A stretch of 64,000 nt of DNA, from positions 62,001 to 126,000 of the forward strand of contig NZ_WVUD01000006.1 in NCBI RefSeq assembly GCF_009856865.1, read 5' to 3'. The notes under the pieces were generated by a model. That model was not told the origin of the DNA, made no database searches, and worked only from the letters and a program-made list of their open reading frames with translations. Source of the DNA: Solidesulfovibrio aerotolerans. Lineage in GTDB: Bacteria; Desulfobacterota; Desulfovibrionia; Desulfovibrionales; Desulfovibrionaceae. A program made the translations under genes and the position numbers. Shown one piece after another: positions 1-64,000 of this stretch (position 1 is its first letter; the number at the start of each line of letters is the position of its first letter).

Positions 1-1309
1 TGCGGTTGCGGCCAAGGCCGCCCCTGAGGCGGTGGTCAATCTGACGGCGGCCCTGTCCTCACGGCTGTTGGCCCGGCGACTTTGTGGCGACGCTGTGCGC
101 GGCTTTTCCCTGGACGCGTTTGGCTTTCGCCACGAATCCACCCCCTGGGCCGCCTTTTTGGAGGCCTCGTCTGCCCGGCGGGGACTGAGCCCTTTTAATG
201 TTGTGGATCTGTTTCGCAAATCGGCCGGGGTGGGCCAGGGGCGGGGCCGGTTCGCGCTGCGACGGCCTGACCCGGCGGATGCGGCCACGGCCCGGGGCCT
301 TTTAAACGGTCTGGGCCACGGGCCGCTGGTTGTCGGTTTCCAGCTCGGGGCCAGCGCCGTGGCCCGGCAGTGGCCGGTGGCGTATTTTGCCCAGACCGCC
401 AATCGGCTGTGGCAGGAAGTGGGCGCGGTGGCCGTGCTGGTCGGAACCGGCTCGGAAAAGCCGCTGGCCGCGCAATTTGTCAATCTTTGCCAGGGACCGT
501 GCCTGGATCTGGTCGGGGCCACGAATCTGCCGCTTTTAGCCGCCGTTACGGCCGAGTTGCGTCTGCTTGTCACCAACGACACCGGCACCCTGCATCTGGC
601 TGCCGGGCTTGGCATCCCCAGCGTGGCCATTTTTCTGGCCACGGCCCAGCCCTTTGACACCGGCCCCTATCGTGCGGGCTGCCTGTGCCTGGAGCCGGAC
701 ATGCCGTGCCATCCCTGCCCCTTTGGCACGCCGTGTCCACACGACCATGCCTGTCTGGCCGCCATTGCGCCCCAAGCCGTGGCTGCTGCGGCCGTAACCT
801 ATTGCCGCACCGGGCAGTTTGTGCCGGGCAGCTACCCCGGAGCCCGGGCCTGGCTGTCCGGTTTTGACGACACGGGATTTATGGACCTTGTTTCCCTGTC
901 CGGCCACGATCTCGAAGCCAGGGCAATCTGGCTGCGCTGCCAGCGCCACGTCCTTCGTCAATTCCTTGACGATGTCCCCTTTACGCCGCCCGAAAGCAGC
1001 GCCAGCTCCGGGCTTGGGGACACCGAGCGGCAAAATCTGCTGCGCCTTTTGGCCCAGTCGGCCGACATGCTGCGCCTTATTGAAGGCCAGGCCGTTTTGG
1101 CCGCTCGTACCTCGGCCATGAAATCCCGTTTCCTTTCAAGCTATGAGCGCTTAAACGCCCTCTGGGCCGCCTCGCCGCACCTGGCGGTGCTGGGCCAGTT
1201 ATGGCGGCGCCAGGCCCAAGAACAGGTGGCTGATCTGGACCGGCTTGTGGCCAATATCCGCCGCTTTGCCGCCTGCATCCAGGCCTTCACCGACCTGATC
1301 GAGGCCTGA
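1..1309 (+). CDS. Glycosyltransferase family 9 (heptosyltransferase-like), 5' end outside the window
   Basis: The frame is open from base 2, so the start codon lies upstream; the GTG at 32 is probably internal. The visible part (about 435 residues) has the family-9 pattern: a GFQLGAS strand, then a sugar-nucleotide-binding half with VTNDTGTLHLAAGLGIPSV. A Cys-rich stretch (CHPCPFGTPCPHDHAC) follows, and the last 150 residues are helical. The family transfers heptose or related sugars, usually to lipopolysaccharide core. Because the next genes look flagellar, modification of a flagellar protein is an alternative, which is inference only. Confidence 0.75.
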   Translation, partial: AVAAKAAPEAVVNLTAALSSRLLARRLCGDAVRGFSLDAFGFRHESTPWAAFLEASSARRGLSPFNVVDLFRKSAGVGQGRGRFALRRPDPADAATARGLLNGLGHGPLVVGFQLGASAVARQWPVAYFAQTANRLWQEVGAVAVLVGTGSEKPLAAQFVNLCQGPCLDLVGATNLPLLAAVTAELRLLVTNDTGTLHLAAGLGIPSVAIFLATAQPFDTGPYRAGCLCLEPDMPCHPCPFGTPCPHDHACLAAIAPQAVAAAAVTYCRTGQFVPGSYPGARAWLSGFDDTGFMDLVSLSGHDLEARAIWLRCQRHVLRQFLDDVPFTPPESSASSGLGDTERQNLLRLLAQSADMLRLIEGQAVLAARTSAMKSRFLSSYERLNALWAASPHLAVLGQLWRRQAQEQVADLDRLVANIRRFAACIQAFTDLIEA

Positions 1310-1316
1310 TTCCTGC

Positions 1317-1332
1317 TGGCACGGTTGTTGAA
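1317..1332 (+). promoter_or_regulatory. Candidate sigma-54 (-24/-12) promoter
   Basis: CTGGCACG (from 1316), then four bases, then TTGAA. The -24 half is a perfect match to the YTGGCACG consensus and the spacing is exact. The -12 half is TTGAA instead of TTGCA/T, one mismatch at an important base. It lies about 60 nt before the ATG at 1394, directly after the stop of the glycosyltransferase gene. Confidence 0.45.
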
Positions 1333-1393
1333 TAGTGGAGGGCGGGACAGGAAATCCTTTCCCTTCGACAATAACTCCAGCGGGAGGCGCGAC

Positions 1394-1999
1394 ATGATAA
1401 GTGTAGACGGCCGGGAAACCGGAATCGAGATCAAGCAGTTCCAGAATCTCGAGGAAATCCTGCTCCGCATCATGGAGACGGACGAACTCGAAGGACGCAT
1501 CGTCACGGATGTCTTTGTCAACAAGGAAAGTTTTTCCGAGATTTATCCCCATCAGGCCGAGGACATCGAGAGCGACGAGATCGAGTCCGTGGAAGTCAAA
1601 AGTGTTCCGGTCATGGACATGGCGCTGAGCATCACCCATGAGCTTGGCAAGGTTGTGCGGCTCATGGACCACGGCGCACGGCGCGTGGCCGAGTTGTTCC
1701 GCCAGGCCGACGATGCCGAGGCGCTGGAGGTCTACCAGGATCTCATGGACGTGACCCGGGATTTTCTCAACATGGTCGGCGTGTTGCGCAGCGAATCCAC
1801 CAAGCGTCCCAATTCCGCCTTTGACGCTGCGGCCGATGACATTTCCAATCTTTTCTCTGAAATGCTTGAAGTGCTCGAAAACGAAGACTGGATTCTCTTG
1901 GCTGACCTGCTGGAATACGAGTTCATTCCGGCCATGGGACGTTTTAAGACAGTCATCGCTGAACTGCAGGAGAGCTTCGAGACCACGGTAAAGGAATAA
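1394..1999 (+). CDS. Unknown acidic all-helical protein, probably flagellum-associated
   Basis: A 201-residue protein. The ATG at 1394 follows a GGGAGG ribosome site (1382-1387); the frame is open further upstream but without a good site. The N-terminal 60 residues are acidic, and the rest is predicted long amphipathic helices with Leu/Met-rich faces. No catalytic motif, signal peptide or membrane segment is seen. It is five bases from the next small helical gene, with a candidate sigma-54 promoter in front. The combination suggests a flagellar accessory protein or chaperone, but I do not recognise the family. Confidence 0.75.
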   Translation: MISVDGRETGIEIKQFQNLEEILLRIMETDELEGRIVTDVFVNKESFSEIYPHQAEDIESDEIESVEVKSVPVMDMALSITHELGKVVRLMDHGARRVAELFRQADDAEALEVYQDLMDVTRDFLNMVGVLRSESTKRPNSAFDAAADDISNLFSEMLEVLENEDWILLADLLEYEFIPAMGRFKTVIAELQESFETTVKE

Positions 2000-2003
2000 C
2001 GCC

Positions 2004-2354
2004 ATGTCGGATAAGCTTGAATTCCTCGAAGCGGCCCTGGCCACTGGTGAACGCGAACTGCACCACCTCCTTGCCGGTGAGATTGAAGAAGCCGAAGAGC
2101 TGGCAAAAAATCGTGGACAGCTGCTGGAAATGGCCTGGAACTGCGCCGACCCGGAAAGCATCGGCCTGCTTCGGGACAAGCTGCATAAGCTGAAGAACCT
2201 GCAAGGTCAGTTGACGGTTGAAGCCCGACGGCTGCATGCCGAACTCCAGTCCGATCTGGTGCGGGCCAAGCAGGAGAACCAACGCCTTTCCGGCTACCGT
2301 ACCACCGTGCGTCCCAATCCGGCCGTGCGACGCTATCTGGACAAAGCTGGTTGA
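2004..2354 (+). CDS. Small helical protein, FlgN/FliT-like
   Basis: A 116-residue, nearly all-helical protein with heptad-like Leu spacing across residues 5-90. The C-terminal tail contains GYRTTVRP followed by VRRYLDKAG. This layout (antiparallel helices, then a short tail ending in a basic Tyr-containing motif) recalls FlgN/FliT secretion chaperones, which hold flagellar cap or hook-junction proteins before export. The gene starts five bases after the preceding helical gene, so the two are probably co-transcribed, and a rho-independent terminator follows. The chaperone role is inference. Confidence 0.7.
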   Translation: MSDKLEFLEAALATGERELHHLLAGEIEEAEELAKNRGQLLEMAWNCADPESIGLLRDKLHKLKNLQGQLTVEARRLHAELQSDLVRAKQENQRLSGYRTTVRPNPAVRRYLDKAG

Positions 2355-2380
2355 GTCTTTTTCCCGCGCGCCTCACATGC

Positions 2381-2409
2381 AAAGCCGGGCCATTGTGGTC
2401 CGGCTTTTT
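2381..2409 (+). terminator. Rho-independent terminator
   Basis: Arms AAAGCCGG (2381-2388) and CCGGCTTTTT (2400-2409) close an 11-nt loop and end in a T run. It lies 27 nt after the stop of the FlgN/FliT-like gene. Confidence 0.8.
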
Positions 2410-2502
2410 CCTGTCTTGTACCCTGGGGCTCGGATCGTCGAAAGTTTGACAGATGCGGCGTTTGAAGAAACTAATATGCTGTAATATAATGGAAAATAAT
2501 GT

Positions 2503-2518
2503 TGGCAAGCTCCTTGCT
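2503..2518 (+). promoter_or_regulatory. Candidate sigma-54 (-24/-12) promoter before the YbjQ-like gene
   Basis: TTGGCAAG (2502-2509), then CTCC, then TTGCT. Only one base departs from YTGGCACG-N4-TTGCW, and both the GG and the GC elements are intact with exact spacing. The flanking upstream sequence is unusually AT-rich for this genome. It lies about 70 nt before the ATG at 2590 and after the upstream terminator, so it would serve that gene alone. Confidence 0.6.
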
Positions 2519-2589
2519 AGAGCAATCGCAGACCTGACTGGAAGGCGGCTGCCTGGATGCCGCAGAACCGAGATACCAAGGAGGACGGC

Positions 2590-2979
2590 ATGCTTTCCAT
2601 TTTTTCCGGCGGCGAGAAGAGAATCCGGGAACGCCACGAAGAACTCAAGAAGGGCGCACGGCTGAAAAATGCCAAGGAACTCTTTTTCAGCGGCAAGTTT
2701 CCGGTGGTAACCACCCCCGGCATCGAATGCCGCAAGATTCGCCGGGTGCTCGGTCTGGTCAGCGGACGCGGCTTCGATTCGGAATGCGCCTTCTATGGCC
2801 TAACGGCCAGCGCCCTGGATATCGGGGCCGACGCCATCATCGGCTATCAGGAAAACGTGGCGTTTCACCCCGACGGCTCCCGGTATTTTTCCTGCTACGG
2901 CACGGCGGTCATCCTGGAAAAGCTGCCGTCGCTCAAACCCGACCCCAAGGCCCAGTCCGTCAAATCGCTGATGCATTAA
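2590..2979 (+). CDS. YbjQ/UPF0145-like protein
   Basis: A 129-residue protein. The ATG at 2590 has a strong AAGGAGGA site (2578-2585); the open frame starting at 2557 is a less likely start. After a charged N-terminal helix (residues 1-30), the body carries VTTPGIECRKIRRVLGLVSG and later ALDIGADAIIGYQ, ending in GTAVILEK. This is the arrangement of the YbjQ family: a start strand, a V-x-G core, A-x-x-x-GADAVIG, and a terminal GTAV strand. The family forms small ring oligomers of unresolved function. Its own candidate sigma-54 promoter suggests regulation by an enhancer-binding activator. Confidence 0.7.
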   Translation: MLSIFSGGEKRIRERHEELKKGARLKNAKELFFSGKFPVVTTPGIECRKIRRVLGLVSGRGFDSECAFYGLTASALDIGADAIIGYQENVAFHPDGSRYFSCYGTAVILEKLPSLKPDPKAQSVKSLMH

Positions 2980-3015
2980 GCCCGGATGTTGGCCGGGTCA
3001 GGAAGGAGCGCAGTC

Positions 3016-3579
3016 ATGAAACGCGCCTTATGTACCATCGCCGCCTGCGCCGTCCTGCTGCAGGCCGCAACAGCGGTTGCCCAGGAATACACCCAGGGGA
3101 CAAGCTACGTCGAACCCCGGGGCGGTGTTTACGGAACCACGAATAAAAACGTCAAGGTGATTGGAACCTACGGCGGAGCTGCCGGGCATTACGTTGCCGA
3201 CGGCGTGGCCCTTGAAGCCGAAGGCCTGGGCTACGCCGTGGACCAGACGACCAAGAAGGCCACGCCCCTTGGCCAGGCCAGCTCGGAAACGACCAACAAC
3301 GCCGTGGGCGTTGCGGGCATGGCCCGCTGGAATTTCGTGCGAACACCCAAAGGGACGCTTTCGGTCGCTGCCGGAGGCGGCGGGGTGTTTGCTGACAAGG
3401 CTCTGCCGTATAACGGTTCCGAGCAAAGCGGGATCGGCCAAACCGAACTGGGCGCCTCCGTGGCGCTGGGCAAAAATGTCAGCCTCAAGGCGGCCGGCCG
3501 CTACCAGCACCTGGGTTCGTTTTCCGACAAGGGCCTGGACAGTCTGGGCGGCAACGTCGGCTTTAAGATCAGTTTTTAG
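3016..3579 (+). CDS. Outer-membrane beta-barrel protein, possibly acyloxyacyl hydrolase (PagL)-like
   Basis: A 187-residue protein. The ATG at 3016 follows GGAAGGAG. It has a Sec signal peptide (basic N-terminus, hydrophobic core, cleavage near AVAQ). The mature chain alternates short amphipathic strands rich in Gly, Tyr and Ser and ends in Phe, as outer-membrane barrels do. Near the C-terminus YQHLGSFSDKG resembles the His/Ser region of lipid A 3-O-deacylases, but the usual spacing is not exact, so only a barrel fold is safe. The 3' end overlaps an antisense small gene by 11 bases, and a hairpin terminator lies at 3758-3804. Confidence 0.75.
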   Translation: MKRALCTIAACAVLLQAATAVAQEYTQGTSYVEPRGGVYGTTNKNVKVIGTYGGAAGHYVADGVALEAEGLGYAVDQTTKKATPLGQASSETTNNAVGVAGMARWNFVRTPKGTLSVAAGGGGVFADKALPYNGSEQSGIGQTELGASVALGKNVSLKAAGRYQHLGSFSDKGLDSLGGNVGFKISF

Positions 3580-3745
3580 GTGTCTCGTCGCTGCCGGTCT
3601 TGCTGGCGGGCGGTGGCGACTTTCTGGGATGCGGACCGCACCCCGAATCGACGCCTCAGCCCCGGATGCCGAGTTTGGGAAAGATAAAGCGAACCACCAG
3701 GAACCAGGCGACCAGGATGCCGCCGAAGATAAAGATGTCTTTCAT
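3569..3745 (-). CDS. Candidate small membrane selenoprotein (TGA read as selenocysteine)
   Basis: From the ATG at 3745 the frame encodes 29 residues forming one membrane segment (MKDIFIFGGILVAWFLVVR), then FPKLGIRG. It next meets an in-frame TGA (3658-3656) and stays open for 28 more codons (GVDSGCGPHPRK, then a Pro/Ser/Lys-rich tail) to a second TGA at 3571-3569. Read through, it is a 58-residue protein with Sec six residues before Cys, which looks like a selenenylsulfide redox pair. A hairpin directly after the first TGA resembles a bacterial SECIS. No good ribosome site is seen, and an in-frame TAG lies nine bases before the ATG. If not read through, the product is a 29-residue peptide. 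The idea that deltaproteobacteria have such short Sec proteins is from memory. Confidence 0.6.
3615..3655 (-). promoter_or_regulatory. Candidate bacterial SECIS hairpin
   Basis: It starts with the base after the TGA at 3658-3656. Inner stem GGGGTGCG / CGCATCCC (8 bp, one G-U) closes the 3-nt loop GTC. Outer arms GGCGTC / GTCGCC pair with one mismatch, with 5-nt internal loops on both sides. The loop region reads GGTC starting 18 nt after the TGA, the same motif and the same distance as in E. coli fdhF (comparison from memory). In this GC-rich genome a hairpin alone is weak evidence; the spacing and GGTC are what make it notable. Confidence 0.55.
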
Positions 3746-3757
3746 GGGCGCAGACTA

Positions 3758-3804
3758 CCACAAAACAGCGCGGCGGCAACCAGTCTCTGCGCTGTTTTTT
3801 GTGG
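3758..3804. terminator. Long hairpin terminator
   Basis: Arms CCACAAAACAGCGC (3758-3771) and GCGCTG-TTTTTT-GTGG (3789-3804) pair over their length with two extra T. On the + strand it ends transcription from the outer-membrane gene beyond the antisense small gene. The A-rich arm gives a shorter T run on the minus strand, so it may act both ways. Confidence 0.75.
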
Positions 3805-3891
3805 TCCGGCCGCTGACTGAGGGGGCCAGCCAGCATAAAGCCCGGCAACGCAGCCGTGGACTTTTCCGGCCAACCTGATAGGCCCTAGGCC

Positions 3892-5097
3892 GTGCGTTCC
3901 ATCGTCCTTGTCACCTTTCTCGTGGTCTATGCCGCCATGATACTGGGCCGGTTGCCTGGCTTGGCCCTGGACCGCACCGGTGCTGCCGTCCTGGGAGCCC
4001 TGGTCCTGGTGGCCACGGGCACCATGGACGTCACCCAGGCCTGGGCCGCTGCCGATGTGCCCACCTTGGCTTTGCTGTTCGGGCTTATGGTCATATCGGC
4101 CCAGTTGCGCCTGGGCGGCTTTTATACGGCGGTCAGCCGCGCGCTTATTGCCGCCGCTGCCACGCCAGCGGCCTTGCTGGCCCGCATCATGGCCGCTTCC
4201 GCCGTCCTTTCGGCCATCCTCGCCAACGACATCGTCTGTCTGGCCATGACCCCCATCCTCGTCGAGGCCACCCTGGCCCGGGGACTCAACCCCGTGCCCT
4301 ATTGCCTCGGTCTGGCCCTGGCGGCCAACATCGGCTCGGCCGCCACACTTATTGGCAATCCCCAGAACATGCTGATCGGGCAGGTGGCCCGGCTGTCCTT
4401 TGGCGGCTACATGCTCGACGTGTGGCCCTGCGTGGCGGCCAGCCTGGTTATCGCCTATGCCGGCACGGTGTGGGGCTTTCGGGGCCGCTTTGCCGGTCCG
4501 ACCATCCGCTTGGCCGTGCCTGGGCCGGACTATTGCGTCTGGCAGACGGGCAAGGGGCTTTTTGCCCTGGCCTGCTGCATGGTGGTCTTTGTCTGGGGCG
4601 GGCTGCCCCGGGAAAACGTGGCCCTGGGCTGCGCCGCCGTCCTGCTCCTCTCCCGTCGTATGGCTTCGCGCGACACCCTGGCCCTGGTGGACTGGCAGTT
4701 GCTGTTGCTCTTTCTCGGGCTATTTGTGGTCAACCGGGAAGTGGCGGCAGTGGGATTGCTTGACGACCTGTACCGGGGCGTCGCCAGCCTGGGTTTTGAT
4801 CTTGGCCGGCCGGCCGTGTTGTTTGGCCTGACGGCCGTGCTCTCCAACATCGTTTCCAACGTGCCGGCCGTCATGCTGCTCCTGCCCGGCCACAGCGATC
4901 CCCAATCCGCCACCGTGCTGGCCCTGTCCAGCACCCTGGCCGGCAATTTGCTCCTGCCCGGCAGCATCGCCAACCTGATCGTGGCCGATCAGGCTGCGCT
5001 GTTGGGTGTGACCCTGGGTTTTCGCCAGCATGCCCGGGTGGCCGTGCCCGTGACCGTGGCCACCCTGGTTGTTTCCGGCGTGTGGCTTCTGCGTTGA
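3892..5097 (+). CDS. SLC13/ArsB-type anion permease
   Basis: A 401-residue integral membrane protein with about ten hydrophobic segments and a GTG start at 3892 (weak ribosome site). Two family repeats are visible: SAILANDIVCLAMTPI (about 104-119) with ANIGSAATLIGNPQN (about 145-159), and the second-half equivalent LSNIVSNVPAVMLLLP (about 311-326). The Asn/Gly/Pro loops are the re-entrant substrate sites of the ion transporter superfamily (dicarboxylate, sulfate or arsenite carriers). At 401 residues it is compact for SLC13. The stop lies 16 bases before the decarboxylase ATG, so they are likely co-transcribed. The substrate cannot be told from sequence; an amino or organic acid would fit the neighbour. 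Confidence 0.8.
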   Translation: MRSIVLVTFLVVYAAMILGRLPGLALDRTGAAVLGALVLVATGTMDVTQAWAAADVPTLALLFGLMVISAQLRLGGFYTAVSRALIAAAATPAALLARIMAASAVLSAILANDIVCLAMTPILVEATLARGLNPVPYCLGLALAANIGSAATLIGNPQNMLIGQVARLSFGGYMLDVWPCVAASLVIAYAGTVWGFRGRFAGPTIRLAVPGPDYCVWQTGKGLFALACCMVVFVWGGLPRENVALGCAAVLLLSRRMASRDTLALVDWQLLLLFLGLFVVNREVAAVGLLDDLYRGVASLGFDLGRPAVLFGLTAVLSNIVSNVPAVMLLLPGHSDPQSATVLALSSTLAGNLLLPGSIANLIVADQAALLGVTLGFRQHARVAVPVTVATLVVSGVWLLR

Positions 5098-5113
5098 GGC
5101 AAGGAGGCAAGTG

Positions 5114-6367
5114 ATGGAGCTTGTGCGCAAGGCTCTGGCGCAAGGTCTGTTTCGAGACCAGGATACGGCGGTGATCCTCTATGATCTCGACCGGCTCGCC
5201 GCCAATTTTGCCGCCCTGGCCGCTGCTTTTCCGAGCCGGACCAGACATGCGTTTGCGGTCAAGGCCTGCCCGTTGCCGCCCATCCTCCAATTGCTGGCCG
5301 GTCTTGGGGCCGGGGCGGAGGCGGCCTCGCTGCCGGAAATCCATCTGGCCCTGGCGGCCGGTTTTGATCCGTCGCGCATCGTGTTCGATTCCCCGGCCAA
5401 GACCGGGGAGGAATTGCGTCTGGCCCTTAAGCTGGGACTTTTTATAAACGCCGACAACCTGGACGAACTGGCCCGCATCGATGCCCTGGCCACCGGCCTG
5501 GGCGTTGTTCCCCGGGTCGGGCTGCGGATCAATCCCCAGGCCGGCCTTGGCCGCATCAAGGCCACCAGCGTGGCCGGGCGCTATTCCAAGTTCGGCGTGC
5601 CGATGAGCGCGCGAGACGACATTCGTGACGCCTTTGCCCGCTATCCCTGGCTTGGCGGCCTGCATGTCCATGTCGGTTCCCAGGGCTGTCCCCTGGAACT
5701 GCTCGTGGCCGGGGCCGGGACAGTTTTTGATCTGGCGCGGGAGATCGAACAGGAGCAGGGGCCTGACAGGCTGGCGGTCTTTGATCTGGGCGGCGGACTG
5801 CCGGCCGCCTACCGCGACGGCGACACCCCGCCGACGCCGGCCGACTATGCGACGGCGCTGGCGGTGCGTTGCCCCGGTTTGCTGGATGGCCCCTTGGCCC
5901 TGGTGACGGAATTTGGCCGGATGCTGGCTGCGCCCTGTGCCGTTGCCGCCAGCCGGGTGGAATACGTCAAGCGCCAGCCCGGCCACCGCACGGCTGTTGT
6001 GCATCTCGGGGCCGATCTGTTTGTGCGCGAGTGCTACAATCCCAAGGCCTGGCCCCACCGCACCCGGCTCCTCGATAGTGGGGGACAGGCCAAGCAGGGA
6101 CGGCCGGGCCTGTGGCATCTGGCCGGGCCGCTATGCTTTTCCGGGGATTTCCCTGTTCGCCAGGCGCGACTCCCGGCCATTGCCCCCGGGGACATCGTGG
6201 TAATCGAAGATGTGGGGGCCTATACGCTGTCCATGTGGTCGCGCTACAACAGCCGGCAGATGCCTCGGGTGCTGGGCTTTGGCCAGGGTCGTTTTTCGGT
6301 GCTGCGCGAGCGGGAAGAGCCGCAGGATGTGGTGCGGTTCTGGCTCGGGAGCGGGGGGGCGGTCTAA
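5114..6367 (+). CDS. Group IV PLP-dependent decarboxylase (LysA-like, substrate unknown)
   Basis: A 417-residue protein; the ATG at 5114 follows AGGAGG (5102-5107). It is an alanine-racemase-type barrel with the PLP lysine in HAFAVKACPLP, HVHVGSQG in the barrel, a DLGGGLP glycine loop, GPLCFSGDF (the Cys motif near the active site) and a C-terminal VGAYTLSMWSRYN. It differs from the true LysA in this window (13651-14889): EFGRML replaces EPGR, and the barrel-domain substrate loops are not conserved. Members act on diaminopimelate, ornithine/arginine, carboxynorspermidine or siderophore-type amino acids. The permease just upstream suggests uptake or export of substrate or product, which is inference. 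Confidence 0.8.
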   Translation: MELVRKALAQGLFRDQDTAVILYDLDRLAANFAALAAAFPSRTRHAFAVKACPLPPILQLLAGLGAGAEAASLPEIHLALAAGFDPSRIVFDSPAKTGEELRLALKLGLFINADNLDELARIDALATGLGVVPRVGLRINPQAGLGRIKATSVAGRYSKFGVPMSARDDIRDAFARYPWLGGLHVHVGSQGCPLELLVAGAGTVFDLAREIEQEQGPDRLAVFDLGGGLPAAYRDGDTPPTPADYATALAVRCPGLLDGPLALVTEFGRMLAAPCAVAASRVEYVKRQPGHRTAVVHLGADLFVRECYNPKAWPHRTRLLDSGGQAKQGRPGLWHLAGPLCFSGDFPVRQARLPAIAPGDIVVIEDVGAYTLSMWSRYNSRQMPRVLGFGQGRFSVLREREEPQDVVRFWLGSGGAV

Positions 6368-6849
6368 CTGGAGGAGCGGCAGGCCAGGGAGGCGGCAGGC
6401 AGGGAACGGCCGAGGAGATAGTCGACTTCTTCCCGGGTGAGGATGGCGCTGTGGGAACGTTCCTTGTGCGAGCCGGCAGAGCCGGTGGCCGGGCTGGCGT
6501 GGCGCAGTCCCAGGGCTTCGCGGGTTCTGGCCCGCAAGGCGGCCGGGGCCATGGGCAGGAGGCAAACCCCGTCCAGGTGGCCGCAGTGCGCTGCCCGGTC
6601 CACGACTGGCGGGCAGGGCGCATGCACCAGGGCATAGATGGGCGCTTTGCCGCCGTTTACGTCGCGGGTGAGCCGGATGGCCGCTTCACAGTCGTCAGCC
6701 AGGGCCAGATAGACCAGCCGACAGGGGCCGAAGCGTTCGACAAGGCGCGCGGCTTCGTCGGCGTTGCGGGCGGCAAGCACCGAAAAATGCCCCGACAAAG
6801 CCCCGGTTAAAAAGGCCAGTTCCATGGAATCCGGGCAGACAATAAGCAC
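6364..6849 (-). CDS. Degenerate receiver-like protein
   Basis: About 161 residues from a GTG at 6849; AGGAGG lies 16 bases before it. A CTG at 6861 with better spacing, or an upstream ATG at 6948, are alternatives. The first 115 residues follow a CheY-like alternating pattern: VLIVCPDS as strand 1, LVYLAL as strand 3 and YALVHAP as strand 4. The phospho-acceptor Asp after strand 3 is absent, with Ala in its place, as is the acidic pair after strand 1. The tail holds REEVDYLLGRSLP. It overlaps the decarboxylase gene by 4 bases, convergently. Probably a phosphorylation-independent signalling protein, or unrelated with a similar fold. Confidence 0.6.
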   Translation of the reverse strand: MLIVCPDSMELAFLTGALSGHFSVLAARNADEAARLVERFGPCRLVYLALADDCEAAIRLTRDVNGGKAPIYALVHAPCPPVVDRAAHCGHLDGVCLLPMAPAALRARTREALGLRHASPATGSAGSHKERSHSAILTREEVDYLLGRSLPAASLACRSSS

Positions 6850-6962
6850 GCTGGCAGGCAGATCGCACCTCCTCTGGTCATTGGGCGCAAGCGCCTCAGA
6901 CCATGACGCTGGTCGCAGGAAGGCTGTCTGTGATCTAGCAAGAATCAATCCAATCTAAGCGT

Positions 6963-6981
6963 TTGCGGCCTTTGGCCGCAA
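6963..6981. repeat. Perfect inverted repeat
   Basis: Arms TTGCGGCC and GGCCGCAA with a TTT loop, downstream of the TPR gene on the minus strand. There is no T tract, so it is not a classical terminator. Confidence 0.6.
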
Positions 6982-7062
6982 CCGGAACCAAGCCGGGGCA
7001 TTTTTTGCCGTATTCGTGTCGCCTTCGGCTGATGCTATGGTTTTGAGCATCAAAACGCCGCA

Positions 7063-7920
7063 CTAACGGCAGTTGCCTTCGGCCTTATAGCTTTTGAAGA
7101 AATCACATTCGCCGAGATCACAGGCTTTTTTATAGTCGGCGCAAGCCCGCTCCCGGTTACCAAGGCGCTCATGGGCCAGACCCCGGTTGGTGAAAAAAGC
7201 CGGGTCCGAGGTCTTGGCGGCAATGGCCCGGTCGTAATCGCCCAGGGCTTCTTTGGGTTTGCCAAGGTTACTTAAAATATTGCCCCGATTGTTGCGCAGA
7301 TCCGGGTCGCCGGGATCAGCGGCAATGGCTTCGTCAAGCATGGTCAGGGCCGTCTGGTTGTCGCCGGCAGCCTGGGCCTTGGCGGCCATGGCGGCCAGCG
7401 ACGTGGCGGTGTTGGGATCACGTGCGCCGGTTTTGCCAGCCCCCGGCGGCGGGGCCATGGGGGAGGCGGCGACCGGCTGGGGCGCGGTCTGCATGACGGG
7501 CTGGGGTGTCGATTGCGCTGCGGGCGACTCGGCCGGCTGGGGCTCGGGCTGTTTGGCCACCGGCGGCATGACCGGTGGCGCACTGTTTGGCGGCGTCCCG
7601 GCTGTGGCCGGGGTGCTCGCCTTGGGACCGGTGGGGGCCTTTTGGTCAAAAAGCCCGCCTTTGGGCTCGGGATGGGGCTGGCGCACGGGGGAGGGCATAA
7701 CGAGGGGCTCGTCGGCCTGTTTGGATGGCCCGGAACCCACGTTGGCGGTCGCTTCCCGTATCTGGTCCTGGCGCTGCTGGTCTTCGGTGCGCAGTTGGGA
7801 ATCGACGGAACTCATTTTTTCCAGGCGGCGCTTAAGGATTTCCTCCTGGGTGAGGGCCTGTGCCGCTGTGGCGGCCAGAACAAGAACCGCAGCTACCGTC
7901 AAAGAGACAAACAGTCTCAT
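7063..7920 (-). CDS. Exported TPR protein with Pro/Ala-rich linker
   Basis: A 285-residue protein. A signal peptide ends near AAQA (residue 22). A charged helix (residues 24-60) is followed by a low-complexity Pro/Ala/Gln linker (about 70-165). Then come about three tetratricopeptide repeats (about 175-265), with the pattern A-x-x-D-x-A-I-A-x-x-P-x-x-x-x-x-x-N-R-G, and a Cys-containing tail (CADYKKACDLGEC). It is a periplasmic scaffold or binding protein; no enzyme motif. The start lies 30 bases after the EF-hand/LysM gene, same strand, so the two probably form an operon and may work together. Confidence 0.75.
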   Translation of the reverse strand: MRLFVSLTVAAVLVLAATAAQALTQEEILKRRLEKMSSVDSQLRTEDQQRQDQIREATANVGSGPSKQADEPLVMPSPVRQPHPEPKGGLFDQKAPTGPKASTPATAGTPPNSAPPVMPPVAKQPEPQPAESPAAQSTPQPVMQTAPQPVAASPMAPPPGAGKTGARDPNTATSLAAMAAKAQAAGDNQTALTMLDEAIAADPGDPDLRNNRGNILSNLGKPKEALGDYDRAIAAKTSDPAFFTNRGLAHERLGNRERACADYKKACDLGECDFFKSYKAEGNCR

Positions 7921-7950
7921 GCCGAATCCTTCCGTGTGCCGGTTGCCACG

Positions 7951-8565
7951 CTAGGGGCGGGCCGGGATGTTGAGCACCTGGCCGTCGCGCAGGGTGTCGG
8001 GGTGCATATCGCCGTTGGCTTTGGTGATGTCTTCCACCGTAACGCCGTATTTGTGGGCGATCTTTGAGAGATTGTCGCCGCGCTGCACGGTGTGGGTGGT
8101 GCCTTCGGCTTTTTTCCCGTTCTCTGCCTTGCCCTTGGCGTCTTTTGTGTCTTTGTCCTTTTTGCCTTTTTCGGCCTTTGTCTTAACAACCGGCTCCATG
8201 GCAGGTGCCGGAATCTCAAGGACTTCCTCGCCCTTAAACGGCACAGCGATCTGCTTGCCGTCGCTTGGGCGCACAGGAGCCTGGGCCGCGTCCGGGACAG
8301 TCGGCTTGGCTGTCGCGGCAGCGGTCTTGTCCTGGCTCTGCAAAAAGGCCGCGTATTCCGTTTCGGACAGGATGCCGTCGGCATCGAGATCCAGGCGGGC
8401 GAACAGGTCTGGTGTCACCTCTGGAAAGACAAACAGCAGTTCCTCGTAGGACACGTTGCCGTTTTTGTCGTGATCGACAGTGCGGAAGGCATCCTTATCC
8501 CCACCGGAACAGGCGCTGACCAAGGCAATAAGTGTCAAGGCAAACCAGGCGATAATTGATCGCAT
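7951..8565 (-). CDS. Lipoprotein with paired EF-hands and a C-terminal LysM domain
   Basis: A 204-residue protein. A lipoprotein signal ends LVSAC, so the chain is lipidated at Cys 19. Two canonical calcium loops follow: DHDKNGNVSYEE (about 31-42) and DLDADGILSETE (about 59-70). After an Ala/Pro linker and a Lys-rich stretch (KGKKDKDTKDAKGK), residues 157-202 form a LysM motif (HTVQRGDNLSKIAHKYGV, then LNIP). LysM binds peptidoglycan. The design suggests a calcium-sensitive periplasmic protein tethered at both membrane and wall. The first gene of a two-gene unit with the TPR protein. Confidence 0.8.
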   Translation of the reverse strand: MRSIIAWFALTLIALVSACSGGDKDAFRTVDHDKNGNVSYEELLFVFPEVTPDLFARLDLDADGILSETEYAAFLQSQDKTAAATAKPTVPDAAQAPVRPSDGKQIAVPFKGEEVLEIPAPAMEPVVKTKAEKGKKDKDTKDAKGKAENGKKAEGTTHTVQRGDNLSKIAHKYGVTVEDITKANGDMHPDTLRDGQVLNIPARP

Positions 8566-8811
8566 AGGCTCCTCATTTCTGGCGTTAAAGACGGCGGCAG
8601 AAGCGCCGGCATTCGAAGCAGGCGCTTACCATGGGGGCAATCGCCAAGTCACGTGAAAAAAAAGATGGAAAAAAGGTCACGGCCAAGGCTTGCCAGGTGT
8701 GCTTTTGGGGTCGCAACTTGCCGTTGCCGTCCCTCGGGGGTAGGAGGGCCAAGGCAGGGCACTGCCTATCGTCTGCAAACCGTATCGAGCGACGTATTCC
8801 GGGAGGTTGTG

Positions 8812-9840
8812 ATGGATCTTGCGACGCTTCGTAAAATCGCCAAGGAAGAACTGAAAGGCTATTGCCGGGTGTGCCCGGTGTGCGACGGCCGGGCCTGCGC
8901 CGGCGAAGCTCCGGGCATGGGCGGCATGGGCACCGGCTCGGCTTTTGGGGTCAATCTGGCGGCGCTTGGGGCGTATCACCTCAACATGCGCACCCTGCAC
9001 GACGTAAAAAGTGCTGACACCAGCCTGACGCTTTTCGGGCGTCCCTTGACCATGCCCATCTTGGCCGCGCCCATGACCGGCGTTGCCTACAACATGGGCG
9101 GCCGACTGACGGAAAGGGACTTTATCGGCCGCATCATCGACGGCGCGACCGCGGCCGGGACGCTGGGATGCTGTGGCGACGGGGCCGATCCGGCCATGTT
9201 CGACAGCGGTCTGGCCGCCATTGCCGCCCAAAACGGACATGGTATCCCTTTTATAAAGCCCCGTGGCCAGGAAGCCGTGCTGGCGCTGCTCAAACGGGCC
9301 GAAACCAGCGGGGCCGCCGCCGTTGGCATGGACGTGGACGGAGCCGGTCTGGCCGTTATGGCGCTCAAAGGCCAGCCGGTGTCGCCCAAAACGCCCGCCG
9401 AACTGGCCGCCTGCGTCCAGGCCACGACCCTGCCCTTTATCGTCAAAGGCATCATGACCCCGGACGAGGCGGTTATCGCCTTTGACGCCGGTGCCGCCGC
9501 CATTGTGGTCTCCAACCACGGCGGCCGGGTGCTGGATCATACCCCGGGCGCGGCTGCGGTGCTGCCGGCCATTGCCAGGGCGGTTGCGGGCAAGGGCGTG
9601 ATCCTGGTCGATGGCGGCGTGCGGTCCGGGGCGGATGTGCTCAAATATCTGGCGCTTGGGGCCGACGCCGTACTGGTCGGCCGGCCGCTGGTGGTGGGCG
9701 CTTTTGGCGGCGGGGCCGAAGGCGTGGCCTTTTTGCTGCAACAGTTGCAGGCCCAATTGGCCGCGGCCATGGTGCTCACCGGCACGGCGTCGGTGCGCGA
9801 CGTCTCGCCCGCTATCCTGTCGCCGCGTCCCGGGCTGTAG
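8812..9840 (+). CDS. FMN-dependent alpha-hydroxy-acid oxidizing protein
   Basis: A 342-residue protein. The ATG at 8812 follows GGGAGG (8801-8806); upstream in-frame codons give an implausible Arg/Cys-rich extension. It is an FMN TIM barrel of the lactate/glycolate oxidase family: ILAAPMTG near residue 83, VSNHGGRVLDH with the catalytic His (about 233-243), and VDGGVRSGADV plus GADAVLVGRP for FMN phosphate. The N-terminus carries CRVCPVCDGRAC, a four-Cys cluster seen in clostridial and deltaproteobacterial members. The reaction would be oxidation of a 2-hydroxyacid, perhaps lactate, a major substrate of sulfate reducers; specificity is not readable. Confidence 0.85.
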   Translation: MDLATLRKIAKEELKGYCRVCPVCDGRACAGEAPGMGGMGTGSAFGVNLAALGAYHLNMRTLHDVKSADTSLTLFGRPLTMPILAAPMTGVAYNMGGRLTERDFIGRIIDGATAAGTLGCCGDGADPAMFDSGLAAIAAQNGHGIPFIKPRGQEAVLALLKRAETSGAAAVGMDVDGAGLAVMALKGQPVSPKTPAELAACVQATTLPFIVKGIMTPDEAVIAFDAGAAAIVVSNHGGRVLDHTPGAAAVLPAIARAVAGKGVILVDGGVRSGADVLKYLALGADAVLVGRPLVVGAFGGGAEGVAFLLQQLQAQLAAAMVLTGTASVRDVSPAILSPRPGL

Positions 9841-10052
9841 GCACACGTTCCGGGGCCTCATCTTCGCCCTGTCCGCCAGCCGTAAAGGTCAAGGTGGGCA
9901 GGGCGTTTGTTTGGCATTTGTTTGGATTGCTGTACCGTCATTTTCCATGCTAGGCTGCTTTGTCAGGAATTGCTCAAACCGGCAACGTAGCGTGCGGAAT
10001 TGTTTTCCGTTTGGCCAAGCAACGTTGTCGGTTTGGTTGTCATGGAGTCGGC

Positions 10053-12317
10053 ATGGGTTTGCGCTATTTCACCTTTCGTCTCATGAGTGTAACCATTGCG
10101 GCTACGCTGGTTGGTCTTTATCTTGTCTCCAGGTTCTTTACTCTTTCCAATTTTGTTGAAATGGAACGCAAGCTGGTCGCCGATGACGTCAAACGCGCCC
10201 ACAATGCCTTGGACACCAGCAGCAACCGCATCGGACTACTGGCCACGGACTGGGCCACCTGGGACGAGGCTTACAAATTTATGGCCGAAGGCGGCCAGGA
10301 GTTTCTCGATTCCAACCTGAACAAGGAAACCTTTGCCAAGCAACACATGGCGGTCATCGGCCTGTTTGATTTGTCCGGCCGGCTGGTCGCCGGCCGGTAT
10401 TACGATGCTGCAACCCAGGATTTTGCCGCTGTCCCGCCGGAAGTCCTGACCCTTGTAGCGCCGCACGCCGGTTTGTTGGCCGGGGCGGCCACGTCGGAAG
10501 GGCGCAGCGGTGTGGCCCTGGTTGGGGGGCGGCCCATGCTCGTGGCCGCCTATCCCGTCCTGACCAGCGAGCATACGGGGCCGGCGCGGGGAACCTTGCT
10601 CATGGGAAGCTGGCTGGACCCCAAAACTGTCGGGGATCTGGCAGCTGCCACGGTGCTCGATATGCGCCTGCTTCCCCTGGATGCCCCTGGTCTGCCCGAT
10701 CCGGCCACGGCACCAGACGTGGTGGTCCTGCCTGCTGCCGAGGACGCCCAGACCCGCACCGGACTGGGGCTGGTGCGCGACGTTTTTGCCCAGCCCGCCT
10801 TCTGGCTGGCCGTGGCCACCGACCGGTATTTTTTTCACCAGGGCCTGGGGCTGATCCATTCCAGTCTGGGACTGTTTGCCCTGGCCGGCGTCATTTTATT
10901 CCTGGTGTTGCAGGCCTTTTTAGAGCGCCGTATCCTGCACCGCCTGCACAGCATAAGCGTCTTGTCGGGCCGTGTTGCCAAGGGCGAGGCGACGCTGCGG
11001 CTCCATCTGCCCGGTGCTGACGAGTTGTCCAGCCTGGCCCTGGATCTCAACGCAATGCTTGACCGGCTGGAAGCGGCCAAGCGCTTGCTGGCCGCCTCGG
11101 AAAATCGCTATCGCTCGCTGTTTCTGGGCATCGGCTCGGCCATCGTCCTGGTCGATCCGGACGGCATGATCCAGCTCGCCAATCCGGCCTATGCCCGGTT
11201 GGTCGGCCTGCCCCGGGAGGAACTGGAGGGGCTTCGCCGCTGGACGGCGTTTTGTCCGGAAATGGCCGCGCTTTTTCCCGGCGGCCTGCCGCCAGGAGGC
11301 CAGGGCGATTCCACGGTCGTTGCGACATTGCTTGTGCGCGGCGACGGCGCAACCCGCTCTGTCCTTTTGACGGTTGCCGGTCTTGAGAGCAGCGCGGCTG
11401 CGGTCGTGTCGCTGGTGGACAACACGGCTGCCAAGCAGGCCGAGCAGGAACTGGCCACGCTTTCGCAGAACCTGGAAGGACTCGTGACCGCCCGCACCGA
11501 GGAAGCCAAGGCCAAGACCCTGGAACTCGAAACCGCCAACGCGCGTCTGCGGGAACTCGATCAGATCAAATCCGCCATCCTGTCCTCGGTGTCCCACGAA
11601 CTGCGCACGCCGCTCACCTCCATTCGGGGCTTTACCACTTTAATCGAGCGCGATCTGGACCGGCTGGTTCAAACCTCCAGCCTCTCTGGCCTGGGCACCA
11701 ACCCCCGGATACGGCGCATCCGCAATAATCTGCACATCATTAACGAAGAAAATCTGCGACTGACCGAGTTGATTAACGATTTCCTGGATTTATCCAAAAT
11801 TGAATCCGGCAAGATGGAATGGCGCGACAGCGCCATAGACGCCCGGGAATTGGCCGCGCGGGCTAAACGCGCCACGGCGACCCTTTTTGCCGACGCCACA
11901 GTGCCGCTCAGCATCACGGTCAATCCCCAAACGCCCAAACTTTTTGCCGATGGCGACCGGATGCTGCAGGTGTGTATCAATTTGTTGGCCAATGCCCGTA
12001 AATTCACCGAGCACGGGCAGGTCCGATTGTCCATTGGACCCGATGCCGCAGGCGATTGGAGCATGCAGGTTGCGGATACGGGGCGCGGCATCGCTGCCGG
12101 GGATCTGGAGAGGATATTTGACAATTTCACCCAGGTTGTGGCCGGAGGCGGGGAAATCAGCTCCGGCGGCACCGGCCTGGGACTGAGCATCTGCCGCACC
12201 ATCATCGAGCATTACGGCGGCCGGATCTGGGCAGAATCGACCCTTGGCCAGGGCAGTCGTTTCACCGTCACGCTTCCCCGCAAGCGGCTTTTTGTTGATC
12301 ACCCGGCTGTGGCGTAA
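10053..12317 (+). CDS. Hybrid-less sensor histidine kinase (CHASE4-HAMP-PAS-HisKA-HATPase)
   Basis: A 754-residue protein; ATG at 10053 with a GGAG site. A membrane helix (about 10-30) is followed by an extracytoplasmic CHASE4 domain with LATDWATWDEAYKFM. A second helix (about 265-290) leads to HAMP (about 295-345), a PAS domain (about 355-470) and a coiled coil (about 470-515). HisKA has SVSHELRTPLTSIRGF (phospho-His). HATPase_c has NLLANARKF (N box), DTGRGI (G1), FDNF (F) and GGTGLGLSI (G2). There is no receiver domain and no regulator gene beside it, so it is an orphan kinase. The ligand is unknown. Confidence 0.9.
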   Translation: MGLRYFTFRLMSVTIAATLVGLYLVSRFFTLSNFVEMERKLVADDVKRAHNALDTSSNRIGLLATDWATWDEAYKFMAEGGQEFLDSNLNKETFAKQHMAVIGLFDLSGRLVAGRYYDAATQDFAAVPPEVLTLVAPHAGLLAGAATSEGRSGVALVGGRPMLVAAYPVLTSEHTGPARGTLLMGSWLDPKTVGDLAAATVLDMRLLPLDAPGLPDPATAPDVVVLPAAEDAQTRTGLGLVRDVFAQPAFWLAVATDRYFFHQGLGLIHSSLGLFALAGVILFLVLQAFLERRILHRLHSISVLSGRVAKGEATLRLHLPGADELSSLALDLNAMLDRLEAAKRLLAASENRYRSLFLGIGSAIVLVDPDGMIQLANPAYARLVGLPREELEGLRRWTAFCPEMAALFPGGLPPGGQGDSTVVATLLVRGDGATRSVLLTVAGLESSAAAVVSLVDNTAAKQAEQELATLSQNLEGLVTARTEEAKAKTLELETANARLRELDQIKSAILSSVSHELRTPLTSIRGFTTLIERDLDRLVQTSSLSGLGTNPRIRRIRNNLHIINEENLRLTELINDFLDLSKIESGKMEWRDSAIDARELAARAKRATATLFADATVPLSITVNPQTPKLFADGDRMLQVCINLLANARKFTEHGQVRLSIGPDAAGDWSMQVADTGRGIAAGDLERIFDNFTQVVAGGGEISSGGTGLGLSICRTIIEHYGGRIWAESTLGQGSRFTVTLPRKRLFVDHPAVA

Positions 12318-12367
12318 CGATTGCAGGCTACCTGTTGGTGCAGGCCCCCAACGTCGCAGGCAGCCAA

Positions 12368-12406
12368 GCAAAAGGCGCGCGGCCGCTTTGCAGTGGTCCG
12401 CGCGCC
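12368..12406 (-). terminator. Terminator of the amphi-Trp gene
   Basis: Stem arms GGCGCGCGG (12374-12382) and CCGCGCGCC (12398-12406). Read on the minus strand it is followed by TTTTGCTT. It sits between convergent genes. Confidence 0.65.
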
Positions 12407-12438
12407 AAAAGCGTGGTGCCGGTGAGTCCTGGAACAGG

Positions 12439-12702
12439 TCAGCTGTCCAGGCTTACGGCGTCTTCTTCTTTCCAGGCAATTTCGATGGAGAGTTTTTTCT
12501 TGCTTTTGCCGGACTTGGCTTTTTCCTTGAAGCTGATTTCCAGCTTGGCCACCAGCGGGAGTTCGACACAAATCGGGCCGTCTTCGCCTGTGCCGGAGAG
12601 TTTGCGCTGCTTAAGGCCGTCCACGATTTTTTCCAACACCACCGCGGCGTCGTAGGTCATCAACTTTTCATCGCAATGAAACAGGTCGGATTTTTCGCCC
12701 AT
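12439..12702 (-). CDS. Amphi-Trp domain protein
   Basis: An 87-residue protein. The ATG at 12702 has AAAGGAG upstream; the longer frame lacks a site. It starts with a LFHCDEKL strand, then a helix (AAVVLEKIVDGLK), a GEDGPICVELP turn, and two basic strands ending in LSIEIAWKEED. This is the amphi-Trp pattern: short proteins whose last strand carries an amphipathic Trp motif. The molecular function of the family is unknown. Single-gene unit with its own terminator, convergent with the kinase gene. Confidence 0.75.
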   Translation of the reverse strand: MGEKSDLFHCDEKLMTYDAAVVLEKIVDGLKQRKLSGTGEDGPICVELPLVAKLEISFKEKAKSGKSKKKLSIEIAWKEEDAVSLDS

Positions 12703-12954
12703 GGCTTGCTCCTTTGGTGCATGTGATCCAAACGGGATCGGGCGAAACCATAACGCGTTCACAAGACGTTGTCATGACGTCCGGGCGAAAAAACGACCGC
12801 AGTCCCAAGACGGACAGGCTGTGTCGCCGGATTGTGGCGGGCGGGCGCATGGAAGCAAGACGCCTGGCCCATGGCTGCTCCCGGGGGCACCTCTAGTTAA
12901 TGGTGGGCTTTTATAGAGCGTTATATGCTGCGCCAGAACCCTGGGCACAACGCG

Positions 12955-13491
12955 TCACATCTGGTTGGTGATGAGTTTTTTCCAGAGCGAATAGGCGTTT
13001 TTGGTCAGGTGGAGGCCGTCTTCGGTGAAATTGGGGCCAAGCTTGCCGTCGTCAGCCAGGAAGGCGTCGTAGAGGTCGAGGTAGCGCACAAAAGCGTTTT
13101 TGCGGTCGCACAGCGTCCTCAGCCGGCGGTTGATGGCAACGATGGCGGCATTGTCGATGGACTGGCTGCGGGTGGGCAGGATGCTTTGCACGTAAATGTG
13201 CGTGTAGGGCGAGATGTTTTGAATCTTGGTGATGATCTTTTCGTAATTGTCCAGGATGCGGTCCGGGGCGGTTATCTCGTTGATGCCGATCATTAAAAAG
13301 AGCTTGTTGGGTTTATTCTGGGCGATAGGCTCGATGCGCTTGAGCAGATCGGCGCTGGTGGAGGACTCCACGCCGCTGATAAACACCTTTTGCGGCTGTT
13401 CAAAAAGATTGTACGTTTCCCATCCCTTGGTAATGCTGTCGCCGCAAAAGACAATTTGCATGGCGAGAAGGACGGGAAGGGCGGCGTTCAC
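12955..13491 (-). CDS. SGNH/GDSL-family hydrolase
   Basis: About 178 residues from a GTG at 13491 (GGAGG 10 nt upstream); an ATG at 13461 starting directly at MQIVFCGDS is an alternative. Block I is FCGDSITKGW (catalytic Ser), block III is GINE in place of GxND, and block V is DGLHLT (catalytic Asp-x-x-His). The family hydrolyses esters of lipids or acetylated sugars. The fold begins almost at the N-terminus; the short hydrophobic stretch before it might allow export. Its codon choice is less GC-rich than its neighbours, a mild sign of recent arrival. Confidence 0.8.
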   Translation of the reverse strand: MNAALPVLLAMQIVFCGDSITKGWETYNLFEQPQKVFISGVESSTSADLLKRIEPIAQNKPNKLFLMIGINEITAPDRILDNYEKIITKIQNISPYTHIYVQSILPTRSQSIDNAAIVAINRRLRTLCDRKNAFVRYLDLYDAFLADDGKLGPNFTEDGLHLTKNAYSLWKKLITNQM

Positions 13492-13599
13492 GCTGACTGG
13501 ACCTCCGCAGGGCTTTTGGTGCGCCTGCCGCATACGCAAAACAGACCGATAGTATCGCCAAGCGAAAGGGCAGCGCCGTGTTGGTTTTGCAGACCGTGC

Positions 13600-13634
13600 T
13601 TGCGGCGACCAGGCGCTTTGCCTGGTCGCCGCAA
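13600..13634. repeat. 15-bp perfect hairpin after lysA
   Basis: Arms TTGCGGCGACCAGGC (13600-13614) and GCCTGGTCGCCGCAA (13620-13634) with a 5-nt loop. It lies 16 nt past the lysA stop on the minus strand. There is no T run, so it may be an RNA-stabilising or pause hairpin rather than an intrinsic terminator. Confidence 0.6.
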
Positions 13635-13650
13635 CGGCGCAATCGGGGGG

Positions 13651-14889
13651 TCAGCGTTCCAGGGCGATGAGGTCGTCGTAGGTTTCGCGGCGACGGGCCA
13701 CGGTCACCGTTTCGCCGTCCACTAAAATCTCGGCCGCCCGGGGCCGGGAGTTGTAGTTCGACGCCATGGTGAAGCCGTAGGCTCCGGCCGAAAAAACGGC
13801 CAGCAGTTCGCCCGGGGCCACGGCCGGGAGGTCGCGATCGCGGGCCAGAAAGTCGCCGGATTCGCAGATGGGGCCGACCACGTCCACGTTGATTGCGGGC
13901 CGCCCGGCCGGGCGCACTTCGCGGATGGCGTGGTAGGAATCATAGAGCGAGGGCCGGATCAGGTCGTTCATGCCCGCGTCCACGATGATGAAATCCTTGC
14001 TCGGGGTCTTTTTGGTGTAGATCGCCTCGGTGACCAGGATGCCGGCGTTGCCAACGATAACCCGGCCGGGTTCGAGAATAAGCGTGAGCGGCAGAGTGCC
14101 CAGGGCCTTGGTCAGGGCCTGGCCGAACTCGCGGGGATGGGGCGGCTCTTCCTCGTTGTACTGGATGCCGAGACCGCCGCCCAGATCGAGATAGGTGGTC
14201 TCGATACCCATGGCCGTCAGCTTTTCCCGGAAGGTCAGGATCTTGTCCAGGGCTTCGAGGAAGGGGGCAATGGAGGTGAGCTGGGAGCCGATGTGGCAGT
14301 CGATGCCGACCGGGGTCACGCCCGGCAGTTCCTGGGCCTTGGCATAGGCGGCCAGGGAGTGCTCGATATCCAGGCCGAACTTGTTCTTTTTAAGCCCCGT
14401 GGAAATATACGGATGGGTCTTGGGGTCAACGTCAGGATTTATGCGAATGCTCACCTTGGCCGTCTTGCCCAGCCGCGTGGCAATGGCGCTTAAGCGGTCG
14501 AGCTCGCCGGTGGATTCGACGTTAAACATGAGGATGCCGGCGGTCAGGGCCGCTTCGATCTCAACGGCGCGCTTGCCCACGCCCGAATAGACGATCTTGG
14601 CCGGATCAACGCCGGCGGCCAAGGCCCGGTAGAGTTCGCCGCCGGAGACAATATCCATGCCTGCGCCCTGGGCAGCCAGGGTTTTAAGCACCGACAGGTT
14701 GGAATTGGCCTTGACGGAATAGCAGGTAAGATGGGGCAGACCGTTAAAGGCCGAATCAAAGGCGGTGAAATGGCGGCGCAGGGTGGCGGCGCTGTAGACG
14801 TAGAGCGGGGTGCCGTAGGCCGCGACCAGCGTCGAAACAGGCACGTCCTCGGCGTAAAGCTCGCCGCCCCGGTACTCGAAATGATGCAT
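13651..14889 (-). CDS. lysA: Diaminopimelate decarboxylase
   Basis: A 412-residue protein, the usual LysA length. It makes L-lysine from meso-diaminopimelate with PLP. Visible are CYSVKANSNL (PLP lysine near residue 54), HIGSQLT, DLGGGLGIQY, ILEPGRVIVGNAG, GPICESGDFLA (active-site Cys) and GAYGFTMASNYN. The ATG at 14889 follows AAGGAG, and that ribosome site overlaps the mutS stop codon. It is the last gene of the LOG-HIT-LapA-mutS-lysA run and is followed by a strong hairpin. Confidence 0.95.
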   Translation of the reverse strand: MHHFEYRGGELYAEDVPVSTLVAAYGTPLYVYSAATLRRHFTAFDSAFNGLPHLTCYSVKANSNLSVLKTLAAQGAGMDIVSGGELYRALAAGVDPAKIVYSGVGKRAVEIEAALTAGILMFNVESTGELDRLSAIATRLGKTAKVSIRINPDVDPKTHPYISTGLKKNKFGLDIEHSLAAYAKAQELPGVTPVGIDCHIGSQLTSIAPFLEALDKILTFREKLTAMGIETTYLDLGGGLGIQYNEEEPPHPREFGQALTKALGTLPLTLILEPGRVIVGNAGILVTEAIYTKKTPSKDFIIVDAGMNDLIRPSLYDSYHAIREVRPAGRPAINVDVVGPICESGDFLARDRDLPAVAPGELLAVFSAGAYGFTMASNYNSRPRAAEILVDGETVTVARRRETYDDLIALER

Positions 14890-14902
14890 AATGAAAATCT
14901 CC

Positions 14903-17554
14903 TTAGCAGGCATTGCCGCCGTAGCGGCCTTTCCAGTCGCAAAGCAGGGTCAGGGCCTCAAGGGGCGTCATCCGATCTAGTTCGAGGCGGGACAATTCGT
15001 CAAGAAGCACGGTTGCGGCGTTGGGCAGGGGAGCGGGCACCTGTCCGGTAGCGTCGCCCGCATCGCGTGACACGGCAATAAGGCCCGGCAGGCTCGGCTG
15101 GCCGCGCTCACGGGAGGCCCGGCCGCCCTGGCCGGGATCGCGGCTGCGCTCCAGTTCTTCCAAAAGCTCCCTGGCCCGCTTGACCACGTTTCGCGGCACG
15201 CCGGCCAGTTTGGCCACTTCCACGCCATAGCTGCGATCCGCCGGCCCGGGCAGCAGGCGGCGCAGGAAAATAATGTCGCCCTTCCATTCCTTGACCGCGA
15301 TATGAAAATTGCGCAGGCCCGGCAAACGGCCTTCCAGGGCGGTCAGCTCGTGGTAGTGGGTGGCAAACAGCGTGCGCACGCCGTGGCCGTCGTCGCGGCC
15401 GCACAGTTCCTCCACCACGGCCCAGGCCAGGGCCAGACCGTCAAACGTGGCCGTGCCGCGCCCGATTTCGTCCAAAATGACCAGACTGCGTTTGCCGGCT
15501 TGGCGCAGGATGCGGGCCGTTTCCATCATCTCCACCATAAAGGTGGACTGGCCCTGGGCCAGATTATCCGAGGCCCCCACCCGGCAAAAGACCCGGTCCA
15601 CCAGCCCCAGGCTGGCCTTGGCCGCTGGCACGAAGGAGCCGATCTGGGCCAGAATGGCGATAATGGCAGTCTGGCGCAGCACCGTCGATTTACCGGCCAT
15701 GTTGGGGCCGGTTATCAGCAGCACCTTGGCCGTCTCGTCCAGGCTGACGTCGTTGGGGATGTAGTTGCCCACCCCCTGCACGGCCTCGACCACCGGATGG
15801 CGGCCGGCCCGGATGGTGATGGCCTGCCCGGTATGCAGCTCGGGCCGGGTCCAGTCGCCGATGACGGCGGCCTCGGCCAGTCCCTGCCAGACATCGAGGC
15901 GGGCCACCCGGGCGGCGGTGTCCATGACGCGCTCGCGAAGGCTGGCGATATGGTCGCGAAGCTCGCGGAAGAGGTTGTATTCCAGCGTTTTGCGCGTCTC
16001 GCCCGAGGCCAGGATCTTTTCTTCCAGGGTTTTTAAGTCCGGGGTGACATAGCGTTCGCAGTTGGCCAGGGTCTGGCGGCGCTCGAAATGGGCCGGGGGG
16101 TAGCCGGCGGATTTGGTCAGCTCGAAATAGTAGCCGAAAACCCGGTTGTAGCCGAGCTTGAGCTTGGGCAGATTGCCGGCTTCCTGTTCCCGGGCAAGCA
16201 GTTCCTGGAGCTTTTGTTCGCCGTGTTCAGCCAGATCGAGCAGTTCATCCAGTTCGGGATGATAGCCCTGGCGGAAAAGCCCGCCCTCGGTAACGACGAC
16301 CGGCGGGGAATCGACCAGGGCGCGAGCGAGCAGCTCGCACACGTCGTCAAGATCGTCCCAGCCCGAGAGCAGTTCGGCAGCGGCCTTGGGTGCAGCGGCG
16401 GCGGCAGTGTCCAAAAGCCCCCGCAGCCGGGGCAGCGCTCCCAAAGACTGGCGCAGGGCCGTAAAATCGCGCGGTACGGCCCGGCCGAGAAAAATGCGGG
16501 TAATCAGGCGCTCCAGGTCATAGACCCCGGCCAGGGCTTCGCGGCTGTGCCGGCGAAGGCCCTCGTCCTCGACCAGAAAGGCCACCACGGCCTGGGTGTC
16601 CTCAATGGGGGCCAGATCGAGCCAGGGCTGGCGCAGCATGGTCTCCAGCAGCCGCCCGCCCATGGGAGTCTGGGTGCGGTCCAGGACATGCCACAAGGTG
16701 CCCTGGCCCTTGCGGCCGTCCAAGCGGCGAAAGATTTCCAGATTGCGCTCGGTGACCTCGTCCAAGAGCATGTGCCGGCCGAGATTGACCGGCTTAAACG
16801 GGGCCAGATGGCCCAGGTCGCGCATGTAGGTGGCGGTGAGATAGGTGAGAAGGGCTCCCATGGCCCGCACAAGCTGGGGCTTGTCGTTGCAGTCCAGCGC
16901 CGCCAGATCAGCCACGGACTGGGCCGAGAGTACCTTGTCGCGACCGGCGGCGAAATCGAAATGGGGGCGCAGCGGCGTGCGGGTGATCTGGATGCCGGAA
17001 AGGGGTGTTTCGCGCGGCGGCGTCAGCCCCTCAGGCAACAGCAGCTCCCGGGGACCGATTTTGGCCGTCCACTGCCACAGCCGGGCGGCGTCGCGGGAAT
17101 AAAGCCCCGACCATTCGCCGGTGGAGCAATCGACCCAGGCCAGTCCGCCGGCCCGTTCGTCGGGGTCGTAGTAGAGGGCGGCCAGGAAATTGTGTTCCTT
17201 GGCCCGCAAATTGCCGTCTTCGACGGCCGTGCCCGGGGTGAGCACGCGGGTGACGGCGCGTTTGACCAGCCCCTTGGCCTGCTTGGGGTCTTCGATCTGG
17301 TCGCACACGGCCACGGTGTAGCCCCGGGCCAGCAGTTCGGTCAGATAGCCCTCGGCGGCGTGGTGGGGCACGCCGCACATGGGGATGGGGGACTCGGCCC
17401 CGGGATTGCGCGTGGTCAGGGTGATTTGCAGTTCCCGGGCCGCCGTTTGGGCGTCCTCGAAGAACAGCTCATAGAAATCCCCCATGCGGTAAAACAGCAG
17501 CGCGTCCGGATGCTCGGACTTGGCGCGCAAATACTGCTCCAGCATGGGGGTCAT
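14903..17554 (-). CDS. mutS: DNA mismatch repair protein MutS
   Basis: An 883-residue protein of normal length. It recognises mismatches through the N-terminal Phe-x-Glu motif (FYELF near residue 30), has connector, lever and clamp regions, and an ABC-type ATPase with Walker A GPNMAGKST and Walker B LVILDEIGRGT. A C-terminal Gly/Arg-rich linker precedes the terminal helix. The start is the ATG at 17554 with a GGGGGA site. No mutL is in the window. The gene is 36 bases after the LapA gene and 13 before lysA. Confidence 0.97.
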   Translation of the reverse strand: MTPMLEQYLRAKSEHPDALLFYRMGDFYELFFEDAQTAARELQITLTTRNPGAESPIPMCGVPHHAAEGYLTELLARGYTVAVCDQIEDPKQAKGLVKRAVTRVLTPGTAVEDGNLRAKEHNFLAALYYDPDERAGGLAWVDCSTGEWSGLYSRDAARLWQWTAKIGPRELLLPEGLTPPRETPLSGIQITRTPLRPHFDFAAGRDKVLSAQSVADLAALDCNDKPQLVRAMGALLTYLTATYMRDLGHLAPFKPVNLGRHMLLDEVTERNLEIFRRLDGRKGQGTLWHVLDRTQTPMGGRLLETMLRQPWLDLAPIEDTQAVVAFLVEDEGLRRHSREALAGVYDLERLITRIFLGRAVPRDFTALRQSLGALPRLRGLLDTAAAAAPKAAAELLSGWDDLDDVCELLARALVDSPPVVVTEGGLFRQGYHPELDELLDLAEHGEQKLQELLAREQEAGNLPKLKLGYNRVFGYYFELTKSAGYPPAHFERRQTLANCERYVTPDLKTLEEKILASGETRKTLEYNLFRELRDHIASLRERVMDTAARVARLDVWQGLAEAAVIGDWTRPELHTGQAITIRAGRHPVVEAVQGVGNYIPNDVSLDETAKVLLITGPNMAGKSTVLRQTAIIAILAQIGSFVPAAKASLGLVDRVFCRVGASDNLAQGQSTFMVEMMETARILRQAGKRSLVILDEIGRGTATFDGLALAWAVVEELCGRDDGHGVRTLFATHYHELTALEGRLPGLRNFHIAVKEWKGDIIFLRRLLPGPADRSYGVEVAKLAGVPRNVVKRARELLEELERSRDPGQGGRASRERGQPSLPGLIAVSRDAGDATGQVPAPLPNAATVLLDELSRLELDRMTPLEALTLLCDWKGRYGGNAC

Positions 17555-17590
17555 CTTGAAATCCCCCACGGCAGGCAAGATCGTGCCGAC

Positions 17591-17989
17591 TTAGGCTTCG
17601 GCCTTTTGGGCCGGCGCAGTGGAATCGGCCGCAGCAGGCATGACGGACGCCGTGGGAGCGGCGACTACGTAGCTCGGGGGCGTGGCAACGGTGGATTTTT
17701 TGTGCTGGGCCATCTGCTTTTCCAGGGCGTTGACTTTGTTTTGCAGGCTGCGCATGCCAGCGGCCAGACGCACTTTTTCGGCCAAAAAGTACAGGGTGCA
17801 AAACAGGCCGCCAGCCACGAAGCTCATGAGCAGCACGACGTAGAAAGGAACACCGGGGGACTGGACCTGATAGCCGAAAGCGCCGAGTTTGAGCTGCAGC
17901 GGGGTCTCCAGGATGGCGGTGTTCTGCACGAAAAAGAGCATGCAGACGAAGAAGAATGCCAGCAGGAAGAGCACTTTGATCACGCGCAT
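17591..17989 (-). CDS. LapA-domain (DUF1049) inner membrane protein
   Basis: A 132-residue protein; the ATG at 17989 follows AGGAGG. Two membrane segments (about 5-25 and 47-70) flank FVQNTAILETPLQ, a typical LapA/DUF1049 turn. A coiled-coil helix (MRSLQNKVNALEKQM) and an Ala/Pro-rich tail follow. In enterobacteria LapA works with LapB in lipopolysaccharide assembly control; no lapB lies alongside here, so that role is not assured. It lies between the HIT gene (13 bases away) and mutS. Confidence 0.75.
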   Translation of the reverse strand: MRVIKVLFLLAFFFVCMLFFVQNTAILETPLQLKLGAFGYQVQSPGVPFYVVLLMSFVAGGLFCTLYFLAEKVRLAAGMRSLQNKVNALEKQMAQHKKSTVATPPSYVVAAPTASVMPAAADSTAPAQKAEA

Positions 17990-18002
17990 CGAGGCCTCCT
18001 TG

Positions 18003-18503
18003 TCACGACGTGACGGTTGCGAGGTATTCTGAAAAAAACGGTTCGAGCCGATCATAGGTGGAAACAAGCAATTCCGGCATGACCCGCGTTTCGCCAAAAA
18101 CAGCCATAAACGAAGAATCGCCGTTCCACCGGGGCACCATCTGATAGTGCAGGTGGGCGGCGATGCCGGAACCGGCGGCTTCGCCCAGGTTCAGGCCGAT
18201 ATTGATGCCCTGGGGCCGCAGGCACTCGTTTATAACCCGGGTGCAATAGGTCAGTCCCCGGGTCAGTTCAAGGTTTTCTTCCGGCGTGAGCTGGGTGAGG
18301 CAACTGGCGTGACGCAACGGCGTCACCATGAGATGGCCGGAGTTGTAGGGAAATTTGTTCATGATCACGAAGCTGTGGCGGCCCCGGGCCAGCACCAGCC
18401 GCTGCCGGTCCTCGTCATGCGTTTCGGGCAGGCAGAACACGCAGGCGTCGGGCTTGGGTCCGAGAATATAGTCCATGCGCCATGGCGCCCACAAAACTTC
18501 CAT
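18003..18503 (-). CDS. HIT-family nucleotide hydrolase/phosphorylase
   Basis: A 166-residue protein. It carries the histidine triad HLHYQMVPRW (about 113-122), a CVFC pair near the N-terminus (possible zinc site) and NKFPYNSGHLMV. The N-terminus MEVLWAPWRMDYI is typical of Ap4A phosphorylase-like bacterial HIT proteins. The family hydrolyses or phosphorolyses dinucleoside polyphosphates or AMP conjugates. Its ATG overlaps the previous stop (TGATG at 18505-18501), indicating translational coupling with the LOG-like gene. Confidence 0.85.
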   Translation of the reverse strand: MEVLWAPWRMDYILGPKPDACVFCLPETHDEDRQRLVLARGRHSFVIMNKFPYNSGHLMVTPLRHASCLTQLTPEENLELTRGLTYCTRVINECLRPQGINIGLNLGEAAGSGIAAHLHYQMVPRWNGDSSFMAVFGETRVMPELLVSTYDRLEPFFSEYLATVTS

Positions 18504-18991
18504 CAATACGACTCCGCACAATTCGTGTCAGGCACAAGCGTTTGCAACAGGAAAATGGCCTGCTGCGGTGTCTTGGCGGCAATGACGCCGTCGATGGCGT
18601 CGAAATGTTCCAGAGCCACGACCGGCCGGCCGATTTTCAGCGCAATCCCGATCTCCGAAAGCGTCCCGGCACCGCCGGAAACGGCCACAACCACATCACC
18701 GTTTTTGACCACCAACACGTTTCGGGCAATGCCAAGGCCGGTGACGACGGCTATATCCACAAACGGGTTGGCCTCGGCCGGATCGTCGCCGGGCAGAATG
18801 CCGATGGTACGTCCGCCGGCTTCCCTGGCACCCTGGCAAACGGCTGTCATGACGCCGCCCAGCCCGCCGCATACGATTTCAAAACCGCACTGGGCCAACA
18901 AGCCGCCAAGCAGGCGGGCCGTCTCGTAAACGGCCTCGTCGCACCGACCGGCTCCGATCACCGAAACCCGTCTGGGCCGTACCGCGTTCAT
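18503..18991 (-). CDS. LOG-like nucleotide-binding protein (TIGR00725 type)
   Basis: A 162-residue Rossmann-like protein. It has VSVIGAG at the N-terminus, CGGLGGVMTAV (about 41-51), ILPGDDPAEAN and AVSGGAGTLSEIGIAL (about 102-117). The GGxGGVM and SGGxGT-E motifs bind a phosphoribosyl group as in LOG/YgdH proteins. The true lysine-decarboxylase-like PGGxGTxxE is changed to SGGAGTLSE, which marks the TIGR00725 subgroup of unknown substrate. First gene of the five-gene minus-strand run; divergent from uvrC. Confidence 0.8.
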   Translation of the reverse strand: MNAVRPRRVSVIGAGRCDEAVYETARLLGGLLAQCGFEIVCGGLGGVMTAVCQGAREAGGRTIGILPGDDPAEANPFVDIAVVTGLGIARNVLVVKNGDVVVAVSGGAGTLSEIGIALKIGRPVVALEHFDAIDGVIAAKTPQQAIFLLQTLVPDTNCAESY

Positions 18992-19107
18992 TTCCCGCCT
19001 TGCTTACACGCGTCTTTGTCCAAGAGCAAGGGAGCCTTAGCAGGAAGGCGACACCTCGACGCACCAGGGCTTGAGTCAACCGGCCCATCGCGCTAGTCTG
19101 GGGGACG

Positions 19108-20946
19108 ATGTACACCTTTGAAGCAAAAAATTTCCCCACGTCTCCGGGTGTTTACTTGATGAAGAGCGTTCGGGGTAAAATTCTCTATGTCGGCAAGGCC
19201 AAAAACCTGCGGGCGCGACTTTCCTCGTATTTTCGCAACGACGCCGGCCACTCCGTAAAAACCACCGCCCTGGTCGCGCGCATCGAGGGCGTGGACGTCC
19301 TTCTGACCGCCTCGGAAAAAGAGGCGCTGCTGCTCGAATCAAGCCTCATTAAAAAGCACCGCCCCCGCTACAATGTGGTGCTCAAAGACGACAAAAACTA
19401 TATTCTTTTCAAGCTCGACAAGCGTTCGCCCTTCCCCCGGCTGGCCTTCACGCGCCGGGTCGAACGCGATGGGGCGGCCTATTTCGGCCCTTTCACCTCG
19501 GCAGCGGCCGCCCGGGCCACCTGGAAGGAACTGGGGCGGCTGTTTCCCCTGCGCAAATGTGGCGACCGGGCCTTGGCCAACCGGGTGCGGCCGTGTCTGT
19601 ACCATTTCATCGGCCAATGCCTGGCCCCGTGTGTCCTGGCCGTTAACGCCGATCAATACACCACCCTGGTGCGCCGGGTGGAAGCCTTTCTGACCGGTCG
19701 TTCGGCCGAAGTGCTCAAATCTGTGCAACGCGAGATGGAAGCGGCGGCCGAATCTCTCGCCTTTGAGAAAGCGGCCGGGCTGCGCGATCTGCTGCGGGCC
19801 ATGCGCAAGACCGTGGAAGGGCAAGCCACGGTGCTGACGAAACTGGTGGACATGGATGTGGTCAATTTTACCGTCACCGAGGCCGGGGTCGGCTTGTGCG
19901 TGCTGTTCGTGCGCCAGGGACGGCTTCTGGATCGCAAAACGTTTTTCTTTCCTGGCGTGGAGGCAGGCGAAGCCGTCTCGGCAGCGGTGACGGCGCTGCT
20001 CCAGTTCTATCGCCCGGAAAGTTTCATTCCGCCCCGCATCGTGGTCCCCGAAGGGCTGGCCCCGGGGGGCGGCGAGGGCGAAGCGGCCGGCGACGGGCAG
20101 GCGCTGGCCGAAATTCTCGAAGAACGCCGGGGCATGGCCCTGCGCCTGGGTCCGGCGCGCGGGCGCGAGGAACGCCAGCTCTTGGAGATGGCGGCGGTCA
20201 ATGCCGGCCGGGCCGCCGAAGAGGCGGCCAAGGCAGCGCAAAGCGATGTGCTGCCGTCTCTGGCCCGGGCTTTTGGCTTGGCCCATTTGGCGCGCATCGA
20301 AGCGGTTGACGTTTCCCATCTGGGCGGCAAAGGTGTGCGCGTCGGGTTGGTGGTCTTTGAAGACGGCGCGCCGCGCAAAAGCGAGTACCGGTCCTATGCG
20401 ATTGCCGCAGCCGAAGGCTCGTCCGACGATTATCTGGCCCTGGCCGCCTTTGCCACCCGGCGGGCCGGTTCCGGGCCGCCCTGGCCGGATTTGCTTCTCA
20501 TTGACGGCGGCAAGGGCCAGCTCGGGGCTGTTGGCCGAGCCTTGGACGAAGCCGGAGTCGGCGGGGCCTTTGCCCTGGCCTCCATCGCCAAGGGCGACCG
20601 GCGTTCGCAAAACGAGATGGACGACGTTATTTTTGTGCCGGGCCGCAAAAATCCCCTGCCGCTGCGCTCGGGATCGCCGGAACTGCTTTTCCTGCAACGC
20701 ATCCGCGATACGGTCCATGACTATTCCATCGGCCGGCAGCGGCAGGCCAGGCACAAGGTGGGCCTGAAAAGCGACGTCCTGGCCCTGCCCGGGGTGGGAC
20801 CGAAGACGGCCCGGCTTCTCTGGGAGGCGTTTGGATCGGTGGCGGCCATGCGCGCGGCTTCGGCCGAGGACATCCGGGCCAGGACCGGATTGGGACCAAC
20901 CCGGTCGGCGGCGGTGGCAAGCGCCCTGGCCGGACTTGCGGATTGA
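19108..20946 (+). CDS. uvrC: Excinuclease ABC subunit C
   Basis: A 612-residue protein; the ATG at 19108 follows GGGGGA. An N-terminal GIY-YIG nuclease (SPGVYLMK, ILYVGKAKNLRARLSSYF) makes the 3' incision. A UVR motif (about 200-235, FEKAAGLRDLLRAM) binds UvrB. An RNase H-like domain (IDGGKGQL, about 468-475) makes the 5' incision. C-terminal helix-hairpin-helix motifs (LPGVGPKTARLL) bind DNA. Complete and of normal length. Divergent from the LOG-HIT-LapA-mutS-lysA run, so repair genes lie on both sides of the 18992-19107 promoter region. Confidence 0.97.
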   Translation: MYTFEAKNFPTSPGVYLMKSVRGKILYVGKAKNLRARLSSYFRNDAGHSVKTTALVARIEGVDVLLTASEKEALLLESSLIKKHRPRYNVVLKDDKNYILFKLDKRSPFPRLAFTRRVERDGAAYFGPFTSAAAARATWKELGRLFPLRKCGDRALANRVRPCLYHFIGQCLAPCVLAVNADQYTTLVRRVEAFLTGRSAEVLKSVQREMEAAAESLAFEKAAGLRDLLRAMRKTVEGQATVLTKLVDMDVVNFTVTEAGVGLCVLFVRQGRLLDRKTFFFPGVEAGEAVSAAVTALLQFYRPESFIPPRIVVPEGLAPGGGEGEAAGDGQALAEILEERRGMALRLGPARGREERQLLEMAAVNAGRAAEEAAKAAQSDVLPSLARAFGLAHLARIEAVDVSHLGGKGVRVGLVVFEDGAPRKSEYRSYAIAAAEGSSDDYLALAAFATRRAGSGPPWPDLLLIDGGKGQLGAVGRALDEAGVGGAFALASIAKGDRRSQNEMDDVIFVPGRKNPLPLRSGSPELLFLQRIRDTVHDYSIGRQRQARHKVGLKSDVLALPGVGPKTARLLWEAFGSVAAMRAASAEDIRARTGLGPTRSAAVASALAGLAD

Positions 20947-20998
20947 TTTTTTCGAGGTTGTCAGGCATCATAGCCGATCATTTTGGAGTGGAGCACCC

Positions 20999-21685
20999 AT
21001 GCCGCTGACGCAATTTCTGGCCCTGGCCGACGCCATCGAACCCGAACACCGCTACCGAACCGTGTACGACGCGGATTTTTCCGTGCTCGTCCCGGGCAAG
21101 GAAGTGATCGACCCGGACACCTTGGCCGCCTTTTCCCGCATCGACTTCACCGGCCACACGGTGGTGGATCTGGGCTGCAATTTCGGCTTTTTCGCCTTCC
21201 AGGCCAGACGGCTCGGTGCGGCCGCCGTGGTGGGCGTTGACCGCGAACCCCGGGTGCTTGCCGGCTGCGAACTGCTCAAACGCCATTTCGACGCCAACGG
21301 CGTGGACTTTGCCTGCCACAACATCGACGACCCGGCTTGCCCACTGCCGGAGCAACGCTTCGATATCGCCATGCTGGTGGAATTTATCGGCAAGACCTTT
21401 GTGCTGGAAAACAGAGTGGCCCCGGCCCTGGCCTTTCTGGAACGCCTGTCGGACCGGGAACTCATTTTGTCGGTGCAAAAGATCTATTGGATCAAAAAGG
21501 AACTCGGCACGACACCCGAGCGGATGCTTAAACTGTATCCGGCCCAATACGTCGTCGGCGGCGATTTTTTGCTGCTCGACTACGTGCGCGACTTTTTTGC
21601 CCCGCGCTGGCGCATGGAGGCGCTCTCGCCCATGGCCGATGGCTATGAAAAGCCGCGCAAGTTCCTGCGCTTCACCCCGGCCTGA
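20999..21685 (+). CDS. SAM-dependent class I methyltransferase
   Basis: A 228-residue protein from the ATG at 20999 with a GGAG site; the frame is open further upstream but overlaps uvrC. Motif I is VVDLGCNFGFFAFQARRLG (about 55-73), followed by VVGVDREP (motif II). FDIAMLVEFIGK replaces the usual D/N-P-P-Y, so it is not an N-methyltransferase of that type. It resembles class I enzymes that act on small molecules or tRNA uridines. Target unknown. Between uvrC (52 bases) and ywbE (4 bases). Confidence 0.7.
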   Translation: MPLTQFLALADAIEPEHRYRTVYDADFSVLVPGKEVIDPDTLAAFSRIDFTGHTVVDLGCNFGFFAFQARRLGAAAVVGVDREPRVLAGCELLKRHFDANGVDFACHNIDDPACPLPEQRFDIAMLVEFIGKTFVLENRVAPALAFLERLSDRELILSVQKIYWIKKELGTTPERMLKLYPAQYVVGGDFLLLDYVRDFFAPRWRMEALSPMADGYEKPRKFLRFTPA

Positions 21686-21689
21686 CGCC

Positions 21690-21896
21690 ATGGCCGATCC
21701 CACCAAACGCGCCGATATCCGGCCGGGACTGACTGTGGCCATCGTGCTTAAAAAAGATCAGCGCACCGGGACGCTCACCCGGGGTGTGGTCAAAGATCTG
21801 CTCACCAAAGCCCCGGTGCATAGCCGGGGCATCAAGGTGCGCCTCACCGACGGACAAGTCGGCCGGGTGCATCAGATACTCGAAGAGCCTGCCTGA
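21690..21896 (+). CDS. ywbE: YwbE family protein
   Basis: A 68-residue protein. It reads IRPGLTVAIVLKKDQRTG, then GVVKDLLT, then GIKVRLTDGQVGRV, closely following the B. subtilis YwbE pattern from memory. It is a small basic beta protein of unknown function, possibly RNA-binding by its SH3/KOW-like look. The ATG at 21690 follows the methyltransferase stop by four bases, so the two are likely translated together. Confidence 0.85.
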   Translation: MADPTKRADIRPGLTVAIVLKKDQRTGTLTRGVVKDLLTKAPVHSRGIKVRLTDGQVGRVHQILEEPA

Positions 21897-21909
21897 CAGG
21901 CCTGGTCTT

Positions 21910-22845
21910 TTACCCCGTAGACCCTTCTCCGGCGGGCTTTGAGCGTCTGGCGTCTCCCTCGCCCTGTTTTGTTGGGGTGTGTGCCCCGTCGGCCCGAGCC
22001 AGACCGATGCCGCCAAGGGCCAGGGCAAAACCCGCGATTTGAGCTGTGTTGAGTTGCGCCCCGAAAAAAAACCAGCCCCACACGGCCGCCAGCGGTGGTG
22101 TCAGCAGCAGCAACGAAGCAGCCCGAGCCGCCTGGCCCTGGCGCAAAAGCCACACCAGCAGCATCGAGCCGCCAAGCGACAGCCCAGCCACGCTCCAGGC
22201 CAGGGCCGAAAACACAACCATCGACACGGCAACTTGGCGCTCCCCCCAGGCCAACGCCAGGACCGTCGTGACCAGGGCGGCCCCGCCGTGCTGCAAGGCC
22301 CCTGCCGGCCGCAGGTCTGTGGCTCGCAGCCCGGTCTTTTGCAGCAGCGCCCCGACGGTGACGGCCAGGACGCCTGCACCGGCCAGCGCCAAGGCCGCTG
22401 CGGGCATGGCCGTTGCCTCGCCGGAATGAAGGGCCGGCCAGACCGCCAACCCGACCCCGGCCAAGGCCGCTCCCATGCCGGCAACGCGGCGCAGCGAAAA
22501 CGATTCTCCCCAAATAACGGCTGCCAGGAGAGCCGTCACAGGCGGCTGCAATGCGCCGACAAGGGCCATGAGTCCCGGAGACAGCCCGAGGCGCACGGCT
22601 TGATAGCCGGCCGCAAGATACACTCCATTATACAGTCCCCCGACGGCCAGATGCCCGAGGGCCAGGCGCATTCCCGGCCAAGGGAGGCCGGCCACGCAGG
22701 TCAGGACGGTAAGGATCAGGGCGGTCAGGCCGAAGCGGGCGGTGAGAAAGAGGCAGGGATCGGTCCCGGGGGCGATGGCTCGGGCCACGATGAATCCGGT
22801 AGACCAGATACAGACAAAGACAAGCGGGGCAAAACGTTTGCACAT
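21910..22845 (-). CDS. DMT-superfamily exporter (EamA family)
   Basis: A 311-residue protein with ten hydrophobic segments in two EamA repeats. The N-terminus FVCIWSTGFIVAR and the mid segments (VGALQPPVTALLAAVIWGE; LLLTPPLAAVWGWFFFGA) have the Pro-x-x-x-A-x-x-x-Glu pattern of drug/metabolite exporters. The start is adjacent to a divergent LysR gene across an AT-rich 69-bp gap, the classical layout for a regulator controlling its neighbour. Substrate unknown. Confidence 0.85.
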   Translation of the reverse strand: MCKRFAPLVFVCIWSTGFIVARAIAPGTDPCLFLTARFGLTALILTVLTCVAGLPWPGMRLALGHLAVGGLYNGVYLAAGYQAVRLGLSPGLMALVGALQPPVTALLAAVIWGESFSLRRVAGMGAALAGVGLAVWPALHSGEATAMPAAALALAGAGVLAVTVGALLQKTGLRATDLRPAGALQHGGAALVTTVLALAWGERQVAVSMVVFSALAWSVAGLSLGGSMLLVWLLRQGQAARAASLLLLTPPLAAVWGWFFFGAQLNTAQIAGFALALGGIGLARADGAHTPTKQGEGDARRSKPAGEGSTG

Positions 22846-22887
22846 GAAGCGGCTTTACGCCAGCCTATATATAATGTAAAATAATGA

Positions 22888-22909
22888 TAATTTATATTAG
22901 GATAAATTA
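22888..22909. promoter_or_regulatory. Candidate LysR-type operator between divergent genes
   Basis: An 8-bp perfect inverted repeat TAATTTAT / ATAAATTA with a 6-nt centre, inside a very AT-rich island (22846-22914) in GC-rich DNA. LysR regulators bind such T-N11-A type dyads; the island would also hold both promoters. Confidence 0.5.
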
Positions 22910-22914
22910 ATGCT

Positions 22915-23862
22915 ATGGATAAAAGCCCCTTTGACCTCCAGGCCCTGCGCACCCTGGTTGCGGTGGCGGATACCGGCGGTTTTACCAAGGCCGCTGCCGT
23001 GCTGCACAAAACCCAGGCTGCGGTGAGCGTCTGTGTGGCCATGCTGGAAGACGGGGTCGGTTGCCGCCTGTTTGAACGTTCACGCCAGGGCTGCCAGCCA
23101 ACACCGGCCGGTGCCGTGCTGCTTGGTCACGCCAGGGAGATTTTACAGCGCGTGGCGGCGGCTGCTGCGGCCATGCAATCAGCCCGACCGACCGGTCGGG
23201 TGCGTCTTGGCATCCCGGACGACGTCGTGATGGGACTGAGCCTGCAGTTCGTTCGCCGGCTGGCCGAGGATAATCCGGCGGTGCTGGTTGATTTGCGCTG
23301 CGAACTGTCGGCCGGGCTGGAAACTGCCTTGTGGGCCGGTGAATTGGATCTTGCGGTGGTAGTGCGGGAGCCGGGCAGTCAACAAGGCGAATTTTTGTTT
23401 CGCGATCCATTGCTCTGGTGCGTGCCGCCAGGGCATTCGCCGGAATGGGTGCGGCCACTGCCAGTAGCTCTTTTCGCGGCGGGCTGCCGCACCCGGCCCA
23501 TGGTACTGGCCGCTCTGGACAGCGCCGGCATCAACTATACCGAGGTCTGCCGCGCCTCCCATGTGGCCGGATTGACGGCCATGGCCGCAGCGCGCGGCGC
23601 TATTGTCGCTCTGGCTCGGCAGGCCCTCCCCCGGGACTGGCGTTTCCTGGCCCCGGGGGAGGCCGGGTTGCCGTGGCTGCCTGATTATGAAGCGGCGCTG
23701 CTTTTGCCGCCGCAGCCGACACCCTTGGCAAGCCTCGTGGCCGGGCTGCTCACGGTGGCGGCCCGGGAGACCGTGGGATCGGGGCAGCCGACTGCGGCCG
23801 TTTCCCGGGAGGCAGGGAATAGGGCAGCTACAGCGCTTTCCACAACGTCTGCACCGGGGTAA
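22915..23862 (+). CDS. LysR-type transcriptional regulator
   Basis: A 315-residue protein. The N-terminal winged helix-turn-helix is typical: LQALRTLVAVADTGGFTKAA (about 7-26), then QAAVSVCVAMLEDGVG and LFERSRQG. A two-lobed effector domain follows (about 90-300). It is divergent from the exporter at 21910 and presumably controls it. The 3' end overlaps the opposite-strand small gene by 35 bases. Confidence 0.9.
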   Translation: MDKSPFDLQALRTLVAVADTGGFTKAAAVLHKTQAAVSVCVAMLEDGVGCRLFERSRQGCQPTPAGAVLLGHAREILQRVAAAAAAMQSARPTGRVRLGIPDDVVMGLSLQFVRRLAEDNPAVLVDLRCELSAGLETALWAGELDLAVVVREPGSQQGEFLFRDPLLWCVPPGHSPEWVRPLPVALFAAGCRTRPMVLAALDSAGINYTEVCRASHVAGLTAMAAARGAIVALARQALPRDWRFLAPGEAGLPWLPDYEAALLLPPQPTPLASLVAGLLTVAARETVGSGQPTAAVSREAGNRAATALSTTSAPG

Positions 23863-24064
23863 AGGCTGCATCCAGCTCGGGGCTTATTTCCACATCCACT
23901 TCGCCGTTCTGGCGGGACACACGCACATGGCCCTCCCCGTCCAGACCGGACTCCCGGGCGGCGTCGTGCCAGCGGGCCACGTCTGCCGCCACAATCTCCT
24001 CAAAGGCCGCTTCCGCCGCCAGCGGAGCCACATAACTTGAAACCGTCACCCACGCGTCGCTCAC
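23828..24064 (-). CDS. Small conserved-looking protein of unknown function
   Basis: A 78-residue acidic protein from a GTG at 24064 with AAGGAG upstream. Pattern: VTVSSYVAPLAAEAAFEEI, then a helix with WHDAARESG, then strands GEGHVRVSRQNGEVDVEIS and a TLWKAL tail. No known motif, signal or membrane segment. The strong ribosome site supports reality despite its size. It lies 84 bases downstream of the DUF488 gene, same strand. Confidence 0.6.
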   Translation of the reverse strand: MSDAWVTVSSYVAPLAAEAAFEEIVAADVARWHDAARESGLDGEGHVRVSRQNGEVDVEISPELDAAFTPVQTLWKAL

Positions 24065-24148
24065 GCCCTTTCTCCTTCCGTTTGGCCCGCACAGGGGCTA
24101 TTTTCTTCCACTATCCGTCCTGTCGGCCCGGGGCAGGCCGGCGTGCGG

Positions 24149-24649
24149 TCACTGCGGCTCCCTGTCGGCCAACACGCAGGCCAGGGCAAAATCGTTCCAG
24201 GCCGGGGTGTGCGGCTCCAGCCGCCCGTCGGCCCGGATATGGACCACCCGGGCACCCCGGGACAGCAGTTCCGGGGCGATGCGCCCGGCCCGGTGGCAGC
24301 ATCTGGGGTCTTCTTCACCGCATAATAAAACCAGCCGCCAGGCTTGGCGCCAGTAATCCATGACCAGGTCCACCCCCCGGGAAAAGGACACGGCCGCAGC
24401 AATGGGCGAACCTTCCGGCCGGCCGCCAAGCTCCCGGCCCAGATAGACATAGGAGACGCCCCACAGCCGTAGCGAAGTGGACAGGGCGTCCTTGGAAAAA
24501 TGCGGCATGTACCGGGAAACCGGGTGGCTGCGCACGTCGATAACCATGTTGACGCCCTGGCAGGCGAGCAGGCTTAAAAACGTGACCCGCTCGTGGCCGC
24601 TGTGCCCGATGGTGTAGATGGGCGCTCGGGCGAGTGGTCCCGACTGCAT
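24149..24649 (-). CDS. DUF488 family protein
   Basis: A 166-residue protein. It starts with IYTIGHSGHERVTFLSLL, followed by VIDVRSHPVSRYMPHF, YVYLGRELGG and LLCGEEDPRCCHR. These are the DUF488 signatures (TIGHS, D-V-R, LGxxLGG, C-x-C-C-H-R). The conserved Cys/His suggest a nucleic-acid or metal-related enzyme, but no function is established. Its ATG overlaps the tag stop codon (TGATG), so it is translationally coupled to the glycosylase gene, hinting at a role in nucleic-acid repair. Confidence 0.85.
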   Translation of the reverse strand: MQSGPLARAPIYTIGHSGHERVTFLSLLACQGVNMVIDVRSHPVSRYMPHFSKDALSTSLRLWGVSYVYLGRELGGRPEGSPIAAAVSFSRGVDLVMDYWRQAWRLVLLCGEEDPRCCHRAGRIAPELLSRGARVVHIRADGRLEPHTPAWNDFALACVLADREPQ

Positions 24650-25242
24650 CAGGCATCCCCGACCAGTTCCCGGAACCGGAAGCAGCCGCGCAGATGGTCG
24701 TTGACCAGACCCGCTGCCTGCAAAAAGGCATAGACGATGGTGGGGCCGACAAACCCGAAGCCCCGGGCCTTGAGGTCGCGGCGGACGGTTTCGGCCAAGG
24801 GCGTGACTGCCGGCACTTCGCCGATGGCGTTCCAGCCGCCGATGACAGGTTTGCCGTCCACGAAGCGCCACAGGTAGGCGTCAAAGGAGCCAAAGGCCTC
24901 GGCAACGGCCAAAAATGCCTGGGCGTTTTTAACCGAAGCCGCCACCTTGGCCCGGTTGCGGATGATGCGGGCGTCGGCGATCAGTTCGGCCATTTTGGCG
25001 TCGTCGTAAGCCGCCACGCGCAAAGGATCAAAGCCCTCGTAGGCCAAGCGGTAGCCTTCTCGCCGTTTGAGCACTGTCAGCCAGGACAATCCGGCCTGGG
25101 CCCCTTCGAGGATGAGCAGCTCGAAAAGCGCCCGGTCGTCGTGCAGCGGCGCGCCCCATTCCTCGTCGTGGTAGCGCACGTAAAGCGGCAAATCGCCGCA
25201 CCACGGGCACCGAAATTTCTCGATATCCACGCCCATCCCCAT
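24649..25242 (-). CDS. tag: DNA-3-methyladenine glycosylase I
   Basis: About 197 residues from the ATG at 25242, preceded by GGGGGAG; an ATG at 25314 would add a Pro/Gly-rich segment that falls inside intergenic-repeat sequence. It has CPWCGDLPLYVRYHDEEWG (zinc Cys and base-pocket Trp/Tyr) and LTVLKRREGYR. The C-terminal NDHLRGC supplies the remaining zinc ligands. It removes 3-methyladenine from alkylated DNA. Coupled to the DUF488 gene. Confidence 0.92.
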   Translation of the reverse strand: MGMGVDIEKFRCPWCGDLPLYVRYHDEEWGAPLHDDRALFELLILEGAQAGLSWLTVLKRREGYRLAYEGFDPLRVAAYDDAKMAELIADARIIRNRAKVAASVKNAQAFLAVAEAFGSFDAYLWRFVDGKPVIGGWNAIGEVPAVTPLAETVRRDLKARGFGFVGPTIVYAFLQAAGLVNDHLRGCFRFRELVGDA

Positions 25243-25254
25243 CTCCCCCTCTCC

Positions 25255-25299
25255 GGGAGGTTGCGGGAGGGGGGCATCCCCTCCCGCCGCCGGAGCAAC
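25255..25299 (-). repeat. Distal palindrome of the composite 3' element (copy 1)
   Basis: On the minus strand GTTGCTCCGG (25299-25290) leads into a 10-bp stem, GCGGGAGGGG / CCCCTCCCGC (25263-25272 with 25278-25287). The same GTTGCTCCGG-plus-palindrome arrangement recurs at 31637 and 53326. Confidence 0.6.
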
Positions 25300-25360
25300 G
25301 GCGGTATCCGTCAAGCGCCTCTTTCAGTTTTCTCGGTCCGCAGCCGAAAGAACTGAAAAC

Positions 25361-25448
25361 CAACGCCCAGCCCCCCTTAAAAATTTTTCCCGGTGGGGGG
25401 TCCGGGGGCCTCAGGCCCCCGGCCGCCGGAGGCATTCTTCCTGCCTCC
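25361..25448 (-). repeat. Composite 3' intergenic element, copy 1 (type B palindrome)
   Basis: Starting two bases after the ubiD stop, the minus strand reads a GA-rich lead (GGAGGCAGGAAGAA), then GCCTCCGGCGGCC, then a near-perfect palindrome with arms CCGGGGGCC / GGCCCCCGG, then GGACCCCCC and a TTTTTAAGGGGGGC end. It matches the copy at 31484 in order and orientation. Confidence 0.75.
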
Positions 25449-25450
25449 TT

Positions 25451-26896
25451 CTACAACCCCAGTTCGCCCCATAAGGCGTCGATGCGGGCCTTGGTGGCCG
25501 GGTCCATGGTCAGGGCGTCGGGCCAGCCGCGGGTGTGGCCTTCTTCGGGGCCTTTTTTCGTGGCGTCGATGCCCATTTTGCCGCCGTAGCAGGACATGGG
25601 CGCGGCATGGTCCAGGGCGTCCAGCGGTCCGTCCACGATGACTACGTCGCGCCGGGCGTCGACGTTGTTGCCCACGCGCCACCACACCTCGGAGGTGTTT
25701 TGCACGTTGACCTCGGCGTCCACCACCACGATGAATTTGGTAAACATCATCTGGCCCAGGCCCCAGATGGCGTACATGATCTTGCGCGTCTGGCCGGGAT
25801 AGCGCTTGTCGATGGAGACAAAGCAGAAGTTGTGGAACACGCCTTCCAGCGGCAGGCTCATGTCCACGATTTCCGGCAACTGTTTTTTGATAAGCGGCAG
25901 AAACAGGCGTTCGGTGGCCTTGCCCATGTAGGTGTCTTCCATGGGCGGCGGCCCCACCAGCGTGGCCGGATAGACGGCATCCTTGCGGTGGGTGATGGCC
26001 GTCACGTGAAAGACCGGGTAGTCGTCGGCCAGGGAGTAATAGCCGGTGTGGTCGCCAAAGGGGCCTTCGCGGCGGCGCTCGCCGGGTTCGACGTAGCCTT
26101 CCAGGACAAACTGGCTGTTGGCCGGCACCTGCAGGTCCACGGTCTTGCATTGCACCAGCTCCACGGCGCTCTGGCGTAGGAAGCCGGCAAAGAGAAATTC
26201 GTCGATGTCGTCGGGCAGCGGGGCGGTGGCGGCGTAGGTACAGGCCGGGTCAGGCCCGATGGCCACGGCCACGGGCAGGCGTTCGCCGCGTTTGCCGGCC
26301 TCGTGGTAATGCGACGCACCGCCCTTGTGGCGATGCCAGTGCATGCCGGTGGTATTTTTGTCAAAGACCTGCATGCGGTACATGCCGACGTTGCGTTTGC
26401 CGGTTTCCGGGTCTCTGGTCACCACCACGGGCAGGGTGATAAACGGCCCGGCGTCGCCGGGCCAGGTGGTCAGCACCGGCAGCAGGGACAGGTCCACGGC
26501 GTCGCCGGTCAGGACCACATCCTGGCAGGGGGCCTTGGTGACGGTCTTGGGGAAGATGCCGGCCATCTTGGCCAGTTTCGGCAGGAGCTTGAGCTTCTCG
26601 ATAAGTCCTTCGGGCTTTTCCATCTCCAGCACATCGTCGATGCGTTGGCCCAGGGCGTCGAGGTCGGCGCATTCCAGGGCCAGATGCATGCGCGGGAAGG
26701 AGCCGAAGGCGTTGGTGACGACCGGAAATTTTGAACCGGTGGGATTTTCAAAGAAAAGCGCCGGCCCGCCGGCCTTGGAGACGCGGTCGGTGATTTCAGC
26801 GATTTCCAGCTTGGGATCAAGTGCTGGCGTGATGCGTTTGAGTTCGCCTTTTTTCTCCAGCAGCCGCAAAAATTCCTGCAAGTCCTTGTACGCCAT
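25451..26896 (-). CDS. ubiD: UbiD-family prFMN-dependent decarboxylase
   Basis: A 481-residue protein. It contains NVGMYRMQVFDKNTTGMHW, EGPFGDHTGYYSL (the catalytic Glu region), GPPPMEDTYMG and VSIDKRYPGQ. The family decarboxylates aromatic or alpha,beta-unsaturated acids using prenylated FMN. No ubiX is in this window. In an organism that makes menaquinone through futalosine (MqnC here), UbiD-like proteins such as MqnP/MqnL act late, so a quinone role is plausible but not proven. The open frame running 1.1 kb upstream of the ATG at 26896 is not part of the gene. Confidence 0.88.
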   Translation of the reverse strand: MAYKDLQEFLRLLEKKGELKRITPALDPKLEIAEITDRVSKAGGPALFFENPTGSKFPVVTNAFGSFPRMHLALECADLDALGQRIDDVLEMEKPEGLIEKLKLLPKLAKMAGIFPKTVTKAPCQDVVLTGDAVDLSLLPVLTTWPGDAGPFITLPVVVTRDPETGKRNVGMYRMQVFDKNTTGMHWHRHKGGASHYHEAGKRGERLPVAVAIGPDPACTYAATAPLPDDIDEFLFAGFLRQSAVELVQCKTVDLQVPANSQFVLEGYVEPGERRREGPFGDHTGYYSLADDYPVFHVTAITHRKDAVYPATLVGPPPMEDTYMGKATERLFLPLIKKQLPEIVDMSLPLEGVFHNFCFVSIDKRYPGQTRKIMYAIWGLGQMMFTKFIVVVDAEVNVQNTSEVWWRVGNNVDARRDVVIVDGPLDALDHAAPMSCYGGKMGIDATKKGPEEGHTRGWPDALTMDPATKARIDALWGELGL

Positions 26897-26949
26897 GGGG
26901 GAAACGCTCCGGGTGTGATCGATCCGGCATGTACGGCCGGTGCCCGTAT

Positions 26950-27969
26950 TTATACCCGAAGATGCAGCCCCGTAAAGGGCCGGGCCGCGCCGGCCAAAAT
27001 CCTGGCCCAAAATCCGGAAGCCGCCTCGTCCGGCAGCCCGCCGGCCGACTGGCACACGGCAATGATCTCGCGCCGGCCCAGGCGCACCCGGGCCAGGGAG
27101 GCAATGACGGCGTCGGCTGCGCTCGGGTTTTCGAGCATCAGGCGATAGGCCGCCCGGGAGCCGTCCACCGTGACCACAGCGGCGGTGCGTCCGGCCCCGG
27201 GCAGCCGGCCGAACAGGCGAAGGGACCATTTCCCGGGTCCGGTGCGCTGCGTGAGCAATTCCGATTGGCCGATGCCCGGGTACATCCAGGGCGCGTAGAC
27301 GGGCCGGCCCTGGGTTTGGGGAATCCATTGCCCGGCCAGCCGGACGAGTTCGCGCACCCGGGCCAGGGTCTGGCCGGCGGCGGCGTCGGCGCGGCAAAAG
27401 GCCAGGAAGTCCGCGCGCGCCTGGGCGAGATCCAGGGTGGGGCCGGGGGAAGGCGCAAGCGCTGGCGCTGGTGTTGGAGCCTCCCCGTCGGGCCTTTCTG
27501 CCGGGCTGGATGCGGCAGCGGCAAAGGGCGGGGGTGCCGCGTCCGACCCGCTGCGCGCTGGCGTGGAGCTGTCGGCGGGCGCGAGCGCTGCCCCGGGAGA
27601 CGGCGGCGCAGCCGGGACAAAGCGGCGCAGATGGGCCTCGAATTTGGACCGGGCGTCGGTGAGGGCGGCGAGCAGCAGGACCGGATCGTCGGTTGCCGAG
27701 GGCGGCGGGGTGATATCGCGCAGGACCAGATCCGGCTCCAGCCGTTCGATGCGAAAGACCAGCTCGCGCCCCGGAACCGGCTCGTGGTCGAGTGCGGCCA
27801 AGAGTTTGTGGCCGGCCACCACCACCCAGAAAAAACCGCCCGGTCCCGGCGAAACGAGCCGGCCCCGCACGACCTGGCCCACCCGCCGGCCGCGCCGAAA
27901 GGCCTGCCCATCGGACCGGTCCTTGTTGCCAGCCCCGGATTGCCCGCTGTACCCGCCTGTAACCCGCAT
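26950..27969 (-). CDS. Unknown protein with N-terminal beta domain and Pro/Ala-rich linker
   Basis: A 339-residue protein. Residues 28-90 form a beta-rich region (VVRGRLVSPGPGGFFWVVVA ... LVLRDI). Residues 100-165 are a Pro/Ala/Ser linker. Residues 170-335 are a second mixed domain (WIPQTQGRPVYAPW, WSLRLFGRLPGAG, LARVRLGRREIIAV). This two-domain layout with a low-complexity hinge recalls FliK-like or surface-assembly proteins, but no decisive motif is present. No signal peptide. It lies 53 bases upstream of ubiD on the same strand. Confidence 0.65.
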   Translation of the reverse strand: MRVTGGYSGQSGAGNKDRSDGQAFRRGRRVGQVVRGRLVSPGPGGFFWVVVAGHKLLAALDHEPVPGRELVFRIERLEPDLVLRDITPPPSATDDPVLLLAALTDARSKFEAHLRRFVPAAPPSPGAALAPADSSTPARSGSDAAPPPFAAAASSPAERPDGEAPTPAPALAPSPGPTLDLAQARADFLAFCRADAAAGQTLARVRELVRLAGQWIPQTQGRPVYAPWMYPGIGQSELLTQRTGPGKWSLRLFGRLPGAGRTAAVVTVDGSRAAYRLMLENPSAADAVIASLARVRLGRREIIAVCQSAGGLPDEAASGFWARILAGAARPFTGLHLRV

Positions 27970-28030
27970 CTGGTGTCCTTGTACGTGGCGCTTGCGCTAT
28001 TGTATGATGTGTCGTCTTCACCATGAAGGT

Positions 28031-28128
28031 AACGCCTTCCCCCTTAACCCCTTGCCTTCCATAAGGGATTCCAAAGGGGTCCCCCCTTTGGCCGCCGGAG
28101 GCCTCTTCTCTTCTCCTCTCTTCCTATC
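28031..28128 (-). repeat. Composite 3' intergenic element, copy 2 (type A palindrome)
   Basis: Directly after the stop of the 28129 gene, the minus strand has a GA-rich lead (GAGAAGAGAAGA), GCCTCCGGCGGCC, arms AAAGGGG / CCCCTTT, then GGAATCCC and an AAGGGGGAAGGCG end. No distal palindrome follows it. Confidence 0.8.
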
Positions 28129-28584
28129 CTAGTGGCCCGTCTGTTCAAAATAGTCGGTTCTATCGATGCCAGGAAAGACATGGATGACGGGCGTACAGGT
28201 TCCCTGGCGGATGATGTGGAGTTCGCAGGGAACGGTCTTGCCCGGCGCGATGGCGTATTTGGCGACGAAACGCGGTCCGGGGGGCATGCTGTTGGCCAGG
28301 GTCAGGGTGTGCGTGGCGTCGGGCTGATAGAGCGGTTCACCGGTGATGGGGGCGCTCGGGGTGAAGCGGTAGGTCACGGCCAGGGGCGGATAGGGGGTGG
28401 GGATGCCTTCGTTGGGTGAGCGTGGCTGCCAGGCTCTCACGGTCACGAAGGTGGCGGTGCCGGCAAACACGTCGTAGCGGCAGGGGCCGCCGACCAGTTC
28501 CGGCGTGGCAGCCTCGGCGGGACGTGGCAGCAGGCAGGCGGCCAGGGCGCAGAGCAAGGCAAGGCGGATGGCGGTGGAGAGCAT
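28129..28584 (-). CDS. Exported protein of unknown function
   Basis: A 151-residue protein. It has a Sec signal peptide (LALLCALAACLLPRPAEA, cleavage near residue 26). The mature part is beta-rich with four Cys (GGPCRYDVF, VPCELH, GTCTP), probably in disulfides. It repeats short strands with Pro turns (YPPLAVTYRFTP), like a small immunoglobulin-like or copper-binding-type sandwich; no ligand residues can be named. It lies 24 bases downstream of the J-domain gene on the same strand. Confidence 0.7.
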   Translation of the reverse strand: MLSTAIRLALLCALAACLLPRPAEAATPELVGGPCRYDVFAGTATFVTVRAWQPRSPNEGIPTPYPPLAVTYRFTPSAPITGEPLYQPDATHTLTLANSMPPGPRFVAKYAIAPGKTVPCELHIIRQGTCTPVIHVFPGIDRTDYFEQTGH

Positions 28585-28608
28585 GCAAAGCCTCCTTGGG
28601 GATGGGCG

Positions 28609-29475
28609 TTATTTGGCGAGCAGTCGCAGATAGAGATCGCCGCGCATGGGACCGATGCGCCGGCCCATGCCTTTAAGCCGGATGGGGCGTCCCACCACGA
28701 AATCCGTGGGCAGGGTGACTTCCACCATGGTGGGTTTGGCGTTGCCCAACCCGTGGCGGATGCCGACCCGGATGCGGGTGCCGGGGAGCAGGCTGGCGCT
28801 GGGCAGATGGACGGTTTGTTCGTCATCCAATTGTTTTTGAAAGTAATCCTTGAGAGATCCGATAAATCCCTTGGAAATATCGAGAGATACCGCTTTGTCT
28901 CCCCAACTAAACGAGACCTCGCGCGCGCCCTTGGCCGCCACTTTTTTGCTGCGCACCGGACCGCTTTTCACCTTGCGGTAGATGTCTTCAAACACCTGCC
29001 GGGCAAAAGGATCTTTGAGCAGATCCTGGAGCACTTCTTCGCGGTGGAAATAAAATCCGGCGTCGGCGGTGTCTTTGGAGGCTTTGGTGTAGGCTTGTTT
29101 GGCCTTGCGCTGGCTGTGGGCCGCGCCGGGGTCCGGGCCTGGGGGCGGTGGTGGCGGCCCGGGGCGGCTGGTCCTGGCTCCGGGTTGGGCTTGCTGGCCG
29201 GCGGGCCGTTTGGGGCCGGCGGTTTTGGCTTGATCTTCGGCGGCCGGACCGGGACCGCGCTGGTCGCGGTCGGCCAGGAAGTGGCGCAGCAGGAGATAGG
29301 CTTCGTTTAACCGCTGGAATTTGCGTTTGGCGGCCGCGTCGTCAGGGTGCAGATCCGGGTGCAGCTTGAAGGCGAGCTTGCGATAGGCGGATTTGACGGC
29401 CTCGACGTCGTCGGTGGCCGCTACCCCGAGCAGGGCGCGCGCCTGATCAAGGCGCATCGAATCCTGACTGCCCAT
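28609..29475 (-). CDS. J-domain (DnaJ-like) protein
   Basis: A 288-residue protein; the ATG at 29475 has GGGAG upstream. An N-terminal J domain (about 7-70) with the HPD tripeptide (KLHPDLHPDDAAAKRKF) activates DnaK-type chaperones. A Pro/Gly/Gln-rich linker (about 75-135) follows. The C-terminal half (about 150-285) ends in GTRIRVGIRHGLGN and MRGDLYLRL, like the last beta domain of DnaJ/CbpA substrate-binding regions. There is no zinc-finger domain, so it is a type B/C co-chaperone. Substrate unknown. Confidence 0.85.
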   Translation of the reverse strand: MGSQDSMRLDQARALLGVAATDDVEAVKSAYRKLAFKLHPDLHPDDAAAKRKFQRLNEAYLLLRHFLADRDQRGPGPAAEDQAKTAGPKRPAGQQAQPGARTSRPGPPPPPPGPDPGAAHSQRKAKQAYTKASKDTADAGFYFHREEVLQDLLKDPFARQVFEDIYRKVKSGPVRSKKVAAKGAREVSFSWGDKAVSLDISKGFIGSLKDYFQKQLDDEQTVHLPSASLLPGTRIRVGIRHGLGNAKPTMVEVTLPTDFVVGRPIRLKGMGRRIGPMRGDLYLRLLAK

Positions 29476-29486
29476 GCTGCGCTCCC

Positions 29487-29945
29487 TCAGGCGGTTCCCG
29501 GGTCGAGGTCGGCCAGGGCTTCGGGGACGTCCTCGCCCCGGGGACGCGTCAGGCCCCGCTCGACCAGATAGGCCCGGCCCTGTCTGGCGAATTCGGCGTG
29601 GGAGGCCTGCCGGTTGATGCCCGGACAATCCTCGGCCGCCATGGCGTGGCTGTCGGCGTCGATGATGTTGCCGCGAAAATAGGGCCAGGCCCGGCACACA
29701 TCCGGGCGGCCCGGATGCACGGTGCAGCCCTGCTTGTAAAAGATGCAGTAGTCATCCGGGCCGGTAATAAGCCGCTGCCGGCCGCCGACATATTCGGCAA
29801 AGCGAGTGAGCAACGTCTCGCGGTCAAGTCCAAGATGGTCGCCCAGACGCTCGATGTCGTAGGCGGACAGGACGATACCGCCCACGCCTTCACAGCAGTG
29901 GCCGCAACGTTGACAGGCAAAGGCAATGACAGACGACATTTCCAT
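29487..29945 (-). CDS. YkgJ-family cysteine cluster protein
   Basis: A 152-residue protein. It has the N-terminal CQRCGHCCEG (about 11-20), YCIFYKQGCTVHPGRPDVCR (about 67-86) and a later C. Eight Cys fit the YkgJ/flagellin-N-methylase-like cluster thought to bind an Fe-S centre or zinc. The function of the family is not settled. It is in a minus-strand run: CoA-binding protein, this gene (3 bases apart), J-domain protein (11 bases), unknown exported protein. Confidence 0.85.
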   Translation of the reverse strand: MEMSSVIAFACQRCGHCCEGVGGIVLSAYDIERLGDHLGLDRETLLTRFAEYVGGRQRLITGPDDYCIFYKQGCTVHPGRPDVCRAWPYFRGNIIDADSHAMAAEDCPGINRQASHAEFARQGRAYLVERGLTRPRGEDVPEALADLDPGTA

Positions 29946-29948
29946 ACC

Positions 29949-30362
29949 CTATCCCCAAAGGCGACGGTATTCAACCATGATGCAGCGATCCTCCACCACC
30001 ACGACCCCGGCCGGGGCGAGAAGCGCCTTGGCCTGGGGGCTGGCAATGCCGGATTGCATCCAAAAGCAGGCCGGTCGCTGCGGCAGGGCCAATGTTTCGT
30101 CGGCATGGGCCGGACAATTCGCCGGGGCGCGAAACAGGTTTACAACGTCAATGGGCTCGTCAATCTCGGCCAGGGTCTTGCGGGCCGGTATGCCCCAGAC
30201 CGAGGCCCGGGCCGGATGCACGGGAATAACGCGAAAGCCGGCGTCGATCATAAACCGGCCCACCATATCCACTTCGGTTCCGGGGCGGTCCTTGGCCCCG
30301 ACAAGGGCAATGGTCTTTCCTGGGACAAGCAGCTCTTTGAGCATGGAATCGGCGTACAGCAT
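29949..30362 (-). CDS. CoA-binding (YccU-like) protein
   Basis: About 137 residues from the ATG at 30362, preceded by AGGA; an upstream ATG at 30407 is possible. It has a Rossmann fold with TIALVGAKDRPG (about 17-28), IPVHPARASVWG (about 46-57) and the C-terminal VVVEDRCIMVEYRRL. The conserved Cys in DRCIMVEY is the family signature. Members bind coenzyme A; their physiological role is open. Divergent from mqnC across 77 bp. Confidence 0.85.
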   Translation of the reverse strand: MLYADSMLKELLVPGKTIALVGAKDRPGTEVDMVGRFMIDAGFRVIPVHPARASVWGIPARKTLAEIDEPIDVVNLFRAPANCPAHADETLALPQRPACFWMQSGIASPQAKALLAPAGVVVVEDRCIMVEYRRLWG

Positions 30363-30439
30363 GGTTCCTGGGTGGTTTTCGTTTGCGGCAAAAAAGGGTA
30401 TCGCCATGGCGGCATCCCTGCCTGGAGGTCAATCGCACA

Positions 30440-31483
30440 ATGCCAGATCGCGCCATCAGCCGTATAAGCGTGGACGAGGCCCGCGCCCTGTGGGGCGGCG
30501 AGGACGTTTTTTCCCTGGGGAAAAAAGCTCACGCCGCAAGGCTCGCCCTGCATCCCGAACCGGTCGTCACCTATATCGTCGATAGAAATATCAATTATAC
30601 CAATATCTGCGCCTGCGGTTGCCGGTTTTGCGCCTTTTTCAAGGCTCCCGGCCAGCCCGGCGGCTATGTGCTGTCCGCAACAGAGTTGGCGGACAAAGTG
30701 GCCGAGACGGTGGCCCTTGGCGGCTACCAGATCCTGCTGCAAGGCGGCATGCACCCGGATTTACATCTGGATTTTTACACCGGCATGCTGGCTTCGCTGC
30801 GCGCCGGCTTTCCCGGCGTGGCCGTGCATGGGTTTTCGCCGCCGGAGATCGTCTTTTTGGCCACAATGGAAGGGCTGTCCATAGCCGAGGTGCTCACCGA
30901 ACTCAAGGCCGCCGGCCTGACATCGCTGCCCGGCGGCGGGGCGGAAATCCTGTCCGACCCCATCCGCAGCCGGGTCTCGCCCAATAAGTGCCCGGCCGAT
31001 GCCTGGATCGGGGTCATGGCCGAAGCCCACCGGCTGGGCCTGCGCTCCACAGCCACCATGGTCATCGGCCTGGGCGAGACCATCGAGCACCGGCTGGAGC
31101 ATCTTTCCCGCCTGCGCGACCTGCAAGACCAGACCGGCGGCTTCACCGCCTTTATCCCCTGGACCTTCCAGCCCGGCAACACGGCGCTCACCGTGCCCGA
31201 AGCCTCCTCCTGGGAGTATCTACGCCTTTTGGCCCTGTCGCGGCTTTTTCTGGACAACATCCCCAACATTCAGGCCTCCTGGGTCACCCAGGGGCCGATG
31301 GTGGGGCAGATGGCACTGTATTTCGGGGCCAACGATTTCGGCTCCACCATGATCGAGGAAAATGTGGTGGCTGCCGCCGGCGTCCATTTCCGCCTGGAAG
31401 AAGACGAACTGCGCCGGCTGGTGGTCAAAGCCGGCTTCGAGCCGCTACGCCGCAACATGGACTACACGCGCCGCGACGGGTGA
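30440..31483 (+). CDS. mqnC: Cyclic dehypoxanthinyl futalosine synthase (radical SAM)
   Basis: A 347-residue protein; ATG at 30440, GGAGG 11 nt before. The radical-SAM cluster motif is CACGCRFC (C-x3-C-x2-C) after DRNINYTNI. Typical MqnC blocks follow: LLQGGMHPDLHLDFYT, SLPGGGAEIL, RSRVSPNKCPAD, STATMVIGLGET and GGFTAFIPWTFQPGNT. It closes the ring of dehypoxanthine futalosine in the alternative menaquinone pathway, the route expected where MenF-type enzymes are lacking. No other mqn gene is adjacent. Confidence 0.92.
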   Translation: MPDRAISRISVDEARALWGGEDVFSLGKKAHAARLALHPEPVVTYIVDRNINYTNICACGCRFCAFFKAPGQPGGYVLSATELADKVAETVALGGYQILLQGGMHPDLHLDFYTGMLASLRAGFPGVAVHGFSPPEIVFLATMEGLSIAEVLTELKAAGLTSLPGGGAEILSDPIRSRVSPNKCPADAWIGVMAEAHRLGLRSTATMVIGLGETIEHRLEHLSRLRDLQDQTGGFTAFIPWTFQPGNTALTVPEASSWEYLRLLALSRLFLDNIPNIQASWVTQGPMVGQMALYFGANDFGSTMIEENVVAAAGVHFRLEEDELRRLVVKAGFEPLRRNMDYTRRDG

Positions 31484-31593
31484 GGGAGTGGAGAGAGGAA
31501 GAGGGAAGAAATAAGAGTGCCTCCGGCGGCCGGGGGGGATAATCCCCCCCGGACCCCCTTGATAGGAGAAGTATTTCAGGGGGGTTGGGGAGA
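31484..31593 (+). repeat. Composite 3' intergenic element, copy 3 (type B palindrome)
   Basis: It begins at the mqnC stop: a GA-rich lead (GAGGAAGAGGGAAGAA), GCCTCCGGCGGCC, arms CGGGGGGGAT / ATCCCCCCCG, GGACCCCC, and a run ending AGGGGGGTTGGGG. Same order as copy 1. Confidence 0.75.
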
Positions 31594-31636
31594 TGGCTGG
31601 TACTGTGAGGCGCTGTGTGCGTTTGGCGGGAACATG

Positions 31637-31675
31637 GTTGCTCCGGTGGGCAGAGGGGGAACTCCCTCCCAGACT
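31637..31675 (+). repeat. Distal palindrome of the composite element (copy 3)
   Basis: GTTGCTCCGG, then GTGGGCAGAGGGGGAACTCC with an imperfect inverted pair GAGGGGGA / TCCCTCCC. It lies about 120 nt after the first GCCTCCGG motif of copy 3. Confidence 0.5.
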
Positions 31676-31684
31676 CTCCCCGGA

Positions 31685-32596
31685 CTAGCGTTTTTGCGCC
31701 GCCTGCCTCTTGCTTCCCGGTCGGGCGCTTAGGGCCACGCCGGCCAGGACCGTGCCGCCGCCGAGCCACTGGCCGGGTGTCATGGTCTCGTCCAGGAAAA
31801 AGCGCGACAGCAGACAGGTCACCACCGGGATGAGATTGATAAAGGCTGCGGCCTTGGCCGCCGGAGCCCGGCTGACGCCGAAATTGTACAGGCCGTAGGC
31901 CACAAAGGTGACGGCCAGTCCCAGAAAGACCACTGCCAGGGCCGGGCCCGGCGTCAGGCGCTCGGGCCAGGGGGCCAGGACCAGGGCCGGGGAGAAGAAG
32001 AGCAGACCGATAAAGCACTGGGCGGCGGTGAGGTAGAGTGGCTTGTGGCGCACGGCCAGGCGTTTGCAGGTGATGATGTAGCCGACGGCGCAACACATGG
32101 CTATAAATTCCAGGGTGTTGCCGAGAATCGGGCGCGGTGCGGCCGGGGACGCCTCGCCTGTCACGCTCATGACGGCCACCCCGCCAACCGCCAGGAGCAA
32201 GCCGGCCATGGTGCGTCCTTCAAGTTTTTCTTTAAGAAATAGGGCGGCGGCCACGGCCGTCATCACCGGCAATAGCGCCGTGATCATGCCGGCCTGGGAA
32301 GCCTGGGTGAAGGTCAGGGCCTGGGATTCAAAGATGAAATAGAGGCAGGGCTCGCAAAAGGCCATAAAGGCAATCCAGGGCCAGTCGCCCTTGCCGGCGG
32401 CAAAGCCGCCCAGGCGTCGCCACAACAGCCCAAAGACCACCGAGGCCACGGCCATGCGGCCAAAAACCACCAGCAGCGGGGAAATCTCGCGCATGGCGAT
32501 CTTCATGGCGATAAACGAACTGCCCCACAAAATCGTCGCCCCGATCAGGGCGAAAAAGGCCGGCCACGATATTTTTTGAAGCGTGCTGCTTGGCAT
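31685..32596 (-). CDS. DMT-superfamily transporter (EamA family), second copy
   Basis: A 303-residue protein with ten membrane segments in two EamA repeats. Start ATILWGSSFIAMKIAM; mid ITALLPVMTAVAAALFLKEKL; second half INLIPVVTCLLSRFFLDETM. The L-P-V-x-T-A-x-x-A-x-x-x-x-x-E pattern is family-typical. It is divergent from the M24 peptidase gene and is not closely similar in sequence to the exporter at 21910. Substrate unknown. Confidence 0.88.
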   Translation of the reverse strand: MPSSTLQKISWPAFFALIGATILWGSSFIAMKIAMREISPLLVVFGRMAVASVVFGLLWRRLGGFAAGKGDWPWIAFMAFCEPCLYFIFESQALTFTQASQAGMITALLPVMTAVAAALFLKEKLEGRTMAGLLLAVGGVAVMSVTGEASPAAPRPILGNTLEFIAMCCAVGYIITCKRLAVRHKPLYLTAAQCFIGLLFFSPALVLAPWPERLTPGPALAVVFLGLAVTFVAYGLYNFGVSRAPAAKAAAFINLIPVVTCLLSRFFLDETMTPGQWLGGGTVLAGVALSARPGSKRQAAQKR

Positions 32597-32738
32597 GGCG
32601 TGCGGTCCTGTCCCGGGTGTTGGAAGTTTTTGCGCTGTGAATCCGGACGGATGCGGCGAATTGCGCGTCCGGGTTCAGCCCGGACGGCCGCTATGCCTGC
32701 CCGCACAAGATAAAGCAACCCAAAACGGAGTATTGCAG

Positions 32739-33962
32739 ATGTTTGAAGCCCTTGAACGCCTGCCCGAATCGGAAATGCACGCCCGCCACCAATCCGTGCG
32801 CGCACTCTTGGCCCAAACGGCCCCCGGAGCCGGCGGACTGCTCGTTTTTTCCCGTCTGGCGCTCTATTATCTGACCGGCTCCTGGGCCAATGGCGTCCTG
32901 TGGCTGCCGCTGGCCGGCGACCCCGTGCTTTTGTGCCGCAAGGGCCGGGAGCGGGCGGTCCTCGAATCGCCTTTGCCCACCATCGTGTCTTTCCGCTCTT
33001 TTGGCGATATCGCCCCTTTGTGTCAAAAGGCCGGCAGCCCGCTCGCCCCGGTGTGCGCCGCCGAACAGGCCGGCCTGCCCTGGAATCTGGCCAATCTGCT
33101 GGTCTCCCGCCTGCCGGATGTCACCTTCATGGCCGGCGATACCGCCCTGGCCATGGCCCAGGCGTATAAGTCCGAATGGGAACTGGCCAAGTTGCGCCTG
33201 TGCGGAGCGCGCCACGCCAAGGGATTGATGGAACTCGTGCCGAGGCGCATCCGGCCGGGCATGACCGAGCGCGAAATCGCCCGGGTGTGCTGGGACGCCT
33301 TTTTCGACCTGGGCCATCAAGGCCAACTGCGCATGGGCAGCTACGGCGAGGAGATCTTTCTGGGCCATATCGCGGCCGGGGATTCGGCCAACTATCCCAG
33401 TGTTTTCAATGGCCCGGTGGGGCTTCGCGGCGAGCACCCGGCCCTGCCGTTCGCCGGCTATGCCGGCACGGTCTGGAAGCCAGGCGAATTGCTCACCATC
33501 GACAACGGCTTTGCCCTGGAAGGCTACAGCACGGATAAGACGCAGGTCTATTTTGCCGGCAAGGCAGCCGCTTTGCCCGACGCCGCCCGCCGGGGCCATG
33601 ACCTGTGCATGGCCGTGCAGCAGGCCGTGGCCGAGCGGCTGCGCCCTGGGGCGATTCCGTCTGAGCTGTACGCCCTGGCGCTTGCGATGGCTGCGGAGGC
33701 CGGGCTGTCGGAAGGCTTCATGGGCCTGGGTGATAATCAGGTGCGCTTTCTCGGCCACGGCATTGGCCTGGCCATCGACGGCTGGCCGGTTCTGGCCAAG
33801 GGGTTTGACGCGCCGCTGGCCTGCGGCATGACCTTGGCCCTGGAGCCCAAATTCGGCATCCCCGGGGTCGGCATGGTGGGCGTGGAAAACACCTTTGAAG
33901 TGACGGAAACGGGCGGGGCCTGCCTGACCGGCCAGGACTACGAGATTATTTGCATCGAATAG
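32739..33962 (+). CDS. M24-family metallopeptidase (Xaa-Pro dipeptidase-like)
   Basis: A 407-residue protein; ATG at 32739 with GGAG. A creatinase-type N-terminal domain (about 1-160) is followed by the pita-bread catalytic fold. Metal ligands are visible: Asp in TIDNGFAL, Asp in STDKTQVYF, His in FLGHGIGL, Glu in ALEPKFGIPG and Glu in GVENTFEVTE. It probably cleaves Xaa-Pro bonds or a related substrate; close relatives include non-peptidase homologues. Divergent from the DMT gene, convergent with the cyclase gene 15 bases away. Confidence 0.85.
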   Translation: MFEALERLPESEMHARHQSVRALLAQTAPGAGGLLVFSRLALYYLTGSWANGVLWLPLAGDPVLLCRKGRERAVLESPLPTIVSFRSFGDIAPLCQKAGSPLAPVCAAEQAGLPWNLANLLVSRLPDVTFMAGDTALAMAQAYKSEWELAKLRLCGARHAKGLMELVPRRIRPGMTEREIARVCWDAFFDLGHQGQLRMGSYGEEIFLGHIAAGDSANYPSVFNGPVGLRGEHPALPFAGYAGTVWKPGELLTIDNGFALEGYSTDKTQVYFAGKAAALPDAARRGHDLCMAVQQAVAERLRPGAIPSELYALALAMAAEAGLSEGFMGLGDNQVRFLGHGIGLAIDGWPVLAKGFDAPLACGMTLALEPKFGIPGVGMVGVENTFEVTETGGACLTGQDYEIICIE

Positions 33963-33977
33963 GCCGTCGGCCGCCGC

Positions 33978-34625
33978 TCAGGCCGGCTCTTGCCAAAGGA
34001 CGGCCCGCACCGGCGAGGCCTCGGCCTCGGCCACGGCCAGGGGCGGGCAGGCCAGCCGGTAGCGGCCCGGTGCGGCCTGGGACAGGATCAACCCTTCGAG
34101 GATCAGGACGCCGCTTGCCAGCAGCAGCCGGTGCACGGGATAGGCCGGATCGGTGAGCGGTTCGATGCTCATGGCGTCGAGGCCGACCAGGCTGACCCGG
34201 CGGGTGATGAGTTCCCGGGCGAGTTGCGGGGTGACGCTGGCGAAGTCGTCCGGGAAAGCTCCTTGGGCAAAGCGCTGTTCGCGGGAGTTGACGGTGCAAA
34301 AGAGCACCGCCTCGCCCGGATGGATGGCCACGCCGGCCAGGACATCCGGGCCAAGCCGCAGCGCCTGCCCGCAGTCGATGACCACGGCCGGTGGGAAAAA
34401 GGCGGCGACGGGATAGTCTCCGGCCCGTTTGCCTTGGGGCAGAAAGTGGGCCGGAAAATCGATATGGGCGGCGCTGTGGGCGCTTAAGCACCAAGCCGCG
34501 GCCTCGCAGCCGTCGGTTTCGTGGGTGAGAAACAGGCGGCGGGCAAAGGGCGGGTCGCCGGGCACGGGCGGCGTCGGCGGCCCCAGGGGCAGGGAGATGT
34601 CGATGACGCGGGCGGGGTCGTTCAC
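33978..34625 (-). CDS. Cyclase-family metal-dependent hydrolase (kynurenine formamidase-like)
   Basis: About 215 residues from a GTG at 34625 with AAGGAGG six bases before. It begins VIDISLPLGPPTPPVPGDPP and has HSAAHIDFPAHF, corresponding to the family's H-x-G-T-H-x-D-x-P-x-H-F. All metal ligands (two His, Asp, His) remain, but Gly-Thr is replaced by Ala-Ala. FCTVNSRE and RRVSLVGLDAMSIEP are normal for cyclase/formamidase enzymes, which hydrolyse N-formylkynurenine or cyclic amides. Its GTG overlaps the stop of a small Cys-rich frame (GTGA). Confidence 0.75.
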   Translation of the reverse strand: MNDPARVIDISLPLGPPTPPVPGDPPFARRLFLTHETDGCEAAAWCLSAHSAAHIDFPAHFLPQGKRAGDYPVAAFFPPAVVIDCGQALRLGPDVLAGVAIHPGEAVLFCTVNSREQRFAQGAFPDDFASVTPQLARELITRRVSLVGLDAMSIEPLTDPAYPVHRLLLASGVLILEGLILSQAAPGRYRLACPPLAVAEAEASPVRAVLWQEPA

Positions 34626-34753
34626 GGCGCGCCTCCTTGGGGCGGACAGCAGCCGGTGGCGGTTGGCCGGGCCAGGATGCCGCTGCCGCAGCGGCACGGC
34701 AGGCAAACCGGCCGGGTCGGGGGGCGGCAGAGCGGCCGATAAGCGTGCCACAG
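34622..34753 (-). other. Cys-rich open frame ending on the cyclase start codon
   Basis: From a CTG at 34753 a 43-codon frame gives LWHAYRPLC, then VCLPCRCGSGILAR, then TGCCPPQGGAP, with six Cys like a small zinc ribbon. Its TGA overlaps the cyclase GTG (GTGA). There is no ATG, GTG or TTG in frame and no clear ribosome site, and a terminator lies just upstream, so this is only a possible coding region. Confidence 0.25.
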
Positions 34754-34766
34754 CGGCCCGGACCCG

Positions 34767-34797
34767 AAAAAAAAGCCCCTGCGTCGGCAGGGGCTTT
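34767..34797 (-). terminator. Terminator of the cytochrome gene
   Basis: On the minus strand, arms GCCCCTGC / GCAGGGGC are followed by eight T. It lies 25 nt downstream of the tetraheme cytochrome stop. Confidence 0.9.
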
Positions 34798-34822
34798 CAA
34801 AACGGCGTTCGGTTCCCCGTGG

Positions 34823-35290
34823 TTATTTCGCGGCCACGTGGCAACCGTTGTTGGAGCAGGGGGCCACGGACAGGGGCTTTTGGCCCTTGTCTTTGCGGGC
34901 CACATTGGCCTTGAGGTGACAGCCCAGGCAGCTGTTCTCGGCATTCTTGTCGTGGAAAGCGCGGAAGTAGGACGTCGCTTCCTGGCGTTCCTTCAGATTG
35001 TCGTGGCAACCGGCCTCGGCGCAACCCTGGACTTCGCTCTTGCCGTCCCACATGTGGTGGCAGGTGACGCAGGCCACGGAAGCGTGCTGCCCGTGGGAAA
35101 ACTTGACCGGGGCAAAACTGGTTTTAAGCACCCCGGACGGGCGTTTGAACGTGAGTTCGAGGGGATAACACAACGTGGACTTGGCATCGACGATGCCGCT
35201 GAACTTGCCACCCTCGCAAAAAGCCGCCGTGGCCATGGCCAAGCTGCACACCATGACGATCAACCCGGAAAGCATGACCTTGGAACGCAT
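34823..35290 (-). CDS. Class III tetraheme cytochrome c (cytochrome c3-like)
   Basis: A 155-residue protein. The ATG at 35290 follows AAGGAGGG; a Sec signal (MLSGLIVMVCSLAMATAAFC) directs it to the periplasm. Four heme sites are seen: CVTCH, CAEAGCH, CLGCH and CSNNGCH. This is the alternating C-x2-C-H / C-x4-C-H order of type I cytochrome c3. FSHGQHASV and FHDKNAENS carry likely distal His ligands. The mature chain (about 130 residues) is somewhat longer than classical c3 (about 107). It would move electrons between hydrogenases or formate dehydrogenases and membrane complexes. Single-gene unit. Confidence 0.9.
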   Translation of the reverse strand: MRSKVMLSGLIVMVCSLAMATAAFCEGGKFSGIVDAKSTLCYPLELTFKRPSGVLKTSFAPVKFSHGQHASVACVTCHHMWDGKSEVQGCAEAGCHDNLKERQEATSYFRAFHDKNAENSCLGCHLKANVARKDKGQKPLSVAPCSNNGCHVAAK

Positions 35291-35502
35291 CCAACTCCCT
35301 CCTTGAGCTCCAGAAAACACTAGAAGTGACCCTGCCGCTGTGAATCCACAGGCGGCTCCTCAGGCAACAGCCCCGCCGCCGTAATTCAGTGGAAAAGCGT
35401 AAAATTTCACAAGGCGGAAGTCAACACTCTTTTCACAAAAACCGTTGTCGTCCAAATGAGGCACGACCAGCCCGGGCATGGTTTTCCCTGCGGTGCGCGA
35501 CG

Positions 35503-35961
35503 TTATGCTTCCGCAGCAGCGCATTCAAGGCGTTCGGAGGCTTCCAGGGCGTCCATCAATTCAAGGCTTAGGCGGATAAAATCCGAGGCGGTGAGGATGC
35601 CGACCAGCTTGCCGCATGCGACCACAGGCAGACAACCATATTTCTGGGTCAGCAACACCTCGGCTGCCTGCCGCAGGGGCAGATCCGGGGTGACCATGGC
35701 CACGTCGGACCGCATGACCTCGCTGATCGGGATGCCGGCATAGATTTCTTCCTGGGTCGTGGCGTCGATGTCGGCCAGCCGGGACACCGAAGCGGCCAGC
35801 AGATCCCGGTGGGTTAAAAGGCCCACAAAGGCTCCGGCCTCGTCCACAATGGGCAGATGGCGGATGCGGGCTTCTTCCATGGTCTGCTTGGCCGCAAGTA
35901 AACTGTCGTCGTTGCGCAGGGCGATAAGATTTTCGGTCATAAGGTCGCGGGTGGTCAGCAT
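35503..35961 (-). CDS. CBS-domain pair protein
   Basis: A 152-residue protein; the ATG at 35961 has AAGGAGG. Two CBS motifs, about 8-60 (TRDLMTENLIALRNDDSLL ... LPIVDEAGAFVGLLTHRDLL) and about 85-140 (VMRSDVAMVTPDLPL ... LPVVACGKLVGILTASDFIR), form one Bateman module. Such modules bind adenine nucleotides and regulate partner proteins. No catalytic domain is attached and no partner is adjacent. Confidence 0.9.
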   Translation of the reverse strand: MLTTRDLMTENLIALRNDDSLLAAKQTMEEARIRHLPIVDEAGAFVGLLTHRDLLAASVSRLADIDATTQEEIYAGIPISEVMRSDVAMVTPDLPLRQAAEVLLTQKYGCLPVVACGKLVGILTASDFIRLSLELMDALEASERLECAAAEA

Positions 35962-36090
35962 GGGAGCCTCCTTGTATCGTCTCAAGGTCACATTGCCGGG
36001 GCCAGGCTGTCAAGGCGCAAGGCGTTGACTTGCAGCTAAAATTCTGTTTTCCAAGGAGGATCGAGCAGGCGGACAGGCCTTTATGAGGTC

Positions 36091-36768
36091 ATGCCGCAAA
36101 GGGCGCAGATGAACGCAGCGGGGCCAAAGACGGATTTGCGGCGCAGTCGTGAGCGCATGGTCCGGGAACAGATCGAGTCCCGGGGCGTGACGCATCCTTT
36201 GGTGTTGCGGGCCATGCGCAAGGTTCCCCGGCATCTGTTCGTGGAAGAGGCGCTTTTGCCCCAGGCCTACGAGGACCATCCCCTGCCCATCGGCCACGGC
36301 CAGACCATTTCCCAGCCCTATGTCGTGGGGTGGATGACGGAACTGCTCGAAATCACGCCGGGCCAGAAGGTGCTCGAGATCGGCACGGGCTCGGGCTATC
36401 AGGCGGCGGTTTTGGCCGAACTGGGGGCGGATGTTTATACCGTGGAACGGGTCAAGGCGCTCTACGAACTGGCCCGGGCCAGGATGGACGCCTTGCACTA
36501 CCGGCGCGTGCACCTTAAACTGGACGACGGGACGCTGGGCTGGCCCGAGCAGGCCCCATTCGACCGCATCCTGGTGGCGGCTGGCGGTCCCAGGATCCCC
36601 GCCCCCCTGGTGGCCCAACTGGCCGTCAACGGGCGCATGGTCATTCCGGTGGGGACGTCGCGGCGCAGCCAGACCCTGTGTCTGGTACGCCGGGAGAACG
36701 GGCGGGTCATTGTGCGCGAACTCGGCGGCGTCATGTTCGTGGATCTCGTCGGTGCCCATGGTTGGTAG
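36091..36768 (+). CDS. pcm: Protein-L-isoaspartate O-methyltransferase
   Basis: A 225-residue protein (start at 36091 or the ATG at 36109; ribosome sites are weak at both). It has [40 protein letters not shown], the SAM motif [20 protein letters not shown] and GVMFVDLVG. It methylates isoaspartyl residues to start repair of aged proteins. 22 bases before the Mrp gene and probably co-transcribed. Confidence 0.93.
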
Positions 36769-36790
36769 CACCGCGGAAGGAGCCTGGATC

Positions 36791-37684
36791 ATGCCGGAAA
36801 CGACGTCCTGCCGGGGCTGTCCTGGCCAAGGGCCTGCCAAGGCAGGCCCGCGGGAACCCGACCCGCGCGATGGGCGCATCGGGGCGGCCTTGGAACGCAT
36901 CCGCTACAAGCTCGTGGTCATGAGTGGCAAAGGCGGGGTGGGCAAAAGCTCGGTGGCTGTCAACGTGGCCTGCGCCCTGGCTGCCGGCGGGGCCAAGGTG
37001 GGGCTGCTCGATGTCGATCTGCACGGCCCGAGCGTGCCGCGTATGCTGGGGCTTACCGGGGCCATGCAGGCGGGCGGGGAAGCGGCCATCGTCCCCAAGC
37101 GCTTTGGCGAGAATCTGCTTGTTGTCTCCATGCAATCGCTTTTAACCGACCCCGATCAGGCCGTTCTGTGGCGCGGTCCCATGAAAACAACGGCCATCCG
37201 CCAGTTTATCGCCGACGTCGCCTGGGGCGATCTGGACTATCTGGTCATCGACTCGCCGCCGGGCACCGGCGACGAACACCTGACCGTCCTTAAAAACGTG
37301 CCCGACGCCCTGTGCGTCCTGGTCACCACGCCCCAGGAGATTTCCCTGGCCGACGTGCGAAAGACCATCAATTTTTTGCAATACGCCAATGCCAATATTC
37401 TGGGCGTGGTGGAAAATATGAGCGGGCTGGCCTGCCCGTATTGCCATCGGGAGATCGAACTGTTCAAAAAGGGCGGGGGGGCGGCCATGGCCCGGGACTA
37501 CGGTCTGGAATTTCTCGGGGCCATTCCCCTGGACCCGGCCACGGTGGTGGCTGGCGACCTGGGCCGCCCGGTGGTGCTTCTGGAGGGCGACAGTCCGGCC
37601 CGCCAGGCCTTTTTGGCCCTGGCTGCGGCGGTGGCCGCCGCCTGCCGCACGAGCCTTGAAGCGGCGGCCTATCCCCGCCCTTGA
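36791..37684 (+). CDS. Mrp/ApbC-type Fe-S carrier ATPase
   Basis: A 297-residue protein; the ATG at 36791 has AAGGAG. The N-terminus is Cys-containing (CRGCPGQG). The deviant Walker A is SGKGGVGKSS (about 45-54), with LLDVDLHGPS, DSPPGTGDEH and a CPYC pair near residue 217 for Fe-S binding. The family loads and passes on iron-sulfur clusters, essential for an organism rich in Fe-S enzymes. Downstream 218 bases are non-coding. Confidence 0.92.
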   Translation: MPETTSCRGCPGQGPAKAGPREPDPRDGRIGAALERIRYKLVVMSGKGGVGKSSVAVNVACALAAGGAKVGLLDVDLHGPSVPRMLGLTGAMQAGGEAAIVPKRFGENLLVVSMQSLLTDPDQAVLWRGPMKTTAIRQFIADVAWGDLDYLVIDSPPGTGDEHLTVLKNVPDALCVLVTTPQEISLADVRKTINFLQYANANILGVVENMSGLACPYCHREIELFKKGGGAAMARDYGLEFLGAIPLDPATVVAGDLGRPVVLLEGDSPARQAFLALAAAVAAACRTSLEAAAYPRP

Positions 37685-37902
37685 GATTGTATTTGGGCTT
37701 GGTCATTCCCGCTCTGGTTTGCCAAGCTGCAACACGGTGCCTGCACGATTTTTGTTCCCCCCAAAACACAGGAATGTGTTCCGGGGAACGCGTCCCGAAA
37801 ACCGGGCCCTGGCGATCCGGGTGGGATAAGGCTTTGACGCCGCCCGGGGATTGCTTTAATTGCCAGCCTGCGCCACGAAACCATTCAAGGGCTTAGCCAC
37901 GC

Positions 37903-38460
37903 ATGTTCAATCTCGCCAACAACCTGACCCTTGCCCGCATCGGCGCTGTGCCGATTCTTGTGATTTTGCTGTATTTCCCCGGCCGGGGGGCCTGTATTGC
38001 CGCCATGCTGGTCTTTATCGCTGCGGCGGTGACCGACATCATGGACGGGGTCGTGGCCCGCAGCCGCAACTTGGTAACCACGCTCGGCAAATTTCTCGAT
38101 CCCCTGGCCGACAAGTTGCTTATAAGCGCCGCCCTGGTCATGCTCACCCGGCTTGGCTGGGTGGAAGCCTGGGTGGCGGTGGTCATCATCGGGCGCGAGA
38201 TCGCTGTCACGGGCCTGCGGGCCGTGGCTGCCGATTATGGCGTCATCATCGCCGCCGACCGGTTTGGCAAGCTGAAAACCGTGTTGCAGATGATGGCCCT
38301 GTGCCCGCTGCTGCTGCACTTTCCCGTTTGGGGCTGGGACCCTGCGCCGCTTGGCTCCGTGCTTTTGTATCTGGCGCTGGTTTTGACGCTTGTATCCGGC
38401 GTCAATTACTTTTATAGTTTTGGCAAGACAGCGGCGTGGTCGGAAAAATCGGCCCGATAA
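37903..38460 (+). CDS. pgsA: CDP-diacylglycerol-glycerol-3-phosphate phosphatidyltransferase
   Basis: A 185-residue membrane enzyme. The CDP-alcohol phosphotransferase motif D-x2-D-G-x2-A-R-x8-G-x3-D-x3-D is complete (DIMDGVVAR ... GKFLDPLAD). It begins NLANNLTLARI and has about four to five membrane helices. It makes phosphatidylglycerophosphate, the precursor of phosphatidylglycerol and cardiolipin. Followed by an unknown gene 53 bases on. Confidence 0.93.
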   Translation: MFNLANNLTLARIGAVPILVILLYFPGRGACIAAMLVFIAAAVTDIMDGVVARSRNLVTTLGKFLDPLADKLLISAALVMLTRLGWVEAWVAVVIIGREIAVTGLRAVAADYGVIIAADRFGKLKTVLQMMALCPLLLHFPVWGWDPAPLGSVLLYLALVLTLVSGVNYFYSFGKTAAWSEKSAR

Positions 38461-38513
38461 TTTTGGGCGCATGTAGAGCCGTCAGTCGGCAACCCCATTT
38501 ACGATAAGGCGAT

Positions 38514-38870
38514 ATGAAAGCCAAAAACATTTCCAAGCTGGCCAGACGCCGGGTGCGTACCGCCCGTCCGGGACTGGGCAAGGGGGCGTGGGCCGGCCAG
38601 CGTCTCGACGACAACCTCGCCGCCCGCATCGAGAACTGCCTGCACACCATTCTGGAACTCGAACCGGACCTGGAGCGTCTCCAGTTCGGCCATTATCTGT
38701 TGCGCGATTTTAAAGTGCTCAAGATGTTTTTGTCCCATGTTGAAGACATCGAAGTGGAGGAGCAAGACGTGTTGCGCATAGAGGCTGCCACGGAAAATTT
38801 CCTTCGGGAATTGCGGGAACCGCTGGCCCAGTCCGATTCCAAACGTCCGAAGAAATACGTCGTGCAATGA
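38514..38870 (+). CDS. Unknown helical protein
   Basis: A 118-residue basic-to-acidic protein. The N-terminus is Lys/Arg-rich (KLARRRVRTARPG) and the middle is two long helices (LEPDLERLQFGHYLLRDFKV and EEQDVLRIEAATENFLREL). No membrane segment or signal. It is two bases before the FtsB-like gene, so it is part of the pgsA-to-TPR transcription unit. I do not recognise the family; an adaptor role with the division-type neighbour is possible. Confidence 0.7.
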   Translation: MKAKNISKLARRRVRTARPGLGKGAWAGQRLDDNLAARIENCLHTILELEPDLERLQFGHYLLRDFKVLKMFLSHVEDIEVEEQDVLRIEAATENFLRELREPLAQSDSKRPKKYVVQ

Positions 38871-38871
38871 C

Positions 38872-39210
38872 ATGATCTGGCGACGGTTTTTACTGACGGC
38901 CCTTATTTTTTTCAATATTTTTTTGCTGTACAATCTCATCTGGAGCGATAACGGCGTTTTTGCCTATCTTGAGCTCAAATCCCGTCACGAACTGCTCAAG
39001 CAGCGACTGAGTGCCGTCAACGACAAGTCCCTGGATTTGAGCCAGGAAATTCGCTGGCTCAAGACCGACAAGGCTTTCACCGAAAAAATGGCCCGGGCCC
39101 AGATGAATTATCTCAAAGAGAGCGAAATTCTCTACCAGTTTCCAAAAGACCCTCCAGCCGCCAAGGAACCGGACCGGGACAAGGAAGGGAAGCGGGCCGA
39201 TGCTCAGTAA
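38872..39210 (+). CDS. FtsB/DivIC-like septum formation initiator
   Basis: A 112-residue bitopic membrane protein. An N-terminal cytoplasmic stub MIWRRF, one membrane helix (about 7-26) and a periplasmic coiled coil (LELKSRHELLKQRLSAVNDK, about 33-52) are followed by a conserved EKMARAQMNYLKESEILYQF. This is the FtsB/DivIC layout: such proteins pair with FtsL and FtsQ at the division site. It overlaps the next gene by 11 bases. Confidence 0.82.
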   Translation: MIWRRFLLTALIFFNIFLLYNLIWSDNGVFAYLELKSRHELLKQRLSAVNDKSLDLSQEIRWLKTDKAFTEKMARAQMNYLKESEILYQFPKDPPAAKEPDRDKEGKRADAQ

Positions 39211-40303
39211 AATCGAACTGTACCGGGAAGTCCTGGAGATCGAGCCCAATTCCAAGGTCTTTTTTCCGCTGGCCCGCCAACTCGCCGAACAGAACCACCA
39301 GGACGAGGCCGTTGCCGTCCTGACCCGGGGCATTGCCTTTCATCCCGACCACCTGGAAGCCAAATTCCTGCTGATCGAACTGCTGACCCGGCAAGGCCGG
39401 GAAGAGCAGGCCCAGGAGGTCTTTACCGATGTCGGGTCCATGCTGTCCCGGTATCCCTCGGTCTGGCTGCTCTGGTCCAAAACCGCCGCTGCCCGGTCCA
39501 AAGATCCCTCCCTGGCCATGCTTTTTCTGGCCCATTATTTCCAGAACCAGACCCTCACCTGGGCCGATGTCATGGAACGCGGGCTGCAAAGCCTCAGCCA
39601 GGCCGCCGGGCAAGCCCGGGAAGCGGACGGGAACGATGAGGCCGGGCTGGCCCCGACGCCCCACGGTGTCGCCTCGGTCGAGCCGGCCGCGGCTGCGGCG
39701 ACCGCTGTCCCGGCCGCCGGCACCGAGCGCGCGTCCCAGGCGATTTTCCCTTCCGATCCAATCGACGCAGCGGTGTCAGGTGCTCCGGCTGCAACGGTTG
39801 CCGCTGCTGCCCCCGCCGCTGCGCCGGTGCAAGCCGTGTCCGTACCAGAGCCTGCCCCCCAAGCCGTCGGCCACACCGAGCGGGAACCGGCCGACGGGCC
39901 TGAACTGCGCGGAGCCCGGGAAGTGCTGGCCCTGGCCGATATCCTGGATGCCCCGGAAGAACCGGCTGAACGCAGCCGCCCCCGGGCCGCCAAGCCCCGG
40001 GAGCAGGCTGTTCGCACCAAGACCATGGCCGCCGTGCTGGCCGGGCAGGGTGACACAGCCGGGGCCTTGGACATTTACGGCGAATTGCTGGCAACGACCC
40101 CGGCCGGTCCCGACCATGCGGAGCTCCTTGGGCTCATGGCGGCCCTGTCGCCGCCGCGCGATGTGGACGCGGGCGACCCAGGCCTCGAACTTCGGGACGA
40201 TGCGGCGGCACCGGCGAATCCCCTAGGGCAGAAAGGCCCGACAAAACTGGTCAGTTTTTTGGAAGCCCTGGCCGGGCGTCTGGAAGCCCGGGCCGGATCG
40301 TAA
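39200..40303 (+). CDS. TPR protein with long Ala/Pro linker
   Basis: A 367-residue protein. Residues 1-115 contain about three helix pairs of tetratricopeptide type (YREVLEIEPNSKVFFPLAR, AVAVLTRGIAFHPDHLEAK, WLLWSKTAAARSKDPSLAM). An Ala/Pro/Val-rich linker (about 130-235) is followed by a further TPR-like stretch (AAVLAGQGDTAGALDIYGEL) and a Leu-rich end. No signal peptide, so probably cytoplasmic or membrane-associated. Its ATG lies inside the FtsB-like gene's 3' end, implying coupled translation. Confidence 0.8.
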   Translation: MLSKIELYREVLEIEPNSKVFFPLARQLAEQNHQDEAVAVLTRGIAFHPDHLEAKFLLIELLTRQGREEQAQEVFTDVGSMLSRYPSVWLLWSKTAAARSKDPSLAMLFLAHYFQNQTLTWADVMERGLQSLSQAAGQAREADGNDEAGLAPTPHGVASVEPAAAAATAVPAAGTERASQAIFPSDPIDAAVSGAPAATVAAAAPAAAPVQAVSVPEPAPQAVGHTEREPADGPELRGAREVLALADILDAPEEPAERSRPRAAKPREQAVRTKTMAAVLAGQGDTAGALDIYGELLATTPAGPDHAELLGLMAALSPPRDVDAGDPGLELRDDAAAPANPLGQKGPTKLVSFLEALAGRLEARAGS

Positions 40304-40370
40304 CCAAATCCCTGGCGGCAACGCCTGGAAGACTTCTCCCACCAATCAGGAACATCAAGAGGATACGTCC

Positions 40371-41246
40371 TTGAAACGCACTGCAATTGCGGCCCTGGCG
40401 GCCTGCTGCCTTCTCGCTTCCCTGACCGGCTGTGGCACCATGAAGACCAAATGGCGCGAGACGCGAAAGCTGTATCGCGAATACGTCAACACAGATCCTT
40501 CCATTGATTTCAGCGACGAAGGCATTTCCGACAAGGGCCTGCAGCGTCTGGCCGCGCTGTTTATGCCCGTGGACGAGCGGCTCATGGGCATGATGCGCGC
40601 CCTTGGCAGCCAGGACACCCCCCCGGAGCAGGAATGGGCGCAAGGGCTGCTCACTTCCTACGACTGGCTCTCGGGCGTCGCCATGGTGGACACCACCGGC
40701 CAGGTCATGGGCCAGGTGCCGTCGACCTCCATGCGCCCGCTTGATTTTACCCCCTTGCTGGAGCAGGCCGAGCGCTACAAGGTCCGCAAGATGGGAGCCC
40801 GGGTCGTCACCGACGAAATGGGCACCGTGGTCATGGTGGCCGCGCCCTTTTTCAAGGAAAACGAGTGGGCCGGCCTTGTGGTCGCCTTTTTTGATCCGCG
40901 AAATCTCGTGCGTTTTTCGCCCAATGCCGATGCTTTGGTCATTACTTCCACCGAAGGTCTGGTGTGGCCGGGTGCGGGCGGGCAGGGCGAAGGGCTGGCG
41001 GCGCTCAAGTGGGCGGAGATCCTTAAGGGCGAGGTCCAGGGCGACATCCAGGCCGGCGGCGGCCAGTACGTGTGGCAGGCCCGCTATGTCGGCCAGCTCG
41101 AACTGATCTATCTCACCGACGCCCGGGAGGCCCGGGCCCAAAAGCCTGAGCCGCCCAAAAATGCGGCACCGTCCCAGGCCAGCCCGGATATGCCCATTCC
41201 CTCGACCCAGCCTTTGTCCCTTCCGGCGGACCCGAGCGCGCCCTGA
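40371..41246 (+). CDS. Lipoprotein with PDC/Cache-like domain
   Basis: A 291-residue protein from a TTG at 40371 (GAGGAT upstream; no nearer ATG). The lipobox LASLTGC gives lipidation at Cys 21. Residues 60-250 resemble an extracytoplasmic sensor-type alpha/beta domain (LLTSYDWLSGVAMVDTTGQV, GTVVMVAAPFFKENEWAGLV). The tail is Pro/Ser-rich. No kinase or other output domain is attached. It ends a transcription unit with a strong terminator. Confidence 0.75.
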   Translation: MKRTAIAALAACCLLASLTGCGTMKTKWRETRKLYREYVNTDPSIDFSDEGISDKGLQRLAALFMPVDERLMGMMRALGSQDTPPEQEWAQGLLTSYDWLSGVAMVDTTGQVMGQVPSTSMRPLDFTPLLEQAERYKVRKMGARVVTDEMGTVVMVAAPFFKENEWAGLVVAFFDPRNLVRFSPNADALVITSTEGLVWPGAGGQGEGLAALKWAEILKGEVQGDIQAGGGQYVWQARYVGQLELIYLTDAREARAQKPEPPKNAAPSQASPDMPIPSTQPLSLPADPSAP

Positions 41247-41264
41247 TTGCAACGCCGACTTCTG

Positions 41265-41294
41265 GCCGGCGGTTTCGACCGCCGGCTTTTTTTA
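41265..41294 (+). terminator. Rho-independent terminator
   Basis: Arms GCCGGCGGT / ACCGCCGGC with a TTCG tetraloop, followed by seven T. It lies 20 nt after the lipoprotein stop. Confidence 0.92.
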
Positions 41295-41313
41295 TTTCCA
41301 ACCCCGGAAAATC

Positions 41314-41342
41314 TTGTGGGAATTTCTCGCTGATTGTACGAT
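41314..41342 (+). promoter_or_regulatory. Candidate sigma-70 promoter for fbp
   Basis: TTGTGG, then 17 bases, then TACGAT, in the short AT-richer gap between the terminator and fbp. Each box matches four of six consensus bases. Confidence 0.35.
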
Positions 41343-41414
41343 AGTCAAAGGCCGCATGCCAAACGACCCGCACGCCCAGGCGTGCCCAGGCCATGACGGC
41401 GGGAGGAGAAACCT

Positions 41415-42428
41415 ATGCCGCAGATCACTGTCACCGAACACCTGCTGTTGCACCAGAAAGAATCCCCCATGGCCTCCGGCCGGTTCACCCGGTTGCTCAA
41501 CGATCTCATCCTGGCCGCCAAGATCATTTCCCGGGAGGTGCGCAAGGCCGGCCTGGTCGATGTTCTGGGTTTTACCGGCGAGATCAATGTCCAGGGCGAA
41601 GAGGTCCAAAAGCTCGACGAATACGCCAACAAGGTGCTCATCCACCGCATGGAGCGGGCCGGCGTGCTGTGCGCCATCGCGTCCGAAGAAAACGCCGATC
41701 TGGTGGCCATCCCGGATCAGTTCCCCAAGGGCGACTATTTCCTCATTTTCGATCCCCTGGACGGGTCGTCCAACATCGACGCCAACGTCAATGTCGGCAC
41801 CATCTTTTCCATCTACCGCGTCCCCGACGGCTGCTCCGGCGACAACCTGTGCGATCTGCTCATGGCCGGGGCCAAGCAGGTGGCGGCCGGCTACTTCCTG
41901 TACGGCACCTCCACCATGATGGTGTACACCACCGGCCGGGGCGTGCACGGCTTCACCCTCGACCCCAGCGTCGGGGAATTCCTGCTGTCCCATCCCGACA
42001 TCCGTACCCCGGAAACCGGCAAGATTTATTCCGTCAACGAGGCCTACTGGTCCTACTGGGACGAACCGACCCGCGAAATCGTTACGGCCTTCAAAGGCAC
42101 GGACAATCCCAGGGGAAAGCCGTACGGCGGCCGCTATATCGGTTCCCTGGTGGCCGATTTCCACCGCAATCTGCTCTACGGCGGCATTTTCCTCTATCCG
42201 GCCGACCGGCGCGATCCCACCAAGCCCACCGGCAAGCTGCGGCTTTTGTGCGAGGCCAACCCCCTGGCCTTCGTCATCACCCAGGCCGGGGGTGCCGCCA
42301 CCGACGGCGAGCGCGACATCCTGTCCATTGTGCCGGATGATCTGCACCAGCGGGTGCCGCTGTTTATCGGCAGCAAAAACGACGTGGCCAAAGTCATGGA
42401 AATCTACGGCCGGAACCGACCGGCCTGA
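41415..42428 (+). CDS. fbp: Fructose-1,6-bisphosphatase, class I
   Basis: A 337-residue protein, normal length; the ATG at 41415 follows GGAGGAG. The metal/substrate motif is [17 protein letters not shown] (about 113-129), with [20 protein letters not shown] and the C-terminal [20 protein letters not shown]. It hydrolyses fructose 1,6-bisphosphate in gluconeogenesis, needed by cells growing on lactate or acids. Followed by tsaD at 6 bases. Confidence 0.96.
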
Positions 42429-42434
42429 TTGTCC

Positions 42435-43550
42435 ATGCTGTGCCTTGGCATTGAGACCTCCTGCGACGAGACGGCCGTGGCCCTTTGCGACGACGGCCGT
42501 CCGGTGCTGGAAAAATTGGCTTCCCAGGCCCGGTTGCACGCTGTTTTTGGCGGCGTGGTGCCGGAGTTGGCCTCACGGGAACATCTGCGCTGCCTGGGGC
42601 CGCTTTTGGACGCGCTTTTCGCCGAGTCCGGCCTGACCCTGGCGGCGGTGGACGCCGTGGCCGTGGCCCGGGGGCCGGGGTTGCTTGGCAGCCTGCTCGT
42701 GGGACTGGCCGCAGCCAAGGGATTGTGCCTGGGGGCCGGCAAGCCGCTGATTGGCGTGGACCACCTCCACGCCCACTTGATGGCCGCAACCCTTGGCCGC
42801 GCGGTGGCCTATCCGGCCCTGGGGCTGCTGGTCTCGGGCGGGCATACCCAGATCGTGCGCCTGGATGGCCCGCTGGCCATGACCGTCCTTGGCCGCACCA
42901 TCGACGACGCGGCCGGCGAGGCCTTTGACAAGGCGGCCAAGTCGCTCAACCTGCCGTATCCGGGCGGTGTCTATATTGACGTGCTCGGCCGGGGCATTGC
43001 CCCTGACCGCACGCTCTTTCCGCGCCCGTATCTTGACAACGACCATCTCAATTTCAGTTTCAGCGGCTTAAAAACCGCCGTGGCCGCCTACGTGGCCGCC
43101 CATCCCGAACTGCGCACCCCGGCCATGCCCGACGCCGTCGGCCCCATCGACCCCGAGGCCTGGCCCATGGCCTTGCGCCGGGTTTGCGCTTCGCTCAATT
43201 TTGCCATAGCCGAAACGCTGCGGGTCAAGCTTGTGCGGGCCATGGACGGGCAACCGGCCCCGGTTGCCTCCCTGTTGGCTGCCGGCGGGGTGGCCGCCAA
43301 CGGCCCCATCCGGGCCATGCTGGCCGAGGTGGCCGCCCGACGCCGCGTGCCGCTGTATCTGCCCGAGCCTGTTCTTTGTGCCGACAACGCCACCATGATC
43401 GCGGCCACGGGCTGTTTGCTGGGCCGGGCCGGTCTGACCCACGATCTGTCCCTGGCCCCCATTCCCCGGGGGCGAAAGGTGCCCTGGGACTACCAAACCG
43501 CACCGCCTGCAGCGGCGGGATCGGTTGACAGCCGGTCCGTGCCGCAATAG
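42435..43550 (+). CDS. tsaD: tRNA N6-adenosine threonylcarbamoyltransferase
   Basis: A 371-residue protein; ATG at 42435 (TTG at 42429 is possible). GIETSCDETAVAL at the N-terminus, VDHLHAHLMA with the metal His pair, LLVSGGHTQIV and FSFSGLKTAV are all standard TsaD. It completes t6A37 on ANN-decoding tRNAs with TsaB/TsaE. The C-terminal 20 residues (after WDYQTAPP) are an extra tail. Adjacent to fbp. Confidence 0.95.
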   Translation: MLCLGIETSCDETAVALCDDGRPVLEKLASQARLHAVFGGVVPELASREHLRCLGPLLDALFAESGLTLAAVDAVAVARGPGLLGSLLVGLAAAKGLCLGAGKPLIGVDHLHAHLMAATLGRAVAYPALGLLVSGGHTQIVRLDGPLAMTVLGRTIDDAAGEAFDKAAKSLNLPYPGGVYIDVLGRGIAPDRTLFPRPYLDNDHLNFSFSGLKTAVAAYVAAHPELRTPAMPDAVGPIDPEAWPMALRRVCASLNFAIAETLRVKLVRAMDGQPAPVASLLAAGGVAANGPIRAMLAEVAARRRVPLYLPEPVLCADNATMIAATGCLLGRAGLTHDLSLAPIPRGRKVPWDYQTAPPAAAGSVDSRSVPQ

Positions 43551-43672
43551 GTTTAAAAAATTACGGACCCTGCTCCCGAGGTTCCCGGCGGCCTTGTTGC
43601 GGCCGCGTTGCCAACGAACAGCAAAAACCCGGCCGCCCTGCGGTCGGCCAAGACACCGAAAGGAGTGCATCC

Positions 43673-43993
43673 ATGGCCATCCAACTGAGCGACGCCAACT
43701 TCGAAGCCGAAGCCCTGCAGTGCGACCTGCCCGTCCTGGTGGATTTCTGGGCCCCCTGGTGCGGACCCTGCCGCGCCATGGGACCGGTCATTGACGAGCT
43801 GGCCAACGAATATACCGGCCAGGTCAAAGTGGCCAAAATGAACGTGGACGAGAATCCCAGCACCCCGAGCAAGTACGGCATCCGCGCCATCCCCACCCTG
43901 ATCCTCTTCAAGGGCGGCGAAGTGGTGGAGCAGATCACCGGTGCGGTGTCCAAAAGCAGCATCAAGGAAATGCTGACCCAGAAGGCGATCTAG
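43673..43993 (+). CDS. trxA: Thioredoxin
   Basis: A 106-residue protein; AAAGGAG before the ATG at 43673. Active site WAPWCGPCR (about 28-36) and cis-Pro in RAIPTLILF. A normal cytosolic thioredoxin. Three bases before its reductase, so the pair forms a complete redox unit. Confidence 0.97.
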   Translation: MAIQLSDANFEAEALQCDLPVLVDFWAPWCGPCRAMGPVIDELANEYTGQVKVAKMNVDENPSTPSKYGIRAIPTLILFKGGEVVEQITGAVSKSSIKEMLTQKAI

Positions 43994-43996
43994 TCC

Positions 43997-44926
43997 ATGA
44001 AACGGTACGACGCCGTCGTGATCGGGGGCGGTCCGGCTGGCATAACGGCCGCCCTGTATCTGGCCCGGTCCGACGTGTCCGTGGCGCTGGTGGAAAAACT
44101 CTCGCCGGGCGGCCAGATGCTCATGACCCATCTGATCGAGAATTATCCCGGTTTCCCTGAGGGAATCGAGGGCTGGAAGCTGGCCGACGCCATGGCCGCC
44201 CATCTGGGCCATTACGAGATCGACCGGATCAATGACGAGGTTTCGGCCATTGACTCTGCCGACGGCCTCCACCGTATCCATGTGGGCGGCGAGGTCGTCG
44301 AGGCCAAGGCCGTGATCCTGTGCACCGGTGCCCGGTACAAACGGGTGGGCATTCCGGGCGAGAAGGAATTCGTCGGCCGGGGCGTGTCCTATTGTGCCCT
44401 TTGCGACGGGAACTTTTTCCGGGGGCAGACCGTGGCCGTCATCGGCGGCGGTAACTCGGCCCTGGAAGAATCCCTCTACCTGTCCCGGCTGGTCAAAAAA
44501 CTCTACCTCATCCACCGCCGCGACGATTTTCGTGGCCAGAAATGCTTTCAGGACCGCTGTTTCTCCAGTCCGGTCATCGAAGTGCTGCGCTCGACGGTCG
44601 TGTGCTCCATCTCTGGTGGGGACGGCGTGACCGGCATCGAGGTGCGCGACGTCAAATCCGGCGAATGCAGGACCTTGCCTGTCGATGGCGTGTTCGTGTT
44701 CGTGGGCTTTGAACCCCAGGGAGACTTTTATCCCCGGGGCCTGACCCGTGACGATCAGGGTTTTATCCTGGCCGATGCGGAGATGCGCACCAGCATCGAC
44801 GGCATGTTCGCCGCTGGCGATATCCGATCCAAATCCTGCCGCCAGGTGGCCACGGCCGTCGGTGACGGCGCTGTCGCCGCCCATGCGGCGTACGCCTACA
44901 TCAGTACGCGGTTTCCGCAAGGCTGA
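43997..44926 (+). CDS. trxB: Thioredoxin reductase
   Basis: A 309-residue FAD protein: VVIGGGPAGITAALYLARS (FAD), active site YCALCDGNFF (about 133-142), TVAVIGGGNSALEESLYL (second nucleotide site) and the C-terminal GMFAAGDIR. HRRDDFRGQK follows strand 2 of the second site, where basic residues usually mark NADPH use. It recycles the adjacent thioredoxin. Confidence 0.96.
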   Translation: MKRYDAVVIGGGPAGITAALYLARSDVSVALVEKLSPGGQMLMTHLIENYPGFPEGIEGWKLADAMAAHLGHYEIDRINDEVSAIDSADGLHRIHVGGEVVEAKAVILCTGARYKRVGIPGEKEFVGRGVSYCALCDGNFFRGQTVAVIGGGNSALEESLYLSRLVKKLYLIHRRDDFRGQKCFQDRCFSSPVIEVLRSTVVCSISGGDGVTGIEVRDVKSGECRTLPVDGVFVFVGFEPQGDFYPRGLTRDDQGFILADAEMRTSIDGMFAAGDIRSKSCRQVATAVGDGAVAAHAAYAYISTRFPQG

Positions 44927-44963
44927 CACCCGGACCCGTCAGGCCATGCCGCCCAGGCGGCGG

Positions 44964-44985
44964 GCCGGATGGGTTCGGCTTTTTT
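44964..44985 (+). terminator. Rho-independent terminator after trxB
   Basis: Six-bp stem GCCGGA / TTCGGC (one G-U) with a TGGG loop and a T6 run, 38 nt after the trxB stop. Confidence 0.55.
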
Positions 44986-45115
44986 ACGTTGTGCCCGTCT
45001 GGGCCATTTGGTAAGAGGACGCGCATCGAGACGCCGGGACTGTTCGCCGCATCTGGCAACGTCCCGTACGCCGCATGGCGCCCGGCCAGGACCGGGCCAT
45101 ATCCGGGAATATACC

Positions 45116-45853
45116 ATGAATGTGATGTTGCGCCGTTTTCTGCCCTTGGGCTGCCTGCTGCTGTTTCTTGGCGGCTGCGCCGGCTTGGTCGATTACTACT
45201 TCCTGCCGCCGCCCGAGGACACCGCTCAAGAGCTCTACGAAGCCGGGCGCCAATCCATGTCGGAGAAAGACTACTACGGGGCCGTGGGCTATTTCATGAA
45301 GCTCAAGGACCGCTACCCGTTTAGCCCCTACACCCCCATGGGCACCGTGGCTCTGGCTGATGCCTACTTCCTTACCGAAGAATATGGCATGGCAGCCGAG
45401 ACTTACAAGGAATTCGAGTCGGTGCACCCGCGCAGCGAAGAAATTCCCTACGTCCTTTACCAGATCGGCGTTTCCAATTTCAAGCGCTCCGAATCCATCG
45501 ACATGCCCCAGAACAACCTCCAGGAAGCCATCCAGTATTTCTATCTGCTGGAACAGACCTTCCCGGACACCGACTACGGCAAGGAAGCGGCCGATTACAT
45601 CCGCCGTTGCCGCAAGCGCATGGCCGAACATGAGCTTTTTGTGGCCGACTTCTACTGGCGTACCAGCCAGTACGGAGCAGCCTGGAAGCGCTACATGTAC
45701 ACGGTGGAAAACTTTAAGGAACTTGAGGAAGTCATCGAATACGCCAAGCTGCGTTCCGAGCTGTCCTACCTTGAATACCAAAAGACCCTGACCGAATCCG
45801 AACGCCAGGCCATCGAAGGCAGTTGGAAACACTGGGCCAAACGCTGGTTGTAA
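45116..45853 (+). CDS. bamD: Outer-membrane assembly lipoprotein BamD
   Basis: A 245-residue protein from the ATG at 45116; another Met follows at codon 4. The lipobox LFLGGC gives lipidation near residue 21. Five TPR-like helix pairs follow, with the BamD pattern AQELYEAGRQSMSEKDYYGAV, RYPFSPYTP and YPYVLYQIGVS-type repeats. BamD is the essential lipoprotein of the BAM complex that inserts beta-barrels such as the one at 3016. Monocistronic with a terminator-like hairpin after it. Confidence 0.9.
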   Translation: MNVMLRRFLPLGCLLLFLGGCAGLVDYYFLPPPEDTAQELYEAGRQSMSEKDYYGAVGYFMKLKDRYPFSPYTPMGTVALADAYFLTEEYGMAAETYKEFESVHPRSEEIPYVLYQIGVSNFKRSESIDMPQNNLQEAIQYFYLLEQTFPDTDYGKEAADYIRRCRKRMAEHELFVADFYWRTSQYGAAWKRYMYTVENFKELEEVIEYAKLRSELSYLEYQKTLTESERQAIEGSWKHWAKRWL

Positions 45854-45898
45854 TGACCCGCCCCTGGAGAACCCGTATTTCCAGGGAAATCCGGCAGC

Positions 45899-45925
45899 AA
45901 AACGGGGTGGCCTGCCGCCCCGTTT
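45899..45925 (+). terminator. Probable terminator after bamD
   Basis: Arms AAACGGGG (45900-45907) and CCCCGTTT (45918-45925), followed by GTGTTTG. It lies 46 nt after the bamD stop. Confidence 0.5.
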
Positions 45926-45947
45926 GTGTTTGCCAGGCAGGACAGCC

Positions 45948-46844
45948 ATGAACCCTCCGGCTTCCCTTTCCCCAGGCCAGTGGCCAATGGCCATGGAACA
46001 GGGCCGCGTTGCCGATGCGGCCTTTGCCGCGGCCTATGCCCGTTCAACCGATCTGCAGCGCGCCTGGACCAAAACCGGTCTGGCCGCTGTCTTTGCCGCG
46101 CTTGGCGGCCCGATGCCGGCCAGCCGGCAACGGCGCGAGGTTCTCGGCCACGATCTCGATCTGACCGCAGCCGACGCCCCGCTGGACTATGTCATTGTCC
46201 TTTGCGGCCGGGATTTCCTGTCGCCGGCCCGACTGGTTGCGGCCGTGGTCCCGGCCCTGTGCGCCCGGGCCCGCGATGTTGCCGCCGTGCGGGTGGGCGG
46301 TGCCTGGCCCAAGCCGCTTTTGACCGCGCTGGAACTGTGCGGCGTAGAAACTGCCTGCCGCGTCACCTCCCGCGACCTGACCGGACTTTGGGCCGAGCTG
46401 CCGTCCAAGGGCAGGGGGGCGGTGGTGGTTCTGGGCGACGTGGCCCTGCCGGCCGGACTGCCGGCGGCCCTGGCGGTCCACACCGCCCGCATTGCCGGTC
46501 GAGCCGGTATTTTTGACCGGGATGGCACCGGCTTTGACGCCGACGCCCTTTCTTTTGCCCACCCGGACATGGCTTTTTTTGCCCACAGCGGGCCGTGCCC
46601 CGAGCTGCCGTCCTTTGCCGCCGGCCAGGGCGATCTGGCCCAGGCGGCCGCATGCGGCTACGATGTCGTGTACGCGGCCTCGGATCAGTTGCCCCAGGCG
46701 CTGGCGGTTGCGCCCCTGGCCCTTGGCCCTGGCCGGGAGACCTTCTGGCTGTGGCCCCAGTTGCCCCCGCAAGTCCTGCGTGTTCGCCGGTTGGGCGCTG
46801 CCGTGGCGGCCCTCGAGGCCGAACCGGCCCCGCAAAACGATTGA
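45948..46844 (+). CDS. Unknown protein upstream of the EF-G2 gene
   Basis: A 298-residue Ala/Leu-rich cytosolic protein from the ATG at 45948. It shows alternating strands and helices ([40 protein letters not shown]), suggesting a Rossmann-like fold. The order of segments faintly recalls histidinol dehydrogenase, but the catalytic His/Glu motifs of HisD are not seen. I do not assign a function. It is 41 bases before the EF-G2 gene. Confidence 0.7.
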
Positions 46845-46885
46845 TTTTTGCCCGACGCAACCCTCTCCAACCCATCGGAGCGAGC

Positions 46886-48937
46886 ATGAGCGCCAAAAAG
46901 GGCATCAAGAAAAGCCGGCTGGCCAGTCTGCGCAACATCGGTATCATCGCCCATATCGACGCCGGCAAAACCACGCTGACCGAGCGCATTCTCTATTTTT
47001 CCGGCCGCATCCACCGCATGGGCGAGGTCCACGACGGCACCGCCACCATGGATTTCATGCCCGAGGAGCAGGAGCGCGGCATCACCATCACCTCGGCCTG
47101 CACCACCTGCGCCTGGAAAGACCATCAAATCAATATCATCGACACCCCGGGCCATGTGGACTTCACCATCGAGGTGGAGCGCTCGCTGCGGGTGCTCGAC
47201 GGCGCGGTGGGGGTCTTTTGCGCTGTCTCCGGGGTGGAGCCGCAGTCTGAAACCGTGTGGCGGCAGTCGGTGGCCTATGGCGTGCCCAAGCTGGCGGTAA
47301 TCAATAAGCTCGACAGGCCCGGAGCCGATTTTGAGGCTGTCCTGGCCGCCATTCGCGAAAAGTTGCGGGCCAATCCCGTGGCTGTGACCATCCCGGTGGG
47401 GCAGGGACCGGAACTGGCCGGCATCATTGATCTGGTCACCATGGAAAGGCTGCACTTCGAGACGGGCGGCGGCAGCGGGGAAGTCCGGCGCGCCGCGCTT
47501 ACGCCGGCTGAGGCCGAACTGGCCGGCCCGTGGCGGGAGAAGCTGGTGGAGGCGGCCTGCGAATACGACGAGGAACTCGTTACCGCCTATCTTTCCGGCG
47601 ACCCCATTGACGCCGCCGCCCTGGTTGCCGCTGTGCGCCGGGGGGTGATCGGCCAATCCCTGGTCCCGGTCTTTGCCGCTTCGGCGCTGAAAAACATCGG
47701 CGTCCAGCCGGTGCTCGACGGTGTGCTGGCCTATCTGCCAAGCCCGCTGGATCGCGAAGGCGCGGTGGGGATCGATCCCGACACCAAGAGTGCAATCACC
47801 TTTCCCCCGGACACTGCTGCCCCGCTGGCGGCCCTGGTTTTCAAGGTCAGCATGGAGACGGGTCGGCGCCAGGTCTTTGCCCGGGTTTATTCCGGTCGCC
47901 TCGAAGCCGGCAAGGACGTGTACAACGCCACCCGGGGCGAAATCGAACGTCCGGCGCGGCTCTTTCATCTCCATGCCGGCCACCGTGAAAAGGCCGAAAT
48001 CGCCGAGCCGGGCGAAATCGTCGCCATCGCCGGCCTGCGCCGGGCCGCCACCGGCGATACGTTGTGTGCCCGGGAAACCCCTATTTTGCTCGAAACCATC
48101 GCCGGCTACAAACCGGTCATCAGTTTGGCGCTTGAGCCGCGAAACGCCGAGGAGACCGAACGCCTCCAAGAAGTCCTCGACAAACTGACCGAAGAAGACC
48201 CCACCCTGACGCTCACCCACGACGTCGATACCGGCCAGATGATTCTGTCCGGCATGGGGGAACTGCATCTCGATGTGGTCCTGGAGCGGGCGCGCCGGGA
48301 ATACGGCGTCGCGCCCCGGGCCGGCAAGCCGCAGGTGGTCTATCAGGAAACGGTCACGGCCCAAGGGACGGGCGAGGGCGAATTCGAGCGGGAACTGGGC
48401 GAGCGGATACACCACGGCAAGGTGACGCTGACGGTTTCGCCGCTGCCCCGGGAGGCCGGGCGCGAGATTGTTTTTACCATCGACCGCCAAGCCTATCCGC
48501 CGGCCTGGAGTGCTGCCATGGCCGAGGGGCTGGAAGACGGCCTGCAAAGCGGACCGCTGGCCGGACATCCGGTCCAGGACGTTTTGGTACAGGTGACGGG
48601 CCTTTTCCCGGTCGAGGGCAAGACCACGGATGTGGGCTGCCGCATGGCTGCCAGCCAAGCCCTCAAGGCGGCCCTGGCCGCTGGCCGGCCGGCTTTGCTG
48701 GAGCCCCTTATGGAACTGGAGATCGGCGTCCCGGATGCCTTTGTCGGCGACGTGGCCGGGCTGCTGGGGGCCAAGGGAGCCAAGATCGAGAATCTGGTGG
48801 ACCGGGGTGGGCACAAGACCATCACGGCCTTGGCTCCCTTGCGCCGGATGTTCGGGTTTTCTACCGATCTGCGCTCGGCCACCCAGGGCCGGGCCGGGAT
48901 GACCATGCGTTTTCTCAAATTCGACCTGCTGCAATAG
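46886..48937 (+). CDS. Elongation factor G-like GTPase (EF-G2 type)
   Basis: A 683-residue protein. GTPase motifs: G1 [12 protein letters not shown] (about 22-33), G3 DTPGHVDF, G4 NKLD, then the translation-factor domains II-V. The C-terminus ends [13 protein letters not shown]. It is shorter than canonical EF-G, and the switch-I segment reads [15 protein letters not shown]. Such second EF-G proteins act in ribosome recycling, fidelity or tetracycline-type protection; the main fusA would be elsewhere. The role here is not readable. Confidence 0.88.
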
Positions 48938-48951
48938 CTTCGCGAGAGTCC

Positions 48952-50004
48952 ATGTCTGCACGTAGTCTGGTTTCGCCTGAGATTTCCAATCGCCTGAGTG
49001 TGTTGCGTTCGCTGCTGGTCATCTTCGTCATCGGCATCCACGCCGAAAAGGGCCTGCAGGCCTATTACCCGGACATTCCTGCCCTGCTGCGGATCTATTT
49101 AAATATTGTTCCCCACAACATTTTCCGGTTGGCCGTGCCGATTTTTTTTGCCATTTCCGGCTATCTGTTCTTTCTGACCTACAAGCCGGACGTAGCTTCC
49201 TACGGCCGCATGATCGTCAAAAAAACACGCACCATTCTGATTCCGTATCTGCTCTTTAACGCCATCAGTCTGCTACTTATTTTTATTTTCAACAAGATTC
49301 CGTATATTGGCGACATCAATATGGTGCATCAGGACGGAGTCCTTGCACTGCTGTTTGGCCTCAACCGCTATCCCGTCAACTATACTTTGTGGTTTTTGCG
49401 CGATCTCTATATCTATTTTCTTTTGACACCGGTCTTTTATATTGTCACGCTGGAGATTCCGCTCCTTGGCTTGATCGTCTTCTGGGCCATCTGGATGTTT
49501 GTTCCCCAGGCCGGCGTCCCCATCGAACTCAGCGGGCTGCTCTTTTTTTACGGCGGCGGCATGCTCGCCCGGCTTCGGGTCGATCTCGACGGAGCCAAAC
49601 ACCTGCTCCTGCCCGTGTTCGCACTCTATCTCCTGTTACTTTGCGCCACGGCCTCTTACGAATACGTCAACGGCACGGTATCCTATTATCATCTGCTTTA
49701 CCGCCATAGCATGATATTTGGTGTTCTGACGGTGTGGCTGCTCTCGGCCTATGCGCCGCTGCACGACAACAAGACGCTGCTCAAACTCGCCGGAACCTCC
49801 TTTTTCGTCTATCTTGTCCATGAACCGATCCTTTCGTATTGTATTTATGGAACCCGCTATCTGTTTAAACCGTCCGGCACCCTGGTCGGCATCGCCTATA
49901 TGTGGCTGCTCATGGCCGTTGATTATGCGTTGTGCCTGGGACTTGCCCGAATACTGCAACGCTATGCCTCCCGTCTGTACGCCCTGGCCTCGGGAGCCCG
50001 GTAG
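48952..50004 (+). CDS. Membrane acyltransferase (acyltransferase-3 family)
   Basis: A 350-residue protein with ten predicted membrane helices. Near the N-terminus are VLRSLLVIFVIGIHAEKG (the catalytic-region His) and VPIFFAISGYLF (family motif), with YTLWFLRDLYIYFLL in the middle. The family acetylates or acylates cell-surface glycans or antibiotics, using acyl-CoA. Base composition here (49050-49450) is clearly more AT-rich than neighbours, with many TTT/ATT codons, suggesting later acquisition. It lies 14 bases after the EF-G2 gene. Confidence 0.85.
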   Translation: MSARSLVSPEISNRLSVLRSLLVIFVIGIHAEKGLQAYYPDIPALLRIYLNIVPHNIFRLAVPIFFAISGYLFFLTYKPDVASYGRMIVKKTRTILIPYLLFNAISLLLIFIFNKIPYIGDINMVHQDGVLALLFGLNRYPVNYTLWFLRDLYIYFLLTPVFYIVTLEIPLLGLIVFWAIWMFVPQAGVPIELSGLLFFYGGGMLARLRVDLDGAKHLLLPVFALYLLLLCATASYEYVNGTVSYYHLLYRHSMIFGVLTVWLLSAYAPLHDNKTLLKLAGTSFFVYLVHEPILSYCIYGTRYLFKPSGTLVGIAYMWLLMAVDYALCLGLARILQRYASRLYALASGAR

Positions 50005-50011
50005 GAGTTCT

Positions 50012-50614
50012 ATGCGCATCATCGGCGGACAATTCGGCGGTCGCTCGATCAAGGTCATCGACGCCCCGGGCCTGCGCCCGGCCACCGGGCGGGTGCGGGA
50101 AGCCCTTTTTTCCATGCTGACGGCCCGGGGGGTGCGCTTTCCTGGAGCCGCTGTTCTCGATTGCTTTGCCGGCGCGGGGAGTGTGGGCATCGAGGCCCTT
50201 TCGCGCGGTGCGGCCTCGGCCGTTTTTATTGAGAACAACCCGGCCGTGGCCAAGGTGCTGCGGGACAATCTGCGCGGTTTGGGGATAGGCTCGCGTGCTG
50301 CCCGGGTAGTGGAGGCCGACGTGGCCAAGGCGCTCCCCCGGCTGGCCGGTAGGCGATTTGATCTTGTGGCCATTGATCCGCCCTATGGGCAAGGGCTTTT
50401 GCCGCCGACTTTGGCCAAGTTGGCCTCTGTGGGACTGGTGGCCGAGGACGGCGTTATCGTGGCCGAAATCGAGTCCGGAGCCGAGTTGGCTGCGGGCGAC
50501 GTCCCACCGACGTTTGATTGCCTGATCGACCGGACCTACGGTCAAACAAGGATTATTGTATGGACGCTGGTAAACCCTGCCTCGCCGTCTACCCCGGAAC
50601 CTTCGATCCCCTGA
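50012..50614 (+). CDS. rsmD: 16S rRNA (guanine(966)-N(2))-methyltransferase
   Basis: A 200-residue protein from the ATG at 50012 with AGGAG. It begins MRIIGGQFGGRSI, then PATGRVREALF, and has VLDCFAGAGSVGIEALSRGA (SAM site) and LVAIDPPYG (the D-P-P-Y catalytic motif). It methylates G966 of 16S rRNA. The last 55 bases overlap the start of coaD in another frame, which is unusual but the coaD start is well supported. Confidence 0.95.
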   Translation: MRIIGGQFGGRSIKVIDAPGLRPATGRVREALFSMLTARGVRFPGAAVLDCFAGAGSVGIEALSRGAASAVFIENNPAVAKVLRDNLRGLGIGSRAARVVEADVAKALPRLAGRRFDLVAIDPPYGQGLLPPTLAKLASVGLVAEDGVIVAEIESGAELAAGDVPPTFDCLIDRTYGQTRIIVWTLVNPASPSTPEPSIP

Positions 50615-51084
50615 CCAACGGCCATGTCTCCCTGGTGCGCCGGGCCGCCATGATTTTTGGCACGGTGGTCGTGGCCGTGGCCGGGGACTCCCATAAAACG
50701 CCGCTGTTTTCGCTCCAGGAGCGCATGGACATTGCCGAGACCGTCTTTGCCAAGGACAGTCGCGTGCTGGTCGAAGGCTTTCAGGGGCTGCTGGTTAACT
50801 ACGTCAAATCGCGCCAGGCCAATGTAATCCTGCGCGGTATGCGGGCGGTTTCCGATTTTGAATTCGAGTTCCAGATGGCGCTTATGAACCGTAAGCTCGA
50901 CCGCACCATCGAAACCGTCTTTATCATGACCGATTACAAGTGGCTCTACATCAGTTCCACCATTGTCAAAGAAGTGGCCAAGCACGGCGGCGACATCCGG
51001 GGCATGGTGCCGGATGTCGTGCGCGAGCGCATGCTGGCCAAGTTTGGCCTGACTCCACCGCCAAACGGCACCAGGGAGGGCTGA
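50560..51084 (+). CDS. coaD: Phosphopantetheine adenylyltransferase
   Basis: A 174-residue protein. The nucleotidyltransferase signature is AVYPGTFDPLTNGHVSLV; KWLYISSTIVKEVAKHGG and ILRGMRAVSDFEFE are also typical. It makes dephospho-CoA. The start (AAGGA then ATG at 50560) lies inside the rsmD 3' end; the rsmD-coaD order is common in bacteria. Confidence 0.96.
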   Translation: MDAGKPCLAVYPGTFDPLTNGHVSLVRRAAMIFGTVVVAVAGDSHKTPLFSLQERMDIAETVFAKDSRVLVEGFQGLLVNYVKSRQANVILRGMRAVSDFEFEFQMALMNRKLDRTIETVFIMTDYKWLYISSTIVKEVAKHGGDIRGMVPDVVRERMLAKFGLTPPPNGTREG

Positions 51085-51086
51085 GC

Positions 51087-52013
51087 GTGGCCGGCGCACG
51101 CGTGGTCTGCCTGCTCGGGGCCACCGGAACGGGCAAGACCGAGGCTGCCATCGCCCTGGCTGCCGCCTTTGATGGCGAAGTGGTCAACGTGGATTCACGT
51201 CAGGTCTATGCCGGCATCCCGATCATAACCGCCCAGCCCACCCCGGACGAACTGGCCCGCTGCCCGCACCATCTCTACGGCGACACGCCGCTGGACAAGA
51301 CTGTTGCGGCCGGCGATTTCGCGGTGCGGGCCAGGGCCGCCGCTGCCGCCATCCATGCCCGGGGCCGCCTGCCGCTCTTTGTTGGCGGCACCGGCCTCTA
51401 TTTTCGGGCCATCCTCGGCGGTCTGGCCCCCATCCCGGCCATCGCCCCGGATGTGCGAGCCGCCGTCCTGGCCGACTGGGAACGCCTGGGGCCGGCCGCC
51501 ATGCACGCCAAGCTGGCCGCACTCGATCCGGCCTATGCCGCCCGCATCGCCCCGGCCGACCGCCAGCGCGTCACCCGGGCCTTGGAAGTGTCCCAGGCCA
51601 CCGGTCGGGCCTTTTCCGACTGGCACAAGCAGGGCGACCCCGATGCCCCGGATTACGACGTTGTCAAGATCGGCCTGTCCCTGCCGCTGGAGGAACTCAT
51701 CCCCCGGCTGGCCCAACGCATTGAGGCCATGGTCGCTGCCGAGGCCGTGGCGGAAGTGGCGCGCGCCCTGGCCCGCTATCCGGCCGATGCCCCGGGCCTG
51801 ACCGGCATCGGCGGCCCGGAGATCGCCGCCCATCTGGCCGGGGTGCGTAATCTCAAGGAAACCAAGGAAGCCTGGCTGTCCAACACCCGGGCCTATGCCA
51901 AGCGTCAGGCGACCTGGTTTCGCAAGGAGCCGGCTGTCCTCTGGCTGGCCCCGGGCGATCACCAGGGTATCCGCGATGCCGTGGGCCGGCATTTTGCGAG
52001 GCAGGGCGCATGA
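51087..52013 (+). CDS. miaA: tRNA dimethylallyltransferase
   Basis: A 308-residue protein from a GTG at 51087 (GGAGG upstream). Walker A GATGTGKTEA, NVDSRQVYAGI (active-site Asp/Ser), ITAQPTPDE, FVGGTGLYFRAIL and KRQATWFRKE are all standard MiaA. It adds the isopentenyl group at A37 of tRNAs reading UNN codons. The stop overlaps the next start (ATGA). Confidence 0.95.
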   Translation: MAGARVVCLLGATGTGKTEAAIALAAAFDGEVVNVDSRQVYAGIPIITAQPTPDELARCPHHLYGDTPLDKTVAAGDFAVRARAAAAAIHARGRLPLFVGGTGLYFRAILGGLAPIPAIAPDVRAAVLADWERLGPAAMHAKLAALDPAYAARIAPADRQRVTRALEVSQATGRAFSDWHKQGDPDAPDYDVVKIGLSLPLEELIPRLAQRIEAMVAAEAVAEVARALARYPADAPGLTGIGGPEIAAHLAGVRNLKETKEAWLSNTRAYAKRQATWFRKEPAVLWLAPGDHQGIRDAVGRHFARQGA

Positions 52014-53146
52014 ATCGCCGGCAACTTCTGCTCTTTCTGGGAGCGGCCGGGTTGGCCGCCGGCTGGCCGCAGTGGCTGCCGGCCGCCGTCTCCTCCGACG
52101 AACTGGCCGGGGAGGGCCAGGCCGAGCTGACCGGCGGCAATCTCGCCAAGGCCCTGGCCCTGCTTCTGGAGGCCGAAGCCAAAGATCCGCGCAACGACCG
52201 GGTCCAGGCCCTTTTGGGCCGGGCCTATTTCCAGCAAGGGGACGCCCGCACGGCGTTGGTCCATTTTTCGCTAGCCGTTCGCCTCAATCCCGAAGACACG
52301 CTGTCGCGTCTTATGGCCGAGACCATCAGCCAGTTTCCGCTGCCGGCCGGCGGCGGGGCGGGCCGCGAACCGGCTTCGGGCCGTACCCGGCCGTCGCAAC
52401 TCGCCAGGGAGGCCCAGGCCGAGCGTGAAGCACTGCTCGGGGCCGCTGCCCGCAGCAAAAGGCCCGGGCCGCTGCGCCTGCTCATCGATCCCGGCCACGG
52501 CGGGACAGATGCCGGCGGGGTTGCCGCCGGGCTTCGCGAGGCGGATGTGACCCTGGATCTGGCCTTGCGTCTGGCCCGGCTACTGGCTGCCGCCCGGGAC
52601 GAGGCAGCCATCCAGCTGACCCGTACGGCTGATGTATCCCTGCCGGGGTGGGCCAGGGCCGGTCTGGCCGGGTTTTACGGCGCAGACCTGTTTATTAGCC
52701 TGCATGCCGCGCGGGTGGCCGATCCCAAGGCGAGCGGCGTCATGATCACGAGTTTTGCCCGTGAGCAGTCCGATGCCCTGGCTGCCCTGGTCTGCCAGAC
52801 GGAAAATGCGGCCTCTGGGGCCACGGCCTCCTGGGCCTCCCGGGGCGGGGAAGGGGTGTTTGTGGCAACGGTGCGTGAGGCGGCCGGGCAGGGGGGGCGG
52901 GTCCAGAGCCGGGAGTGGGCCTCGCGGCTGGCCCGGGCCATCCCTGCCGCTGGGCCGTTGCCGGTGCGCGGGGCGGCCACCGGACCCTTGCGGCTTCTGG
53001 ATGAGGTCGAAGTGCCGGCTGTGCTGATTGAAGCCGGCTTTTTGTCCCACCCCGGCGACGCTGCCGTCCTGGCCGATGCCGACAAGCGCCAGGCCCTGGC
53101 TCAAGGGCTGGCCGACGCCCTCCTGACCGTGGCCCGGACCCTGTGA
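52010..53146 (+). CDS. Periplasmic N-acetylmuramoyl-L-alanine amidase with TPR-like N-terminus
   Basis: A 378-residue protein. The twin-Arg signal MNRRQLLLFLGAAGLAAG suggests Tat export. Residues 40-110 are TPR-like (LALLLEAEAKDPRNDRVQAL, GDARTALVHFSLAVRLNPED). The catalytic Amidase_3 domain (about 157-375) shows zinc ligands in IDPGHGG, GLREADVTLD and FISLHAAR. The catalytic Glu is in LIEAGFLSHP. It cleaves the bond between muramic acid and the stem peptide during division. The first four bases overlap miaA. A tatA gene lies 320 bases beyond. Confidence 0.92.
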   Translation: MNRRQLLLFLGAAGLAAGWPQWLPAAVSSDELAGEGQAELTGGNLAKALALLLEAEAKDPRNDRVQALLGRAYFQQGDARTALVHFSLAVRLNPEDTLSRLMAETISQFPLPAGGGAGREPASGRTRPSQLAREAQAEREALLGAAARSKRPGPLRLLIDPGHGGTDAGGVAAGLREADVTLDLALRLARLLAAARDEAAIQLTRTADVSLPGWARAGLAGFYGADLFISLHAARVADPKASGVMITSFAREQSDALAALVCQTENAASGATASWASRGGEGVFVATVREAAGQGGRVQSREWASRLARAIPAAGPLPVRGAATGPLRLLDEVEVPAVLIEAGFLSHPGDAAVLADADKRQALAQGLADALLTVARTL

Positions 53147-53149
53147 GGG

Positions 53150-53248
53150 GATGAGGGGAAGAAGAAAGGCAGAAGAGCCCTCCGGCGGCCAAAGGGGTGA
53201 CCCCTTTGGAATCCCTCATGGAAGGCAGGGGGGTAAGGGGGAACGGCG
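53150..53248 (+). repeat. Composite 3' intergenic element, copy 4 (type A palindrome)
   Basis: Starts a few bases after the amidase stop: a GA-rich lead (GAGGGGAAGAAGAAAGG), CCCTCCGGCGGCC, arms AAAGGGG / CCCCTTT, GGAATCCC, and an AAGGGGGAACGGCG end. Almost identical to copy 5. Confidence 0.85.
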
Positions 53249-53325
53249 GTGCTACGACGGTGGGTGGGGGCAGAACTTCCAAAGGGCGGGGCTCCTGCCG
53301 CAGGGTATGCTTGACGCGAGTCAGC

Positions 53326-53364
53326 GTTGCTCCGGCGGCCGGGTGGAACACCCCCGGCCGCCCC
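53326..53364 (+). repeat. Distal palindrome of the composite element (copy 4)
   Basis: GTTGCTCCGG leads into a 10-bp stem GGCGGCCGGG (53334-53343) / CCCGGCCGCC (53353-53362). About 150 nt after the first motif of copy 4. Confidence 0.65.
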
Positions 53365-53412
53365 AACTGGGGCGAGAAAACGTGACAGGAGCCGGTATGG
53401 GGCGCAGGCATG

Positions 53413-53445
53413 AAAAAAGCCCCGGGAGACAGTCGCCCGGGGCTT
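53413..53445 (-). terminator. Terminator of tatA
   Basis: On the minus strand, arms AAGCCCCGGG / CCCGGGGCTT followed by six T, 22 nt after the tatA stop. Confidence 0.9.
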
Positions 53446-53466
53446 GGGACGGCAGGGATCTGCCGA

Positions 53467-53661
53467 CTAGTGCTTGTCCGTGTCGTCGTTTTTGGGCTTG
53501 CCCGGGGTCACGTCGATCTCGTCCGGCTCGCTGGTGGCCTTCTTGAAGTTCTTGATGGCCTTGCCCATGCCGGCGCCGATTTCGGGAAGCTTGTTGGCTC
53601 CGAACATAACGAGCACGATGACCAGAATGATGATAAGCTCCGGAAATCCGATTCCAAACAT
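53467..53661 (-). CDS. tatA: Sec-independent translocase protein TatA
   Basis: A 64-residue protein; the ATG at 53661 has GGAGG. A short N-terminus (FGIGFPEL), one membrane helix ([20 protein letters not shown]), an amphipathic helix ([11 protein letters not shown]) and an acidic/Lys-rich tail. It forms the Tat pore with TatC (not in this window). Its proximity to a probable Tat substrate is notable. Confidence 0.92.
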
Positions 53662-53748
53662 GCTGCGCCTCCGCAAGTGGGTTGGGCATGGCTTTACACG
53701 CGGCGTGCCGGCAGGTCAAGAAAGGCCGGGCTTCATGGACAATCCGTC

Positions 53749-54123
53749 ATGCCCGGCCATGTGACCCGTCTGCCCGGGGAGGGCTGCCCGCATTGCCGGG
53801 CCGGTCGTTGCCTGTATGAGGAACACCTCAATCCTGGCCTGTGCCTGGCCAATCGTTGCGCCGTGCTCAACCGATTGTGCCGGGCGTTTGATGATTTCGT
53901 GTTGCGGGCCGACAACCTGGGCCTGACAGACGAGCAGGCCGAGGCGCTGTGGCAGGCCCGGTTTCCGGCCACCCTGGCCAAAGAAGGGAATTGTCAGGAT
54001 TACCTGCCCGATGATACGACTTCCTTCCCGGATTGCGTCCATGCCGCTGGCGATCTGTGCCTGCTGGCCTTGCCGCTGTGTCCGGGCCGGTGCCCGCGTT
54101 ATCTGACGCGCTGCGGCGCTTGA
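53749..54123 (+). CDS. Small Cys-rich protein of unknown function
   Basis: A 124-residue protein from the ATG at 53749 (weak ribosome site). It has about twelve Cys: CPHCRAGRCLYEEHLNPGLC at the start, CAVLNRLC in the middle, and CLLALPLCPGRCPRYLTRC at the end. This pattern suggests a metal or Fe-S site, perhaps with His from HLNPG. No signal peptide. 27 bases before the next unknown gene, so probably a two-gene unit. Confidence 0.65.
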   Translation: MPGHVTRLPGEGCPHCRAGRCLYEEHLNPGLCLANRCAVLNRLCRAFDDFVLRADNLGLTDEQAEALWQARFPATLAKEGNCQDYLPDDTTSFPDCVHAAGDLCLLALPLCPGRCPRYLTRCGA

Positions 54124-54150
54124 AACGGTTTACGCCAAAGGACGGTTTTC

Positions 54151-54996
54151 ATGAAAGGTGCATCAGGCGACGCCGTGTTGCTGCATTTCCCCTGCCTGAC
54201 CCCTGCCTTGGCCGGAGCGGCTGTGCCCGGCGTGTTGTTTCTCGATCCGGGACTGGGCGAGCCGGGCGAGCCCGGCCGGGTGCGCCCGCACGATTTGCCC
54301 CTTGGCGGCGAAGAGTTGGCGGGCTTTTTGCGCGAATTCGAGCGGTTGCGTCGCGAAACGAAAAATCCCAAGGATCTTGCCTTGCTGGCCGGCGCTGCGG
54401 GCGGGCATTTTTTTACCGATACCTCGTTTGCCCTGCGCGAAGAGCTGGAAGATCAGCTCCATCCCGAGCGGGTGGCCACTCGAAGGGCCAAGGCCGCCCA
54501 ACTCGCCTTGTGTCTGGCCTGCGCCATCGAACAAAGCGTGCTTGAACTGGCCCAGTCCGGGGAACTCGACGAGCGCTTCCGCCTGGGCATGGCCGAAAGC
54601 CTGGGCCTTGAGGCCGGTCTGGATGATGACGACGATGACGCCCTGGCCCTGTCCGCCGCCCTTTCTGCGGCCCAGGGGATGCCCAGCGCCGCCGCCTTTG
54701 CCGACGAGTTCCGCCCGCCCTGGCACCAGCTTCTCTCGCCGTTTTGGGCCGTGGCCCCGCAGGCTGCCGGCCTGTATATCGATGATCCCGACATTGCCGC
54801 CGAACTGATCGACGCCGGCGTTGTCGGGGAAGAGGCTTCGGCCCAGGTCCTTTGCGACTGGTTTCCACAAGGCCCGCCCGAGCTGCCGCTGCTGGCCGCC
54901 ACGGTGACGGGCTGGCGGCTGGTCGGCAAGACCCGCCCTGATCCCGACGCGCCCTGGCTGGACGCGTCCCGGCTGGTGCTGGTCGTCAAACCGTAG
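54151..54996 (+). CDS. Unknown cytosolic protein
   Basis: A 281-residue protein. Helical N-terminal half (LREFERLRRETKNPKDLALL, IEQSVLELAQSGELDERFRL), an acidic patch DDDDDD (about 156-161), then strands around YIDDPDIAAELIDAGVVG and a C-terminal WRLVGKTRPDPDAPW. No known motif. The preceding Cys-rich gene is co-oriented; a functional link is only inferred. Confidence 0.7.
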   Translation: MKGASGDAVLLHFPCLTPALAGAAVPGVLFLDPGLGEPGEPGRVRPHDLPLGGEELAGFLREFERLRRETKNPKDLALLAGAAGGHFFTDTSFALREELEDQLHPERVATRRAKAAQLALCLACAIEQSVLELAQSGELDERFRLGMAESLGLEAGLDDDDDDALALSAALSAAQGMPSAAAFADEFRPPWHQLLSPFWAVAPQAAGLYIDDPDIAAELIDAGVVGEEASAQVLCDWFPQGPPELPLLAATVTGWRLVGKTRPDPDAPWLDASRLVLVVKP

Positions 54997-55038
54997 CGCA
55001 AGCCGCACGGCAGGCCTTGGCAAACCAGTGTAGCCCTT

Positions 55039-55078
55039 GGGCCGGCCTGGGGCCGACAGGGCCGGCCCAGGCCGGCCC
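55039..55078. repeat. Very stable GC hairpin
   Basis: 13-bp perfect arms GGGCCGGCCTGGG (55039-55051) and CCCAGGCCGGCCC (55066-55078), between an unknown gene and the HAD gene. No T run. Confidence 0.6.
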
Positions 55079-55114
55079 GAGCGAACGCTTGCAGTCCCGA
55101 GAAGGAGTTTTCCG

Positions 55115-55816
55115 GTGTATGTGTGCAACCCGTCCACCCCGCCGCAGTTTTTAACGCGCTTAACCGGCGTCATTTTCGATTGCGACGGTGTGCTCGTCGA
55201 TTCCCGTGACGCCAACCGCATGTACTACAACCTCATCCGTGAGGGTCTGGGCATGCTGCCCATTACCCCCGAGGAAGAGGCATACGTGCACATGCATTCG
55301 GTTACCGAATGCCTCGCCCGCATCATCCCGGCGCAGCGGCTGGCCGAGGCCGATGTGGTGCGCGATAATCTCAACTATGAAGACATCTTCCCGTATATTT
55401 ACCTGGAAGACGGTCTGGTCGAGTTTTTGGAATTATTGGCCGGGCGGGGTATCCGCATGGCGGTGCATACCAACCGCACCAACACAACCGAGCGGTTGCT
55501 GCGCCATTTCGAGATTGATCGCTTTTTTGCCCCGGTGGTCAATGCCGGCAGCCTCAAGCGGCCCAAACCCGATCCCGAGGGCGTGCATTACATCCTCAAC
55601 GCCTGGGGACTGCCCACCGAGACCGTGGCCTACATCGGGGATTCAGCCCTGGACGAGCGCTCGGCCGCTGCTGCCGGCGTCACCTTCTGGTCGTATAAAA
55701 ATCCCGCCCTGGCAGCCGCCATGTTCGTGCCGGATTTTGACACGCTGCGCAGTTGTCTGGCCGGGATTGCCGCTGCGCTGCCGGGTCGCACAGCCGAGGA
55801 ACCGGATTTGTCTTGA
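55115..55816 (+). CDS. HAD-family phosphatase (phosphoglycolate phosphatase-like)
   Basis: A 233-residue protein from a GTG at 55115 with AAGGAG. Motif I VIFDCDGVLVDS (nucleophile Asp), motif II AVHTNRTN, motif III Lys in LKRPKPDP, and motif IV YIGDSALDERSA are all present. A helical cap (about 35-90) is of the C1 type. The substrate is a small phosphate ester; 2-phosphoglycolate is the family's common guess. Confidence 0.88.
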   Translation: MYVCNPSTPPQFLTRLTGVIFDCDGVLVDSRDANRMYYNLIREGLGMLPITPEEEAYVHMHSVTECLARIIPAQRLAEADVVRDNLNYEDIFPYIYLEDGLVEFLELLAGRGIRMAVHTNRTNTTERLLRHFEIDRFFAPVVNAGSLKRPKPDPEGVHYILNAWGLPTETVAYIGDSALDERSAAAAGVTFWSYKNPALAAAMFVPDFDTLRSCLAGIAAALPGRTAEEPDLS

Positions 55817-55888
55817 TTAATGCCTGGCACTGTGCCATTTTTCAAGTAAAGCGCATGTGCTTTTCATTGCTTCCTGGAAGGAATACGC

Positions 55889-56200
55889 ATGGATATCCTT
55901 GGCTATTTTTTCGTTGCTTTGGCCAGAGTGCTGGACATTGTCTTTAGCCTCTATTTCTGGGTCATCCTCATTGCTGCGCTCATGTCCTGGGTACGCCCGG
56001 ATCCGTATAACCCTGTGGTCCGTTTTCTGCGGGCCGTCACCGATCCGGTTTTTTACCGGGTGCGGCGCTGGCTGCCGTTTCTGACTGTGGGCGGCATCGA
56101 TTTGTCCCCCATCGCGGTTATCCTGGCCCTGCAATTTCTCCAGTGGTTTCTCGTCCCCACCCTTATGCGTCTTGGCGGCGCGGGTCTGGGGCGCCTGTAA
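55889..56200 (+). CDS. YggT family membrane protein
   Basis: A 103-residue protein; two hydrophobic blocks (about 3-35 and 65-95). SWVRPDPYNPVVRFLRAVTDPVFYRVRR in between is the YggT signature (W-x-x-P-x-x-x-N-P). Related proteins link division-site assembly or osmotic response. It heads a co-oriented run yggT - divIVA - DUF167 - DUF465 - ilv. Confidence 0.9.
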   Translation: MDILGYFFVALARVLDIVFSLYFWVILIAALMSWVRPDPYNPVVRFLRAVTDPVFYRVRRWLPFLTVGGIDLSPIAVILALQFLQWFLVPTLMRLGGAGLGRL

Positions 56201-56291
56201 GGTGGCGGTCGTGACGGCGGATGCCTCGCCATTTGCCGGAAACCGAAACGCAGCGGCGCGGCGCGTTGCCTTCGGGGTGGGTGCATAAGCC

Positions 56292-56888
56292 GTGACGCTG
56301 GACAAGATTGATCTGCTCGACCGGAAATTCTCCCGTAGTATCGGCGGCTACCGCCGCGACGAAGTGGATCGCCTCCTTGCCGAGGCGGCGGATTCCATCG
56401 GCCATCTGGCTGAAGAGAAAATGGGCCTTGGTCGGGCCAACGAAGCCTTGCGGCGCGAACTGGCCGAATACCGGGCCAGGGAAGCGACCTTGCGCGACAC
56501 GCTGCTGACCACCCAGCAAATCGTGGACGAGCTGAAAATAAAGGCCAGGCAGGAGGCCGAACGCATTATCGACGAAGCCCGGGACCAGGCGGCGGCGCTG
56601 CTCGCTGCAGGCGAAGGGCAGGCGGCCATCCTTGCCGGCGAAATCGACGCCCTGGCCGCCCGCAAGGCGGCGCTTACGGCCCGGTTCCGGGATATGCTGC
56701 TGGCGGCCCTGGAGATCCTTGACGCCCAGGCAGAGCCGGTCCCTGGCCCGGGAGACGACGCACCCAGGCCCGAAGTGCCCGTTGCCGGGGACGACCGAAG
56801 CGTTGCCGCGGCGTCCGAGGCGCGGCAAGCGGTCGCTGCCCAGGAGAATCCTGACGGGCTTGATCCGTTTGCCCTGGCGAAACGGTAG
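56292..56888 (+). CDS. DivIVA-domain protein
   Basis: A 198-residue protein from a GTG at 56292. N-terminal LLDRKFSRSIGGYRRDEVDR (about 8-27) is the DivIVA membrane-curvature motif; a long coiled coil follows (about 28-145). The tail is Pro/Ala/Asp-rich. DivIVA homologues locate to poles or septa. Its neighbour YggT is often next to divIVA-like genes, which supports the assignment. Confidence 0.85.
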   Translation: MTLDKIDLLDRKFSRSIGGYRRDEVDRLLAEAADSIGHLAEEKMGLGRANEALRRELAEYRAREATLRDTLLTTQQIVDELKIKARQEAERIIDEARDQAAALLAAGEGQAAILAGEIDALAARKAALTARFRDMLLAALEILDAQAEPVPGPGDDAPRPEVPVAGDDRSVAAASEARQAVAAQENPDGLDPFALAKR

Positions 56889-56894
56889 GCGGCC

Positions 56895-57290
56895 ATGGCG
56901 GCACGACGGGGCGCGGGGCGCGCGGGGAAGGCGGCCGACGGCCGGCCGGGGGAGCAGGGGAAGCTGGCGGACGGAACAGCGCCGGGCGGGGAGTTGCCTG
57001 TTTTCGCCCTCGCCGCCGGTCCGGGAGCCTGGACCCTGCGGGTGGCGGTCACTCCGGGCGGGGCCAAAGACGCGCTGGCCGGTTTGGCCGAAGACCGGCT
57101 GCGGGTGCGCCTGCGGGCCAAGGCCGTGGAAGGGCGGGCCAACGCCGCCTTGACCGATTTTCTGGCTGACCGCCTGGGACTCAAAGCCCGGCAGGTTACC
57201 ATTGTGTCCGGGGACAAGTCCCGGAAAAAAACGATTCGCCTTGAAACAGAGTCCGAACCCGACTGGTCGGCCATGACCGAAACGGGTTGA
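56895..57290 (+). CDS. DUF167 (YggU) family protein
   Basis: A 131-residue protein. The conserved part is at residues 45-115: WTLRVAVTPGGAKDALAGL, VRLRAKAVEGRANAALTDFL and QVTIVSGDKSRKKTIRL. The first 40 residues are a Gly/Ala/Arg-rich extension not usual in the family. Small alpha/beta protein, function unknown. It lies six bases after divIVA. Confidence 0.88.
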   Translation: MAARRGAGRAGKAADGRPGEQGKLADGTAPGGELPVFALAAGPGAWTLRVAVTPGGAKDALAGLAEDRLRVRLRAKAVEGRANAALTDFLADRLGLKARQVTIVSGDKSRKKTIRLETESEPDWSAMTETG

Positions 57291-57320
57291 GACTAGAACC
57301 GTCAACAAGGAGTCTGTGCC

Positions 57321-57554
57321 ATGGATCAACGCGATCTGGATCTCGTCGCCAAGTACGGTGAAGCGGACCCGGAATTGAAAAGTCTCTATGAAGAGCATGT
57401 CGCGTTTGAAAAGATTCTGGATAAGATGGAGTCAAAGCCTTTTCTGACTCCCGTAGAAGACACGGAGCTGAAGGAGATCAAGAAAAAGAAGCTCTCCGGC
57501 AAGACTCGCATTGAGAATCTTTTGATGAAATATCGCAAGGCGGAGGACCAATAG
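57321..57554 (+). CDS. DUF465 (YdcH-like) protein
   Basis: A 77-residue protein, all-helical and charged. [20 protein letters not shown], then [19 protein letters not shown], then MLLMKYRK-type end, is the DUF465 pattern (E-H-x-x-L-x-x-x-I, L-K-K-x-K-L-x-x-K-D). Function unknown. It ends two bases before ilvB, so expression with the branched-chain genes is likely. Confidence 0.88.
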
Positions 57555-57555
57555 C

Positions 57556-59244
57556 ATGGAACTCACCGGGGCCCAAATCCTCCTGGAATCCCTGCGCCGC
57601 GAAGGCGTGGAAGTCGTCTTCGGCTTTCCGGGCGGTGCGGTCATTGACATCTACGACCAGTTGCCCAACTACCCCCTGCGCCATGTGCTGGTACGCCATG
57701 AGCAGGGTGCCATCCACGCTGCGGACGGCTATGCCCGGGCCACGGGCAAGGTAGGTGTCTGTCTGGTAACCTCGGGCCCCGGAGCCACCAATACCGTAAC
57801 CGGCATTGCTACGGCCTACATGGATTCCGTGCCGGTCGTCATCATCACCGGACAGGTGCCGACGCCGCTTATCGGCAACGACGCCTTCCAGGAAGTGGAC
57901 ATCGTCGGCATCACCCGCTCCTGCACCAAGCATAACTACTTGGTCAAAGAGGTGGGGGATCTGGCGCGTGTCATTAAAGAGGCCTTCTACCTCGCTTCCA
58001 CGGGTCGGCCCGGTCCGGTGCTGATTGACCTGCCAAAGGACGTGCAAACGCGTCTTACGGAATACAAGTATCCGAAAACCATAAAAATGCGCAGCTACAA
58101 CCCCACCTACGCCCCCAACCCCAAGCAGGTGGCCAAGGTGGCGGAGGTGGTGCGCCGGGCCAAAAAGCCCATCATTTACGCCGGCGGCGGGGTTATCGCC
58201 TCTGAAGCCAGCGAGGAGCTGGCCTGGCTGGCCCGGTCGTTTGACATCCCGGTCACGGCCACGCTGATGGCGCTGGGCTGTTTTCCGGCCGACGACCCGC
58301 GCTGGCTCGGCATGCTCGGCATGCACGGCACCTACGCCGCCAACATGGCCATCAGCAACGCCGACCTGATCCTGGCCATCGGCAGCCGCTTTGACGACCG
58401 GGTCACCGGAAAGATCAGCGAATTCGCCAAAAACGCCAAGATCGTGCACATCGACATCGACCCCACCTCCATCCAGAAAAACGTGCCCGTGCACATTCCG
58501 GTGGTGGCCGATTGCAAAAGCTTTTTAACCGCCCTGCGCCAGACCCTGGAACCGACCCTGGCCGAGCAGCCGGCGGCCGGACACGAGGCCTGGAATGCCA
58601 AAGTAGCCGCCTGGAAAGAGGAAAAACCGCTTTCCTACAATCAGGAAGGCGCGGTCATCAAACCGCAGTACGTGGTGGAGACCATCTCCCGCCTGACCAA
58701 GGGCGAGGCCATCATCACCACCGAAGTCGGCCAGAACCAGATGTGGGCGGCCCAGTTCTACGCCTTTACCCGACCCCGGTCGTTTATCAGTTCCGGGGGC
58801 CTTGGGACCATGGGCTTCGGCTTTCCGGCGGCCATCGGTGCCCAGATGGCCTATCCCGATCGGCTGGTCATTGACGTGGCCGGCGACGGCTCCATCCAGA
58901 TGTGCATCCAGGAATTGGCCACGGCCGTGTGCTACAAGCTGCCGGTCAAAATCGTCATCTTGAATAATGGCTATCTTGGCATGGTGCGGCAGTGGCAGGA
59001 ACTGTTTTACAAGAAAAACTACTGCGCCACCTGCCTGGATGTGGCCCCGGATTTCGTCAAACTGGCCGAAGCCTACGGCGCGGCCGGCTTCCGGGTGACC
59101 GATCCGGCCAAGGTGGAATCGGTGCTGGCCGAGGCCTTTGCGCTGCCATGCCCCGTCATCGTGGACGTCGTGGTTGACCGCGAGGAAAATGTCGCGCCCA
59201 TGGTCCCGGCCGGCAAGTCCATAACCGAGATGATCCTCGTCTAG
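57556..59244 (+). CDS. ilvB: Acetolactate synthase large subunit
   Basis: A 562-residue thiamine-diphosphate enzyme. [19 protein letters not shown] at the start, then [17 protein letters not shown] (cofactor-activating Glu), [14 protein letters not shown], and the ThDP motif [20 protein letters not shown] ending [12 protein letters not shown]. It makes acetolactate or acetohydroxybutyrate for valine, leucine and isoleucine. Followed by ilvN at eight bases. Confidence 0.97.
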
Positions 59245-59252
59245 GAGCCACC

Positions 59253-59735
59253 ATGCGCCACATCCTTTCCATCCTCGTCGAGAACGAACCCGGGGTGCTG
59301 GCCAGGGTGGCCGGCCTTTTCAGCGGCCGGGGCTACAACATTGAATCGCTCAATGTCGCCCCCACCCTGACCGAGGGCCTGTCCATGATGACCATCACCA
59401 CGATTGGCGATGAGGCCATCATCGAACAGATCGTTAAGCAGTTGCGCAAGCTCGTCACCACGCTCAAAGTCGTGGATCTCACCGACGTCAAAGCCGTGGA
59501 GCGCGAGATGATGCTCCTGCGGGTGGACGCCGAGGGCAGCAAACGGGCCGAAGTGCTGCGCATCGTCGATATCTTCCGCTGCAAAGTGGTGGATGTGAGC
59601 CCCGACGAACTGGTCCTTGAAGTCACCGGCACCCAGGACAAACTGACCGCCCTGGTCAGTCTCCTGCAACGCTACGGCATAAAGGAAGTCGCCCGCACCG
59701 GCTCTGTGGCCATGCGGCGCGGCATGCAGGAATAA
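59253..59735 (+). CDS. ilvN: Acetolactate synthase small (regulatory) subunit
   Basis: A 160-residue protein. The ACT domain is residues 1-75 (SILVENEPGVLARVAGLFSG, GYNIESLNVAPT). The C-terminal half has LLRVDAEGSKRAEVLRIVDI and VTGTQDKLTALVSLL. It binds valine and gives feedback inhibition. A small hairpin (GTGCCG / CGGCAC) lies between it and ilvC. Confidence 0.95.
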   Translation: MRHILSILVENEPGVLARVAGLFSGRGYNIESLNVAPTLTEGLSMMTITTIGDEAIIEQIVKQLRKLVTTLKVVDLTDVKAVEREMMLLRVDAEGSKRAEVLRIVDIFRCKVVDVSPDELVLEVTGTQDKLTALVSLLQRYGIKEVARTGSVAMRRGMQE

Positions 59736-59804
59736 CGGCGCGGCCTTGCGCCCTCTCCCCCAGAAATCGAGAGTGCCGCACTCCGGCACGATAAAGGAGC
59801 TATG

Positions 59805-60794
59805 ATGAAAATCTATTACGACCAGGACGCCGACCTTTCCCTTTTGGCTGACAAGACCGTGGCCATCCTCGGCTACGGCAGCCAGGGCCATGCCCATGCC
59901 CAGAACCTGCGCGATTCGGGCGTCAAAGTGGTCATCGGCCAGCGTCCCGGCGGCCCCAACTGGGATCTCGCCAAGGAAAACGGCTTCACGCCCTTAAGCG
60001 CCGCCGAAGCCGCCGCTGCGGCCGATGTCATCATGATCCTGGTCCCGGACCAGCACCAGCGGGCCGTTTACGAAAAAGACGTGCTGCCCAGCCTGACTGC
60101 CGGCAAGATGCTGCTTTTCGCCCACGGCTTTAACATCCACTACCAGCAGATTGTGCCGCCGGCCAATGTTGACGTGGCCATGATCGCCCCCAAGGGACCG
60201 GGCCATCTGGTGCGCCGGGTCTACACCGAGGGCGGCGGTGTGCCGTGCCTGATCGCCGTGCACCAAAACGCCACCGGCAAGGCCATGGAAATGGGCCTGG
60301 CCTACGCCAAGGGTGTGGGCGGAACGCGCAGCGGCGTTTTGACCACCACGTTTAAGGAAGAGACCGAAACCGATCTTTTCGGCGAGCAGGCCGTTTTGTG
60401 CGGCGGCGCGGCCGAACTGGTCAAGGCCGGTTTTGAGACCCTGTGCGAGGCCGGCTACCAGCCCGAAATCGCCTATTTCGAGTGTCTCCATGAGCTGAAA
60501 CTCATTGTGGACCTCATGTACGAGGGCGGCCTGTCCCGCATGCGCTATTCCATCAGCGACACGGCCGAATACGGCGATTACGTCAGCGGTCCCCGGGTGG
60601 TCACCGACGAGACCCGGGCCGAAATGCGCAAGATCCTCAAAGAGATCCAGAATGGCACCTTTGCCCGGGATTTCATCATGGAAAACATGTCCGGCCGGGC
60701 ACACTTCCTGTCCATGCGCCGCATCAACGCCGAGCACCCCATTGAAAAAGTCGGTGCCAAGCTGCGCGAGATGATGAGCTGGCTCAAGAAATAG
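59805..60794 (+). CDS. ilvC: Ketol-acid reductoisomerase
   Basis: A 329-residue class I enzyme; start at the second of two adjacent ATG codons (59805; 59802 sits too close to AAAGGAG). The Rossmann motif is [20 protein letters not shown], followed by VVIGQRPGG, and the domain ends [20 protein letters not shown]. Metal ligands lie in [20 protein letters not shown]. It converts acetolactate to dihydroxyisovalerate. Last of the ilv genes. Confidence 0.97.
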
Positions 60795-60802
60795 CAGGGG
60801 TC

Positions 60803-60832
60803 AAGCGGCCGGTCCTCAGGGGCCGGCCGCTT
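60803..60832. repeat. 10-bp perfect hairpin after ilvC
   Basis: Arms AAGCGGCCGG (60803-60812) and CCGGCCGCTT (60823-60832). It lies just after the ilvC stop. No T tract, so a weak or Rho-assisted terminator is possible. Confidence 0.55.
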
Positions 60833-60848
60833 CTGCAAGGAGATGTCC

Positions 60849-61394
60849 ATGTTCATGCGTTTTTTCGGGAGATCGCGACGTCGTCCTCTCGGCCTGTTTC
60901 TGGCCTTTGTATTGGCGACGATGGGTTTGGCGGGGCTGGCCGGGACGCATTTCGCCCAGGCCCAGACCCCAGCCCTGGAAGCGCCACTGCCGGAAAACGC
61001 CGATCCCTTTCCCGGGCTTTTGGCCCTGGCTGGAAACGGCGACCCCAAAGCCCAGTGTGCAGTCGGCATCGATTATCTCAACGGTCGCCGCGTCGCCCAG
61101 GATTATCGACTGGGACTCCACTGGCTGTCCAAGGCCTCTGACGCCGGCTTTGCCTACGCGCGCTACGTGCTGGCAGACGTCTATAGCCGGGGGTATGCCG
61201 GCGTGCCCGTCGATGATGCATCGGCCTATTATTATGCCTCCCTGGCTGCGGCTTCCTCGTCACTGGACGACAAGGTCCGGGAGCGGGCAGCAAAGTTGCG
61301 CGACGCCAGCGCCAAACGGTTGAGCACAGCCCAGCTCGCGGCCATGCAGGCCAAAGCCGCTCTGGCTCCCCTGGACGCGGCGGTAGGCCATTAG
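60849..61394 (+). CDS. Exported Sel1-repeat protein
   Basis: A 181-residue protein; the ATG at 60849 is six bases from AAGGAG. A twin-basic N-terminus and hydrophobic core (LFLAFVLATMGLAGLAG) form a signal peptide with cleavage near FAQA. Two Sel1-like repeats follow (AQCAVGIDYLNGRRVAQDYR, AYARYVLADVYSRGYAG). Such repeats are interaction scaffolds; the partner is unknown. Confidence 0.82.
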   Translation: MFMRFFGRSRRRPLGLFLAFVLATMGLAGLAGTHFAQAQTPALEAPLPENADPFPGLLALAGNGDPKAQCAVGIDYLNGRRVAQDYRLGLHWLSKASDAGFAYARYVLADVYSRGYAGVPVDDASAYYYASLAAASSSLDDKVRERAAKLRDASAKRLSTAQLAAMQAKAALAPLDAAVGH

Positions 61395-61467
61395 CCCCGC
61401 TGCGTTCCTGCCGCCCAGGCGCTCCTGGCCGGGCGGACCTCAAATGACGGCGCAGGGAAATGCAGCC

Positions 61468-62088
61468 ATGTCCGACGTTTCGCTCCCCTTCGCGCAAAAC
61501 CGGCCCGGCTTGGGCGTAGTCCAAAGGGCCGCCGGGCTGTTTGCCCGGATGGTCCTGATCCTGGTGACGTTGTGGGCCGTTTGGGCGCCAGGGCTTGCCG
61601 TGGGGGCAAAGGTCGAAACCAAGACCTTTAATGCCTACTACGCCAGTCAAAGCGCCAAAATTTATGACCATTTGCTCAAGGTCACGGATTATTACGCGTC
61701 TTTGGCCAAGGACGGCAATACCGAGCGCGTCAAGGACGTGCTGGCGTTGCGGGCTTCGCTTGCGGCCTGCTGGGAAATGGTCCTCAATGCCGGCGACATG
61801 GTCTATATCTACGATCTTGTCGATCCCGGCTGTTCCGGGACCGTGACCCAGATCGGCGGCTTGATCAAAACGGGTCTGGCCACCGTGGCCGGCAAGCTGG
61901 ACAAAGAACTCCAGTGGATGCGACTGGTGGAAAAAAACGTCTCCGATCTGCCCGTTTCCGTGGAATTGGGCCAGGCCTTTCGGGATATCGAGGCCATGGC
62001 AGCCTATTTTAGAACCGCAGCCCCGACTTTTGAGGCACCGGCCGGCGGCGAAACCCGCCAGTCCGTGAAAAAGCAGGGGGTTCCATGA
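61468..62088 (+). CDS. Unknown membrane-anchored protein
   Basis: About 206 residues from the ATG at 61468 (AGGGA upstream); the ATG at 61444 is an alternative. A single hydrophobic segment (AGLFARMVLILVTLWAVWAP) near residue 30 looks like an uncleaved signal anchor. The rest is helical: IYDHLLKVTDYYASLAKDG, MVLNAGDMVYIYDLVDPGC and LDKELQWMRLVEKNVSDL. No motif recognised. Its stop overlaps the SemiSWEET start (ATGA). Confidence 0.68.
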   Translation: MSDVSLPFAQNRPGLGVVQRAAGLFARMVLILVTLWAVWAPGLAVGAKVETKTFNAYYASQSAKIYDHLLKVTDYYASLAKDGNTERVKDVLALRASLAACWEMVLNAGDMVYIYDLVDPGCSGTVTQIGGLIKTGLATVAGKLDKELQWMRLVEKNVSDLPVSVELGQAFRDIEAMAAYFRTAAPTFEAPAGGETRQSVKKQGVP

Positions 62089-62342
62089 CCGGGCTTGCCG
62101 ACTGCATCGGCTATCTGGCCGGCCTGTGTACCACTGCGGCGTTTTTACCCCAGGTGGTCAAAACACTGCGCAGTCGGTCGGCCCATGATATCTCTTTGGG
62201 CATGTACGCGCTTATGGTCGTTGGCATCGGGTTGTGGCTCATCCACGGCATCCAGGTGGAGTCCGCTCCTGTGATAGCCGCCAATGCCGTGACGCTTGTT
62301 CTGGTCGGAGCCATGCTGGTCATGAAGCTGCTGTACAAATAA
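62085..62342 (+). CDS. SemiSWEET-family small membrane protein
   Basis: An 85-residue protein with three membrane helices. GYLAGLCTTAAFLPQVVKTL (helix 1 with the Pro-Gln motif), SAHDISLGMYALMVVGIGLW (helix 2) and ANAVTLVLVGAMLVMKLLYK (helix 3) match SemiSWEET/PQ-loop proteins, which dimerise to transport sugars. The trigger for expression is unknown. ATGA overlap with the preceding gene suggests coupled production. Confidence 0.88.
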   Translation: MTGLADCIGYLAGLCTTAAFLPQVVKTLRSRSAHDISLGMYALMVVGIGLWLIHGIQVESAPVIAANAVTLVLVGAMLVMKLLYK

Positions 62343-62376
62343 AGCCTGCGCCTGGAAGCGGCGCGTGGAGGTTTTC

Positions 62377-62661
62377 ATGCGGATATTGATGCTTTCCCTC
62401 TTGCTACTGGCCCTGACAAGCCTGCAATTCGGCTGCGGCCGTCATACCTATCTGGTTGAGACCATGGACAAAAAGTCGTTTTACGTGACGCCGCCTTTGG
62501 TGGTAGATGCCGAAAAGGGTGTCTATTACATGTGGATTAACGGACAGCGCCGCACCGTGCCCATGGATCAGGTCTATCGCATCGACGATTCGGCCCAGAT
62601 CTGCTACCAAAATGGCGTCACCGACACGTTTACCTGCTACGACAACCTGTACTATTTCTGA
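62377..62661 (+). CDS. Small exported YgdI/YgdR-like lipoprotein
   Basis: A 94-residue protein; GGAGG five bases before the ATG at 62377. The signal ends LTSLQFGC, with an imperfect lipobox (Gln at -3). The mature part is SH3-like: TYLVETMDKKSFYVTPP, GVYYMWINGQRRTVPMDQVY and RIDD. It resembles YgdI/YgdR-type lipoproteins. Three Cys after residue 70 may form a disulfide. Confidence 0.7.
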   Translation: MRILMLSLLLLALTSLQFGCGRHTYLVETMDKKSFYVTPPLVVDAEKGVYYMWINGQRRTVPMDQVYRIDDSAQICYQNGVTDTFTCYDNLYYF

Positions 62662-62677
62662 TGCGCCGGACCGGGCC

Positions 62678-63664
62678 GTGAACGACGAGTTGCGGCGTTT
62701 GTCCCTGCGCCTTTTGGAGCGAAAGCCGCCATCCGGACCGGTCGTTTCGCCCGTGGCCTTGACGCCCGGGGCTTTGCCGGACGTGATCGCAGCCTTGGCC
62801 GAGCACCGGCTGCCCCCGGAGCCGGCCGTGCTGGCCAGCCTGTGCCTGAAATATTTTTACGCCTATGTCCACGCCGACAGTCTGGAAACCGAGGTGACCC
62901 TGGACGCCCTGACCCGGCTGGCCGGCCAGTTCGTGCGGCGACGCGGTGGCACGGCACTCCTTGACGGGCAGGACGCCTTGCGCCGCTTTCTGCTCCACCA
63001 CGGCTTTGCCCTGCAAATGCTTATTGATCTGCCCAAAACCGTCCATCTGCTCCTGGCTCTCCTGGCTCTTCCCGTTCCCTGCCGCGACCGTTTCCTTGGC
63101 CTGGACCTGGGGGCCGGGACCGGTATTTTGCTGCTTGGTCAGTATTTGCTGGCCCGCCGGGCCGGCATCGCCGCTCCGGTGCTTTTTGGCTATGAATTCC
63201 AGCCCCAGGTGGCCACGCGGGCCGATGGGCTGCTTGCTGCGCTGGGCATTGGCCGGGTGCGCCAAGCCGACGCCACCCAGGGCGCGACCTACGCCACACT
63301 GCCGGACGGGCCGGTTGCCTGCGTCACCAACGAAACCCTGCCCTCGGCCGGCCGCCGGCTCTATAAAGAACCGTTCCCGGCCATAAACGCCGCTCTTTTT
63401 GCCGCCCTGGGACCACGGCTTGCCAGCACGGCCTTTTTGCCCCAGGCGGTCTGGGCCTCGGACCGGGCCGGACGCACCTGGCTGCGGCTGGCCCCGGAAA
63501 ACGCCTTTGCCGGAAACACGGTCGGGCCGGGCAAGCCCGTGTCCCTGGCTTTTATGCGCGAGGTGGAACTGGCCGGGGAGCGGATTCCCGTGGACCGGGT
63601 CGGGCAGGCCCTGGCGTGGCTGGTGGCCGCCCCCTGGCGCGAAAGCCTGTGCCGGCGTTGGTAG
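62678..63664 (+). CDS. SAM-dependent methyltransferase-like protein
   Basis: About 328 residues from a GTG at 62678 (no strong ribosome site). The N-terminal half is helical. FLGLDLGAGTGILLLGQYLL (about 143-162) is a SAM-binding motif I, followed by LFGYEFQPQ (motif II) and VACVTNETLPS where a catalytic motif would lie. The C-terminus contains LGPRLASTAFLP. Substrate unknown. It follows the lipoprotein by 16 bases. Confidence 0.72.
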   Translation: MNDELRRLSLRLLERKPPSGPVVSPVALTPGALPDVIAALAEHRLPPEPAVLASLCLKYFYAYVHADSLETEVTLDALTRLAGQFVRRRGGTALLDGQDALRRFLLHHGFALQMLIDLPKTVHLLLALLALPVPCRDRFLGLDLGAGTGILLLGQYLLARRAGIAAPVLFGYEFQPQVATRADGLLAALGIGRVRQADATQGATYATLPDGPVACVTNETLPSAGRRLYKEPFPAINAALFAALGPRLASTAFLPQAVWASDRAGRTWLRLAPENAFAGNTVGPGKPVSLAFMREVELAGERIPVDRVGQALAWLVAAPWRESLCRRW

Positions 63665-63667
63665 AGT

Positions 63668-63774
63668 GCAGAAGAGAGGCGAGTGAGAAGAGGAGACAGA
63701 AGATGCCTCCGGCGGCCAAAGGGCTGAGCCCTTTGGAATCCCACCTGAAGGCAAGGGGGGAAGGGGGAACGGCG
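63668..63774 (+). repeat. Composite 3' intergenic element, copy 5 (type A palindrome)
   Basis: Begins just after the methyltransferase stop: a GA-rich lead (GCAGAAGAGAGGCGAG), GCCTCCGGCGGCC, arms AAAGGGCT / AGCCCTTT, GGAATCCC, and an AAGGGGGAACGGCG end. No distal palindrome before the GNAT gene. Confidence 0.85.
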
Positions 63775-63787
63775 TGCTGCGGGTTCG

Positions 63788-64000
63788 TTACAGCGTCAGC
63801 TCGTAATAGAGCGCCCCATCGAGCGGATTGTCGCAGTATGGTTCGATGCGGCTGAAACCGAGCTTTTTATACAGGGCATTGGCCGCAGTCATGGTTTCCA
63901 GAGTGTCCAGCCGGATGGCCTGGTAGCCGCGCTCCCGGGCACCGAAAATGGCGGCCTCGGCCAGGGCGCGCCCCAGTCCGTGCCCGGCATGGGCCGGGCG
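63788..64000 (-). CDS. GNAT acetyltransferase, C-terminal fragment
   Basis: 70 residues of a frame running off the right edge; the start lies beyond the window. AHAGHGLGRALAEAAIFGAR is the acetyl-CoA-binding loop (GxGxGRAL type), then GYQAIRLDTLETMTAANALY and KKLGFSRIEPY. This is a typical GNAT end with the Tyr of motif B. Convergent with the methyltransferase gene. Confidence 0.85.
   Translation of the reverse strand, partial: RPAHAGHGLGRALAEAAIFGARERGYQAIRLDTLETMTAANALYKKLGFSRIEPYCDNPLDGALYYELTL

Follow-up and report, generated by a model that had tools for sequence, protein, structure and literature searches.

The accessible part of a 2026 selenoprotein catalogue counts 119 selenoprotein families and subfamilies in its Table 1 and sets out the constraints on bacterial SECIS (bSECIS) elements, i.e., an apical loop of 3-9 nt lying 16-37 nt from the UGA, a G in the first two loop positions, a stem of at least 4 bp and an energy of -7.5 or lower (PMC13188914). 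According to the same part of that source, recently mined selenoproteins with NCBIfam models include Tso, Sao, and the hypothetical DG, DW, and DF families (PMC13188914). Selenocysteine (Sec) forms of FmdB (TIGR02605, Zn_ribbon_8), likewise a small protein family, are given as two sequences from marine metagenomes in the portion of PMC2398784 that was available. Deep-Sep, published in 2025, listed 10 known and 0 new selenoprotein genes for Salidesulfovibrio onnuriiensis (3,886,744 nt), and 6 known and 0 new for Desulfomicrobium orale (2,783,374 nt); in the accessible part of that report, it is stated that selenoproteins without Cys homologues may be lost by the method (PMC12013277).

Here, we describe a short minus-strand frame in a 64,000-nucleotide stretch of DNA from Solidesulfovibrio aerotolerans (the whole stretch is hereafter the window), which belongs to contig C128; the draft genome amounts to 4.6 Mb in 161 contigs. 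With a probability of about 0.92, this frame would truly encode a selenoprotein of 58 residues that spans the membrane once and belongs to a family absent from the catalogues searched, a judgement based on sequence comparison, without data on expression or selenium. Like catalogued bacterial selenoproteins, it displays an in-frame UGA, a bSECIS-type hairpin with a G in the loop, the SelA/SelB/SelC/SelD machinery, and a Cys homologue. Unlike them, as far as the accessible part of the catalogue goes, the family has products of only 44-67 residues, one membrane helix, mostly a U-x4-7-C arrangement, and a single Cys form in 147 sequences; no entry in Table 1 of that source resembles it by description or Sec motif (PMC13188914).

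Results

Translation of positions 3745-3569 (minus strand) gives MKDIFIFGGILVAWFLVVRFIFPKLGIRG*GVDSGCGPHPRKSPPPASKTGSDETPKN*, that is, 29 codons from an ATG at 3745-3743, a TGA at 3658-3656, and 28 further codons closed by a TGA at 3571-3569, with a Cys six residues past the first TGA. Read through, the putative selenoprotein gene (3569-3745, minus strand) would encode 58 residues with Sec at residue 30, and both the start-to-TGA spacing and the C-terminal Cys are kept in relatives. A single transmembrane helix was predicted by AlphaFold2 at residues 2-24 (3674-3742, minus strand), the only confident part of a model with an unstructured tail (mean pLDDT of 84 for residues 1-10, 86 for residues 11-20, at most 62 later, and 62.6 for the whole). 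An earlier, sequence-only reading had described this same anatomy, i.e., a 29-codon frame with one membrane helix and then FPKLGIRG, followed by a TGA and 28 codons to a second TGA with a Cys six residues on, and both translation and model bear it out. The frame had also been placed antisense to the end of an outer-membrane gene; indeed, it shares 11 bp with the 3' end of a convergent outer-membrane-type ORF (3016-3579, plus strand).

The juxtamembrane motif PKLGIRG (residues 23-29; 3659-3679, minus strand) is conserved among relatives, though not in all of them, and leads directly to the putative Sec residue (3656-3658, minus strand), with the proposed partner cysteine at residue 36 (3638-3640, minus strand). 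Net charge is greater on the C-terminal flank of the helix in 135/147 relatives and on the N-terminal flank in two, so that, by the positive-inside rule, the short N-terminus is inferred to lie outside, and Sec and Cys to face the cytoplasm at the membrane surface.

In the own taxonomic family of the organism, the 58-residue query gave matches at E 0.1 in 64 of 149 genomes, the weaker ones including chance matches; each of the best 25 places contained one TGA inside, and two also contained a TAA. Profile searches detected the protein family in 138/297 genomes and 38/53 genera of the class, and in at least 171/395 genomes and at least 113/246 genera of the phylum, with one locus outside it, in an Acidobacteriota MAG (JARXKK010000007.1). 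Two class matches were judged false: one in genome G008 (E 6.6e-4), presumably a FeoB-associated-type protein, and a partial match in G131, for which the sequence was not fetched. Of the 138 class genomes, 89 (27 genera) supplied 94 of the 147 sequences examined; another 52 came from 52 of the at least 171 phylum genomes, and the last was the Acidobacteriota locus. Together they amount to 72 genera when this locus is counted as one. Relatives across the phylum are only about 20-40% identical and retain the same frame with the TGA at the same place, which puts the frame far beyond chance. From our reading of the alignments, the wider-phylum core is W-x-L-N-x-W-[IV]-[LF]-P-[KR]-[LM]-G-[IV]-x-T-U-M-S-x-x-C; in one alignment (A4), P23, G26, and the Sec site are invariant and W14 and C36 nearly so, while among all 147 sequences a P occurs at -7 from the site in 123, K/R at -6 in 127, and G at -4 in 126. 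The homologue search that had been proposed, allowing Sec or Cys at the site, returned relatives with TGA in many genera and one with TGC. A large genus of the own family (g40), with many genomes carrying selB, gave no copy at E 0.001 in the class search, indicating, as far as this search goes, lineage-specific loss or absence of the gene. Membership of a phylum-wide family had not been foreseen in the sequence-only reading.

Of the 147 sequences, 146 have TGA at the site and one has TGC (Cys), with TGA used exclusively in 71/72 genera, whereas these genes end variously in TGA (56), TAA (47), and TAG (44). Whichever TGA came first in frame past the match start was taken as the site, by which a TAA or TAG form could escape notice; among the class and phylum matches listed, none has a TAA or TAG without any TGA inside. 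These sequences share kinship, and no exact probability is claimed for the TGA bias. The only Cys form (L039/L145, genome G036) comes from a genome in which selB is present, and a congeneric relative carries TGA there. Additionally, a contig scan that also took in other phyla, with patterns built from the pre-site part, yielded eight loci, all of them with TGA at the site.

Past the site, a Cys is found at 5-8 residues in 130/147 sequences and at +12 in one, and none occurs within 15 residues in 16 (a g8 subclade, the second tandem copy of genus g29, and g54, g153, g202, g250, and g108); hence, the Sec/Cys pair is not universal. In the g8 subclade (L070-L073), a Cys does lie further along the tail, in a C-terminal GGCGGN. 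The second tandem copy of g29 retains the TGA with no Cys within the 15 residues after it.

Before the site, pN/pS values of 0.31-0.37 in four genera denote clear purifying selection; after it, they are 1.25 in the own genus (g1), 0.55 in g52, 0.84 in g8, and 0.20 in g29. Synonymous change after the site is lower than upstream in all four genera, most so in g1 (pS of 0.13 in the own genus, versus 0.40 upstream) and g29, and because the coding signal is thereby confounded with that of the RNA, pN/pS does not prove protein selection there. Homologues that all ended before the TGA would have refuted the sequence-only reading; instead, the frame continues, with the Cys kept in 131/147 and TGC in one relative. 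Conservation of the codons past the TGA, which it also implied, holds for the Cys, but codon-level selection is mixed and not visible in the own genus.

Downstream of the TGA, a predicted bacterial SECIS-like mRNA hairpin (3615-3655, minus strand) consists of an 8-bp apical stem (3626-3644) with a 3-nt loop, GUC, which begins after 19 nt; the E. coli fdhF element, too, has GGUC at 18 nt. Its z-score is -2.7 against dinucleotide shuffles and also -2.7 against synonymous recoding. For the strict bSECIS test, the published constraints were implemented in our own script, not bSECISearch, the energy limit being imposed on the apical helix, and synonymous recodings (200 sets for the class and 100 for the wider set) were weighted by local GC, not codon usage. 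In the own genus 12/12 members pass, with 1.4 expected, and in the class 53/93, against 4.4 expected from synonymous recoding (maximum of 9 in 200 sets); controls from the same loci passed in 24/622 cases after TGA ends of ORFs of at least 150 aa and in 58/1880 random windows. The wider set gave 21/53 against 1.16 expected, rising at laxer energies to 36/53 against 2.9 and 40/53 against 5.5. The strict model was nonetheless failed by 40/93 class and 32/53 wider members, and a looser hairpin count (85/93) had no control and was left out of the evidence.

Covariation was assessed with one sequence per genus, the best of 54 registers scanned, and 1000 shuffles. Columns 19/31 are paired in 30/45 genera, with five pair types, compared with 15.1 in shuffles (maximum 25), and columns 18/32 in 28/45, compared with 16.4 (maximum 27); within the class, pairing at columns 19/29 is seen in 18/27, compared with 10.0 (maximum 17). 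Most single stem pairs do not exceed shuffles in this test; judged from these columns, there is compensatory change at part of the stem.

Starts were assigned to the ATG, or else GTG, closest to 29 or 30 codons before the site, which resulted in 142 ATG and five GTG among the 147 sequences. The start-to-site distance is 29 codons in 69/94 class members (27-31 in the rest) and in 34/53 further members (28-31 in the rest), which makes 103/147 overall. A Shine-Dalgarno-like motif precedes the ATG in 69/82 class members outside the own genus and in 44/53 others, and in none of the 12 own-genus copies. In the latter (window 3746-3765; L130-L134, L042-L051), 11/12 have a hexamer compatible with a loose -10 pattern at 6-7 nt ahead of the ATG, a count without control; given this hexamer and the lack of a Shine-Dalgarno-like motif, the own-genus mRNA may be leaderless.

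The genome carries selA, selB, selC, and selD, for which the sequence-only reading had proposed to look; a lack of selB or selC would have refuted it. The tRNA-Sec scores 83.3 bits (cut-off of 47), three weaker matches just above the cut-off being probably other tRNAs; selB (365 bits) and selA (599 bits) share one contig, and selD contains an in-frame TGA of its own, a known type of selenoprotein. In the class, selB (called at E 1e-60) is present in 130/138 family-positive genomes versus 121/159 others (Fisher p 1e-5). Regarding the eight family-positive genomes without a selB match, six are assemblies of 220-510 contigs, and the others are G008 and G131, with their probable false family matches.

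In NCBIfam release 20.0, the window protein matched 0 families, and sets of 28 and 43 members gave only weak matches to non-selenoprotein models (best E 0.010). The models for Tso, Sao, and the DG/DW/DF families, which were sequence-mined as well, were not matched by either set at E 1. In Pfam there was no credible match for the window protein or for the two sets, and PF12669, which we take to be the FeoB-associated Cys-rich membrane protein, was not among their matches at E 1. Weak family matches, ATP synthase B and Arabinose_trans among them (best E 0.0058), seem to be noise caused by the membrane helix. A PDB sequence search gave one chance match (E 0.32), and plasmid records gave one chance match (E 0.3) in one search and none in the other. 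No matching family was found in the accessible parts, supplements excluded, of PMC9312934, PMC2398784, PMC1914089, PMC8318568, PMC1242214, and PMC1794560; the Olavius candidates OS_HP1 (UxxC) and OS_HP2 (pfam07610), as given in the available portion of PMC2398784, do not fit. The literature searched contains no description of the family, but subscription journals were outside its scope, so that absence from print is unproven.

Neighbours were recorded within 3 kb, and their counts are lower bounds, with few query sequences and some flanks of at most 1.5 kb. Fourteen genera, all of them from the class, have purC upstream; fabI occurs in seven and gltX in four, and aminotransferase-like genes are also among the lineage-dependent neighbours; since neighbours vary by lineage, no single pathway emerges from context. 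In 11/72 genera (23 genomes), an FmdB gene shares the strand of the selenoprotein gene at a distance of up to about 0.6 kb, preceding it in some and following it in others, a frequency far above chance considering four to eight FmdB matches per genome (ten genomes) and a rough count of 3000 genes. Unlike the small membrane selenoprotein, FmdB contains a zinc ribbon domain, and the two show no resemblance. A CcdA-like gene is found in 5/72 genera (six genomes, in three of them on the opposite strand) and a thioredoxin gene in 4/72. At one locus (L207, 6001-7648), the selenoprotein gene, a 66-aa ORF without Pfam match, FmdB (Zn_ribbon_8), thioredoxin, and DsbD_TM genes stand in a row, in an operon-like arrangement, while in the Acidobacteriota locus a YgaP-like membrane protein gene follows the selenoprotein gene. 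Beside the gene in the own genus, no thioredoxin or DsbD/CcdA partner was seen, and the neighbours there are uninformative on redox function.

Discussion

At 3658-3656, the UGA very probably specifies selenocysteine, a prediction made without data on selenium incorporation. The tests applied for membership of the known selenoproteins are satisfied, namely a UGA kept at one site and, in the sequences examined, not replaced by UAA or UAG (146 TGA, one TGC), a Cys homologue at the Sec site (by one case, G036), a bSECIS hairpin (passed by the own gene), and SelA, SelB, SelD, and tRNA-Sec in the genome. If the gene ended at the first TGA, it would encode a membrane microprotein of 29 residues, and the hairpin would act as a terminator or in regulation; such a peptide is well formed alone and under purifying selection in four genera (pN/pS as above), the post-TGA values for the own genus (1.25) and g8 (0.84) would suit it, and expression is unproven. 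However, an ordinary stop is expected to vary among TAA, TAG, and TGA as the final stops do, and this one does not; moreover, the Cys past it is kept in 131/147, and hairpins at bSECIS spacing with a loop G occur 12 times more often than expected, which leaves the short product a slim chance.

Near-cognate tRNAs can read through UGA, and an ordinary amino acid (Trp or Cys, by misreading) might thus be inserted without SelB. The SECIS-type hairpins, the Cys homologue, the complete Sec machinery, and the association with selB in the class all oppose this, and we consider misreading highly improbable. One could also suppose that the frame is open merely by chance opposite the outer-membrane ORF: GC-rich DNA often contains antisense frames, and this region, too, has many; yet the overlap amounts to just the 11 bp noted, and the frame is conserved across many genera in wholly different surroundings, so this explanation can be taken as already refuted.

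For the selenoprotein reading, we propose that the ribosome would meet the UGA while SelB with Sec-tRNA(Sec) binds the hairpin, Sec would be inserted, and the tail with Cys36 would then be made; if selenium is scarce, translation would stop and leave the 29-residue helix. A reversible selenenylsulfide could form between the selenol of residue 30 and the thiol of residue 36, in which case the peptide would act as a membrane-tethered redox relay or reductase, reduced at the cytoplasmic side by thioredoxin-type donors and serving a membrane or zinc-ribbon (FmdB) partner. A redox function of the Sec30/Cys36 peptide is inferred only, its sole basis being the neighbour genes of FmdB, thioredoxin, and DsbD/CcdA type, and we hold it as a tentative idea with somewhat less than an even chance of being right. 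To the same tentative degree, this phylum-wide, nearly Sec-only family of single-pass microproteins, very short for selenoproteins, might provide Desulfobacterota in general with a selenol relay at the membrane surface, through which cytoplasmic thioredoxin would be connected with thiol chemistry in the membrane and with zinc-ribbon proteins of the FmdB type.

Alternatively, the gene may encode a selenoprotein in which Sec and Cys bind a metal or soft ligand (Zn, Hg, selenide, or arsenic) without redox activity, as a scaffold like the FeoB-associated Cys-rich proteins. The protein matched in G008, for which the FeoB-associated naming is our assumption, has the same layout of one N-terminal helix followed by a Cys-bearing tail, and the FmdB neighbours contain a zinc-ribbon domain; the G008 protein differs, however, in having no in-frame TGA and several Cys. 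The lack of a PF12669 match among the 28 or 43 members speaks against a shared scaffold, and the retention of Sec in nearly all members argues, by inference, for selenol reactivity, making ligand binding an unlikely role, if one that deserves mention.

The selenoprotein family may have stayed hidden because its members are too short to annotate and have almost no Cys homologues for searches based on Cys/Sec pairs. If confirmed, it would be a widespread selenoprotein of the phylum (the named relatives are Desulfobacterota) missed by two decades of selenoproteome mining. Genomes G214 and G230, with two copies and one copy of the gene, are inferred to be S. onnuriiensis and D. orale, respectively; on that identity, the family was also missed in two genomes covered by deep-Sep, and the possible loss of Cys-less families acknowledged in the accessible part of that report fits one Cys form in 147 (PMC12013277). 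Approaches that depend on Cys homologues, or on ORFs of the usual length, would share a blind spot in which short Sec-only proteins are lost. The family would further offer a directly testable case of why a membrane peptide of 50 residues needs selenium when Cys forms are nearly absent.

Some observations on gene arrangement remain. The convergent ORF at 3016-3579 has no Pfam match at E 0.001. Tandem copies of the gene occur in genus g29 (L113, L114, L116, and L117) and in G214 (L111), and in several own-genus relatives a 187-aa ORF of the same outer-membrane-type kind adjoins the selenoprotein gene.
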